Assembly (NCBI GenBank): GCA_023512255.1
Contig: JAILZY010000021.1
Coordinates: 1-47,362, forward strand
Source: a bacterium
GTDB taxonomy: Bacteria; SZUA-182; DTGQ01
Direction of reading: 5' to 3'
DNA length: 47,362 bases
Positions within the stretch are counted from its first letter, which is position 1; each line of letters opens with the position of its first letter. Positions 1 through 47,362 of the stretch are shown one piece after another. A program made the position numbers and the translations under genes. The notes beneath the pieces were generated by a model, which ran no database searches, had not been told where the DNA came from, and saw only the letters and a program-made list of their open reading frames with translations.

Positions 1-76
1 TTGATTTTAATGGATTGGCTATTAGAGATAATTTTCAAGGATTTCAAGGCGTTAAGAAATTTCTGCAAAAGTGTAG
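1..76 (-). repeat. Family-1 TIR element, copy truncated by window edge
   Basis: The reverse complement starts CTACACTTTTGCAGAAATTT and matches the left part of the elements at 36677-36783 and 46033-46141, including the central run around CCTTGAAATCCTTGAAA and a following AAAATCAA. The other end is cut off by the window boundary. It lies downstream of nuoN. It looks like a small non-autonomous (MITE-like) element; mobility is inferred only. Confidence 0.7.
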
Positions 77-114
77 ATATTTAAAGTCTAACAGAATACT
101 GGGAGTCGATGGCC

Positions 115-1605
115 TTACAGCCACAGCCCGGTTTTCAGAGCAACGGCGGCTGCTTTGGCTAGTTCGATAAACGGCTGCGGATAGGTGGCAATGATGATGG
201 TTAGAGCCAGGGAAATTACTACTGCTAGTCGCATAAGGCAAGGGATGTTGTTCAGGCCATCAGCTGCGGGATCTGCGGGCCGCCGGGCTTGTTTGTCCTG
301 CTGGTTGCCGATCTCCTGATCTCCATAGACATACCGCAACACATTGATATAGTAGTAAACAGAGATGATTGAATTGATAATGCCGATTACGGCCAACCAG
401 GTCATTCCTCCATTGACGACCGAGGCGAAAAGATTAAATTTCCCCCAAAAACCTGGCGTTGGAGGAATTCCGATCATGGAGATCATAAAAACCGCTACCG
501 AAAGAGACATAAGCGGAGACCTCTTTGATAAGCCTGCCAATCCCTGAATCTGGTGATCTTCCCCCCGCATGACCGAGGCAATCACAGCAAAGGTTCCAAT
601 ATTGACAATCCCATAAATCATCAAATAAAAAATGGCTGCACTCACCGCCATCTGATCAGCTATGGCAAAGGCCATCAGAATGTATCCCACATGAGCTACG
701 CTGGAGAAGCCGAGCATCCGTTTGATGTTAGTTTGAGAGAGAGCCACGATATTGCCTACGGACATACTCAGGATAGAGAGAATAATAAATAGGGTCCGCC
801 ACTGGGCAATCAGAGGGCTAAAGGCTATGGTCAAGAGGCGGATCAAGGCGGCAAATCCAGCTACCTTGGGAGCGGTAGCCAGGAAGGATGTTACCGGAGT
901 CGGTGCTCCCTCATAGGTATCCGGCACCCAGAAATGAAAAGGCACTGCAGCAACCTTAAAGGCAAAGCCGGCAAAGATGAAGATCATGGCTATAAGTAGT
1001 ATGGGATTTTCGTGCAGGTCAAGGGAGGTTAATTGTCGGGCAATACCCTCAAAGTTAGCCGCGGCTGTAAATCCATAGATAAAGGTCATGCCATACAGCA
1101 TAACTACCGAAGCCAACATGCCAAGCATCAAATATTTGTAGGCAGCCTCGTTTGAGCGGGCGTCATTTTTATCGATTCCAGACAAAATATAAAGTGGGAT
1201 ACTGGTCAATTGCAGGCTAAGAAAGAAGCTGATAAAGTTGTCGGCTGAAACCATAAACATCATCCCGACAACGGAAAAGAGAATTAGGCAGTAGTATTCC
1301 CCCTTGCGGCTGATGATTGTCTTGAAATAGTCAACCGAAAGCAGGATAACCAGCCCGGTGCTTACCAAGAGAATGATTTTAATCACATGGCCGAAAGTAT
1401 CAATGGTTAGAAGCCCCCAGGAGGAGGCTTGCTGCCCCAAAGCAAACATGCGGACCAGTTGGGCGATAGCCAGGATGACACCTGCTTCGGCCGCAAAGCC
1501 AAGAAGTTTCTTTTGCTTCTCCTGCTGCAGGATAAGATCTAGAATCAAAATGGCCGTAGCCGTCAGGAAAACAATGATTTCGGGTATAATCAGGGTAAAC
1601 TCCAT
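115..1605 (-). CDS. nuoN: NADH-quinone oxidoreductase subunit N
   Basis: Membrane-arm, antiporter-like subunit of respiratory complex I, which couples quinone reduction to proton (or Na+) translocation across the inner membrane. The 496-aa product is almost entirely hydrophobic, with about 14 predicted helices. It carries the family signature HFWVPDTYEGAPTPVT followed by APKVAGFAAL, which contains the channel lysine. Length is normal for NuoN (about 480-500). It is the last gene of the minus-strand nuo operon, 90 nt after nuoM. Identification is from motifs and operon position; NuoL and NuoM are related but differ in these motifs. Confidence 0.96.
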   Translation of the reverse strand: MEFTLIIPEIIVFLTATAILILDLILQQEKQKKLLGFAAEAGVILAIAQLVRMFALGQQASSWGLLTIDTFGHVIKIILLVSTGLVILLSVDYFKTIISRKGEYYCLILFSVVGMMFMVSADNFISFFLSLQLTSIPLYILSGIDKNDARSNEAAYKYLMLGMLASVVMLYGMTFIYGFTAAANFEGIARQLTSLDLHENPILLIAMIFIFAGFAFKVAAVPFHFWVPDTYEGAPTPVTSFLATAPKVAGFAALIRLLTIAFSPLIAQWRTLFIILSILSMSVGNIVALSQTNIKRMLGFSSVAHVGYILMAFAIADQMAVSAAIFYLMIYGIVNIGTFAVIASVMRGEDHQIQGLAGLSKRSPLMSLSVAVFMISMIGIPPTPGFWGKFNLFASVVNGGMTWLAVIGIINSIISVYYYINVLRYVYGDQEIGNQQDKQARRPADPAADGLNNIPCLMRLAVVISLALTIIIATYPQPFIELAKAAAVALKTGLWL

Positions 1606-1695
1606 ACCTTATGCCTCATGTCTGCTTGGTTTATTCCGGTGGTCAAAATAGCCCTAAGATTTTTATTTACTCAAAATTTTTATTTATTAATGCAA

Positions 1696-3177
1696 TCATG
1701 GCAATTGCATCCTAGCTATGAATTGAGCAACATAGTTCTGTGAAGTTAAGAGCAGCAATTTGGGATAGCAGCCTAGCAGGATGATAATAATTGATAAAGA
1801 AATCAGAGAAAAAATAAGCTTTTTATTGTAGTCTGCCACTACCTGAAGAGTCTCTGTCTGATTTGGACCGCTTCCTTGAGTTCCTCGGAAGGAGATCTTC
1901 GGTAGCATGGAAAAAATATACCCAGCCATGATGATTGTCCCAATCATGGCTATTATCCCGAAAATAACTTTGGCCTGAAAGGCCCCTGACAGAATGTAGA
2001 GCTCGGCAATGAAGCTGCTCATGCCTGGTAGCCCGAAAGAGGCCAGGATAAAGAGCCACAAAAGCATGGCTCCGGTCGGGATATAGTGAACAATCAGACG
2101 AAGCTTCCTGATTTCAATCGTGCCCAGAGTATCCTGAATCAGGCTGATAACCATGAAAATGGAGCCAGCAATGATACCATGATTGAACATATGGAAAATG
2201 GACCCCTCAAGGCCCAAAGGATTCAAGACCCCAACTCCAAGCATAATCAACCCCATATGCCCCAGGCTTGAGTAAGCGAACATCCGCTTAAGATCCTTTT
2301 GGACAGCCGCGCACAGATTAGCATAAATAATGGTGATGACGGCCAGAATGCAAACCAGCCAACTGAGCTGAGCACTCCCCTGAGGAACCAGGCTGTATCC
2401 GACCCGGATAAAGCCGTAGACCCCCATTTTGGCCATCAGCCCTGAGAGGAGAACGGTAACCGAATCAGGCGCCTCAACATAAGCATCTGGCTGCCAGCTA
2501 TGGAAGGGGAAAAGGGGCACTTTGATAGCCAGGCCGATCAGGAGGAAAAAGAAGATGAGGTGTTGGAATTCGGGTGAAAGCCGAGCCGAGAGAAGAGCCG
2601 GAATACTGAATGTATGCAAATTAGCCTTGGCATATATAGCCAGGATGGCAATCAGGAGAATGAGGCTACCAAGAAGCGTATACATCAGAAACTTAAGGCT
2701 CGCCTTTCGTCGGTTAGGGCCACCCCAAATGCTGATGAGAAAATAGCCCGGCACCAGAACTACTTCCCAGAAGATATAAAAGAGAATCAGGTCTAGGGAA
2801 AGAAACACTCCCACAAGTCCAAACTCTACAACCAGAAGGCAAAAGTAAAATGCTGCCGGGCGCTCCTTCTGCTGGGGCATAGCCAGAACCACCAAGAAGC
2901 TCAGCAGGCTTACCAGAAGCAGCAGCCCCAAATTGAGCCCATCTAGGCCAAGAAAGTAGGAGATTCCAAGCTCCTTGATCCAGAGCACATTTTCTACAAA
3001 CTGATACCCCTGATCAGGCTGAAAATGAAAGACAAGGTATGCACAAAGCGCCAGCGGGATGCCGGAGCCAAGTAAAGCAGCCGCTTTGGCCGCTCTCTCC
3101 CGCGACGGCAGGAAAAGTATCAAGACCATACCAAGAACTGGAGCCCAAAGTATGCATGAAAGTATAGGCAGTGACAA
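1696..3177 (-). CDS. nuoM: NADH-quinone oxidoreductase subunit M
   Basis: Second antiporter-like membrane subunit of complex I. The 493-aa, polytopic product has FWEVVLVPGYFLISIWGG (the conserved transmembrane glutamate), HSWQPDAYVEAPDSVTVLLS and GLMAKMGVYGFIR (the channel lysine), which fit NuoM rather than NuoL. Its size is also NuoM-like; NuoL is normally above 600 aa. It begins only 10 nt after the nuoK stop, so there is no room for the nuoL that usually sits between them. Start ATG at 3175-3177. Confidence 0.95.
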   Translation of the reverse strand: MSLPILSCILWAPVLGMVLILFLPSRERAAKAAALLGSGIPLALCAYLVFHFQPDQGYQFVENVLWIKELGISYFLGLDGLNLGLLLLVSLLSFLVVLAMPQQKERPAAFYFCLLVVEFGLVGVFLSLDLILFYIFWEVVLVPGYFLISIWGGPNRRKASLKFLMYTLLGSLILLIAILAIYAKANLHTFSIPALLSARLSPEFQHLIFFFLLIGLAIKVPLFPFHSWQPDAYVEAPDSVTVLLSGLMAKMGVYGFIRVGYSLVPQGSAQLSWLVCILAVITIIYANLCAAVQKDLKRMFAYSSLGHMGLIMLGVGVLNPLGLEGSIFHMFNHGIIAGSIFMVISLIQDTLGTIEIRKLRLIVHYIPTGAMLLWLFILASFGLPGMSSFIAELYILSGAFQAKVIFGIIAMIGTIIMAGYIFSMLPKISFRGTQGSGPNQTETLQVVADYNKKLIFSLISLSIIIILLGCYPKLLLLTSQNYVAQFIARMQLP

Positions 3178-3187
3178 TTTCTTTCTC

Positions 3188-3496
3188 CTACCATTTCAAA
3201 AAATCTATTTGATCAATGTTAATCGTATTTCGAAGCCGATAGAGATTTAAAATAATAGCCAGCCCCACCCCGATCTCCCCTGCTCCTACGGCAATAGCGA
3301 ACAGGGAAAACATCTGCCCGATCGGATCATCCCCCCTGAGGTAGGCCGAAAAGGCGACCAGGTTAATATTTACGGCGTTCAGCATAAGCTCGATGGACAC
3401 GAGAATCATGATCGAATTTCTTCTGGCCAGCACCCCATAGACGCCGATACAAAAGAGCATGGCTGAAAATATTAAATAGTAGGTAAGTGGAATCAT
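3188..3496 (-). CDS. nuoK: NADH-quinone oxidoreductase subunit K
   Basis: Small membrane subunit of complex I that forms part of the proton path between the quinone site and the antiporter-like subunits. The 102-aa product has three predicted helices. SIELMLNAVNINLVAFS carries the conserved membrane glutamate, and a second acidic residue lies in helix 3 (AVGAGEIGVGLAI). Length matches the family (about 100). It is directly followed by nuoM rather than nuoL. Confidence 0.96.
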   Translation of the reverse strand: MIPLTYYLIFSAMLFCIGVYGVLARRNSIMILVSIELMLNAVNINLVAFSAYLRGDDPIGQMFSLFAIAVGAGEIGVGLAIILNLYRLRNTINIDQIDFLKW

Positions 3497-3504
3497 GGTC
3501 TTTC

Positions 3505-3536
3505 CTTACTCCTCATCATGCTTACTCCTCATCATC
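3505..3536. repeat. 16-bp tandem duplication at nuoJ 3' end
   Basis: CTTACTCCTCATCATG at 3505-3520 is immediately repeated (15 of 16 identical) at 3521-3536. One copy forms the nuoJ stop region and the other the nuoJ-nuoK spacer. It is one of many short tandem duplications at gene ends in this window. Confidence 0.9.
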
Positions 3537-4031
3537 AGTATCCTCTCTTCCTTTGACTCCGATAACTACAGCTCCGATCAGAGCAACCAGGAGGATGACC
3601 GAGACGATCTCAAAAGGGAGAACATAGTCAGCAAACATAGATTTGCCAATAACTTCTGGGGTCATGACCCTTGAGGGCTCAACCTTAAGCGGCCATTTGG
3701 CTTGAAAAATGCTAAATGACAATAGCCCAAACAAAACAACCGCCGTAATGAAGGCCGGAACACGCCTAGGATGATCAAGCGCCCGGATCACTCCCTTGGC
3801 TGGCTTGGTGAGCATCAGGGCAAACAGTAGCATAATGGACACCCCGCCAGCATAGACCAGAACCTGCACTCCGGCCATAAATTCAGCATACAGAAGAAGA
3901 TAAATCCCGGCAATACCCAACAGGGCCAGAACATGGGAATAGATGCTGCGGGCAATATTATCGGCTGAAACCATAATAATTCCCGCCACGGTAGTGATAG
4001 CGGCTAACACGAAAAAAATGACCAGTTGCAT
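3522..4031 (-). CDS. nuoJ: NADH-quinone oxidoreductase subunit J
   Basis: Membrane subunit of complex I next to NuoK and NuoA. The 169-aa product has five predicted helices. The motif region ALLGIAGIYLLLYAEFMAGV and QVLVYAGGVSIMLLFALML is typical of NuoJ/ND6. It ends in a short acidic tail (GREDTDDEE) that overlaps a tandemly duplicated DNA segment. Gene order I-J-K is canonical, with 12 nt between nuoI and nuoJ. Confidence 0.95.
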   Translation of the reverse strand: MQLVIFFVLAAITTVAGIIMVSADNIARSIYSHVLALLGIAGIYLLLYAEFMAGVQVLVYAGGVSIMLLFALMLTKPAKGVIRALDHPRRVPAFITAVVLFGLLSFSIFQAKWPLKVEPSRVMTPEVIGKSMFADYVLPFEIVSVILLVALIGAVVIGVKGREDTDDEE

Positions 4032-4043
4032 AATGGTTCCCGT

Positions 4044-4457
4044 TTATCTATCGACGACAATTCTATCAATGGTGTAGATCAGATCGTTTTTGTTATAGGT
4101 AGCCAGCTCATACTCGTGAGTCATAATCAGGGCTCCGAAAGGACAGGCTTCAACACAATAGCCGCAGTACATGCAGCGGCTGATATCAATGGTGTACTCT
4201 TTGGGGAATTTCTTTTTTTCCCCTTTTTCTGGATCCCCTGTGCCCGGGACAATATGGATTAGATTATCTGGGCAGGCCTTGGCGCACAGACCGCAGGCTA
4301 CACACTTTAGCTCGCCGGTCTCTCGGCTGCGGACCAGTCCAACCCTCCCCCGAAACCGCTCCTTGAGCACCGGCTTTTCCTTCGGATACTGCCGGGTAAT
4401 CGGCTTGTCAAACAGATGACTTATAGTAAGCCGCATTCCGGTTAAAATTCCTTTCAT
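4044..4457 (-). CDS. nuoI: NADH-quinone oxidoreductase subunit I (2x[4Fe-4S])
   Basis: Peripheral-arm ferredoxin-like subunit that carries clusters N6a and N6b and passes electrons to N2 in NuoB. The 137-aa product has two complete 4Fe-4S motifs, CVACGLCAKACP (about residues 52-62) and CMYCGYCVEACP (about 95-105). It is a little short compared with 150-180-aa homologues but both clusters are intact. It lies between nuoH and nuoJ in the operon. All eight cysteines are encoded by normal Cys codons, unlike the tandem Cys site of NuoB. Confidence 0.95.
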   Translation of the reverse strand: MKGILTGMRLTISHLFDKPITRQYPKEKPVLKERFRGRVGLVRSRETGELKCVACGLCAKACPDNLIHIVPGTGDPEKGEKKKFPKEYTIDISRCMYCGYCVEACPFGALIMTHEYELATYNKNDLIYTIDRIVVDR

Positions 4458-4491
4458 TACTCTCTACTCCTTTTTCTTGGCCCTGGCACTA

Positions 4492-5466
4492 TCAATACAC
4501 TTTAAGCATAATCAGCAAACCGGTAATCACTACGTTAATCAGCGCGGCTGGCATCAAGACCTTCCAGCCCAAAGACATCAGCTGATCCGCCCTGACCCTT
4601 GGCAAGGTAGCCCTCGTCCAGAACAGGATGAAAATTAAGCTAAAAGTTTTCAAGAAAAACCAAACCAACCCCGGCAAAACCGGCGGCCCATACCATCCTC
4701 CCAGAAAAAGGGTCGTACAGATGGAGGTCAGGGTAAACAGGCCGACATATTCGGCCATGAGCAGTAGAGCAAATCGCATCCCAGAATATTCGACGTGAAA
4801 GCCGGCCACTAGCTCTGACTCTGCCTCGGGCAGATCAAAGGGTACACGGCAGATCTCCGCATTCAGAGCAATAAAAAATATAATAAAGGCCAGTGGCTGT
4901 TTGAAGATATACCAGCGAAAGATATTCCAGTTGCAGCTTTGAGCCTGGGCAATACTATTTAAATTTAAGGTTCCAGCCATCATGACTACAGCCAGGACCG
5001 ACAACCCCATAGGCAGCTCATAGCTGACGAATTGGCCGATTGAGCGCATACAGCCAAGGAGAGAATATTTATTATGAGATGACCAGCCAGCCATCATATA
5101 GCCAATGGTTGAGATGGACAGGACAGCCATGACATAGAAAATGCCCATATTTAGGTCAGCAGCCTTGATGGTGGCAGTAAAGGGTATAACGGCCATGACC
5201 ATAAAGGCTGGAATGAAGACAATGAAGGGCGCGGTCTTATAGAGAATCACATCAACCCCCTCAGGTACACTCATCTCCTTGACCACCATCTTCATGGCAT
5301 CGGCAATAGGCTGAAGCAGGCCATGATATCCGGTTCTCATCGGCCCAAGCCGAAACTGAAAATGAGCCAGGGCCTTTCGCTCAAGCCACATGCTGGCCAG
5401 CAGAATGATCAGGATTCCGATCAGCATCCCCAAGGCCACGAGAAATTGAGAGCCAAGACTTAGCAT
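4492..5466 (-). CDS. nuoH: NADH-quinone oxidoreductase subunit H
   Basis: Membrane subunit at the junction of the arms that builds the quinone-access chamber. The 324-aa product has about eight helices and the signatures WLERKALAHFQFRLGP and EICRVPFDLPEAESELVAGF, the latter being the conserved acidic loop facing the quinone site. Length is normal (about 320-340). It begins 3 nt after the nuoD stop, so translational coupling is likely. Confidence 0.96.
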   Translation of the reverse strand: MLSLGSQFLVALGMLIGILIILLASMWLERKALAHFQFRLGPMRTGYHGLLQPIADAMKMVVKEMSVPEGVDVILYKTAPFIVFIPAFMVMAVIPFTATIKAADLNMGIFYVMAVLSISTIGYMMAGWSSHNKYSLLGCMRSIGQFVSYELPMGLSVLAVVMMAGTLNLNSIAQAQSCNWNIFRWYIFKQPLAFIIFFIALNAEICRVPFDLPEAESELVAGFHVEYSGMRFALLLMAEYVGLFTLTSICTTLFLGGWYGPPVLPGLVWFFLKTFSLIFILFWTRATLPRVRADQLMSLGWKVLMPAALINVVITGLLIMLKVY

Positions 5467-5469
5467 AAT

Positions 5470-6564
5470 TTACCGATCAACCTCCCCCATGCAGATATCC
5501 ACCGTGCTGAAGGTGGCGATCACATCAGCCACCAGCCCACCGGGCAGGACATACTGAAGCATTTGCAGATTCACAAAAGCCGGGCTACGAAACTTAATCC
5601 GGTAGGGGCTTTTCTCCCCCTTGCCGATGATATACACTCCCTGCTCCCCGACCGAAGTTTCGGTTCTAAAGTAGCCCTCACCATCAATTTTGATTACCTT
5701 GGGGACCTTGGCACAAATCTCACCTTCTGGCATCCGCTCAATAGCCTGCCGAACGATGCTGTTTGACTCCCGCAACTCCTTCATTCTAATCTTATAGCGA
5801 TCGAAATTATCCCCACAGGTCCCAACTGGAATGGAAAAGGTGAAATCCTCATAAGAGGAATAAGGCTCGACTTTGCGGATATCATAGGCCACCCCTGTGC
5901 TCCGCAGGATCGGCCCGGTGATGCCAAGGTTAATGGCTAGCTCTTTTGACAGGATGCCGATACCCTTCATTCTGGCCAGGAAGATCTCATTCCCTGACAG
6001 GAGCTCTTCGTATTCATCAACAATTTTGGGCACCTGATCGGTGAAGGCGTAAATCCGCTCTAGGATTCCCTCGGGCAGATCCTCTTTCAGCCCGCCGATT
6101 CGCAGGTAATTAAAGGTCAGCCTAGCACCTGCTATTTCCTCAAAGAAGTCTAAAATAGTCTCCCTATCCTTGAAGGAATAGAAGAAAGGAGTCAGCGCGC
6201 CAAGGTCCATCCCCAGAGCGCCAAAAAAGATCATATGATTTTGCATCCTTGACATCTCGGCCAGCATAACCCGAATATACTGGGCTCTCTTTGGAACCTC
6301 GATCCCAAGGAGGCTCTCGACAGCCAGACAATAGGTCAGCTCATTCTGAAAGGCATTAGCATAATGCAGACGGTCAGTAAGGGAGATGATCTGAGGGTAG
6401 GTTCGCATCTCGGCTAATTTTTCAAGGCCGCGATGCAGATAGCCAAGATGAGGCTGGCACTTTACCACCCGCTCACCATCTAGCTCCAGCATCATTCGAA
6501 AAACGCCGTGGGTGCTGGGATGCTGGGGGCCCATGTTTAAAAACTGTGTTGTCTTAATCGCCAT
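5470..6564 (-). CDS. nuoD: NADH-quinone oxidoreductase subunit D (49 kDa)
   Basis: Hydrogenase-large-subunit-like core protein that, together with NuoB, forms the quinone-reduction site beside cluster N2. The 364-aa product starts at ATG 6562-6564 with MGPQHPSTHGVFRMMLELDG, and continues with HLGYLHRGLEKLAE and a C-terminal VLPGGLVADVIATFSTVDIC. The quinone-site His of HPSTHG is present. No [NiFe] cysteine motifs are seen, as expected for NuoD. It is a separate gene, not a nuoCD fusion. Confidence 0.96.
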   Translation of the reverse strand: MAIKTTQFLNMGPQHPSTHGVFRMMLELDGERVVKCQPHLGYLHRGLEKLAEMRTYPQIISLTDRLHYANAFQNELTYCLAVESLLGIEVPKRAQYIRVMLAEMSRMQNHMIFFGALGMDLGALTPFFYSFKDRETILDFFEEIAGARLTFNYLRIGGLKEDLPEGILERIYAFTDQVPKIVDEYEELLSGNEIFLARMKGIGILSKELAINLGITGPILRSTGVAYDIRKVEPYSSYEDFTFSIPVGTCGDNFDRYKIRMKELRESNSIVRQAIERMPEGEICAKVPKVIKIDGEGYFRTETSVGEQGVYIIGKGEKSPYRIKFRSPAFVNLQMLQYVLPGGLVADVIATFSTVDICMGEVDR

Positions 6565-6653
6565 GTGCTCCTCATTAAAAGCTCAAAATAGGCTAGCTAG
6601 CGCAGGAACTAGCCGAAGGCTTTCTCTTGACCAGAGAGGGTCTAATTGCCTTC

Positions 6654-6701
6654 TTACTCTACTCTGGTGCAGACCATTTACTCTACTCTGGTGCAGACCA
6701 T
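6654..6701. repeat. 24-bp perfect tandem duplication at nuoC stop
   Basis: A 24-bp unit (ends GGTGCAGACCAT on the plus strand) occurs at 6654-6677 and again at 6678-6701. The second copy encodes the last residues and TAG stop of nuoC; the first lies outside the gene, so the tail of nuoC has been duplicated into the nuoC-nuoD spacer. Confidence 0.95.
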
Positions 6702-7240
6702 GAAAAATCCTTCCTCAATGGATAGCCTTGAAAATCATCCAGCAGCAAAAGGTGCCTAGGATCTGGATGCCCTTCGAAGATAATACCAAACATCTCGGCA
6801 GCTTCTCGCTCATGCCAGTCCGCACCCTTATAGACAGGGTATAGGGAAGGCACCTTGGGCATGTGGCGAGGCAATTTAACCTTGACCGTAATTTTATGGT
6901 TTCTGCTGATCGAGCAAAGGTGATAGACCACTTCCAGATGCTCCCCCTGATCAACCCCACACAGGCAGCGAGGATGATCGAAGGCAAGCTCTGAGTCTTT
7001 GAGAAAGCGGCCAACCTCAAGGAGATTAGCCGCTGACACCCAGATGACTAACTCCTTATTGATTACCTGAGTCTCTTCGATCACCGACCCAAACCGCTTG
7101 AGCAGAATGCTCTTTATGGCTTCAGGATCAAGCGGCTTTCCCGAACCGACCAAGCACTCCTTGGGGTTCTCCTTTGGATTATTCTCCTTGGGCTTAGATG
7201 ACATCGGACTGTTATGTGCTTGACCATGATCCTTCATCAA
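6683..7240 (-). CDS. nuoC: NADH-quinone oxidoreductase subunit C (30 kDa)
   Basis: Peripheral-arm structural subunit that contacts NuoD and NuoB. The 185-aa product carries the 30-kDa signature [19 protein letters not shown] followed by RHLLLLDD and GYPLRKDF. The first 30 or so residues are a Pro/Asn/Lys-rich extension ([14 protein letters not shown]) with no family counterpart that I recognise, so a start further downstream is possible. ATG at 7238-7240 overlaps the nuoB stop by 4 nt, which supports translation of the downstream half of nuoB. Confidence 0.93.
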
Positions 7241-7854
7241 TCTTTGATTCCCCAGGCCGAGCGAAAGGCACGCTTGGCCTCATTCATGATTTTTTCCTGT
7301 AACTTTACTACCCCGTTCATCAAGGCTTCAGGCCTCGGCGGGCAGCCCGGAACATAGACATCGACCGGCAAAACCTTATCAATGCCGGGCAAGACATTGT
7401 AAGACTTGCGAAACGGCCCTCCGCTGTTGGCACAACTGCCCAGCGAGATCACCCACTTGGGCTCCGGCATCATCCCATAGAGCCGCTTGACTACCGGCAG
7501 CATTTTGTAGGTAATGGTTCCGGCGACAATCATCAAGTCTGCCTGCTTGGGAGTAGCTCTCGGCAGCATACCGCTCCGCTCATTGAAATCGTAGGTGGCT
7601 GAACCCGCAGCCAGCATCTCAATGGCGCATCAGGCCGTGCCAAAGACAAGCATGAAGAGGGAGGATTTTCTGGCCCACCCTCGAACTAGCTCCAGGGTTC
7701 CGGTTATGATATTGAAATCCCTCTCTGTCATCCTATCTATCGCCACCGGCGTTAGATCTAAGGTGATTTTTGGCTGCCCAGGCTGCTGCTGATCCATGAT
7801 TGTTGACTGCTCAGGCACTGTTAACTGCTCAGGCTGCTGATCCATACGCTTCAC
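7237..7854 (-). CDS. nuoB: NADH-quinone oxidoreductase subunit B, probable selenoprotein (in-frame TGA at 7630-7632)
   Basis: Subunit carrying cluster N2, the last Fe-S cluster before quinone. Seen: an open 205-codon frame interrupted by a single TGA as codon 75. Flanking residues are LFMLVFGTA, then TGA, then [10 protein letters not shown], which aligns with the family motif FGLACCAIEM, so TGA occupies the first of two tandem cluster-ligating cysteines. The other ligands are present: C76, C141 ([10 protein letters not shown]) and C171 (VPGCPPRP), with spacing close to E. coli C63/C64/C129/C158. There is no frameshift, and the downstream half is fully conserved and overlaps nuoC by 4 nt. A SECIS-like hairpin starts about 17 nt after the TGA. 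I infer Sec insertion. The alternatives are a nonsense mutation or a base-call error (TGC or TGT to TGA). Two split ORFs (7630-7854 and 7237-7617) would result without recoding. Confidence 0.85.
7596..7613 (-). promoter_or_regulatory. Candidate bacterial SECIS hairpin in nuoB
   Basis: On the nuoB mRNA strand, TGGCTG pairs with CAGCCA (six perfect base pairs) around the six-base loop CGGGTT. The stem begins 17 nt after the TGA codon. Known bacterial SECIS elements have a short stem-loop roughly 16-37 nt downstream of UGA with a G within the first two loop bases; the second loop base here is G, followed by GG and T as in the GGU loop of E. coli fdhF. It is a short hairpin, so chance cannot be excluded without comparison to homologues. 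Confidence 0.65.
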
Positions 7855-7925
7855 CCTTATCGTTAATATTTATTTATCGTTATATTTATTATTTGTGGTT
7901 TTATTGTTGTCTGCCGCCCAAATTG

Positions 7926-7987
7926 CACATTTTTTCAGCCAGATAGCCGATTAATTCACATTTTGTTAGCCAGATAGCTGGTTAATT
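7926..7987. repeat. Imperfect 31-bp tandem duplication between nuoA and nuoB
   Basis: The unit starting CACATTTT and ending GTTAATT or GATTAATT occurs at 7926-7956 and 7957-7987 with 4 or so mismatches. It lies in the unusually long (197-nt) AT-rich nuoA-nuoB spacer, the largest gap in this otherwise tightly packed operon. No gene is visible in the spacer. Confidence 0.85.
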
Positions 7988-8051
7988 AGTGATATCGTAA
8001 CTGCCAGTTAAGTTTTATTGATACCACACCATCTGCTCTTTCTTGAGCTAC

Positions 8052-8420
8052 TTATACCCACCGCAAGACGTTCTTCTTCCAGGCATAGATTAATCCCAAG
8101 GCAATGATGACGATAAAGCTGAACATTTCGAGAAAGGCTGACCATCCCATATCCCGAAAGACCACTGCCCAGGGATACATAAACACTGTTTCAACATCGA
8201 AGAGAACAAAAAGGAGAGCAAAGACATAGTATCGAATATTGAGTTGACCCCATGGTTCTCCAACTGGAACTAGGCCGCATTCGTAGGGATGCGATTTTTC
8301 TTTCGATGGTCGGTGGGGAGCAAGAAGCCTGCTAACGGTAAGGACGACGACGACATAAAGCAGGCCAACCAGAGCGAAAATTGCTATATAGGAATAGGCG
8401 TGTAGATATTGCTGAATCAC
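8052..8420 (-). CDS. nuoA: NADH-quinone oxidoreductase subunit A
   Basis: Small membrane subunit of complex I, first gene of the operon. The 122-aa product has three predicted helices. The motifs HPYECGLVPVGEPWGQLNIR and FALLFVLFDVETVFMYPWAV are diagnostic. The start is GTG at 8418-8420, preceded on the coding strand by a good ribosome site (GGAGAGGG) a few bases upstream. The 1-kb gene-free stretch to the next gene, which is divergent, must hold the operon promoter. Confidence 0.95.
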   Translation of the reverse strand: MIQQYLHAYSYIAIFALVGLLYVVVVLTVSRLLAPHRPSKEKSHPYECGLVPVGEPWGQLNIRYYVFALLFVLFDVETVFMYPWAVVFRDMGWSAFLEMFSFIVIIALGLIYAWKKNVLRWV

Positions 8421-8735
8421 TAAACCCTCTCCAACCTTATGTATGAGAAAATCCTCTCTAACCTTTTATAAAATTTTCCCAAACCCTGTACCGGTTCTTG
8501 CCCTTGGTTTGAGCTTCCCCTGAACTAGGGCTTACCTTGCTGGGGGGTAGGCTTACCCTGCCGGTGGGCTGGACTCCCCTTGCCGGGCTGGCTCAGTTGA
8601 TGCCTGGCAAATCGGTCCGGACAGCCAAATTTCTGGCTCACCTTGCTCTGGGAGCTCTTTTCTCTTTACGGGGTAGCCACCTTGCTAGATTAGCTACTTT
8701 TGGGGGCTAGCTCTCTTCTAGGGGTGTCTCCCATT

Positions 8736-8850
8736 TATAAACTTAGCGCCCCTATAGGCTTGGCTCTCCATACTATAAGCTTGGCGCCCAATTTATAAAC
8801 TTAACGCCCCATTTATAGGCTTGGCTCCCGGCTTATACTCTTGGCTCCCC
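8736..8850. repeat. Six degenerate ~20-bp tandem repeats
   Basis: Units begin with TATA at 8736, 8753, 8774, 8794, 8814 and 8834 and follow the consensus TATA-RRCTT-RGC-KCCC. Alternating units are TATAAACTTA-type and TATAGGCTTGG-type, so a pair may be the higher-order unit. They are non-coding and lie roughly 320 bp upstream of nuoA. Confidence 0.8.
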
Positions 8851-8942
8851 TTGATTGGTTCACAAGCTTCAGTATGCTTACATGATAGCCAAATCAAAAT
8901 TATTTGTCAATCGAAAAATTAAAACGAAGTTTTATTATTCCT

Positions 8943-8974
8943 GTCGAGTGAGAGATAGGTCGAGTGAGAGATAA
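8943..8974. repeat. 16-bp tandem duplication
   Basis: GTCGAGTGAGAGATAG at 8943-8958 is followed directly by GTCGAGTGAGAGATAA at 8959-8974 (15 of 16 identical). Intergenic. Confidence 0.9.
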
Positions 8975-9040
8975 ATAATGAACAATTCAAAAATGAGAAA
9001 AAGCGACTTGCCCTTTTTTCTAAACCGCTAAATGGTCTTT

Positions 9041-9139
9041 TCGCTAACAAAATATGCAAGCTACGGCGCCACAAGGGCCGCCCCTACAATTGATAGCATA
9101 ATTGATCCGCTCCTCCCACTTGTGTTACGCATTTGGCGA
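9041..9139. repeat. Family-2 TIR element, copy A
   Basis: A ~99-bp element starts TCGCTAACAAAATATGC and ends TGTGTTACGCATTTGGCGA; the ends form an imperfect inverted repeat. The core AAGGGCCGCCC is shared with the element at 41292-41392, whose ends match the same way. It has no coding capacity. It is probably a dispersed MITE-like or structured intergenic repeat. Confidence 0.7.
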
Positions 9140-9295
9140 GGAAATCGCTAAACATTCTGTTTCCCACTCTTGACATCCTTGCCGCAGTCGATCTATTATG
9201 AATAATAAAAGAAATAAATAAAATGATAATATCATTAATAACGTGGTTGAGAATAAGGTAATTGAGGTTAGCCTCGCCTATACATAAGGTTAGTA

Positions 9296-9328
9296 CTGAT
9301 CACCATAAGCTGATCGGTGATCAGCTTA
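9296..9328. promoter_or_regulatory. Two mutually exclusive hairpins upstream of the cyclase-CHAT gene
   Basis: Arms CTGATCACC (9296-9304) and GGTGATCAG (9316-9324) can pair. Alternatively TAAGCTGATC (9306-9315) pairs with GATCAGCTTA (9319-9328) around a three-base loop. The two pairings share bases 9319-9324, so only one can form. There is no U-tract behind them. They could be a protein operator or a leader RNA switch about 140 bp before the start codon; function is unproven. Confidence 0.5.
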
Positions 9329-9466
9329 AGACCCAGCCTCAGAAGATGGTACTGACTTCCCCCCATAAAGTGCCCTAATGACGGGGTTGGCCGGGAAAAA
9401 AGATGGCCACCCGGAAGATTTGGCCATAAACTAGGGATAATGAACTAGGGATAGGGAAGAGTAGAC

Positions 9467-12400
9467 ATGTCATCCGCACCAAAGCTGCATAAGCGATCAT
9501 CTGACAGCATAAAGCCGACCAAGGAGACAATCACCGAGGAGGCACTCCAATTATTATCCGCCAGCAAAGAGCTGGCCAAGGGGGCAATTCGATCATCCGG
9601 CAGCGGAGGGCTGCCCAAGATCATATCCAGCAGTCAAAATCAGCCCCAAGCAGGCAGCCAGCCCCAATCTTGTGGCAGCCAAAATCAGTCCTCATTAGCC
9701 AGCAGCCAAAATCAACCAAATCAGCCCCAAGCAGGCAGCCATAATAAACCCCAGGCAGACGGCAGCCAAAATCAGCCCAGCAGCCAAAGTAAAACCAACC
9801 CGGATAGCAACTACAATCAGCCTCAAGGTGGAAGCAGCTCCCCCGGTGACGCTGATATTCACCCTATCCAATCGAGCAATATAGCCGAAATTCTTCGCCA
9901 GCGGGACCACCTTGAGCAGATACTCCGTGAGAGATTTGAAAAAGAGGTGGTTATCCTGTTTGCGGATATCTGCGGCTACACTGGCTTCATTGATCTTTAT
10001 GGCGATCTCAAAGGGCTAGCCCTGATTCAGCGCTACAATCAGATCGTCCTGCCTATCATTGATGAGCAGCGAGGGATGGTGGTCAAAACCATTGGTGATG
10101 CCCTCATGGTTTCCTTCGCCAGCCCACTGGATGCAGTCAAGGCTGCGGTCGAAATACAAAAAAAGCTCGCCGAGTATAACCGTACGGCTGAAGACTCTGA
10201 CCGGATCAGGGTCAAGATCGGGATCAATATCGGCCAGGCTCTGGTGGATGAGACAGACATACATGGCGATGTAGTCAACGTCGCCTCACGCATTCAGGCC
10301 CAGGCCGGGCCAGATCAGATTCTGATCTCAAGCCGGGTCTATGAGCAGGTGCGAGGGGTTGAAGATATCCTCTGCCGGTTTCATGGAACGGTGAGGGTTA
10401 AAGGTAAAAGTGAGCCTCTGGAGCTCTATCGGGTTGTTTGGCGGGATGAGGATATTATCCTTGGCCATGAGCCAAGGGTTAGATCGTCTGCAGCCACAGC
10501 CTCACCCATCCCTCCCCCCCTCAGAGGATGGGGAGATAGGAAAGCGGTCAGGGTTATTCAGCTTGAGGTTACTCGCCAAGACGGCCGGCTTAAGATCAGC
10601 ATTGATGAGCGCCTGGCTGGTGAAGAGACTACGGTCCGCAACTACGAGGAGGTTCCTGTTTCTCTTGACTGGATCAAAACCAGGTGCAATGAGATGGTTG
10701 AGACCCTGAATGAAGTCAACCGCCAAGGCCGGTTCAGCCGTGAGGTCCTGCTCAAGCTGCGGGCCACAGGCCGGGTGTTTTACAATGAGCTTCTTACCCC
10801 CTCGGTCAAAGCCAAGCTGAGGGAGACTAAGGCTGAATACCTAACCCTGAATATCGACGATCAACTGGTTCAGGTTCCTTGGGAGCTGCTCTATGATGGC
10901 CAGGAATTCCTATGTCAGAGGTTCAATATGGGCCGTCTGGTAAAAACCAGGCAGACCGTGCCAGGGATCCGAACCCGGGTTTTGGCCAGACCCTTGCGGA
11001 TGCTGATTATTGCCGACCCATCAGGCGATCTCAAGGATGCCTACCGAGAAGGGGTTCAGATTCAGGAGCAGATGGACGGCAGCTTCGTCAGCGTTACTTT
11101 GCGCTCTCAGGATATTACCCCTGCCTCGATCAAGGAAAAGATGAAATACTTTGACCTAATCCACTTTGCTGGCCACGCTGACTATACCTCCGAGAGCCCG
11201 GATCAGGGTGGCTGGCGGCTGGCCAGTGGACATCTGACTGCTCAGGATGTCATGCAGATGGCCGGATCATCGGCCATGCCTAGCCTCATCTTCTCCAATG
11301 CCTGCCAGTCAGCCCGCACTGAAGGGTGGGTCCTGAAGGAGCACTTTCAGGACGAGATCTTCAGCCTAGCGCATGCCTTCCTGCTAAGCGGGGTAAAGCA
11401 CTATGTAGGCACCTTCTGGGAGATCCTGGATGAGCCAAGCAGCCGCTTTGCCGTAGAGTTTTATAGGAACCTGCTCTCAGGCCTTAGTACGGGTGAGGCT
11501 ATGAGGGAGGCCAGACTGGCACTGATCAGAAGGTATGGTGAAGAGACAGCTGTGTGGGCAAGTTACCTCCTCTATGGAGATCCGACCTTCAATTATCTTG
11601 ATCAAATAAGGGCCTTCGAGGCAGAGGATGAGGCAAAGCAGGCGGCAGGAGGTAGCAGCGGCAGCTCATCCTGGCCGGAGAGAGATCGGATGGAAACCAA
11701 AGAGCCAGGCGGCAGATATCAGCCGGGTAGCGAGCAGCCTCTGCTTGTTGGACATCAGACCGACCAAAGGCTCCTTTGGTGGCAGTGGCTTGCGGTGGCA
11801 GCCGGATCAGGCCTTATAATTGTGGCTCTCAGCTTGCTCATGACCATGCTCTGGCAGCATTCAACCAAAACATCCGCTAATCAGCCTCTGTCTATTTCTC
11901 CTCCGACTGTGCTACTCTCTCAGCCATCTACAGGAGATTCGGCAGATTCTGACTTTAATAGGAGCATTCAGATCATCAACCTGCTGGCCACATATAATAC
12001 TCTGCTCACAAACAGGCTCAAAGAGCAGGGATCCTTCAGCCCAAAGAGGAAATCTGATCCCTGGACCTCAACTCCCTTGTCCGTAGGCATGATTCTGCCC
12101 GACTGGGAGAGAGTCGATCCTGATAGGCTTAAGGCTATGAAGCCTCATTTTGATCTTCTTTTTAAAAGAATCATTGAAACCTTTTCCGAGACAAGCTCCT
12201 CCCCTCTTGGTCTGTCCATTCTGGAAAGAAGCAGGCTGGCCGCCATTCTCCAAGAGCTTCAGATCGGCATAGCTAGACCATCAGAGGAGACGCTTGAAAA
12301 TGCCCGCAGCCTTCTCTCGGCTCGGGTGATCCTCTTTCCCGAGCCCATTTTTTACCCACTAGAGCAGGGACGGACCACTCAGATCAGCCTTCGCCTGGTG

Positions 12401-12760
12401 GAAACAAAGAGCACCAGGATTGTGGCTGCCTTCTCTGCCTCTTTTGCCTTGGAAGAAGAATCTATCAACAGGGCCGCGTTGGATCTAGTCTCTAAGATCG
12501 TAAAAACCCTCAAGGAAGAGTACCCATTGCAGGGCCGAATCTTATCTTGTCGTGATCGAGCGGTGGAGATTAACCTTGGCTCCTCCGTCGGGGTTTTTGA
12601 AGATCAGCTCTTCACTGTCTTGGGCCAGGAGAATGATAGACAGCCGAAGGGGATCATCCGCATAAACTCAATCGCTGAAGATAGCTCGGTGGCAGAAATT
12701 GTAAATCAACAGAGGGAATTTGAGGCCGGAGACCGCATCAGGGCATCTGAAACTGAATAG
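9467..12760 (+). CDS. Class III nucleotide cyclase - CHAT protease - TM - CsgG/FlgT-like fusion protein
   Basis: A 1097-aa signalling protein. Residues 1-140 are Gln/Asn/Ser-rich low complexity with DNA-level repeats (AATCAGCCCCAAGCAGGCAG near 9638 and 9719). About 150-325 is a class III adenylyl/guanylyl cyclase domain: VILFADICGYTGF with a metal Asp near 166, KTIGDALMVSF with the second Asp near 210, and GDVVNVASRIQ. About 360-740 ends in a CHAT (caspase-like) domain with HFAGHAD (His570) and IFSNACQSA (Cys613). About 769-795 is one transmembrane helix (WLAVAAGSGLIIVALSLLM). The remaining 300 residues, presumably periplasmic, resemble CsgG/FlgT (LSILERSRLAAILQELQ; ISCRDRAVEINLGSSVGVF begins one residue earlier). 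Inferred topology is cyclase and protease inside, sensor outside. It is the first gene of a six-gene block. Substrate nucleotide and protease target are unknown. Confidence 0.88.
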   Translation: MSSAPKLHKRSSDSIKPTKETITEEALQLLSASKELAKGAIRSSGSGGLPKIISSSQNQPQAGSQPQSCGSQNQSSLASSQNQPNQPQAGSHNKPQADGSQNQPSSQSKTNPDSNYNQPQGGSSSPGDADIHPIQSSNIAEILRQRDHLEQILRERFEKEVVILFADICGYTGFIDLYGDLKGLALIQRYNQIVLPIIDEQRGMVVKTIGDALMVSFASPLDAVKAAVEIQKKLAEYNRTAEDSDRIRVKIGINIGQALVDETDIHGDVVNVASRIQAQAGPDQILISSRVYEQVRGVEDILCRFHGTVRVKGKSEPLELYRVVWRDEDIILGHEPRVRSSAATASPIPPPLRGWGDRKAVRVIQLEVTRQDGRLKISIDERLAGEETTVRNYEEVPVSLDWIKTRCNEMVETLNEVNRQGRFSREVLLKLRATGRVFYNELLTPSVKAKLRETKAEYLTLNIDDQLVQVPWELLYDGQEFLCQRFNMGRLVKTRQTVPGIRTRVLARPLRMLIIADPSGDLKDAYREGVQIQEQMDGSFVSVTLRSQDITPASIKEKMKYFDLIHFAGHADYTSESPDQGGWRLASGHLTAQDVMQMAGSSAMPSLIFSNACQSARTEGWVLKEHFQDEIFSLAHAFLLSGVKHYVGTFWEILDEPSSRFAVEFYRNLLSGLSTGEAMREARLALIRRYGEETAVWASYLLYGDPTFNYLDQIRAFEAEDEAKQAAGGSSGSSSWPERDRMETKEPGGRYQPGSEQPLLVGHQTDQRLLWWQWLAVAAGSGLIIVALSLLMTMLWQHSTKTSANQPLSISPPTVLLSQPSTGDSADSDFNRSIQIINLLATYNTLLTNRLKEQGSFSPKRKSDPWTSTPLSVGMILPDWERVDPDRLKAMKPHFDLLFKRIIETFSETSSSPLGLSILERSRLAAILQELQIGIARPSEETLENARSLLSARVILFPEPIFYPLEQGRTTQISLRLVETKSTRIVAAFSASFALEEESINRAALDLVSKIVKTLKEEYPLQGRILSCRDRAVEINLGSSVGVFEDQLFTVLGQENDRQPKGIIRINSIAEDSSVAEIVNQQREFEAGDRIRASETE

Positions 12761-12786
12761 AAGCGGAAAAGGGGGCTGATCGAAAA

Positions 12787-15585
12787 ATGGGTACTGATCA
12801 CGCCAAGTTTTCATTCCGCTGCTCCTTCCGGCCCCTGCTGCCGCTCCGCTGCTTATTCCGGCCACTAGGGCCGCTATGTCTGCCTCTCTTCTTCTTCCTC
12901 GGCCTGCTTCTTCTCTCCTCCTGCTCAGAGGTGCGGCCAAAAGTCTGCCTCCAAAGAGGCCGTCAGTATTGCCTGACCTCAGACAAAATCCAGGTGATCA
13001 CCTGGGATGCCTGCTATCGTCGGGCAATAAGTTGTATGGAAGGCCAGTGTTGGGAATACGCTATCGAGGAGCTGAGGCAAGCCATTGAACTTCGATTTGA
13101 GGATCAAAGGCAGGTCAGGGCTTATGGTATGCACTTTCGAGAGGAATATTTTCCGCACCGGGAGCTTGGCATCTGCTATTTTCATCTGGGTAGGATCGAG
13201 GATGCTTTGCAGGAACTTGAGTTATCCCTGAGCCAGACCCCATCGGCCAGGGCTAAATATTATCTTAACCAAGGCCGAAGAGCCTACCTTCTGGAGCATC
13301 ACCTGGACCAATCCTCCCCAGCCGTTCGCCTCTACCTTGAATCTTCAGAAGATTTGGGTAAAACTGAGCCAGCAGAATATTTAACCAATAAAACTCCGGT
13401 GGTGATTCGAGGCAGAGTTTGGGATGATCAGTACGTGGCCTCTATCTTGGTCAATCAAAACCCTGTGTTTATAGAGCTGGCTGAAGCCTCGGTTCCCTTT
13501 TCCATGCCGGTTGATCTGACCGAAGGCGAAAATGTAGTCCAGGTTGTGGCCAGGGATTTAGTTGATCGGGAGGCTGAGGAGCGCATCAGAATTTTTCTGG
13601 ACAGACAAGGGCCTCTGGTTATCAGCCATGCGATTTGCTCAAGCCAATCGGACTGGCGGCCAAGCTGGCCAAAGCAGGCCGTGGATCGAGAAGGGGCCTG
13701 GCCGAAGCAGACGGATCAGAACAGCACAGATAAGACTTCCCAGCCCCAGGCTGCGGATAAAGCTCCCCATCCCCAGGCTGACAGGAAAGCTTTGGGGCGG
13801 CGGATCATCCTCACAGCTTTGGTCTATGACCCATCGGGGATAGCTTGCTTTAAGTTAGGACAGAAGGAAGTCGATAGAGTTGGCCTTGACCAGCTCTGTC
13901 TGGTTGAGCAAGAGCTGTCACTTGTTCCTGGGGTAGAGTCTGTGCCGTTCGAGGCCAGAGATCGGGCAGGAAATATTACCCAAGGCAAGATTTGTCTACT
14001 CCTCCCTAGTGAACAGGGCAAGGTGAATGGTTCAAGGCGCAAGGCGCATCACCTTGAGCAGGCTCCCCCTCCGCATCTGGCTTGGAGGCTAGAGCAGCGG
14101 CTTAAGAGTGGGCGAAATATCAAGGCTCACCCCGTGCGGCTGGCTTGGAGCGGCACAAGCACGAGCAGTCTTGAAGGGGCTGGTATTCTCGGTGGGCTGC
14201 TCCAGCATCTTTCCTCTGCCTCTGCTGCTCAATCAGAAGGAGGGAATGGAGGAGAGGATAAGGGTCGAGACCTGGTGGTCGGTGGAGATAAAGGGCAAGG
14301 TCAGGCTGGTCAAAATAAGGATCAAGATAAGGCTGCTAGAAATGCTGGTAGAGATAGGGATAAAAATAATGCTGGTATAAATAAAGATAAGAGGCAAGGT
14401 CGGGCTGGTGATGCTGGTAATGATGAAGATCAGGCTGGTGATGCCGGTAATGAAAGCGGCATCATTTTTGATATCCTCCAGCCTGCTCAAGAGAATTTTA
14501 CCACTTATTATTCGGAAATCTTCCTTGAAGGCAGGATCAGGGCCCAGCAGGGAATTCGCCGGATCGAGCTAAACGGGCGAGTGCTCTTTGAGCCCTCAGA
14601 GCTTCAGGCGATGATGGAAAGGAAGATGGCAGAGCTAAAGCAAAGGCTACTTGAGCAAAGGAAAGATCCAGCCTACTATGTTCAGCTTCTCCAAAAGGCT
14701 CTTTGGAGCGCTAACTTCTATTATCTCAATCAAAGAATCCCGCTGGTGAATAAGGTTACTGATCTTGATCTTGTGGTTGAGGATAGCAGAGGCATCCGCA
14801 GAGTGCGGCACTATCGAATCGAGAAAATTCCCAGAGAGGAGGTTATCCGAAGCGAGCAGCGGATGGTTTTGGCTCTTTTGCCTTTTGAAACTGCCCAAGT
14901 GGATGAGATTGTGGCCACCGCGACCGCGGCAGAAGACAAGCCTAGCCAGACATTGGTCAAGGAATCTGACAATCTGATCAAAAGCTACATCAACGACCGA
15001 TCCCAGCAAGCCTTTATCAGCCAGGGCAGATTCAATCTGGTTGAGCGGGGAAAGCTTCCCTGGGTGCTGATCGAAAAAACTATCCAGGCAGTGGGAGATA
15101 CGGCAGGCCAGACGGATCAGAGCAGTGCGGCCCAAAAGATCGGCCGAATGGTGGCCGCCGAAGGGGTTATCTGCGGCTATATTCAGAGGCGAGGTGATGG
15201 TACCGAGATTATGGCACGATTCATCGAGGTTAAAACTGGCCTCATCCGCCTCTACCACGATGTCTTCACCCCTACAGAGAGCAGAGAGAGTCTGGATATA
15301 ATCACTGCCGGCCTAGCCATGAAATTTCGCGACTCTTTCCCCATCTGCTCAGGATCGATCATCTCGCGGCAGGGAAATAGTATTCAGGTTGATTTCGGCT
15401 CGGAAAAAGGGATTTTCCCAGGGATGATGTATAACATCTTCGAACATGAGCAGGAGCTGATAGCCACAGCCAGTATTACGGAGACAAGAGCAGGGGAATC
15501 AGAAGCCGAGATCAACGCCTCTTCGGCCACCGCGGCGAGAAGTATCAGCAGAATAAGGCCGGGATTGCGGGTCAGGACCCGCTAG
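12787..15585 (+). CDS. TPR lipoprotein with CsgG/FlgT-like C-terminal domain
   Basis: A 932-aa predicted lipoprotein. A hydrophobic stretch ends in the lipobox LLLSSC (Cys46). About 75-165 looks like TPR repeats (YAIEELRQAIELRF, HLGRIEDALQELELSLSQ). Two Ig-like modules follow (VVIRGRVWDDQYVASILVN; the second at about 560 with EIFLEGRIRAQQGIRRIELN). Residues 484-557 are a Gly/Asp/Asn/Lys low-complexity linker with A/T-ending codons unlike the rest. About 690-925 is a CsgG/FlgT-like region: RMVLALLPFE, FNLVERGKLPWVLIEKTIQ, then SIISRQGNSIQVDFGSEKG. This last region is shared with the genes on both sides. It starts 26 nt after the cyclase-CHAT gene. Probable envelope partner of that protein; function unknown. 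Confidence 0.82.
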   Translation: MGTDHAKFSFRCSFRPLLPLRCLFRPLGPLCLPLFFFLGLLLLSSCSEVRPKVCLQRGRQYCLTSDKIQVITWDACYRRAISCMEGQCWEYAIEELRQAIELRFEDQRQVRAYGMHFREEYFPHRELGICYFHLGRIEDALQELELSLSQTPSARAKYYLNQGRRAYLLEHHLDQSSPAVRLYLESSEDLGKTEPAEYLTNKTPVVIRGRVWDDQYVASILVNQNPVFIELAEASVPFSMPVDLTEGENVVQVVARDLVDREAEERIRIFLDRQGPLVISHAICSSQSDWRPSWPKQAVDREGAWPKQTDQNSTDKTSQPQAADKAPHPQADRKALGRRIILTALVYDPSGIACFKLGQKEVDRVGLDQLCLVEQELSLVPGVESVPFEARDRAGNITQGKICLLLPSEQGKVNGSRRKAHHLEQAPPPHLAWRLEQRLKSGRNIKAHPVRLAWSGTSTSSLEGAGILGGLLQHLSSASAAQSEGGNGGEDKGRDLVVGGDKGQGQAGQNKDQDKAARNAGRDRDKNNAGINKDKRQGRAGDAGNDEDQAGDAGNESGIIFDILQPAQENFTTYYSEIFLEGRIRAQQGIRRIELNGRVLFEPSELQAMMERKMAELKQRLLEQRKDPAYYVQLLQKALWSANFYYLNQRIPLVNKVTDLDLVVEDSRGIRRVRHYRIEKIPREEVIRSEQRMVLALLPFETAQVDEIVATATAAEDKPSQTLVKESDNLIKSYINDRSQQAFISQGRFNLVERGKLPWVLIEKTIQAVGDTAGQTDQSSAAQKIGRMVAAEGVICGYIQRRGDGTEIMARFIEVKTGLIRLYHDVFTPTESRESLDIITAGLAMKFRDSFPICSGSIISRQGNSIQVDFGSEKGIFPGMMYNIFEHEQELIATASITETRAGESEAEINASSATAARSISRIRPGLRVRTR

Positions 15586-15808
15586 AGGGGAGAAGGAAAT
15601 AAAGGTGAGAACAGGGTATGAGGGAAAAAAGGGGTAGGAAAATTACGGAGACAAGAGCAGGGGAATCAGAAGCCGAGATCAACGCCTCTTCGGCCACCGC
15701 GGCGAGAAGTATCGGCAGAATAAGGCCGGGGTTGCGGGTCAGGACCCGCTAGAGGAGGGAATAAGGTGAGAACAGGGTATGAGAAAGAAAATGGGGTAGG
15801 GAAAATGG
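15475..15808. repeat. ~167-bp tandem duplication of a gene 3' end
   Basis: The last ~110 bp of the 12787-15585 gene, its TAG stop and ~55 bp beyond are repeated from 15642 onward. The coding part is nearly identical (two A/G differences seen); the part after the stop has small indels. The second copy has no start and is an untranslated relic in the intergenic gap. Confidence 0.92.
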
Positions 15809-15969
15809 TAGAGAAGGGAATAAAATGGCAATCCATGTATAATTGCAGCAACCCTCTGGATTCCTGCCTACGTGGGAATGACATGAAATGCCTGCACTTG
15901 CAGGCATATACAAAACCGGAAAATAAAATTTTGTCCGCTAGTAAGTAGGTAATAAGGGAATAGGGAAAT
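15586..15969. other. Gene-free spacer inside the cyclase-CHAT gene block
   Basis: The 384-nt gap holds the duplicated gene tail (to about 15808) and the dispersed-repeat-like segment at 15856-15907. No ORF with family support is seen. The purine-rich stretches after each copy (GGGTATGAG, GGGGTAGG) are not recognisable regulatory sites. Confidence 0.8.
15856..15907. repeat. Dispersed intergenic repeat-like segment with hairpin
   Basis: The segment runs from CTGGATTCCTGCCTACG through TGGGAATGAC and resembles a widespread bacterial intergenic repeat with GGATTCC..GGGAATGAC. It is followed by a perfect hairpin ATGCCTGCA / TGCAGGCAT (15888-15907) with a two-base loop. A related decayed copy (CTGGATTTCTGTTTTCGCGG) lies near 36494-36520. 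Confidence 0.55.
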
Positions 15970-17649
15970 ATGGCAGAGAAAGAATGGAGGAGAGAAAAGA
16001 TTCTAAAAAAAGAAGCTAGCTTCATTATCAGGCAGCTTTCCTCGCTTGTCCTTCTTTATTTGAGTCTTTGCTGTCTTGGTTTGGCTGGATCCTTGAATTT
16101 TAGCTTGGATTCCCAAACTCAGCCTCTTCTGCCCTACCCTGCCCTATCACTTTCTGCCGCCAGGGCTGCCTCTCCTATACTTTTGCCCAATCCTCGCAGT
16201 CCTCGCCAGGCAGCCTTATCAGGAGAGCAGCATCTTTCATCACCTCCCAAGGAACCCAATGCAGGGCCGCTCTTGCCTCACCAGGCGACAGAAAAAGCCT
16301 CATCTCGCCATCTTCGCCAGGGCATCCACCAGCCGACTGCGCGCTCTTCCACCCCATCTTCCAAAAGTGGTGATGAGATCACCATTACCATTACCTACCC
16401 TCCTTTAGCCAATAGGCTGACCACACCCTACCGTCAGATTTTCGTAGAAGGAAAAATCTGCGCTCCTCATGGCCTTAGGCGAATTGAGTTTAATGGCCAG
16501 GAGCTTTTCAATAAAGCCGCGCTCGATGAGCTCATCCGGCAAAACTGGTCAAAGATCGAAAGCAAAGGTGAACGCAAGACTATCGAAAGCAAAGATGAAC
16601 GCAAAACTCGTGAGCGCAAAGAGGGCCCCAAGACCTCTGGGGTGAGCTCACTTAAGCCACCACCAAACCTTCAGCAGAGCATAAAGAGCTGCCTAGAGCG
16701 CTACAGTCTGTATTACCTGCACCAGCTCTGCTCCCTGACCGAGGGGGAAAACAGCCTAAAGCTTTTGGTAGAAGATAATGCTGGTCAGGTAGCTAGCCGC
16801 ATACTCAAAGTGCACTCAGCCCCAGCCGAACTCACTCTCAAACCACAACCACAAGCAGCCTGGCCAGAAGCCAAGCTCAGCCTTCGTCAGACTGCTCGTC
16901 ATCAGGCCGCTGCTTGGCCCAAGGACATCCCTTTGAGCCAGGAGCGGATGATCCTGGCCCTTCTTCCACCACTAAAAAAAGCGGCCACGGACGTAGGCAG
17001 CGACAGCAGTAGCATACGCCTGGCTGATTATATCTACCATCGGCTCGGTGAGGCCATCAGTCGCCAGGCACGGTTTCGCCTAGTCGAGCGGGCCAAGCTC
17101 CCCTGGCTATTAATCGAAAAGGCTATCCAAAGCGGCAATCTTTCCTGGCAACAGATCTGCCGCCAGATCAGCCACTTGACCCCAGCCGATGTGATAATGT
17201 TCATTGAGGTGCAAAGAAGCAAAGACAGCTTTGGCCAAGAGGGGCTTGACATCCAAGGCCGTCTGGTGAATCTTGAGAGCACTACCTTGGCTATTCATCG
17301 GGTGTTTGTCCCGACTGTTGAGCCGCAGAGCGATCAGGATTTTGAAGAGCTCAACACCGCTGTCTTTGGCCTGGCTATGAAATTTCGCGACTGCCTCCCC
17401 TTGCTCACCGGCACAATACTATCAAGGAGCGGATCAGTTATCAAGGTAGATCTTGGTTCAGAAAAAGGGGTATTATGCGGTATGTGTTATAATATATATA
17501 ATAATAGCGATGGAAAAGCTAACAGACAGCGACGGCCTCTCTGCCGGGCAATAGTAAAAGAGGTAGCCAAGAGAATATCCACAGCCAGGATTATTGAATC
17601 AGAGCTTAGTAGTAAAATCAGGCCAGGCTGCATAGTAATGACTAGATAA
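15970..17649 (+). CDS. Exported CsgG/FlgT-like protein, paralogue of the upstream lipoprotein
   Basis: A 559-aa protein with an N-terminal hydrophobic export signal (LVLLYLSLCCLGLAGS) and a Pro/Ser/Gln-rich linker. An Ig-like module (YRQIFVEGKICAPHGLRRIE) matches the second one of the upstream lipoprotein. The region 323-555 is CsgG/FlgT-like: RMILALLPPL, FRLVERAKLPWLLIEKAIQ, GTILSRSGSVIKVDLGSEKG. In between, a 27-bp in-frame tandem duplication (16555-16581 and 16582-16608) gives IESKGERKT then IESKDERKT. Side-by-side similarity shows a duplication of the C-terminal half of the preceding gene. Probably an envelope component of the same system; function unknown. Confidence 0.82.
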   Translation: MAEKEWRREKILKKEASFIIRQLSSLVLLYLSLCCLGLAGSLNFSLDSQTQPLLPYPALSLSAARAASPILLPNPRSPRQAALSGEQHLSSPPKEPNAGPLLPHQATEKASSRHLRQGIHQPTARSSTPSSKSGDEITITITYPPLANRLTTPYRQIFVEGKICAPHGLRRIEFNGQELFNKAALDELIRQNWSKIESKGERKTIESKDERKTRERKEGPKTSGVSSLKPPPNLQQSIKSCLERYSLYYLHQLCSLTEGENSLKLLVEDNAGQVASRILKVHSAPAELTLKPQPQAAWPEAKLSLRQTARHQAAAWPKDIPLSQERMILALLPPLKKAATDVGSDSSSIRLADYIYHRLGEAISRQARFRLVERAKLPWLLIEKAIQSGNLSWQQICRQISHLTPADVIMFIEVQRSKDSFGQEGLDIQGRLVNLESTTLAIHRVFVPTVEPQSDQDFEELNTAVFGLAMKFRDCLPLLTGTILSRSGSVIKVDLGSEKGVLCGMCYNIYNNSDGKANRQRRPLCRAIVKEVAKRISTARIIESELSSKIRPGCIVMTR

Positions 17650-17680
17650 CATGAGCAAGTGAAAAAACAGGATAAACTTT

Positions 17681-20600
17681 ATGAGTATGAGCAGGAAGCT
17701 GGGAAATAGCCTTAGAGAGAAAAACAGAAGCAGGCTCTCACCCTTTTTTACGAAAACAGCCTCTCTCCTCTTGCCTCCCCCACTTGCCTTTATCTTCCTT
17801 CTTCCCCTCATGATTAGCCTCTCCATCAGCCTATCCTCTTCTTGCGGCTACTGCTCCCAGGGGAGGAGGGTAAACCTTGGGCTAACCGGAAGGTTCGGCT
17901 ACAGCGGAGCGATTAGGTGCCTGGAAATATACCATTCTCCGGGCTGTAGCCAACTCAAGGTGGTCGGCCAACCCAGCGGGGCAGTCTGCCAGACTGAGGC
18001 AGTCTGCCAGACCTTTGCCTACTGCGGAACTCAGGAAGGGCTCCTAATCATTGACCTTACCGATTCGGCCTCTCCCCGCCCGGTATCCTTCTTCGAGCTT
18101 GGATCAGCTCAAGCGATCAGGTTCTATCAGCCTGCCGGCCAGGTAGGCGAGTTTGCCCTTATCCTCAAGACTACAGGGGAGCTGATTATTTTGTCGATTG
18201 ATGATCCTGAGCACCCTGTCTATGCAGGCTGCTTTCGCCCAAGCGAAACTCTCCTCAGCGATACTCCCCGTGGACTTTGCCTCTTTGACCACTATCTTTG
18301 CCTGGCCAGCGGGTCAAGCGGCCTGCTTATCCTAGACCTCAGTGATCCAACCAAGCCAGCCTACGCGGGCAGATATCACAGCGCGGGGCAGGTCGAGGAT
18401 GTGGCCATATTTGGCCGCTATGCCTGTGTGGCTGATGGCCCCCGCGGCCTGGCCATAATCGACCTTTCAGATCCCTCAAAGCCCCGCTACGCTGGCGGAC
18501 ACCCAATTGACCTTAAAGAAATTGATCCCCAGGCTGAGTATAAGAAAAATGCATCTTTTGTAGCAATTTACGGCCACTACGCTTGCCTGGGGCTTCAGTC
18601 GCATGGGGTTGCGATTTTAGACCTTGCTGAGCCGGCTAACCCTTCCCTGGTCAGTTTGCTCAAGACGCAAGGCGAGGTCAAGGGGATAGCCGTCGCCGAC
18701 CACTACGCTTACCTGGCTGACGATGCGGAGGGGCTAGTCATTGTTGATCTTGAGCATCCAGAAAAACCGGCTAAGGTCTTCAATGAGCCTCCATCCAGCC
18801 AGAGCAGCCAGCCAAAAGAAACATCCCAGACAGCGGCAGGAGCCTGGGCAAAAGGGGCCTGGGATGTGGCCGTATCTGGCCACCTGGCCTGCATTGTCCG
18901 CCCCTGGGGTGAAGAGCTTACCATTTTCACCCTCCAGAATCTTACTGTCCCAAGTGAAGCAAGCAGTTATTATACCAAAGGATACGCCAAGGCAGTGGCT
19001 GTGTGCGGGCATCATGCCCTTTTGGCCGATGGATGTGGTCTTTCAATCGTCAAGGTCGATGATCCGGCCAAGCCGACCCTAACCGGACGCTGTCCTACAG
19101 CAGGATCAGCCAGCAACCTGGCCGTAGTCGAGCCTTATGCTTATGTGGCTGATGCCGAAGGGGGGCTAGTGGTTATTGATATTGCCGACCCTAAAAATCC
19201 CCGCCAGGTCGGCGGCTATCAGGCCGAGGGGATGACTGCCTTGGATGTAGCCATATATTCCCACTATGCTTATGTGGCTGCCGACAGTCAAGGGCTTTTG
19301 ATTTTCGATCTGTCAGATCCTGCCCACCCTCGCCTGACCGGAGGCTGTGATACAGAAGGAAATGCCTGTGGCCTGGCCATAAGTGGCCCCTTGGCCTATG
19401 TGGCTGACTGGACAGGGCTAGCCATCATTGATATTCATGATCCTAGCCATCCCAGCCCGATCGGCAGGTATTATCAGCCTGGGATGATAGCCAAAGATGT
19501 AGCCTTAAGTGGCCACTACGCCCTGGTGGCTGGTGGAGCAAGCGGCCTGCTGCTCATCATTGACATAAGCGATCCAAAAAATCCTTATCTTGTAGCCAGC
19601 CAGTCTCTGGATGACGGCCAGTCTCAGGCTACGGCTACTGCAAGCTACCAGCAGCCGAATCAAGAGGGTGGCGCATCAAGATTTCAAGACAGGAGCGCCT
19701 TAAGGTTTTATGTTCAGCAGGTAGCTGTATCCGGCCGCTATGCCTATCTTGCTGCCGGCGAACAGGGCCTGGTGGTGGTTGATATGGCTGATCCGCAAAG
19801 GCCACTCCTGTGCGGCCAGGAGGCTACTATGGCTTTGGCCTCAGGGGTAGCTATTGACGCTGCTTCTGGCTATGCCCACGTGGCTGAGGCCGAGGGAGGG
19901 CTTTCCATCTACCGGATCATCGACTCTCCACCACCACAAGGTAACCTTATCATTCTGCCGACTGGTCCGGCCTTGGCCTCAAATTCGCTCTGGCCACCCT
20001 GCCAGGCTCTGGCTAATCTTGCCTACTCTACCTTCCTCGATCAAAATTTCAACCACTATGATCTCTTCTATCTGAGCCCTGATCCATATCAGGACATTGA
20101 CCATGACGGCTTTCCCAACCCGCTGGTGGTCCGCAAGGCTGCTCCTTCGGCCTCTGCCCTCGAGCAGGCATTCTCAGATTGGGCAATAACCCGCCTAAAC
20201 ACTGGGCCTCTCTACCTCTATCTTCCAGGCCAGGGAAGCGGCCAGGTGTATCAGATTCTGCCTGGTGAAACCGTAAAAAGCAATGATCCTGAAGCTCTCC
20301 TGAGGCAGGAGGATAATTCTGGCAGTCTAAAAGCCTGGCTTGATAACTTTCAGCAACAGACTGGCCGTGAGGTTATCTGCCTGATGGAATTTTCATCCTC
20401 AGGCTCTTTTGCGGCCAGGCTAATGGACGCAAATACGGCCTCCTTTAGCCGAACCATCATCACCTGTACAGACTCTGGCCCTTCATTTCTTGATCCTGAG
20501 GGCAGGTTTTCTTTTACCGGCATATTTCTCACCTTTCTTGGCGACCAAGATCCCTTATCGGGCGAGCCTAGCGAGCTTTTCTCAGGCTCAGGGCCAGAAG

Positions 20601-23600
20601 CTCAAGCTCGGAGAAGATCGCGTCTTGAGGCCATCTTTTCCCAGGCCAGGGAAGCATTTTGGACCCTAGGGCCTCCTTGGAGCAGCCAGCCCCCGCAGAT
20701 GATTACCTGCCACGGCGGGGGGAGCAAAACCCTGCTTAGCATCAGCCTGTCGGTGGAAGATGAGGATTCTGGCCAAAAGCCTGGCCAGAGCAGCCCGGCA
20801 TCAGTCTGGCTAGAGCCTGCGGCCACCATCACCAGCCCCAACCAAAAGCTTTTCCTAAAGGCCACTGGCCACTACCTTGACGGCAGCAGCCAGGATCTTT
20901 CCGATCGTGTCTATTACCGAAGTTCTGACCCATCGCTCCTTAGAGTTACCCGCTCAGGGGTAGTCTATCCTGATCCCAATACTGGCTACAGCGGCCTAGC
21001 CTATATCCTAGCCACCATTATTGACCCTGATTTTGCCCACGCTGATCATGGGCGATCTTTCGATCCTATCACCTCGGGCGATCTCCCACCCTTAGGGGGA
21101 ATCACCGGCCGCATCCCGATCAGGATAGCCATACCCGACCGGAAAGAAAGGGATGGCCAAGCAGTAGCCAGAGCCATTATCGTGGCCGGAAGGGCAAATG
21201 ATCCGGCAGGGTATGACTATCTAGCCGAGAGTATCACCCAAGTGGCTAACTACGCCTATGACACTTTCAGGGCGCGGGGCTACAGCCCTCAGAGCATCTG
21301 CTATCTGAACCATGACCAAAGCCAGCCCGGAGCGGTGCAGCTTGAAGCCGGGCAAACCTTCACTCAGGTTCTAAACCGCATATTTACCGAGCCGGCAGAC
21401 AATCCCTTCCTCGATCTTGATGGCCTGACCGATCTGACCATCCTGCTCATAGATCATGGCCGGAAAAACACCTTTTTTCTCGGCCCGACCAGCGATCAGG
21501 TCATTTCTCCACCTATCCTGGATCAGTGGCTGGACAGTCTCCAGAAACGATACCCCTCGGCCAGAGTTACCGTAATCATTGATGCCTGCTACGCTGGGGA
21601 TTTTGTCGATCCGCTGATCGAGGGGGCTGAAAAGAGAACCGCTATTGCCTCAACCGATAAGGCCGAGGCTTTCCTGGCCGCAGACGGTCTGGTCTGCCTG
21701 ACTGCTTTTCTCATGCCTCATCTTCGAGCTGGAGTCAACTTGCACGATGCTTTTGAGCAGGCCAGGTGTGAGCTGGCCTCGGTCGGCTGGGGAGCTCTCC
21801 AGCAGCCTGTCCTCAAAAGTAGTCAGGACAGCCCATTCTCCAGCTGCCTGACCTACCTTGGCCGTCCCTTTGTTATCAACCAGGACCAGCCCCAGATCCT
21901 TCAGGCTTCATGGCTTTCTGACCCCAACCAGCCGCTTCTTCCCCGAAAGCCGATCACCCTTTGGGCCAAAGTGGCAGACCTTGACGGCATAGACAGTGTC
22001 TTTGCCCTGATTAGCAATTCCCAAGCCGCTGTCCAATTTTCAGCCTCACCGCAAGATTCTCTAATGACGGCAGATCTGGCCAGGGTAGACCTTGTCTATA
22101 ACCCTGCCCTTGATCGGTATGAGGGAGTGTATGAAGGCTTTCCATCGAGCGGCCCGTACACCGTTCTGTTTATGGCCAAAGACTCTAGGGAAGCGCTTTC
22201 TTACCCCAAGGCTATCTATCCCAAGGTTTGGGGAGAAAGCCAGGACTTGTGCCTGCTGGTCTATGAGGCTGATTGCCTCCCTTGTGCCCAGCAGGTCAAT
22301 TTTGCCCAATGGGTGCTGGAAAAAAGAGGAGTACCCAAGCAGAATATCGTCAAAGTGTGTGGGACGGAAGCTCTTCTCTCTCACCTGGCTTCCTTGGCAC
22401 GAGACTATTTTGAACCGCCAAGCAGCCTCATCAATCATCTTCTTATATTTCTCACTCCTGGGGAAAGTAATATGCTCGAGCGCTACGGGGAAGCCCTTAG
22501 CCAAAGGTTGGATCAAATCCAAAAGATTCAAGGGTGCACCATCATCAGTCTGATTGAGGCCAGCGACGCAGACAAATTCTTGCCCCTTCTAAAAGGGCGG
22601 GAAAGAATCACCATCGCCCTCAATCATCATCTCTCTTCTGGCAGTGCGGCTCCATCATTTTGGCACTTTTTCTTCTCCGGCATCTATCGCGGTCTTGATC
22701 TCTACCGAGCCTGGCAGGCGGCTCGCCTAGCTGTTAGCTATTTTCCAGACCAGGCCCTGTGGCCGCTTCTTGATGATAACGGCAATGGCCAGGCCTTGGA
22801 GTATGGCCAAAACTACGATGGCCGCTTGGCCAGTAGAACATATCTTGGCTCTCCATTTGAGCCTGTGGCGCTTGCGGCTCCGCAAATCATCCTCCCTTCT
22901 TCCTCTTCTGTGTATCTTGAGGCAGGAGAAGGCGCCCCAATTCAGGTCAGGGTGCAGGAGACTACGGCCAGGGTATTTGCTCTGATCAGTGCGCCTGACG
23001 GATCAATCGACTCAACGGATCTTGTTTATGATCCCGAAAGCGGCTGGTTTAAAGCAGTCTACACCGGATTTACTCAGGTAGGGATCTACCGAGTGTTTAT
23101 TAATGCCCAAGACCGCAGTGGGCTCACTGACCTGGGAGAAATCTGCTATATTGTCCTTATGCCGGATAAATTTGAGAATGACAACCGCTCTGATCAGGCC
23201 AAAACCTTGCTGGTCAATCAGCCGCCCCAAGAGCATAGCTTCCACTCCCCTGCCGACGAGGATTGGAGCTCTTTCTGGGGCTATGCCGGCCTTCCCTATG
23301 AGGTCAGGGTCAATAGGATGTGGCTAGATGGCGGCCTCAAGATCGACATCCAAGCACCGGATGGCTCCCAAATTAACCCCTCTTGCGATCCAAATGATTT
23401 GTCCTATGATACCAAAAGCTTTATTGCTCCTCAAAACGGCCTTTATCTGGTCAGGATTGCCTGCCAGGGTCTGCCAGCTGTGGATTATCCCGCATATCAG
23501 CTTTCAGTGATTTGCCCTGTGGCTGGAACAGGAGGGGTCTTTGGTTGGGTCAGAGATGCTAACACTGGAGAAGGGATTGTCGGAGCCACGATTTGCACCC

Positions 23601-24511
23601 CTGCCGGACAGTGCACAAGCAGCCTGGATGAGTGGTGGTCACAGGATCCTGCGGCAAGCATCAGGCATGTGGAGGCAGGCTTCTACTTCATGGATGCCCT
23701 GCCGAAGCAAGCCGCAGGTATGAGCATAACTGCCCAGGCTATTGGCTATCTGCCGCAAAGCAAGGTTATCTTTGGCTATGATGAGAATATCCTAAACCTT
23801 ACTTTTTATCTTCAGCCTGATCCTAAAATTTCTTATCAGAAGCCTGCCCAAGATCCGGTGGCGGTCCAAAGAATGGCCGGGATCATGGAGCAGAAAAGCT
23901 CTTGCCTAAGGGTCAAGGTGCCGCTCTCTGAAGGCTTTAACCTATTCTCTCATCCGAATGCTGATCCCCGCTCGCCTTACGATATCTTAGATTTTCTGCT
24001 GACCTTCGGCCAGATTAACCACACCAGTGGCCCCTGTTTTTCAAGCATAAGATATCTGACTGACAGCAGCTCATCAGGCAGCCGGGAGACCAAGGCTTGC
24101 TTTTTCCTCCCGCCCACCCCTGAGGGGGCGCCTCGCTGGTCTATCAATTGCTCGGATCACTTTCCAATGGCTTCAGGTAAAGGCTATGCCGTTTACCTGC
24201 GGCGGCCCCTGTCTTTTGATTTTCCGCTTTCCCTGCCGAATCCTCCGATTGACCTCAGGAGGGGAGAAAACTGGGTAGGGATTCCAAGCCCTCCTGCTGG
24301 CTACAGCTCATATCTAATGCTTCAGGATATCGGCAGCGCCAGTGAGGTATCCAGCATCTGCGGCTTTGATCCTGAAAGCGGCAGGTGGAAGATAACCTAT
24401 TGGCATCATGGCCAGCCATCTGGGGATAACTTTCCCATCCGGTCCGGGCTGGGTTATCTGGTTTACATAATCGGGGATAAACCAAAGTGGCTGCCGGGGA
24501 AGGAGGATTGA
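17681..24511 (+). CDS. Giant exported LVIVD beta-propeller protein with three caspase-like units
   Basis: A 2276-aa protein with an N-terminal hydrophobic signal and a possible lipobox (LSSSC, Cys55). About 80-760 holds some 13 LVIVD-type repeats (LLILDLSDPTKPAYAG, LVVIDIADPKNPRQVG), enough for two seven-bladed propellers. Three caspase-fold-like units follow. Unit 1 (about 755-1030) is degenerate, with MEFSSSGSF where the Cys loop should be. Unit 2 (about 1165-1400) has an intact dyad, ILLIDHGRKN (His1259) and VIIDACYAGDF (Cys1303). Unit 3 (about 1517-1730) is degenerate (IISLIEASDADKF). A BIG2-like segment sits between units 1 and 2. Next come an Ig-like module, a PPC-like domain (about 1830), a carboxypeptidase-regulatory-like domain (VFGWVRDANTGEGIVGATIC) and a C-terminal domain. 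14 bp are repeated at 17981-18016 (EAVCQT). Probably a surface protease or receptor; target unknown. Confidence 0.85.
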   Translation: MSMSRKLGNSLREKNRSRLSPFFTKTASLLLPPPLAFIFLLPLMISLSISLSSSCGYCSQGRRVNLGLTGRFGYSGAIRCLEIYHSPGCSQLKVVGQPSGAVCQTEAVCQTFAYCGTQEGLLIIDLTDSASPRPVSFFELGSAQAIRFYQPAGQVGEFALILKTTGELIILSIDDPEHPVYAGCFRPSETLLSDTPRGLCLFDHYLCLASGSSGLLILDLSDPTKPAYAGRYHSAGQVEDVAIFGRYACVADGPRGLAIIDLSDPSKPRYAGGHPIDLKEIDPQAEYKKNASFVAIYGHYACLGLQSHGVAILDLAEPANPSLVSLLKTQGEVKGIAVADHYAYLADDAEGLVIVDLEHPEKPAKVFNEPPSSQSSQPKETSQTAAGAWAKGAWDVAVSGHLACIVRPWGEELTIFTLQNLTVPSEASSYYTKGYAKAVAVCGHHALLADGCGLSIVKVDDPAKPTLTGRCPTAGSASNLAVVEPYAYVADAEGGLVVIDIADPKNPRQVGGYQAEGMTALDVAIYSHYAYVAADSQGLLIFDLSDPAHPRLTGGCDTEGNACGLAISGPLAYVADWTGLAIIDIHDPSHPSPIGRYYQPGMIAKDVALSGHYALVAGGASGLLLIIDISDPKNPYLVASQSLDDGQSQATATASYQQPNQEGGASRFQDRSALRFYVQQVAVSGRYAYLAAGEQGLVVVDMADPQRPLLCGQEATMALASGVAIDAASGYAHVAEAEGGLSIYRIIDSPPPQGNLIILPTGPALASNSLWPPCQALANLAYSTFLDQNFNHYDLFYLSPDPYQDIDHDGFPNPLVVRKAAPSASALEQAFSDWAITRLNTGPLYLYLPGQGSGQVYQILPGETVKSNDPEALLRQEDNSGSLKAWLDNFQQQTGREVICLMEFSSSGSFAARLMDANTASFSRTIITCTDSGPSFLDPEGRFSFTGIFLTFLGDQDPLSGEPSELFSGSGPEAQARRRSRLEAIFSQAREAFWTLGPPWSSQPPQMITCHGGGSKTLLSISLSVEDEDSGQKPGQSSPASVWLEPAATITSPNQKLFLKATGHYLDGSSQDLSDRVYYRSSDPSLLRVTRSGVVYPDPNTGYSGLAYILATIIDPDFAHADHGRSFDPITSGDLPPLGGITGRIPIRIAIPDRKERDGQAVARAIIVAGRANDPAGYDYLAESITQVANYAYDTFRARGYSPQSICYLNHDQSQPGAVQLEAGQTFTQVLNRIFTEPADNPFLDLDGLTDLTILLIDHGRKNTFFLGPTSDQVISPPILDQWLDSLQKRYPSARVTVIIDACYAGDFVDPLIEGAEKRTAIASTDKAEAFLAADGLVCLTAFLMPHLRAGVNLHDAFEQARCELASVGWGALQQPVLKSSQDSPFSSCLTYLGRPFVINQDQPQILQASWLSDPNQPLLPRKPITLWAKVADLDGIDSVFALISNSQAAVQFSASPQDSLMTADLARVDLVYNPALDRYEGVYEGFPSSGPYTVLFMAKDSREALSYPKAIYPKVWGESQDLCLLVYEADCLPCAQQVNFAQWVLEKRGVPKQNIVKVCGTEALLSHLASLARDYFEPPSSLINHLLIFLTPGESNMLERYGEALSQRLDQIQKIQGCTIISLIEASDADKFLPLLKGRERITIALNHHLSSGSAAPSFWHFFFSGIYRGLDLYRAWQAARLAVSYFPDQALWPLLDDNGNGQALEYGQNYDGRLASRTYLGSPFEPVALAAPQIILPSSSSVYLEAGEGAPIQVRVQETTARVFALISAPDGSIDSTDLVYDPESGWFKAVYTGFTQVGIYRVFINAQDRSGLTDLGEICYIVLMPDKFENDNRSDQAKTLLVNQPPQEHSFHSPADEDWSSFWGYAGLPYEVRVNRMWLDGGLKIDIQAPDGSQINPSCDPNDLSYDTKSFIAPQNGLYLVRIACQGLPAVDYPAYQLSVICPVAGTGGVFGWVRDANTGEGIVGATICTPAGQCTSSLDEWWSQDPAASIRHVEAGFYFMDALPKQAAGMSITAQAIGYLPQSKVIFGYDENILNLTFYLQPDPKISYQKPAQDPVAVQRMAGIMEQKSSCLRVKVPLSEGFNLFSHPNADPRSPYDILDFLLTFGQINHTSGPCFSSIRYLTDSSSSGSRETKACFFLPPTPEGAPRWSINCSDHFPMASGKGYAVYLRRPLSFDFPLSLPNPPIDLRRGENWVGIPSPPAGYSSYLMLQDIGSASEVSSICGFDPESGRWKITYWHHGQPSGDNFPIRSGLGYLVYIIGDKPKWLPGKED

Positions 24512-24518
24512 AAAAGTT

Positions 24519-25706
24519 ATGAGCTGCTGGTTGTTGAGCCAAAAAGGCTATGTTCGGCAGACCTTGGGGCTGATTATGGCCGAAGGTGTAATTTTGGCCC
24601 TTTTGGCTCTTCTGGCGTCTTGTTTTGCTGCCGAAGGCCTGGCTTTGCCCATCTGGCCGCTGGGCACGGGCCCAAATGGCCAGCCGGTGTCTGAGGACAG
24701 GATCGGCTATGAGGATGGAAGCAGTCAGGAATTTGGGGACTATACGCTAGATCCCAATGCTTTAGTCATCACCTGGCGGGTGGGAGTAGACTCCTGGGCT
24801 AGCTTTCCTCGGCGGCTAAACACTAAGCGCAATAGCCCGCATACGGTCCACATCCTGTTTGATACAGCCAGCATTGATACCTCCGCGGCCTGGGAAGCCT
24901 CGAGCAAGAGTGCCTGGAGCCTGACCCTATCCGCTAGATCAGACGCGCCTCAGAGCCAGCGACTTGGCGTCTGGTTTGATGGCCAGCCTACCCACCCTCC
25001 GGCAGGCGAAGAGATTCGGCCCGGAGCAAGCTTTCAGCCGCATACCTTCTGGCTGGGATATATAACCCCTGGCCAGCACAGAATTACCCTTAGCAATCAG
25101 ACGGATCCAAATACGCAGAATGAGGTCAATTACGGAATTTTTTTTGATTATCTAAAACTTGTGCCTGGAGCAAAGGTCGGCCTTTTCCTAGCTCCCGAAA
25201 CTCAAGCTAATATAGTCTTGGCCGATTTTACCCCCTTGGCTCAGACCGATCCAACCATAGCCGGCTCAAGGCCGCCAAGGGCAAATTTTTATGCTGGCTA
25301 TTGGAAATTCAAGCTCTCCGGCCTTGAGCCTGGCGGGTGGGTAAAGATCGAGATCCACTGCCCAAGGGAGCCTTTTTTCCCCTTACATAGCTACTACAGC
25401 TACAGCAGCGGGCCTGGCCAGGGTAGTGAGGGTAGTGGATGGAGGCCGCTTGAACTCAGCCTGGATCAGAGCAGGGCTACAGCTACGGTCAAGCTCTCAG
25501 ACGGAGGCGAGGGAGACAGCGATGCTACCCCTGATGGAGTGATTTCTCACCTTGGCGGTCTGGCCGCCCCCCTTACCCTGGGGGAGAGCTATGACTATCA
25601 GGGCTGTTTCATCACCAGCTTGATGAGGCTGTGGCAAGATGAGGCGGCATTTGCTGGTTACGGTTTGGGAGAACATAATTTATGGTTTTTAAGGGAAAGA
25701 CAATAA
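24519..25706 (+). CDS. Exported protein with choice-of-anchor-U-like C-terminus
   Basis: A 395-aa protein beginning with a hydrophobic segment (AEGVILALLALLASCFAAEG) that should direct export. The middle is beta-rich (ITWRVGVDSWASFPRRL) without a family I recognise. The C-terminal half contains ATVKLSDGGEGDSDATPDGV, followed by ISHLGGLAAP, which resembles the choice-of-anchor U pattern TLTDGGPGDADGVANGVI. It lies 7 nt after the 2276-aa gene and abuts the barrel gene, so it is very likely co-transcribed. Perhaps an accessory or anchoring subunit of the giant protein; this is inference. Confidence 0.72.
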   Translation: MSCWLLSQKGYVRQTLGLIMAEGVILALLALLASCFAAEGLALPIWPLGTGPNGQPVSEDRIGYEDGSSQEFGDYTLDPNALVITWRVGVDSWASFPRRLNTKRNSPHTVHILFDTASIDTSAAWEASSKSAWSLTLSARSDAPQSQRLGVWFDGQPTHPPAGEEIRPGASFQPHTFWLGYITPGQHRITLSNQTDPNTQNEVNYGIFFDYLKLVPGAKVGLFLAPETQANIVLADFTPLAQTDPTIAGSRPPRANFYAGYWKFKLSGLEPGGWVKIEIHCPREPFFPLHSYYSYSSGPGQGSEGSGWRPLELSLDQSRATATVKLSDGGEGDSDATPDGVISHLGGLAAPLTLGESYDYQGCFITSLMRLWQDEAAFAGYGLGEHNLWFLRERQ

Positions 25707-27122
25707 ATGATACTGTCTGATACTTTAAGCTACACGCCTTCTATCCACCCCCTTAGACCTAAACTCATGCTCTGCTCACTGCTGGTCTGCCTGCTATTTT
25801 TGATACTTCTTCTCCTTGATAATAAGGCTCATAGAGCCTATGCCGCAGAGTCTATGCCTGAGGTAAAATTCTCCTCATCACTCAATCCGGTTGGCTCAGG
25901 GGCCAGAGCCTTGGGTATGGGTGGTGCCTTCATTGCCTTTGCCGATGATGCCACTGCCGCCTCCTGGAATCCGGCTGGGCTGAAAAATCTTCTCAGGCCG
26001 GAGATGAGCATAGTGGGACAATATGATGAGCGGGCAGAAAGCTTTTCCTTCGACCAATCCCCACAGGCTGCCAACCAGTACCTGATGAGTGGGGAGTGTC
26101 TGAATTATCTCAGCCTAACCTACCCTTTCAGGTGGCAGGGGGAAAACTTTGTCTTTTCCCTAAATTACCAAAACCTCTACAGTCTGAGGCGCACCATGCG
26201 CTATCGGTGGCAGTTTGAGGATCAGAACGCCCTGATCAGCATGACCTATGAAGCCCGCTTTCGGCAAGAGGGGAATCTTAAAGCCGCCTCAGCAGCCTTG
26301 GCCACCTTTTTGACCCGGGCGGTTTCAGTCGGCCTGACCCTAAACTTTTGGTCAGACAAGCTGGCTGATAATGGCTGGATAGAGGATTACCGCAAAATCG
26401 GCTGGGGAGTTGAGGGCGGAAGGGATTGTCAAAGCTTTACTGAGAGATTGGATCGTTACTCTTTTTCAGGATTCAATATGAACCTTGGCTTATTGTGGGA
26501 TATAAACCGATTTTTTACCCTTGGAGCAGTGGTCAAAACACCATTTACTGCCCGACTAAGGCACGAGGGAAAGGCCTTAAGCCACAAAATCCATCCTGCT
26601 TCCCCAGAACAAGACAATCCTGTCTACGAGCCGCCCAAGGTCGATCACCAGAAGCTTAGCCTGCCCTTATCTTATGGGCTTGGCCTGGCCTTCAGACCAT
26701 CGGATCGCCTCATATTTGACCTTGACCTTGCTAGAGCCGAGTGGAACGGCTATGTGCTCCAAGATGCCGAGGGACGAAAAATTGATCCCATCACCTGTCT
26801 ACCCAAAGAGCAAAGCTCGATCAAGCCTACCCATCAGGTCAGACTTGGTGGCGAACATGTCTTTTGGTTAAAAAAGCTGACCCTTGCTTCCCGAGCTGGA
26901 CTATTCTACGATCCAGAGCCAGCACGGAGGAATCCTGATGACTTTTTCGGCTTTAGCCTCGGCCTTGGCATAAGCTTTGGTCGCCTGGTCCCACTCTCCT
27001 TTGATCTTGCCTATCAGGGGCGCTTTGGCCACAATGTGGAAGGAGACAGCATCAGGGGAGAAAATTCACCTGCTAGGGTAAGACAACATCTTTTGTATCA
27101 TTCAGTGATATATTATTTTTAG
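25707..27122 (+). CDS. PorV/FadL-like outer-membrane beta-barrel protein
   Basis: A 471-aa protein with a long N-terminal hydrophobic signal (LLVCLLFLILLLLDNKAHRA, then YAAES). The mature start, LNPVGSGARALGMGGAFIAF followed by ADDATAASWNPAGL, is the classic N-terminus of PorV/UPF0164 and FadL-type barrels. The rest alternates polar and hydrophobic residues and ends in an aromatic strand (HSVIYYF), typical of outer-membrane barrels. Its start directly follows the stop of the previous gene. In type IX systems PorV docks secreted surface proteins; a similar docking role for the exported proteins here is a hypothesis, as no other T9SS genes are in the window. Confidence 0.85.
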   Translation: MILSDTLSYTPSIHPLRPKLMLCSLLVCLLFLILLLLDNKAHRAYAAESMPEVKFSSSLNPVGSGARALGMGGAFIAFADDATAASWNPAGLKNLLRPEMSIVGQYDERAESFSFDQSPQAANQYLMSGECLNYLSLTYPFRWQGENFVFSLNYQNLYSLRRTMRYRWQFEDQNALISMTYEARFRQEGNLKAASAALATFLTRAVSVGLTLNFWSDKLADNGWIEDYRKIGWGVEGGRDCQSFTERLDRYSFSGFNMNLGLLWDINRFFTLGAVVKTPFTARLRHEGKALSHKIHPASPEQDNPVYEPPKVDHQKLSLPLSYGLGLAFRPSDRLIFDLDLARAEWNGYVLQDAEGRKIDPITCLPKEQSSIKPTHQVRLGGEHVFWLKKLTLASRAGLFYDPEPARRNPDDFFGFSLGLGISFGRLVPLSFDLAYQGRFGHNVEGDSIRGENSPARVRQHLLYHSVIYYF

Positions 27123-27171
27123 GGGAAAACCCTTTTTAGGGGAAAACCCTTTTGAAAAAGGGTTTTCCCCT
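27121..27171 (+). terminator. Strong hairpin after barrel gene, with duplicated arm
   Basis: AGGGGAAAACCCTTTT (27138-27153) pairs perfectly with AAAAGGGTTTTCCCCT (27156-27171). The left arm is itself tandemly duplicated from 27121-27137. It lies just after the barrel stop codon. A run of T is not directly attached to the 3' arm, so it may act as an RNA-stabilising hairpin or a bidirectional terminator. Confidence 0.65.
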
Positions 27172-27182
27172 TGTAACCCTTT

Positions 27183-27220
27183 TCCTAAAACTTTAAAATA
27201 TTAATATTAAAGTTTTAGGA
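27183..27220. other. AT-rich palindrome
   Basis: TCCTAAAACTTT (27183-27194) pairs with AAAGTTTTAGGA (27209-27220) around an AT palindrome (AATATTAATATT). It is the second of three consecutive hairpins before purE. Confidence 0.6.
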
Positions 27221-27227
27221 GGATGGT

Positions 27228-27266
27228 TTGGAAGGAACCCTTATTGAATAAAAGGGTTCCTTCCAA
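27228..27266. terminator. Perfect 15-bp hairpin before purE
   Basis: TTGGAAGGAACCCTT (27228-27242) pairs with AAGGGTTCCTTCCAA (27252-27266) around a nine-base loop. It is the third consecutive hairpin. Together the three separate the exported-protein block from purE. No clear U-tract follows. Confidence 0.6.
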
Positions 27267-27350
27267 ATGGTTCATCACCTTACTTACTATACTTTTACTA
27301 TACTTTTCAAGAAAAATAAGATAATATAATTAAGAGGGAGCTAGTAGACT

Positions 27351-27860
27351 ATGTCAGAAAAACCGTATGTAGGAATTGTCATGGGCAGTGATTCGGATCT
27401 GGAGATAATGTCTGAGGCAGCCGCACTCTTGGATAAATTCGGTGTAGCCTACCGAATTGATATTCTCTCTGCCCACAGAACTCCAAAAAAAACTGCCGAA
27501 TATGCCCAAAATGCTATTGAGCAGGGAATAGGAGTTATTATTGCCGGCGCCGGAGGAGCAGCTCATCTGGCTGGAAACCTGGCGGCCTGGACCGTGCTGC
27601 CGGTTCTGGGGGTACCCATAGCCTCATCTTCTCTACAGGGGCTTGATGCCCTGCTGTCAACCGTGCAAATGCCAGCAGGCGTGCCAGTGGCCACCTTAAG
27701 CATTGGAAAAGCAGGGGCCAAGAACGCGGCCATCCTAGCTGTTCAGATCCTCTCGCTCCGCTTTCCTGAACTTCGACTTAAGCTGATCAATTTCAAAAAA
27801 GAGATGGAAGAGGAGATAGAGCAAAAGAATGCGGCCCTTTCCAAAAATACCGCTACCTGA
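27351..27860 (+). CDS. purE: N5-carboxyaminoimidazole ribonucleotide mutase
   Basis: Cytosolic purine-synthesis enzyme that converts N5-CAIR to CAIR. The 169-aa product has the class I PurE signatures MGSDSDLEIM, SAHRTPKKTAEYA and IIAGAGGAAHLAGNLAAWT, and PVLGVPIASSSLQGLDALLS. The active-site His is in SAHRTP. Length fits the family. No purK lies beside it. The gene ends in TGA, which shows that TGA is a normal stop in this genome. Its end overlaps the next gene by 32 nt. Confidence 0.96.
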   Translation: MSEKPYVGIVMGSDSDLEIMSEAAALLDKFGVAYRIDILSAHRTPKKTAEYAQNAIEQGIGVIIAGAGGAAHLAGNLAAWTVLPVLGVPIASSSLQGLDALLSTVQMPAGVPVATLSIGKAGAKNAAILAVQILSLRFPELRLKLINFKKEMEEEIEQKNAALSKNTAT

Positions 27861-28566
27861 GACTGTAATACTATCACCTGAGGCTAGCCATGATTTTTCT
27901 CATCGGGTTGTCAGGATAGATCTTCACAGCCGAGAGCCTGCAAAGCTTAAAATGGCCGCTCAGATAATCCAAAAGGGTGGCCTTTTAATCTTTCCCACCG
28001 ATACCATATATGGATTGGGATGTAGTGCCTTCCATGAGCCTAGTCTTGAGCGGATTTTCTCCATAAAGGGGCGGCCAGCATCAAAGCCTCTGCCCACTCT
28101 GGTGAGCGGACCTAGCCAGTTGGCTGACCTGATTGCCGGACAAATCTCTGACCTGGCCAAGGAAATCATCCAGGAATTTTGGCCCGGGGGGCTGACCCTA
28201 GTCTTTCCGGCAGGCGAGAAGGTTCCAGCTATGATAAGCGGAGGCTCAGGCACTATTGGCCTTCGGATGCCGAATTGTCAGCTTGTCCTTGATCTAATTG
28301 ATCTTGTCCAGCTTCCCCTGGTGGCTACCAGCGTTAATAGATCAGGCCAGCCAGGACTCAGGGATATTAATAAGATCATAGCCGAATGGGCACCATTTGT
28401 CGACTTGATCCTAGATGCCGGACCCCTACCGGACAGTCCGGCTTCAACCGTGCTCGATCTAACCACTCAGCCCCCTAAACTGCTAAGAGAAGGAGCCGTG
28501 AGTGCCCAAAGACTCAGTCGCTATCTCAAATCAGAGCCTGGAGCGGATCGGAAAACAACTGGCTGA
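27829..28566 (+). CDS. tsaC: Threonylcarbamoyl-AMP synthase (Sua5/YciO/YrdC family)
   Basis: Makes threonylcarbamoyl-AMP for t6A37 modification of ANN-decoding tRNAs. The 245-aa product has KGGLLIFPTDTIYGLGCSA (nucleotide and threonine binding), IKGRPASKPLP, EFWPGGLTLVF and LVATSVNRSGQPG. It is a single YrdC domain without the long Sua5 C-terminal domain. The first 30 residues overlap purE and are poorly conserved-looking, so a start slightly downstream is possible. It ends in TGA, overlapping the next gene by 65 nt. Confidence 0.93.
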   Translation: MRPFPKIPLPETVILSPEASHDFSHRVVRIDLHSREPAKLKMAAQIIQKGGLLIFPTDTIYGLGCSAFHEPSLERIFSIKGRPASKPLPTLVSGPSQLADLIAGQISDLAKEIIQEFWPGGLTLVFPAGEKVPAMISGGSGTIGLRMPNCQLVLDLIDLVQLPLVATSVNRSGQPGLRDINKIIAEWAPFVDLILDAGPLPDSPASTVLDLTTQPPKLLREGAVSAQRLSRYLKSEPGADRKTTG

Positions 28567-30022
28567 CTTTCCAATACTTTTTGAGATCGCTACCCTGGTT
28601 GATGAGCTAGGGCTATCCGGCTATTTGGTTGGAGGGGTAGTCCGCGATCTCATTCTTGCCCGGCCGATCAAGGATATAGATCTTGCCATCTCGGCCAGTC
28701 CGGAATATTTTCTTAAAAAATTTATCCGAAAATCTGGTGGCCACTCGATCTGCTTAGATAGAAAATTTCTCACCTTCCGCCTAATTAGCAGAAAGATGAA
28801 GCAATGGTGGTTTGATTTTACACCCCTGAGGGGAAACTCCATAGAGGAGGATCTTCGCCAGCGAGACTTTACCATTAACGCTATGGCTATTGATCTTAAA
28901 GACTTGCTTGCCTTCGCCATCTCCCCACTGCACCTGATTGATCCTCTTGGAGGATGCAGCGACCTTGCTCAAAAGAGCATTCGGGCAGTGTCAGAAGAGG
29001 TCTTTCGGGATGATCCCTTGCGGATTCTAAGGGCTTTTCGCCAGGCAGGACAACTTGCCTTTCAGATTGAGGAAAATACCGAATATCTAATCCGCCGAGA
29101 CCGCAGCCTCCTAAAGGATACAGCCCCAGAGAGAATCCGCGATGAGCTCCTCCTTATTCTATCACTCGATCAAGCCACGGCCTGCTTTAGTCAGCTTCGG
29201 CAAAGCGGCCTTTTGCCTACCCTTTTTTCTCCGGCTCTGCCGCTACCACCTGAAGAAGCAACAACGGGGCAGGGCTCAGAGCCAGGCTCTGAGATTGCGC
29301 CTTCTCCCCCTTCTGCTCCTGCCGCGGCCTTTGAGGCTTGGGAAGATAAGGCTATTCGCAAGCTTTCCTCAGTAGAGGAAATCCTCTCTGCCCTTCCGAT
29401 TCCAGAACATAGCTGCCTTAGGCAGATCAGGAGCCTGCTGTCAAAAGTAAGTGGACATCAGACAACCTTTTATCCTCTGCTAAAGCTCTCTGCCATCCTC
29501 AGCGCTCTGCTGCCATCCCACCACCAGCAGACAAAGCCAGATAAGGTATGGGATCGGCTTAATTCTTTCCTCAGATGGCTTGCCCTTAGCAACTCGCAGC
29601 GAACGTATACCATAAGCTGCCTTCAGGGAATGCCAAAGCCTCTTGAGCTCCTCCAGAGCGAATCGGCTGCTCCTCGTTTCTTCTGGCGTTTTTTTCGAGA
29701 TTTCGGCGATGAGGCTGGCCTCGGGGCCCTGATTCTTAGCCTAGCTAGCCAAAAGGCAGCAGCCGAGGCCGGCCTTGAGCTGATCGAAGCTTTGGAAGGC
29801 CTTTTTAAACAGATGATCAGCTTCTGGTGCGGGTGGCAGAAGATAAAATCTCACCCCCCTTTTCTTGACGGCAACTTCCTGCTTGACCATTTTCACCTCT
29901 CACCAGGGCCCCTGATTGGCCAGATACTTGACGCTCTGGAAGAGGCCAGAGCCGAGGGATCAATTAAAACCAAAGAGGATGCGATCGAGCTGGCCAGGCG
30001 ATTTTTGGAGGCTAGGCGATAA
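28502..30022 (+). CDS. CCA tRNA nucleotidyltransferase / poly(A) polymerase family protein
   Basis: A class II nucleotidyltransferase that most likely adds or repairs tRNA CCA ends. The 506-aa product has GYLVGGVVRDLILARPIKDI, then DLAIS, which gives the metal-binding aspartates. LRQRDFTINAMAID and DPLRILRAFRQAGQLAF come from the neck region. The C-terminal half (about 260-500) is helical and more variable, with a Pro/Ala-rich insert near 255-275. Poly(A) polymerase or A-adding activity cannot be excluded by eye. Its long overlap with tsaC indicates translational coupling; tRNA maturation is the shared theme. Confidence 0.88.
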   Translation: MPKDSVAISNQSLERIGKQLADFPILFEIATLVDELGLSGYLVGGVVRDLILARPIKDIDLAISASPEYFLKKFIRKSGGHSICLDRKFLTFRLISRKMKQWWFDFTPLRGNSIEEDLRQRDFTINAMAIDLKDLLAFAISPLHLIDPLGGCSDLAQKSIRAVSEEVFRDDPLRILRAFRQAGQLAFQIEENTEYLIRRDRSLLKDTAPERIRDELLLILSLDQATACFSQLRQSGLLPTLFSPALPLPPEEATTGQGSEPGSEIAPSPPSAPAAAFEAWEDKAIRKLSSVEEILSALPIPEHSCLRQIRSLLSKVSGHQTTFYPLLKLSAILSALLPSHHQQTKPDKVWDRLNSFLRWLALSNSQRTYTISCLQGMPKPLELLQSESAAPRFFWRFFRDFGDEAGLGALILSLASQKAAAEAGLELIEALEGLFKQMISFWCGWQKIKSHPPFLDGNFLLDHFHLSPGPLIGQILDALEEARAEGSIKTKEDAIELARRFLEARR

Positions 30023-30363
30023 GTCTGGTGGGCAAGAGATGCTCTGAGGTCTTTGGCTCTGCTCAGGGAGGCGGTCAGTTTCTCCCTGAGTGGCTCCAGG
30101 GCGAAAAGAAAATTTTCCCTCCTTAATGCTCTTGACCATAGCCAAGCGCAGGCCCGCGGCCCGTATCCAATTGGTCGCCTGCTTGAGAGGGAGGTAGACT
30201 GACCAGCCAGGCGCCGTAAAGAGCAGCTCACTCCTTGATGCTCTCTTTAAAAGCAGTTAAATTCCCCTAAGATGACGAAAAGATAGGCATTATTCAAGGA
30301 GAAAAACAACCAAGGGTTGAGGAGATTATAGAGGGTATCAAGTATAGAGGGTCTCAAGGCTCG
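30023..30363. other. Gene-free spacer with 16-bp tandem duplication
   Basis: The 341-nt gap contains no ORF that I can match to a family. A minus-strand open frame exists at 29893-30231 but looks like a shadow of the preceding gene. TATAGAGGGTATCAAG (30327-30342) is followed by TATAGAGGGTCTCAAG (30343-30358), a 16-bp tandem duplication immediately before the next start codon. Confidence 0.75.
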
Positions 30364-31644
30364 ATGATCGAAAAATTGCGGCTTTCTCTCTTTGATCTTC
30401 TGATTTGTCTTTCCGAAGTCATGGACCTAGTCAGCGATATGGTGGTCAATCACCAGAAGCGAGTCAGCTGTATCGCTCTGCGCTTGGCTGCTGAGCTTGG
30501 GCTTTCAGCTCAGGAGCAAAATGATCTGATGATCGCCGGAGCACTCCATGACTGTGGTATTTTTTCACTCAAGGGAAAGCTCAATATCTTGCAGTTTGAT
30601 ACCCGTACCTGGCTGTTTTGTGATGACCATGCCGAGATCGGCTATCAGTTGCTGAAAAGCTTTCCTCCCCTCAAAAAAGCAGCTCTCCTGATTCGCTACC
30701 ATCATCTCCCCTGGCAGCAGGGGCGAGGGAGCGAGCGGGCTAAAGAGCCAATACCCCTTGGAAGCTATATCCTGCATCTGGCTGATCGGATCGATATCCT
30801 GATCGACAAGGGCCGGCAGATCCTGGGGCAGGTCAAGGAAATCCGTAAGAAAATACGCGAGCAGTCAGGGTCTTTGTTTGTTCCGCTCCTGGTGGAAGCC
30901 TTTGAAGACCTTTCTTCAAGAGAATATTTCTGGCTTGATCTCACCTCACCTTTTTTGAACGATATCCTAACCAGGCAAGGTGAGAGGAGTACAAGTATCG
31001 AGCTTGGCTGGAGCGAGCTTATGGGCCTCACCAGACTGTTTTGCCAAATCATTGATTTCCGAAGCCCCTTTACCGCGACTCACTCAAGCGGTGTAGCTGC
31101 CGCAGCTGAGGCACTGAGCCAATTGGCTGGATTTTCCGAGCAAGAGGCCAGGATGATGAACATTGCCGGGCTGCTGCACGACCTTGGCAAGGTGGTGATC
31201 CCCTCCGAAATTCTGGAAAACCAAACCTCCCTGACGAGTGAGGAATTTAACCTAATTCGCAGCCACAGCTTTTATACCTACCGGATTCTTGAAAATATTG
31301 CCGATTTGAGCACCCCCAACGCCTGGGGCTCTTTCCATCACGAGCGGATGGACGGCCAAGGCTACCCCTTCCACTATCAGGCCAAGGACCTGCCCCTAGG
31401 GTCTAGGATTATGGCTGTGGCTGATGTGTTTACCGCGGTCAATGAGGACCGACCCTATCGCCGGGGAATGAATAAGGAAAGCGTTCTGCTGATCCTAAAA
31501 ACTATGGTTCAGGACAAGGGCCTAGATCCAGGAGTGGTTTCAATCCTAGAGCGACATTATGACCAGATCAATGATCTTCGGATTAGGGCTCAAGAAGCTT
31601 CCCATCAGGAGTATCGGGAGCTTTTGCTGCTTCCTCCTGGCTAA
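30364..31644 (+). CDS. Tandem HD / HD-GYP phosphodiesterase
   Basis: A 426-aa protein with two HD modules and no sensor, receiver or membrane segment. Module 1 (about 20-170) has VVNHQKRVSCIA, GALHDCGIFSL, CDDHAEIGY and IRYHHLPW, so its metal ligands look intact but it lacks a GYP motif. Module 2 (about 225-410) is a full HD-GYP: FTATHSSGVAAAAEAL, GLLHDLGKVVIP and HHERMDGQGYPFHY. HD-GYP proteins hydrolyse cyclic dinucleotides such as c-di-GMP; some tandem members act on cGAMP, but the substrate here is unknown. It lies alone between the cca-like gene and a convergent gene. Confidence 0.9.
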   Translation: MIEKLRLSLFDLLICLSEVMDLVSDMVVNHQKRVSCIALRLAAELGLSAQEQNDLMIAGALHDCGIFSLKGKLNILQFDTRTWLFCDDHAEIGYQLLKSFPPLKKAALLIRYHHLPWQQGRGSERAKEPIPLGSYILHLADRIDILIDKGRQILGQVKEIRKKIREQSGSLFVPLLVEAFEDLSSREYFWLDLTSPFLNDILTRQGERSTSIELGWSELMGLTRLFCQIIDFRSPFTATHSSGVAAAAEALSQLAGFSEQEARMMNIAGLLHDLGKVVIPSEILENQTSLTSEEFNLIRSHSFYTYRILENIADLSTPNAWGSFHHERMDGQGYPFHYQAKDLPLGSRIMAVADVFTAVNEDRPYRRGMNKESVLLILKTMVQDKGLDPGVVSILERHYDQINDLRIRAQEASHQEYRELLLLPPG

Positions 31645-31730
31645 GTAAACTCACATGCAACTGCACGGCGCTGCACACTTTTGCGCGGGATGCTCGACTC
31701 CAAAGTGGTGACTTTAACCCACCGCATCCT

Positions 31731-32585
31731 TTAAGTCTTTTTCATCAATCGATTGGCATTCCCGAAGTTAGTAACCACATAAGTGCCGCTTCGAGGATCG
31801 ATCCGCAAAGACACCAGCCCCCTTTTCTCCGCATCTTCCAGCAGCTCGCTGAAATTCCGATACCCATAAGCGGACTCAGTGAAGGATGGACTCTTTCGTT
31901 TCATAGTATCCTTAATCATGGATGACCAGAGTATTTCCTTGTTCTCCCGCATCAAGGCAGCCACCGAGTCGATCAACAACTGCAAGCCTGGCCGTTTGAT
32001 CTTAGGTGTGTTCTTGGGCAGCTTGGGAGGGCTGGTATCCTTTTGCTCCAGGTCCTCATAGTAGATAAATTCATCGCAATTGCCGATCAGGAGCGCCGAA
32101 GTTGATCGCTTCATCCCCAGGCCGATAACCCGCTTTCCGTTTTCCTTTAACTTGGATACTAGGGGAGAAAAATCGCTGTCTCCTGAGACAATGACAAAGG
32201 TATCAATGTGCTCCTTGGAGTAGCAAAGATCCATAGCATCTACGCACAGCCGGATATCGGCGGAATTTTTCCCGGCTGCCGAGCGCTTAGGAATCTCGAT
32301 CAGCTCAATGCCATATTCATGAAGGCTGCTCTTGTAATCGCTGTATTTTCCCCAGTCAGCATAGGCCTTCTTGACAATAATCTTTCCCTTCTCCACCAGT
32401 CGCTCTAACACCTTCTGAATATCAAATTTGTTCCTGCTCTGGTTTTTCTCTCTCTCCTGCTGAAAACCAAGAGCCAGGTTTTCAAAATCAATAAAAACTG
32501 CCAGAGCATGATCCATCTGCTCGGTTTGATTCATAATTTCTCTTTCCTTACTCCCTGCCTCTGAGATAATTCTTTTTTTCAACAT
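31731..32585 (-). CDS. NYN domain (LabA/DUF88) protein with OST-HTH/LOTUS domain
   Basis: A 284-aa predicted PIN-like RNase. Residues about 25-185 form a NYN domain: AVFIDFENLALGF, SADIRLCVDAMDLCY and VIVSGDSDFSPLVSKL give the acidic metal-binding residues. About 205-275 is an OST-HTH (LOTUS) RNA-binding module (WSSMIKDTMKRKSPSFTESA, FSELLEDAEKRGLVSL). This two-domain form is known in bacteria, probably in RNA turnover. It is first read after a convergent HD-GYP gene and lies 36 nt downstream of darP. Confidence 0.88.
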   Translation of the reverse strand: MLKKRIISEAGSKEREIMNQTEQMDHALAVFIDFENLALGFQQEREKNQSRNKFDIQKVLERLVEKGKIIVKKAYADWGKYSDYKSSLHEYGIELIEIPKRSAAGKNSADIRLCVDAMDLCYSKEHIDTFVIVSGDSDFSPLVSKLKENGKRVIGLGMKRSTSALLIGNCDEFIYYEDLEQKDTSPPKLPKNTPKIKRPGLQLLIDSVAALMRENKEILWSSMIKDTMKRKSPSFTESAYGYRNFSELLEDAEKRGLVSLRIDPRSGTYVVTNFGNANRLMKKT

Positions 32586-32621
32586 CAGCCGCTCTTATCC
32601 TTCCCTCCCCTCAAAAGCTCA

Positions 32622-33242
32622 TCACCCCTGCTCTTCCTCATCACTCACATAATCACTCACCTCATCCAGCTCTCCATTATCCAGCTCCCGCACCCTGCCA
32701 GCTCTATCAACTCTCCCTTCCCTCCCACAGCTTCCAGCACTTACACTTGCGGCGTCAGCAGCAGCGGCAACAGCATGGCTTTGAGCTATCTTCAGCAGGC
32801 GGAATATTTCCCGCGAAAAGCGCTGATTGCGGCTTTGGCGAAATTTTTCAGCCAAAAATCTAAGCCTGTCAAGGTCAATCTCTGGAAACTCCTCCTGTAC
32901 CAGGAGCAGAGCCTCCTCCTCTTCCTCCTCATGAAGAATCCGGTCCCGAAGCCGCGAAAGTCTCTCGGAAATTGCCTCCTGCCTCAAGCTAGATTCTCTA
33001 GTCTCCTCAAGAAAATCGAGTAGGGGGGAAACCTCAATATCTCGCAGACACTTGGCCAGATACTTAATTTGCCGCTTCCGGGCATTGAGCTTGCTAATTA
33101 GTTGGGCGGCCCTGATTTGCTCCCTGATCTCCTGCTCACAGGGAAGCTGAGATAGGATCGAGGCTGGCAGGCTCACCAGCTCCCGAGCCAACTCTTCTAC
33201 CATCCTGGCCTGCCGCTTTTTCTGTGTTTTTGAAATCTCCAT
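32622..33242 (-). CDS. darP: Ribosome-associated protein DarP (DUF615/YjgA family)
   Basis: A 206-aa protein. Residues 1-150 match DUF615: SKTQKKRQARMVEELARELV, LPCEQEIREQIRAAQLI and ARKRQIKYLAKCLRDIE. E. coli DarP (YjgA) binds late 50S ribosome precursors. The last ~50 residues, from an Ala/Ser/Gly stretch to an acidic tail (SDYVSDEEEQG), go beyond the usual family end. It sits in a minus-strand cluster between the AsmA-like gene and the NYN gene. Confidence 0.85.
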   Translation of the reverse strand: MEISKTQKKRQARMVEELARELVSLPASILSQLPCEQEIREQIRAAQLISKLNARKRQIKYLAKCLRDIEVSPLLDFLEETRESSLRQEAISERLSRLRDRILHEEEEEEALLLVQEEFPEIDLDRLRFLAEKFRQSRNQRFSREIFRLLKIAQSHAVAAAADAASVSAGSCGREGRVDRAGRVRELDNGELDEVSDYVSDEEEQG

Positions 33243-33257
33243 GCCGAATATTAATCC

Positions 33258-36248
33258 TCATCTCCTCTTTAAAAATCCCTTGAGGGTATCCTTTAGGACA
33301 TCCTCAACCGAGGACGGCCTTGGCTTTGCCGAACCGCCATCCTCTTTCTGAACCTCTTTCAAAGCTTCCCCTTGGCCGTCCTTATCTTGACCGCCTTTTT
33401 CCAATAGTCGGTCAAGGAACTGTTTTTGAAGTTTTTCCTTGAGCTTCTCTTCCAGTTTTTCCTTGACTTTCTCTTCTTCCTTCCTGACCATCTCCTCAAG
33501 TTCCTTCCTTACCTTCTCCTGCATTCCCCGGCTAATGGCTGCAAGGTCAACCTTGAGAGCAGGCCGCATCAGGGTTCCGCCGGCCTTGACCGGTATCACT
33601 GTCCAGCCCCGCTCGTCGGTCAAATTCAGATATTGGCTTAGAAGCATCTTATTGGTCTGCAAGATACGGGGCGAGATCCTAACCATGATCTCCATACTCA
33701 AAGAACTGTCAAGACCGATTGTCCCTCGTGGCTCAAGAACATAATCCTCCCTGACCAGATCAGAATCAAGGTGAATCTTCCCCTTCTCCACAGCCACCTT
33801 GCCCTTCATGGTCTTAAATATCAGCTCCTCCCAGTTGGCTACCGGCAGTAGGGAAAAGAGAGCTTTGCCAAGCTCGGTATTCTGAACCTTCCCTTCGGCA
33901 AGCTCAAAATTGCCAGTAAGATTTAAATTTTGCTGGATTTTCTCTTTTTCTTTTCCCTCTCCAGCTAGATCTATCCGTCCGGTAAATTTTCCCGAAAAAA
34001 TGGGTGCATACTTGGGCGCCAAAGCCAAAAGCAGCTCATGCACAGAGATGGATTTTAGGCTGACCGTGGAAGAGTAGGCTGTCTTATCCACATCCAACAT
34101 GCCATCGGCGGCAATCACTCCCTGGCCGAAAACTTCAGCCCGCAGATTCTGCCACCGCAAGATATCATTTTGCAGCGAATAAGCAAGATCAACATTATGG
34201 AGCGCTAGGCTCTTATAGCTGGCTCTGGCTAGATGCACTTTACCCGAGGCCGAGATTTTTTCCCCTGCCGAATCAGCCGAGGGGCTCTTTTGGGGAGCTT
34301 TTTCGGCCACTACTTCGCCCTTTTGGGTTAGGGCTTGAGCACTGGCCAAAACCTCGTCAAGGCTTACCTGCCGAGAGGCTACATCCATATGAACAATCGG
34401 CGTCTTTCGGTAATTGGCAATCTTTCCCTTAAGGGAAAGATCAGACTTTGGCAGGGAAATATTAACATTGTCAATGGCTAGCTCCTGCTCAGTAAAGCGT
34501 GTCCGGCCATCGAGCTGCAAGATAGGGCAAAGGCCATCCGCCGACTGCTTAATCCGGCTGCCTGACCCCGCTGTATCCTTAGCTGAAGCTAAAGAGCCGC
34601 CTCCTCCTGCTGCCTGCTTGAGCACAGAAGCTTCTTTTGGCTTAATCCTAACCTTTTGCCAAGCCGCCTCTCCCTGATAGTGTAAGGTTGAGAGCTCGGT
34701 TGGATTTCCAGATACAGTGGCCACTATGGTGGCCGCTCCCCCCTGCTCGAGCTCGACCTTGCTCAGCCAGGGCGAAAGATCCGCAGGCATTGCCTGATAG
34801 AGCCTAGCTAGATCTTGAATCTGAGACTCTACCTTAATATTCATAGCTGGCTTGTGCAGATAATCAAAGACGCTGCCAGACAGAATCGCCTGAAAGCCGG
34901 GAAGGGTAGCCACTAGCCGTGGAATCTGAACGCTCCGAAGGTCAAACCGCACACTCCCATCAAGCCTTGGTGAGAGCGAGGCATAAGGCTGATAAAGGAG
35001 CTTGACCCCGGACAGCTTAGCCTGTCCAAAAAAGGCCGTGGAATTAGCCTGAGCCTGATGCTCCCCCCCCTCTCCCCTGCGCCTGAGACCAGCCTGCAAG
35101 TCAACTACTCTGCCGCTTACGGCTATCTTCTCTAAAGCCTTTGGCCTCAAGGCTAAAGGGACGGCGGCCATGAGTTTGCCAAGATCAACATCTGAAGCAG
35201 AAAGCCTCAGATCAACTGTCCGATCTGGTGTGGTGAAGTTTGCTATCTGGCCGTTGATTTGAGTGGGAATTTGGGCAACCATAAGGTTTATCCGCTCAAC
35301 TCTCAGAAGATGCTGGCTCATATCCGCCTTGATAAGGTAATCCCCAGCCAGGGCAGGCATCTTGATCGGCTCGCTGGTCGAGGTGATACGAGGAGCAATA
35401 ACTTTTAAATCATCCAGGCTGATTGTGCCCTCGACCTGCGCCTTATTCTCTGCCCCTACAGCCACGATTCGGCTAGTCAGATCAAGCCGCGAAGAAAGCA
35501 CACTCATCGGTATAGCTTGGCCATAGTAGGCTGAGAGAATTTTAAGATCTAATGAGTCAACCTTAACCTGAAAATCAAAGGCGGCCGACCCAGGATCAAC
35601 CTGACCGCTGACCTCTAGCCTAGATTCCTCACGCCCAGGAAGCTCTGCCGACAGGCTCAAGGTCAAAGGATTGGTCAGGGAGATATCCTCAGCGGTGAAG
35701 TTAACCTTCTTAAGTAGTAGAGAAGAGGCCGGATGAGCTGATTGGTCGATAAAAGTAAGCTCGCCATCTCGGATTTCAACCTCAGAGATAAGAGGGATGA
35801 AGGCTTGCTCAGATGGCTCAGGCTCCTTAGATTCTGTACTTTCAGCCTTGATTTTGGCCAAAATATCACTGAAGTTGAATGCCTTTTGCTCATTTATACT
35901 AATCAGGATCTGAGGCCGGATAACTCGTACCCGATGGATGATCAGCTTCCTTTTAAATAATGGCCAAAAGGCATATTTTAAAACAAACTCATCGGCAGAC
36001 AAAAAGGCGCGCTCACCAAACTCAGGATTATCCTGAATACTGACCTTTGAAATCTCAATGCCGGTGAAGATATTGATCTTAACATCCTCTATCGAGATCT
36101 TTCTACCCAAGGCCTTCTCAGCATATGGTAAAACCAACTCCTTAACCCTATCCGAGGTAAGCCAGATCTTAATGACAATGCTAAGAGCAACCAACAAAAC
36201 AGCTAGAGCAGTGAGAGAGAAAACGGCAACCTTGATTCCTCTCTTCAT
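33258..36248 (-). CDS. AsmA-family envelope protein
   Basis: A 996-aa inner-membrane-anchored protein. An N-terminal helix (VAVFSLTALAVLLVALSIVI) is followed by a long beta-rich periplasmic region, starting with SDRVKELVLPYAEKALGRKI, which is typical of the AsmA N-terminus. AsmA-like motifs recur (SGKVHLARASYKSLALHNVD, ELAEGKVQNTELGKALFSLL). The C-terminal ~110 residues are charged and predicted coiled coil (EEMVRKEEEKVKEKLEEKLK). AsmA-like proteins are bridge-like lipid-transfer or outer-membrane biogenesis factors. It ends 15 nt before darP. Confidence 0.88.
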   Translation of the reverse strand: MKRGIKVAVFSLTALAVLLVALSIVIKIWLTSDRVKELVLPYAEKALGRKISIEDVKINIFTGIEISKVSIQDNPEFGERAFLSADEFVLKYAFWPLFKRKLIIHRVRVIRPQILISINEQKAFNFSDILAKIKAESTESKEPEPSEQAFIPLISEVEIRDGELTFIDQSAHPASSLLLKKVNFTAEDISLTNPLTLSLSAELPGREESRLEVSGQVDPGSAAFDFQVKVDSLDLKILSAYYGQAIPMSVLSSRLDLTSRIVAVGAENKAQVEGTISLDDLKVIAPRITSTSEPIKMPALAGDYLIKADMSQHLLRVERINLMVAQIPTQINGQIANFTTPDRTVDLRLSASDVDLGKLMAAVPLALRPKALEKIAVSGRVVDLQAGLRRRGEGGEHQAQANSTAFFGQAKLSGVKLLYQPYASLSPRLDGSVRFDLRSVQIPRLVATLPGFQAILSGSVFDYLHKPAMNIKVESQIQDLARLYQAMPADLSPWLSKVELEQGGAATIVATVSGNPTELSTLHYQGEAAWQKVRIKPKEASVLKQAAGGGGSLASAKDTAGSGSRIKQSADGLCPILQLDGRTRFTEQELAIDNVNISLPKSDLSLKGKIANYRKTPIVHMDVASRQVSLDEVLASAQALTQKGEVVAEKAPQKSPSADSAGEKISASGKVHLARASYKSLALHNVDLAYSLQNDILRWQNLRAEVFGQGVIAADGMLDVDKTAYSSTVSLKSISVHELLLALAPKYAPIFSGKFTGRIDLAGEGKEKEKIQQNLNLTGNFELAEGKVQNTELGKALFSLLPVANWEELIFKTMKGKVAVEKGKIHLDSDLVREDYVLEPRGTIGLDSSLSMEIMVRISPRILQTNKMLLSQYLNLTDERGWTVIPVKAGGTLMRPALKVDLAAISRGMQEKVRKELEEMVRKEEEKVKEKLEEKLKEKLQKQFLDRLLEKGGQDKDGQGEALKEVQKEDGGSAKPRPSSVEDVLKDTLKGFLKRR

Positions 36249-36633
36249 GATCCATCAAGTCTCCTTTGCAGCCAATAATACCTTATTCGAGATAAGGTTA
36301 GTATATCACAGCAGAAAAATAACACAAAATCTTTTTTAAAGATGAACCTCTGTGCCGCCGGGCGATTCCATAAGAAATTGGTTAGCCGATAATATCCAGG
36401 GAAAGCTATGTCCAAACCCTCGGCATTACATTATTGCTCATGTCTATCACATGTCTATCATTCGTGAACACCGGAATCCAAGTAATTTTACCTCTGGATT
36501 TCTGTTTTCGCGGGAACGAGACGGCATACTGAAATTACCTAGCTTTCCACTGAAAATGGATATGAGCGTACATTATGATAAATAAAAGGTGCTTGCGCTG
36601 CCAGAGTAAGTTTTGATCTTTATGGGGTCAGAC

Positions 36634-36669
36634 ACTTATTAATTGAGGGATACTTATTGATTGAGGGAT
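36634..36669. repeat. 18-bp tandem duplication
   Basis: ACTTATTAATTGAGGGAT (36634-36651) is followed by ACTTATTGATTGAGGGAT (36652-36669), one mismatch. It abuts the family-1 element that starts at 36677. Confidence 0.9.
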
Positions 36670-36676
36670 ACTTCCT

Positions 36677-36783
36677 CTACACTTTTGCAGAAATTTCTTA
36701 TCGCCTTGAAATCCTTGAAAGTTACCTCTAATAACAAATCCAGTAAAATCAAGGCCTTGGAGAAAAAGTGCAAAAGCATAGTA
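36677..36783 (+). repeat. Family-1 TIR element, copy B
   Basis: A 107-bp element from CTACACTTTTGCAGAAATTT to TGCAAAAGCATAGTA. Its ends are inverted repeats, and the internal CCTTGAAATCCTTGAAAGTT and AAAATCAAGG match the copies at 1-76 and 46033-46141. It has no coding capacity. Confidence 0.8.
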
Positions 36784-36891
36784 CTTCCTTAAAAGGTAAA
36801 AAATGAGGATGGCGCGGTAGGTCGAGGGAAGGATCAGGGCCCTTTAGGCCAAAAATCAGGACAAGGAAACCAAACTACAGTCTATTTTACA

Positions 36892-37110
36892 ATCACCCTC
36901 CCGCTTGGGGAAGCGGGTATATGATTTCTGACTGGATTGGTACACCAGGGCATAATCACCCTCCCGCTTGGGGAAGCGGGTTTCTTTGGCTATTCCGTGT
37001 ATACTCTCAGCTATAATCACCCTCCTGCCTGGGGAAGCGGTTGATGCCCAAAAACAGACACCCCAGGAGAGAAACAATCACCCTCCCGCTTGGGGAAGCG
37101 GGAGGGTGAA
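36892..37110. CRISPR. Four-repeat CRISPR-like mini-array without cas genes
   Basis: Four copies of a 27-nt unit, from AATCACCCTCC to GGGGAAGCGGG, start at 36892, 36955, 37016 and 37077 (periods 63, 61, 61). Spacers are 36, 34 and 34 nt and unrelated to each other. The repeat holds a stem CCCGCTT / AAGCGGG with a GGGG loop. Copy 3 has three changes. Copy 4 is extended to a 14-bp palindrome (37079-37092 with 37097-37110). No cas gene is in the window. A REP-like palindrome cluster is the main alternative. Confidence 0.55.
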
Positions 37111-37238
37111 GAATAAGGAAGAAAATGAAGGCAGCTCCCATCCAAGATGGCTCGATATCTGAATCAAAGAATCAAGCCTATATCCGAGCCTATATCAAAA
37201 AATCTAGCCTATAGATAGAGTGTTATAAACACCTGGTC

Positions 37239-40200
37239 TCAATCAAGGCAGCTTGGCAATTCAAGGTATTTGCGAAAGATACAGATAGCATCACCTGGAG
37301 TAACCGTACCATCATGGTTTACATCTGCATGAGCAGGACAAGGGCCAAGCTCAAGGTAGCACCGGAAGGCTGAGATGGCATCCCCAGGGGTGATTACTCC
37401 ATCGGCGTTCAGATCACCTGCTAGAAGAAAGCGATCAGTAAACCACCTGCTGGTGTGAGTCGCCTGTACCCTGGCCAGCAGACCCCCCTCCTCAGAGGCC
37501 GTGATCGCAATCCCCTCGCCCTGCTCAGGAGTAGGTCTAAAGAGTTCTCTCTGGCCACCCACTCCCTCAAAGTAAATACCATACAGCCCAGGTTTGGGCT
37601 GCCACTGTCCATCTGCGGCCAGCTCAAAGTCATCCTCATCTTTGGCTACCAGGGCCTCGATATCAGCCAAGACTACACCAGGCTCCTGAATCTTTCTCTG
37701 GAGAGCCTTATGAAGGGGAACAAAAATGATAATAGGCTCAGCCTCAGGGCTGCGTAAAAAGCCAGCTTGAGGATCAGGGGGATTATACTCTACCCGCCTG
37801 CCTTCCTGGTCGGTAAAATGGATATCCACAATTAGCCTGTCAGGATCATCGAAACTCTGCCGACAGTCAATGGTCAGCTCAAGCCTTTGGTTCGGATCAA
37901 CCCGCTCCTCTCTCCTGCCCTGCTCATCAACCCTGGCCAAAAAGGCAGGGTCGATATTGGCGACATTAAAAGAGGTTTTTACCTGCACCTCCCGCTGCCC
38001 GCTCTCATCCTCTTGAGCCCTGCCGCTTATCTCTCGGCGGCTGCTACTCTGCTGAGTGCCAAGGGCCATCGTCATCACTACTGGAATCTCAGCCTGAGTA
38101 AGCAGAGCCCTAAGATCTAGCTCCGCCACGCTCTGCCCTATCAGCTTCTCCTGCTGCCTCCGATCGACTCTAAATAGCCGGCTGAAGGTAGCCACCACTT
38201 TGGGTAAACTACCTCCCCCAGCATCCTCAACCACTTCTCCCCGCACACCTACCTGATAGGCAATGATCTGATTCGTGCCGCTTTCGGTGATCTCGGTCAT
38301 AATATGCCTAGCCGAAGCCGGATCATCCAGATTACCCAAGGGAATCTGAACTCTGAGATATTGAGTGCCAAACACCGGATCCTTCACCCTGGCTGGCTCT
38401 ACCACCACTGGATAAAGCCTTGCTCCGCTTGGTGAGTCAGGATGGTCAGGCAGACCATTTTGATCCTGATCATCCTCACGGCTAAACAAGGCTAACCTGA
38501 GGTATCGGCTAGACCAGTCCTCTGCTCTACCGTCAGGGCCATGATATTGGAAATTCAGGATCAGCCTGTGGCCCTCGGTCGGATCATCCTCATCTTGCCG
38601 AACAAGAAAAACCGATGGGCTAGCTTGCTCAGCCAGAACGATCCGGCCAAGATTCAACCAAGAGCCTCCCCCGCCATCATCAGAGGAAGCTATAGTCATA
38701 ACCGCACTCTGATACCCAGCCGCCTGAGCCGTTAGGGTATACCCTCCTCGGGGAACGAAAAAGGTAAAGGGGCCGCTTGCCGGCAAGGTTATCCGGCGAC
38801 TGAGCGAATGCTGAGAGCTGTCCTCTCCAGAGAGGAAAAGCTCAATCCAGCCTGCTCCTGCCTCAACCGATCCTGTGATCAGGCACTTATCCTTAGTCGG
38901 TCTGGTCAGATTGAGATGCTGGGTATTCATTCCCTCAGCAAGCTGGATGCTCTGGCGCAGGGGCTCAAATTTTCCAAAATGCTCTGCATCCTCTCGCAAG
39001 CTATCGTCTGAAGAATCAATATCAGTAACCACAATCGTATAGGCTCCCTCATCCAGCCCCCGAATCCTATAGCGACCGGAGGCGCAGTCAATCTCAATCG
39101 GCCTAACTGCCGAATGGCCTGAGCTGAACATGCCCTGATATAACCAGGCTTCACTGCTGGCCACAAGGCGATTGGTAGTCTTGCTGATCAGGTCGATCCT
39201 GATCGGCAGTATCTCCCTGGCCGCGGGGAAGATGCATCGGCCCTCATCACCACATCGAAGCTCTCCCTCAAGGGACGAGGCCTCCCTGACATGGATCTTC
39301 CCCTGCTGAATATCCTCAGCTTGAAGCGCAGGAGCTTGAGCCCGGAGGGCAAGATTGAAATCACCTGGCTTGAGAAGCTTTGCTCCTATGCTCAGATCAA
39401 AGGAAAGGGCTGGCCCGGCTTCGCCTTCTGTCAGAACCTTGCCAGCAAGATCTTGCAGGCTCCACTGCCATCCGACCTCAAATGGGCTATTAACCCGAGC
39501 AAGGTAATGATAGTCTGCACCAGAGCTGACTATTAAGGGAGGATTGCTATCGATGAAAATCAGCCGAGGACCCCTGGCCGAGACAGCCTGACTGCCGCTA
39601 GGCTGACCGCCAGCCGGAAGGCCAGTATCACTCACCTGGCTCTTAAGGTAAAATCCTAGCCCAAGCTCACTGCTCAAGCACTGAGGCTTATATCCCCTGG
39701 CCTTTAGGGTCGCTGTCCTGGTTAAGGTTATCGGGCCAGTGTAGAGAATTGACTCACGAGTAGGCTCACTCCCATCTAAAGTGTAGCGGATTTCAGCCCC
39801 ATCAGTGGGACAGGTCAAAGAAACCGAAACAGTGTCACCAAAAACGGCAAATGCCGGAGAGAGCACAGGTTTAGCTACCCGGCATTGCGGGGTGAAGGTA
39901 TAATTTCCCCCTTGAGTCAGATCAGAAATACTCCTTGAGTCCTCAAATACGCATCCATCTTCGGTCTGGATATCGATAAAAACCAAATCATTATCTGTAA
40001 TCCAGAGAGGATCACCACTAGTTGAGACTTTCAAATCAGCCAGGTTAAAGAACCAGACTCCCTTATCGTTGGTCAGAGTAGTCAGGGGTGCGGATGAGGC
40101 CATACCCTGGTTGACCACTACTGAGACGGCAGCTCCAGACAGGGGGCTTTTATCCTCCTTTTGAACTCTACCGCCGATGAAAAAATTTGGGCCCGGCTCT

Positions 40201-40973
40201 CTGACCGGGAAGGTCTTGAACTGGTAATATTGCCCCTGGTTATTATCGACCGATGCCCCGGACTGGATCTCATAATAATATGTTTGATCAGGTTTTAGAC
40301 CACTTAACTTAACCTGATGAATTTTCCCCGCCCGCTGGTCAAAGGCGACTAAATAGTTCGTCAGCTGACTATCTGTGCCGTAGTGCACCTGCCCTATTGT
40401 ACTGACGTTAGTTCGCCACGAGATGGTAATTGATCTGGCAGCCAGGTTTGACTCCCTGATATCGGAAATCGTAACCTCTCTTCCCTCTTCCTGATGCTGA
40501 GAGGCTGGCAAGACAACCACCCTCTGTTTCTGAGTGGTAACATTACCCTGTCCATCATGGTAGGTCCAGGTTACGGTATACAAGCCGCTTGTGGTGTAGA
40601 CGAGAGGATCGGTAGTCGTAGCCAAAACCCTCCCCACACAGTTATCAGTAGCCGTAGGTGGGATCAAGGTAATTGTTCCCTCAGCTACTAATGCCGGAAG
40701 AGGATCGATATCCGCAACAGGGGGATAGATGTCAGCGACTAGCTCTGGCTGGCATTGATCAGTGAGCCAAAATCCGCCCCCCTCACTTTCAGCCACATCA
40801 ATCTCACCCTGAATTTCATCGCCCTGGATGCCACCTGGTGCATAAGATTCATAAGAAATTGGTTCTGCTGACCGGGCTTGAGGAACCTTGCCTGCCAGCC
40901 CTCCGAAAACTACAATAAGTAAAAAAAATAAGCTGGCTGAAACTAAAGACTTCTTCATAGCTCTTTCCTCCAT
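37239..40973 (-). CDS. Secreted multidomain protein with C-terminal dockerin
   Basis: A 1244-aa exported protein. The signal peptide is LVSASLFFLLIVVFGGLAGK with a likely cut near ARSAEP. An HYR-like domain follows (about 75-155, PTATDNCVGRVLATTTDP, YTVTWTYHDGQGN). Next are fibronectin III / Fn3-like phosphoesterase-type (SWRTNVSTIGQVHYGTDSQL), carboxypeptidase-regulatory-like (FIGGRVQKEDKSPLSGAAVS) and a chitobiase C-terminal-like repeat (GAEIRYTLDGSEPT, YTGPITLTRTATLKARGY). The middle is beta-rich. The last 61 residues are a dockerin with two Ca loops, DLNADGVITPGDA and DVNHDGTVTPGDA. No catalytic domain is recognised. Likely a cell-surface or matrix protein that binds a cohesin-bearing partner not in this window. 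Confidence 0.87.
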   Translation of the reverse strand: MEERAMKKSLVSASLFFLLIVVFGGLAGKVPQARSAEPISYESYAPGGIQGDEIQGEIDVAESEGGGFWLTDQCQPELVADIYPPVADIDPLPALVAEGTITLIPPTATDNCVGRVLATTTDPLVYTTSGLYTVTWTYHDGQGNVTTQKQRVVVLPASQHQEEGREVTISDIRESNLAARSITISWRTNVSTIGQVHYGTDSQLTNYLVAFDQRAGKIHQVKLSGLKPDQTYYYEIQSGASVDNNQGQYYQFKTFPVREPGPNFFIGGRVQKEDKSPLSGAAVSVVVNQGMASSAPLTTLTNDKGVWFFNLADLKVSTSGDPLWITDNDLVFIDIQTEDGCVFEDSRSISDLTQGGNYTFTPQCRVAKPVLSPAFAVFGDTVSVSLTCPTDGAEIRYTLDGSEPTRESILYTGPITLTRTATLKARGYKPQCLSSELGLGFYLKSQVSDTGLPAGGQPSGSQAVSARGPRLIFIDSNPPLIVSSGADYHYLARVNSPFEVGWQWSLQDLAGKVLTEGEAGPALSFDLSIGAKLLKPGDFNLALRAQAPALQAEDIQQGKIHVREASSLEGELRCGDEGRCIFPAAREILPIRIDLISKTTNRLVASSEAWLYQGMFSSGHSAVRPIEIDCASGRYRIRGLDEGAYTIVVTDIDSSDDSLREDAEHFGKFEPLRQSIQLAEGMNTQHLNLTRPTKDKCLITGSVEAGAGWIELFLSGEDSSQHSLSRRITLPASGPFTFFVPRGGYTLTAQAAGYQSAVMTIASSDDGGGGSWLNLGRIVLAEQASPSVFLVRQDEDDPTEGHRLILNFQYHGPDGRAEDWSSRYLRLALFSREDDQDQNGLPDHPDSPSGARLYPVVVEPARVKDPVFGTQYLRVQIPLGNLDDPASARHIMTEITESGTNQIIAYQVGVRGEVVEDAGGGSLPKVVATFSRLFRVDRRQQEKLIGQSVAELDLRALLTQAEIPVVMTMALGTQQSSSRREISGRAQEDESGQREVQVKTSFNVANIDPAFLARVDEQGRREERVDPNQRLELTIDCRQSFDDPDRLIVDIHFTDQEGRRVEYNPPDPQAGFLRSPEAEPIIIFVPLHKALQRKIQEPGVVLADIEALVAKDEDDFELAADGQWQPKPGLYGIYFEGVGGQRELFRPTPEQGEGIAITASEEGGLLARVQATHTSRWFTDRFLLAGDLNADGVITPGDAISAFRCYLELGPCPAHADVNHDGTVTPGDAICIFRKYLELPSCLD

Positions 40974-41495
40974 CTGATGCCTTACATTGTTGCTTTTTAT
41001 CTGCCGGCTGCCTACATTTATTGTTTTTTATCTTCCGATTAACCTTATACTTACCTCCTTGAGGGGAATAGCCGCAATTTTGGCGATTAACTTTCCCTCT
41101 CGCTAATATACTCCCCTCATTTTGATGAGAATAAGCATTCTCTGATAAATAAATCAAACACTAAAAAGCTAATTTAAATTTTTTCAATTATATATAATAA
41201 ATAGCATAAAGATAGAGACTAAGTCAATAACAAAACTCAATCTTCTAAGCTGATATGATATTGCCGATTCTGGTATAACTAAGTGCTCCTCTCGTTAACA
41301 AAGTGCGCGAGCTGAGCGGACCCCAAGGGCCGCCCTAGAGCAGAGGTGGGTTTTAAACCCACCCCTACCTTGTTGTGTTACGCACTTAGCGAAAGAACCA
41401 CTAAGACAATTGCAAGGAAATTAATTATAGGGTATGATTAAGATATGAGTATCTATTATTCAGTAATAAAAGAGACTATGGAGGGATAAGTAAAG
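40974..41495. other. Divergent gene-free region
   Basis: A 522-nt gap between divergent genes that must carry both promoters. 40980-41042 holds an imperfect ~30-bp tandem duplication (CCTTACATTG..TTTTTATCTG then CCTACATTTA..TTTTTATCTT). An AT-rich stretch (41150-41230) and a family-2 TIR element follow. No gene is seen. Confidence 0.75.
41292..41392. repeat. Family-2 TIR element, copy B
   Basis: A ~101-bp element from TCGTTAACAAAGTGCG to TTACGCACTTAGCGA; the ends are imperfect inverted repeats. It shares AAGGGCCGCCC and the right end with copy A at 9041-9139. An internal palindrome GTGGGTTTTAAACCCAC is present only in this copy. Confidence 0.7.
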
Positions 41496-43064
41496 GTGTC
41501 TGGAAAACAGATAAGCGTCACTGATGAAGTAAATCTACTCCTCCAAGTGATGCCGCCACGTATTCGCCAGGCGATTGAAGAAAGAAAGCATACAGATCTT
41601 TTGCTTGAGATTGTGATCGACCTGGGAAGACCTCCTGAGATGAGGTTTTTGGATCACATGGAGGAGTTGCCGATAGATAATATTACCCGCGAAGACATTG
41701 ATTATGTAGTTTCAGGAGTCGGTAAATTCGGAGAAGACAACCGAGCAGGAATCGAGCGGACGCTTCACCGCATCTCGGCTATCCGTAACCGAGCAGGGAC
41801 GATTATCGGCCTGACTTGCCGGGTTGGCCGAGCCGTGTTCGGCACGGTGGATATTGTTCAGGATGTGATTAAGAGCGGTGAGTCTCTATTGCTTCTTGGC
41901 CGCCCCGGTGTAGGTAAGACTACGATCTTACGGGAGGCAGCCAGGGTGCTGGCCGACGATCTTGGCAAGCGAGTGGTTATCGTTGATACTTCTAACGAAA
42001 TAGCTGGTGATGGTGATATTCCCCACCCAGGCATTGGCCGGGCGCGTCGGATGCAGGTTCCCTCTCCTGATCGTCAACATGCACTTATGATCGAGGCGGT
42101 GGAGAATCACATGCCCGAAGTAGTGGTCATTGATGAAATCAGTACTGAGGCTGAAGCCATGGCCGCCAGGACCATTGCCGAGCGGGGCGTGCAGCTCATA
42201 GCCACTGCTCATGGGAATACCCTGGCCAATTTACTGCAAAACCCTACCCTCTCCGACCTGGTCGGAGGTATCCAGGCGGTTACTCTCTCTGATGAAGAGG
42301 CCAGACGCCGAGGTACCCAGAAAACAGTGCTTGAGCGAAAAGCTCCTCCGACCTTTGATGTTTTGATCGAGATCCAGGACAAGGACCGGCTGGCCGTCTA
42401 CCATGATGTAGCCTCCATGGTCGATGATTTTCTGCGTGGGCTGCACGTTCAGCCAGAGCTAAGAGTCCGTAAAGAGGATGGTGAAATTGAGATTATTCAG
42501 CCGACCGTGCAACCCCAAGCTACGGCTCAGCCTATCTTTCAGCAAGAGATAGCTGCTGGGAGGCAGAGCATGGCCTCTATGGCCAGCTTTCTCCCAGGAG
42601 CAAAGACCGTGCGGATTTTTCCCTATGCTGTGAGCCGCAGCCGACTGCTGAAGGCTATCCATAAATTCAGACTGCCCGCCACTGTGGTTAACAATCTCGA
42701 TGAGGCAGACCTAGTCCTGATCTTGAAGTCACCCAAGAGGGTTCAGCCTAAACGCCTTCGCGAGGCTCAAGCCAGAGGATTGCCCATTCATCTGATCAAG
42801 AATAATACTCTGACCCAAATTGAAAATTTCTTGCGCTCGACCTTCCCAGACAGCGGTAACGGACATGGGGAAGAGGAGCAAGATGCCCTGCGAGAAGCTG
42901 AAGCGGCCGTCAGTGAGGTCCTAAGACATGGGCATCCAGTAGAGCTATCGCCTCAGAACAATTACCTGTGTCGGCTGCAACACCAAGTCGCCGAGCGCTC
43001 TGGGCTTCCCTCGGAAAGCAAGGGCAGAGAGCCGTATCGCCGGGTAGTCATCTACCCCCTGTAA
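41496..43064 (+). CDS. SpoIIIAA/Ycf45-type AAA ATPase with R3H domain
   Basis: A 522-aa cytosolic ATPase. The Walker A motif LLGRPGVGKTTILREAARVL and Walker B MPEVVVIDEIST lie at about 135-220 in a RecA/PilT-like fold, as in SpoIIIAA and cyanobacterial/plastid Ycf45. ISAIRNRAGTIIGLTCRVGR precedes it. About 350-450 is an extra domain, and the last ~90 residues match R3H (AVSEVLRHGHPVELSPQNNY, LCRLQHQVAERSGL), which binds single-stranded nucleic acid. The start is GTG with GGAGGG 10 nt upstream. Physiological role is unknown in non-sporulating bacteria. Confidence 0.88.
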   Translation: MSGKQISVTDEVNLLLQVMPPRIRQAIEERKHTDLLLEIVIDLGRPPEMRFLDHMEELPIDNITREDIDYVVSGVGKFGEDNRAGIERTLHRISAIRNRAGTIIGLTCRVGRAVFGTVDIVQDVIKSGESLLLLGRPGVGKTTILREAARVLADDLGKRVVIVDTSNEIAGDGDIPHPGIGRARRMQVPSPDRQHALMIEAVENHMPEVVVIDEISTEAEAMAARTIAERGVQLIATAHGNTLANLLQNPTLSDLVGGIQAVTLSDEEARRRGTQKTVLERKAPPTFDVLIEIQDKDRLAVYHDVASMVDDFLRGLHVQPELRVRKEDGEIEIIQPTVQPQATAQPIFQQEIAAGRQSMASMASFLPGAKTVRIFPYAVSRSRLLKAIHKFRLPATVVNNLDEADLVLILKSPKRVQPKRLREAQARGLPIHLIKNNTLTQIENFLRSTFPDSGNGHGEEEQDALREAEAAVSEVLRHGHPVELSPQNNYLCRLQHQVAERSGLPSESKGREPYRRVVIYPL

Positions 43065-43446
43065 GCCTCTTCTGCCCTTGAAAATAAACCGAAGGGCAAT
43101 TGCATTAATGCAATCGCCCCCTGAAATAACCCACTTCTGCTCTTGACGAGCGCCTCTTGCAGAGGCTCCCCATTTATATCCAATCCTATACGATCTTGAC
43201 CGGATTACCATAGAGTGAATTTTCTCATTTACCAGCTTCCAGGGCGAAAAAAAAGGCTTTTTCCGCTCGTATCTCCCACTTTAACCTATTGTTTTCGCTC
43301 TTATATATCAGACACCATAAATCCTATATCAGAACAACCATAAACCCTCGAAGGGGCTTAGCTCTTATTAGGGTTATGTCTCTTAATGGTAGCTAATAAA
43401 TAAGAGCTATTGTTTTTTTACCTGGGAAACATCTTCGCCTCTTGGC
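43065..43446. other. Convergent gene-free region
   Basis: The 382-nt gap between convergent genes contains the terminator-like hairpin at 43094-43119, a second small hairpin GCCTCTTGCAGAGGC (about 43151-43165), and an imperfect ~22-bp tandem duplication (TATCAGACACCATAAATC then TATCAGAACAACCATAAA, 43305-43345). No gene is seen. Confidence 0.7.
43094..43119. terminator. Hairpin after R3H ATPase gene
   Basis: GGGCAATTGCAT pairs with ATGCAATCGCCC (one G-U-type mismatch) around a two-base loop, 30 nt after the stop codon. It lacks a T-run and may serve both converging genes. Confidence 0.5.
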
Positions 43447-45030
43447 TTACAGGTTGACTAACTTGACTGAAACCACATTAGGCAGCTCTTTGAACTTTTG
43501 CAGCATATCCTGATCCACGTGATTATCAATGTTCAAAACCGAGATAGCTTTGCCGCCCGGCTTTTGCCGGCCAAACTGCATACCGGAAATATTGATGCCA
43601 GCCTTACCAAGCAGACTGCCAATATCACCAATAACTCCTGGTTTGTCGATATTTGAAAAAACCAACATCTTTTCGGTCAGCATGACCTCCACTGCAAAGC
43701 CGTTGATATTGACAATCCGGGGATTTGCCTTACCAAACAGAGTTCCTGAAACCGTATTGGTTCCCTGGTCAGTAACCAGGGTCAGGGTGATCAGGTTGGT
43801 AAAATCGCCAGTTGCGGTCTCTTTTATTTCCTCAACATTTATTTCCCGCTCCTTAGCCAGAATGGGAGCATTCACATAGTTTACCGTCTCCTGGAGAATG
43901 GGTTTGAGTAAACCCATCAGGGCAGCCACCGTGATCGGGGCCACATCGTAATTCAACACCTCGCCGTGAAAGCTGACCGTGAACTTTTGCATCCGACCAT
44001 CGCTTATCTGAGAGAGCAGGCTGCCCATATTTTCAGCCATACTGACATAGGGCTTAATTCCACTCAGCACCTCCTGCGGGATCGAGGGAGCATTGACCGC
44101 ATTGCGAATGGTGCCGTTTTTCAGAAAATCAACTATCTGATCGGCGATAGCCACGGCTACATTATCCTGAGCTTCTTCGGTAGAGGCACCAAGATGCGGA
44201 GTGCAAATTACATTGGGAAGCTTGATCAGGGGATTATCGGCTGGCGGAGGCTCCTGCTCGAAAACATCCAGAGCCGCTCCAGCCACTTTTCCGCTCTGGA
44301 GCGCTTCGGCCAAGGCCGCCTCATCCACAAGTCCCCCGCGGGCGCAGTTGATGATCCTGACCCCATTTTTCATCTTCTGAATGGTTTGCCGGTTGATCAT
44401 GTACGAGGTTTCGGCATTTTTGGGTACATGGATGGTGATTATGTCTGATTGAGTGAAAATGGTCTCAAGGTCAACCAGCTCTACCTGAAGTTTGCGGGCC
44501 GCCTCCTGAGAAATATAGGGATCGTAGGCAATTACGTTCATGAACAGCCCCTTAGCTCGTTTGGCCACCTCGGTTCCGATCTTTCCAAGACCGATTATGC
44601 CCAAGGTCTTATTAGTAATCTCGATCCCCATAAATTTTTTCTTCTCCCATTTTCCTTCCTTCATGGAGGCATTGGCCTGCGGGATATTTCTCACCAAGGA
44701 AAGAAGAAGACAGATGGCATGTTCAGCCGTAGTTACACTGTTTCCTCCAGGGGTATTCATGACGATAATACCCCGCTTGGAAGCCTCGGCCACATTGATG
44801 TTATCAACACCACTTCCTGCCCGGCCAATGACTTTCAGGTTGTTAGCCGCAGCCAGCACCTCGGCCGTAACCTTGGTTTCACTGCGAACCACCAAGGCAT
44901 CATAAGCACCAATGCAGGAGAGCAGCTCCTGGGGAGTCATCCCAACCTTGACCTCAACCTCAATTCCCTCTTCCCTTTTAAATATTTCGATTCCCTTTGG
45001 GGATAGTTTGTCGCTAATTAGAACTTTCAT
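43447..45030 (-). CDS. serA: D-3-phosphoglycerate dehydrogenase
   Basis: Oxidises 3-phosphoglycerate to 3-phosphohydroxypyruvate with NAD+, the first step of serine synthesis. The 527-aa long-form enzyme has catalytic and Rossmann domains (LGIIGLGKIGTEVAKRAKGL, INCARGGLVDEAALAEAL, PHLGASTEEAQDNVA). An intervening ASB-like domain (about 315-450) and a C-terminal ACT domain (about 455-527, VFSNIDKPGVIGDIGSLLGK) follow; the ACT domain is usually the site of serine control. Length is typical of this type. No other serine gene is beside it. A 15-bp tandem duplication lies 30 nt upstream of its start. Confidence 0.96.
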   Translation of the reverse strand: MKVLISDKLSPKGIEIFKREEGIEVEVKVGMTPQELLSCIGAYDALVVRSETKVTAEVLAAANNLKVIGRAGSGVDNINVAEASKRGIIVMNTPGGNSVTTAEHAICLLLSLVRNIPQANASMKEGKWEKKKFMGIEITNKTLGIIGLGKIGTEVAKRAKGLFMNVIAYDPYISQEAARKLQVELVDLETIFTQSDIITIHVPKNAETSYMINRQTIQKMKNGVRIINCARGGLVDEAALAEALQSGKVAGAALDVFEQEPPPADNPLIKLPNVICTPHLGASTEEAQDNVAVAIADQIVDFLKNGTIRNAVNAPSIPQEVLSGIKPYVSMAENMGSLLSQISDGRMQKFTVSFHGEVLNYDVAPITVAALMGLLKPILQETVNYVNAPILAKEREINVEEIKETATGDFTNLITLTLVTDQGTNTVSGTLFGKANPRIVNINGFAVEVMLTEKMLVFSNIDKPGVIGDIGSLLGKAGINISGMQFGRQKPGGKAISVLNIDNHVDQDMLQKFKELPNVVSVKLVNL

Positions 45031-45060
45031 CTTTTGCTCCTTCTCATTGGCTATTTCTCA

Positions 45061-45090
45061 TTAAGATATTCCCGTTTAAGATATTCCCGT
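45061..45090. repeat. 15-bp tandem duplication upstream of serA
   Basis: TTAAGATATTCCCGT occurs at 45061-45075 and 45076-45090, identical copies. They lie in the probable serA leader or promoter region. Confidence 0.92.
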
Positions 45091-45233
45091 TCATAATAAA
45101 TGTTACCTATCCTACCGCTCTTATCTCGGATTTCTAGGCTGGGGGAGAAAAATCGCTATCTCTTGCCAGATAGCCATCCGGCATAAGGTATAACTTCCTG
45201 CCGCAGAGTAGGTTAATCAGGGTATACCCCTAT

Positions 45234-45271
45234 TAATCATGCTGGCTTAAAATAATCATGCTGGCTTAAAA
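45234..45271. repeat. 19-bp perfect tandem duplication at kinase 3' end
   Basis: TAATCATGCTGGCTTAAAA occurs at 45234-45252 and 45253-45271, one base past the stop of the histidine-kinase-like gene. Confidence 0.93.
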
Positions 45272-45272
45272 C

Positions 45273-45983
45273 CTAACATCCTGCCACAGGCAAGGTAATC
45301 ATGAACCTAAAGTTCCCCTCACTCCCCTCAAGTGTCTGAAATGTTCCCTGGTGCTGGTGAAGGATTCTTTTAACTAGACCGAATTCTGCTATTGCCTCAT
45401 CCGCCTCACCAATAGACGAGATTGAGTCTTCGTTCAAAGCTAGCTGTCCAGGAAACTGTATTTGGATGGTATGCATCCGTGCAGAAGTGTCAGTTGAGGT
45501 CTTGATCTCTATCGGCGATAAACTACGATTGTTTTTCAGCCACCTATGCCCACAAAAGAGGAAAAGGTTAAGCAAGACCAACTGAAGAGCGAAGAAATTC
45601 CCCTTGATCACTAGGGGGCTAGATAGAGAGTCGCGGTCGATGATCCCAGAGAAGGCTTGATCTCCAGTTAAGTCTTGAGCTAGAGTTATCGTTTCCCGAA
45701 TGAGCGCAGTGAGATCAATCAACTTAAAATCGGTCTTATTTGTCCTAGCAAGCTTTAGAATCGCCTGAATGAGCCTTTTTATTTTATGAACTTCCTGATT
45801 CAAAAGAGCAATATTCTCATCCTGAGAATAATTCATTTCTAGGAAATTTAGCCCTAGCAGTATCCCTTGAATGGAATTGTTAATCTCATGAGCGATTCTA
45901 TTAGTCATGAGCCCAAGAATGAAGAATTTTTCCAAATATAAGGATGATGGAAATTGAACCCCTTGATTTTCTAAATCCTTCAT
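45273..45983 (-). CDS. Histidine-kinase-like protein with degenerate ATPase domain
   Basis: A 236-aa protein with no membrane segment or sensor domain. Residues about 25-95 form a HisKA dimerisation helix pair with the H-box TNRIAHEINNSIQGILLGLN. The C-terminal part resembles a HATPase domain, but the N-box is LQLVLLNLFLFCGHRW (second Asn missing), and there are no DxGxG or GxGLGL boxes (AIAEFGLVKRILHQHQGTF, FRFMITLPVAG at the end). It may therefore accept or transfer phosphate, or act as a dimeric regulator, rather than autophosphorylate. No response regulator is adjacent. Confidence 0.78.
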   Translation of the reverse strand: MKDLENQGVQFPSSLYLEKFFILGLMTNRIAHEINNSIQGILLGLNFLEMNYSQDENIALLNQEVHKIKRLIQAILKLARTNKTDFKLIDLTALIRETITLAQDLTGDQAFSGIIDRDSLSSPLVIKGNFFALQLVLLNLFLFCGHRWLKNNRSLSPIEIKTSTDTSARMHTIQIQFPGQLALNEDSISSIGEADEAIAEFGLVKRILHQHQGTFQTLEGSEGNFRFMITLPVAGC

Positions 45984-46032
45984 GATACAGATCTCTTCTC
46001 TTATTCTAATCTCTTCCTTCTCTCTCTAAAAA

Positions 46033-46141
46033 TACTACACTTTTGCAGAACTCTCCCCATGCCTTGAACTTCTTGAAAATTATCTTTCATACCAAACCCA
46101 CTAAAATCAAGGGTTCAGAGAAAAAGTGCAAAAGTATAGTA
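46033..46141 (+). repeat. Family-1 TIR element, copy C
   Basis: A 109-bp element with 15-bp terminal inverted repeats TACTACACTTTTGCA and TGCAAAAGTATAGTA (14 of 15 pair). The interior matches copies at 1-76 and 36677-36783, for example ACTAAAATCAAGG and GAGAAAAAGTGC. It lies in the 209-nt gap between the kinase-like gene and gspN. Confidence 0.82.
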
Positions 46142-46192
46142 AAAATATACTAACTAAAAATATAAATACACATCCCTTTCCGGTCCGATTGC

Positions 46193-47071
46193 CTACGTCG
46201 GCAAGAAGGATAAATTGTTCAAATTTCCCCGGATAGTCAAGACAGTGCCCTCTCTACCCTGCGGCGGCAGAATATTTACCAGAGGGCCAAGCTTCTCTTT
46301 CATCTCCTCACTGAAACGAAGACTTACCCTGAGCTTGAGGTAGCTTCTGGCTATCTCTTTATTAAGCTGAAGGTCTCCTGTGATCTGAGCCTGAAGATCA
46401 TCCCCCAAAATGCGCATGGATCGAATTTTGACCTTACCATCGCTAAGGCTACCCTGCCCATTGATCTGACGAAAACTAAAGCTTGGGAAGCTCATGATCT
46501 GAACATTTCCCGACGCAACCTCAAAGTTATAGTCTCCTGACAGGGCTTCAAGGCTATTTTTCTCTACTTTTATTCTGGCCTGGCCGGAAAGCTCTCCACT
46601 GATATGGATATTAAACAGATCGCTCAACTGCTTTAGGCTACCTAACTGTATTCCCTGCCCCTGACAGTTTAATTCCCGAAGATAATGCGGCTTAAAAAGA
46701 TCAAAACTGCCCACCCCTCTGAAGCTACCCTGATAGAGCTTGAGATTGAACAGTATCCCCAGCTTTCTAAGGAGAAGCTGACCGTATTTTGGCTCTATCT
46801 GCACCGTATCTATCTGAAGATGGGGAAATGCTTCAGCCCTAGCCTCTTTTTTGGTAATCGTAAAATCTTTCAGCTCTATCCGATCCGGGAACTTGACCAG
46901 AAACTCTTTGGCTGCAAAAAGATAGTCAGACTGCTCGGAAAATCGGTAAAGAGCCTGGCGAACCACCTTCTCCTTGGGAAAAAGAGCCAGGCAAAAGATT
47001 CCAAAGCTCACGATACCATAGATAAGTAGCAAAATTAAATATTTTCTCGAAACCTCATACTGCTTGGTCAT
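46193..47071 (-). CDS. Type II secretion system protein N-like (GspN family)
   Basis: A 292-aa protein with one N-terminal membrane helix (YLILLLIYGIVSFGIFCLAL) and a periplasmic beta-rich region. FPHLQIDTVQIEPKYGQLLL, LNCQGQGIQLGSLKQLSDLF, then SGELSGQARIKVEKNSLEAL resemble the GspN/AsmA-like family found beside T2SS genes in deltaproteobacteria. No other gsp gene is in the window; neighbours may lie beyond 47362. The family is distantly related to the AsmA protein at 33258-36248. Confidence 0.75.
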   Translation of the reverse strand: MTKQYEVSRKYLILLLIYGIVSFGIFCLALFPKEKVVRQALYRFSEQSDYLFAAKEFLVKFPDRIELKDFTITKKEARAEAFPHLQIDTVQIEPKYGQLLLRKLGILFNLKLYQGSFRGVGSFDLFKPHYLRELNCQGQGIQLGSLKQLSDLFNIHISGELSGQARIKVEKNSLEALSGDYNFEVASGNVQIMSFPSFSFRQINGQGSLSDGKVKIRSMRILGDDLQAQITGDLQLNKEIARSYLKLRVSLRFSEEMKEKLGPLVNILPPQGREGTVLTIRGNLNNLSFLPT

Positions 47072-47100
47072 TTAACAATCAGCCCTAGAGTGAATATTCC

Positions 47101-47124
47101 AAATAACATGCTAAATAACATGGC
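47101..47124. repeat. 12-bp tandem duplication upstream of gspN-like gene
   Basis: AAATAACATGCT (47101-47112) is followed by AAATAACATGGC (47113-47124), ten of twelve identical. It lies 30 nt before the gspN-like start. Confidence 0.8.
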
Positions 47125-47263
47125 ATATCGAGGATGAATAAAATAAAAGCCTCACCCACATCCCCTCGCCCCTCACATCGCGGGGAAGGGAAGCTATAAT
47201 AGCCTCTTGCTCCGCTTTAGCGACTAACAGGAGTCGCCCCTCTCATCAAGAAGGAGGGAAATT

Positions 47264-47362
47264 ATGGGAAATATCTGGGAATATCGCAGATGTTCCCCAT
47301 ATTTAAAATTAGGAGAAGTAGATAAGCTGCAGGGGAAGGGTATTGAGGTAAAAGACAATAGT
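47264..47362 (+). CDS. 5' end of an unidentified gene running off the window
   Basis: ATG at 47264-47266 is preceded by AAGGAGGGAAATT, a near-ideal ribosome site, and the frame stays open for 33 codons to the window edge. The peptide begins MGNIWEYRRCSPYLKLGEVD. I do not recognise it. A small hairpin, GCGACT / AGTCGC (47220-47237), lies just upstream. Gene status rests on the ribosome site and the open frame only. Confidence 0.5.
   Translation, partial: MGNIWEYRRCSPYLKLGEVDKLQGKGIEVKDNS

Follow-up and report, generated by a model that had tools for sequence, protein, structure and literature searches.

The window, i.e., the whole stretch of 47,362 nucleotides that was analyzed, carries an open reading frame (9467–12760, forward strand, as are the promoter, domains and genes of the window located below) that starts with ATG and encodes a protein of 1,097 amino acids. 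The initial annotation had read this gene as a fusion of a nucleotide cyclase, a CHAT protease, a transmembrane helix and a CsgG/FlgT-like domain in one chain, and this architecture was upheld by alignment, profile and fold evidence. The domain search that had been proposed as a check was run with Pfam and placed a class III nucleotidyl cyclase domain (Guanylate_cyc, PF00211; E 1.6e-18) at residues 159–316 (9941–10414) and a CHAT protease domain (PF12770; E 8.2e-41) at residues 433–705 (10763–11581), both far above the cut-off. A hydropathy scan detected a single transmembrane helix after the CHAT domain, as had been claimed, at residues 777–795 (11795–11851; hydropathy 2.24), and the helix was found in every full ortholog. 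The remainder of the protein from about residue 836 to residue 1097 (11972–12757) is a predicted periplasmic tail. Alignment of the orthologs also revealed a conserved charged helix, EILRxRDxLEQxLRExF, N-terminal to the cyclase (9875–9940); it resembles a signalling helix and may have a coiled-coil role.

The first 130 or so residues (9467–9856) form a head rich in Ser, Gln, Asn and Pro that has no counterpart in the five orthologs, whose starts align at about residue 131 of the window protein. Thus, the Gln/Asn-rich head that had been noted is present, while the assembly or cleavage function suggested for it is unsupported because the head is private to the window genome. Within it, five near-copies of one 12-mer (CAAAATCAGCCC-like) lie at 9635–9778, and Tandem Repeats Finder called no tandem repeat in the head.

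Residue conservation was evaluated in six full-length proteins, from the window genome (G000) and genomes G001, G002, G048, G060 and G197, and no loss of catalytic residues was seen in the alignment. The metal-binding aspartates of the cyclase, which had been reported as intact near positions 166 and 210, are indeed intact and invariant in all six proteins, but lie one position further on, at D167 and D211. The transition-state residues N271 and R275 are likewise invariant in 6/6, as is the substrate pair K207/D264, which was aligned to Ma1120, the nearest solved cyclase relative (3.8e-21). In class III enzymes, a Lys/Asp substrate pair predicts an adenylate cyclase, and by these residues the domain would be of the adenylate type, with cAMP as the product. 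The CHAT dyad H570/C613 was found at exactly the positions given in the initial annotation; it is invariant in the six full-length proteins and in 19/19 members of the CHAT family, in which the motif PWE473 (19/19) and D655 (18/19) are also conserved.

Because a PDB sequence search with the tail gave chance matches only, a fold search was needed. Using the AlphaFold model of the tail (pLDDT 78.6), Foldseek against the PDB returned FlgT first (8z5n, E 1.0e-9; 3w1e, E 2.1e-9), followed by TolB, PelBC and CsgG (E 4e-4), with TM-scores of only about 0.3, which means kinship of modules rather than a rigid two-domain superposition or the same protein. The window tail itself falls under the Pfam cut-off (CsgG, E 0.06, 13 bits against a cut-off of 20.8), and tails of homologs pass it, for CsgG in the ortholog at L036 (4.5e-7) and for FlgT_C in the paralog at L025 (3.8e-6). 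The tail is thus related to CsgG/FlgT, as had been proposed, rather than an unrelated domain. In the G002 ortholog (L035:9121–12030), the sequence INLGxSVGVSRDQSFLV occurs twice in the FlgT_C-like part, a short in-frame internal duplication. FlgT and CsgG are structural ring proteins, and the FlgT/CsgG-like module recurs in the neighbouring lipoprotein genes, which suggests co-assembly; the tail could therefore merely anchor the protein to an envelope ring or lipoprotein, with activation coming from the cytoplasmic side. We regard this as improbable, since a single-helix link between the periplasmic domain and the catalytic domains has been kept while the linker varies (TPR repeats are inserted in the linker of the fusion proteins at L036 and L064 in the ortholog alignment), and this is the usual layout of a sensor.

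The gene appears to have its own promoter, TTGACA-N18-TATTAT (9170–9199), which lies some 270 nt before the start codon and has 11/12 consensus matches; the G001 ortholog is preceded by the same hexamers at the same spacing. The genes further upstream are a divergent nuo operon in the window and response-regulator genes in G001. The gap upstream of the fusion also contains, at 8730–8850, five copies of the 23-nt sequence CCCATTTATAAACTTAGCGCCCC and its variants, mostly 20 nt apart. Downstream, the genes have conserved counterparts in G001 and G002. The fusion gene is followed by a gene (12787–15585) for a predicted lipoprotein (lipobox LSSC) with TPR, glucodextranase-B-like and FlgT/CsgG-like C-terminal parts, by a 559-aa protein (15970–17649) that by phmmer has its C-terminal module in common with the preceding lipoprotein, and by a 2276-aa protein with ten LVIVD repeats (17681–24511), conserved after the locus in G001 and G002. 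Next come a 395-aa protein with no Pfam match (24519–25706), which starts 8 nt past the preceding gene, and an OMPP1/FadL-like outer-membrane barrel (25707–27122; PF03349, 4.5e-6, under the cut-off here and above it in a paralog operon). The LVIVD protein, which weakly matches an anammox S-layer family, is probably a giant surface protein. At 15646–15760, one frame encodes the C-terminal residues of the lipoprotein just before it a second time (AGESEAEINASSATAARSISRIRPGLRVRT), which looks like a duplication of the gene end.

These neighbours bear on the reading of the fusion as a defence or cell-death effector, in which infection would trigger the cyclase messenger and CHAT would digest cell proteins, as in bacterial caspase or Pycsar-type systems. 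PADLOC gave weak matches to Pycsar cyclases (5e-10) and, for the CHAT domain of homologs, to BovA (about 1e-6), and conflict systems that pair cyclases with caspases have been described (PMC7159879, PMC8195603). However, the cyclase match to PycC reflects homology shared by class III enzymes in general. The genes around the fusion belong to nuo, to the envelope or to housekeeping, no Pycsar effector is adjacent among the window genes scanned, the tail and its partners are envelope proteins, and a family of genomes retains the locus; we therefore give this reading little credence.

Among the nine genomes covered for the window's phylum, three, all of one family, had the full architecture, and three further ones had cyclase-less relatives only at the search threshold used. 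In a 386-genome sample, relatives were found in G048, G060 and G061 (one small phylum), in G197 (another), and in G056, where the contig ends inside the fusion gene and the cyclase ORF is truncated; G386, of the same phylum as G197, carries an incomplete copy where its contig ends. The architecture is thus rare but spread more widely than the window's phylum: besides the three genomes there, it occurs in at least two further small phyla. A protein-pattern scan of genome contigs gave two distant cyclase matches only, and the combination of a CHAT domain with an adenylate cyclase and CsgG was not found in the open-licence literature. In a tree of the CHAT domain, a single clade of cyclase fusions was not rejected (p-AU 0.097) and the backbone was weak, and the tree does not separate one from several origins of the fusion.

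At ten loci encoding CHAT-TM-tail proteins (L025, L026, L027, L032, L033, L036, L037, L038, L063 and L064), a gene for an ECF sigma factor (about 200 codons) and a gene for a zf-HC2 anti-sigma factor (about 240 codons) lie directly upstream on the same strand. Three of the ten (L036, L063 and L064) bear the cyclase and are the orthologs in G048, G060 and G197, and in G056 such a pair lies ahead of the truncated cyclase ORF as well. In L064 and L031, the coding regions of the anti-sigma factor and the CHAT protein share 4 nt. Searches with the sigma factor find RpoE and SigW. In the operons of the window's phylum, the CHAT gene is followed in most cases by a gene for a TPR/glucodextranase-B-like/FlgT/CsgG-like lipoprotein, homologous to the one at 12787–15585, and in many by a homolog of the FadL-like barrel. 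One conserved operon of this kind, on contig 62 of the window genome (L025:6149–13376), consists of genes for the ECF sigma factor, the zinc anti-sigma factor, a CHAT-TM-FlgT/CsgG protein, a TPR/CsgG-like lipoprotein and a FadL-like barrel; with its equivalents at L026, L027, L037 and L038, it forms a candidate transcription-switch module that merits attention aside from the cyclase fusion. Pairs of the same sigma/anti-sigma family without a CHAT neighbour in the stretch read were seen at L099:3898–5343 and L101:8331–9963, and the next gene at L101 encodes a 2359-aa LVIVD-like protein related to the one at 17681–24511 in the window. Overall, the membrane-bound fusion of cyclase and protease is a probable stress switch.

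The conserved neighbourhood of these relatives thus offers a concrete candidate substrate. A profile of the anti-sigma factors searched against the PDB finds the zinc anti-sigma factors DdvA, RsiW, RsrA and ChrR, as well as 8rot_B, a 991-aa "CHAT domain-containing protein" whose zinc module lies at residues 7–47. Residues H55, C59 and C62 are conserved, and zf-HC2 scored above the cut-off at L036 and L033, which are loci of relatives and not of the window. A hydropathy scan of the anti-sigma factors found no transmembrane segment, so they are expected in the cytoplasm, where the cyclase and CHAT domains must also lie. In an alignment of 17 anti-sigma sequences with about 20% identity, the invariant columns, apart from the initiator Met and the two zinc Cys residues, are R131, F207 and Y214. 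R131 occurs in the context [A/V/T/F/M/I/S]-R-[G/S/R/K] and falls within residues 124–140, the longest segment with pLDDT below 50 in the AlphaFold model; Foldseek of this model found nothing significant. An invariant Arg in a loop that is predicted to be disordered looks like a protease site, although other roles are possible. The anti-sigma factors at L099 and L101, which have no CHAT neighbour, keep this Arg; the link between the Arg and CHAT is therefore not exclusive, and the residue could have a different role or be a target of cleavage in trans.

The conserved acids of the CHAT domain were compared with those of separase, for which a Glu beside a Trp (W916-E917 in Caenorhabditis elegans) and Asp1082 are modeled as the acids that hold the P1-Arg (PMC4626109). 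E473 and D655 match these two acids by motif and position, not by superposition, and would be compatible with cleavage after Arg. Csx29, which is the CHAT protease studied best, has a Ser at the position of D655 in the alignment, indicating that S1 chemistry varies.

Taken together, these data suggest a mechanism in which the FlgT/CsgG-like periplasmic tail would sense the state of the envelope, probably with the lipoprotein and the FadL-like barrel encoded downstream, and the signal would cross the membrane via the one transmembrane helix. On the cytoplasmic side, the CHAT cysteine protease would cleave the zinc anti-sigma factor, a soluble protein, directly after the invariant Arg of the loop and thereby release the ECF sigma factor. 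The class III domain would make cAMP, either as a second output alongside proteolysis or as a means of controlling the assembly state of the protease; two cNMP-binding proteins are encoded in the window genome. We give an even chance to the general proposal of a protease that senses the envelope and liberates an ECF sigma factor through cleavage of the corresponding anti-sigma factor, with cAMP synthesis as an addition. The narrower version, in which a single-chain envelope sensor turns one signal into both cAMP and Arg-specific CHAT cleavage of the zinc anti-sigma factor, freeing the ECF sigma factor, is a tentative one. Such a sensor would be a counterpart to the DegS/RseP-type cascade that works in one step, with its protease and its second messenger firmly coupled. 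The link that the initial annotation drew from envelope sensing to second-messenger synthesis and proteolysis is plausible.

How the window copy fits this mechanism is a separate matter, as there are no sigma or anti-sigma genes beside the window fusion or the G001 ortholog. The window genome encodes a single anti-sigma factor of this family, and its gene (L025:6833–7540) adjoins that of the second CHAT protein of the genome (C62), a CHAT-TM-FlgT/CsgG paralog without a cyclase whose CHAT region is 48% identical. Aligning the regions upstream of the sigma operons, so as to obtain an ECF promoter motif to look for at the window gene, gave nothing usable. Action of the window copy on this single anti-sigma factor encoded elsewhere in the genome is possible but doubtful. 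In the window lineage, the cyclase fusion could instead have left the sigma circuit to become an envelope sensor of its own, making cAMP and cutting another cytoplasmic substrate, with the paralog alone serving the sigma factor. The missing pair at both loci and the position of the sole anti-sigma gene are in line with such a departure, as are two traits of the fusion locus, a conserved sigma70-like promoter of its own and a conserved set of downstream genes, among them that for the LVIVD giant. Against it, the cyclase-bearing orthologs in three other genomes keep the sigma and anti-sigma genes directly upstream, and the CHAT specificity residues are the same in the fusion and the paralogs. 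We hold this departure to be less likely than not, and a separate substrate for the sigma-unlinked window copy to be a serious rival to cleavage of the anti-sigma factor.

CHAT proteases are common, and few have a known substrate or trigger. The operon family described here brings together a sensor and a protease with a candidate substrate, for which cleavage at a single residue is predicted, and with a transcriptional readout. If the proposal of anti-sigma cleavage is true, an anti-sigma factor would be cut by a membrane-spanning protease without regulated intramembrane proteolysis, and the cyclase fusion would couple the sigma switch to cAMP. Among known CHAT proteins, HetF is membrane-associated and cyanobacterial, and the window protein shows a weak NCBIfam match to it; HetF is not known to have a cyclase, a FlgT/CsgG tail or a sigma/anti-sigma operon. 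The PDB entry 8rot joins a zinc anti-sigma module and the CHAT name in its one chain, and thus the association of the two occurs elsewhere too; there, however, the anti-sigma module is fused to CHAT rather than encoded by a separate gene, and no cyclase or FlgT/CsgG tail appears in the PDB listing.

Caspase-superfamily and cNMP cyclase modules are joined or swapped in the EACC1/EACC2 caspase systems and in a cyclase-FGS-TRADD-N-caspase protein of Gemmata, and some of these have transmembrane helices and linked ECF sigma genes (PMC7159879, PMC8195603). The proteins described here differ in having a CHAT domain with a FlgT/CsgG-like tail and envelope lipoprotein and barrel partners, and the domain searches run reported no EACC, FGS or TRADD-N domain. 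As a genomic precedent, CHAT protease genes also occur in the genetic context of ECF54 sigma factors, for which proteolytic control has been proposed (PMC8999054); the control of ECF54 is described as involving no anti-sigma factor, whereas a zf-HC2 anti-sigma factor is constant here. An experimental precedent is the type III-E Craspase, which likewise combines a CHAT protease, an ECF sigma factor and its inhibitor, and in which Csx29 cuts the sigma inhibitor Csx30, releasing CASP-sigma and thereby transcription (PMC10028731). No CRISPR effector (Cas7-11) was found among the window genes scanned, and the Csx29 NCBIfam model scored 12 bits against 300. Unlike Csx29, which lacks an acid equivalent to D655 in the alignment, the CHAT family here has that acid, and the protease is membrane-tethered, bears a periplasmic tail and is fused to a cyclase, with a zinc anti-sigma factor as the inhibitor and a predicted cut after Arg; if the proposal is true, the logic of Csx29 and Csx30 extends outside CRISPR.
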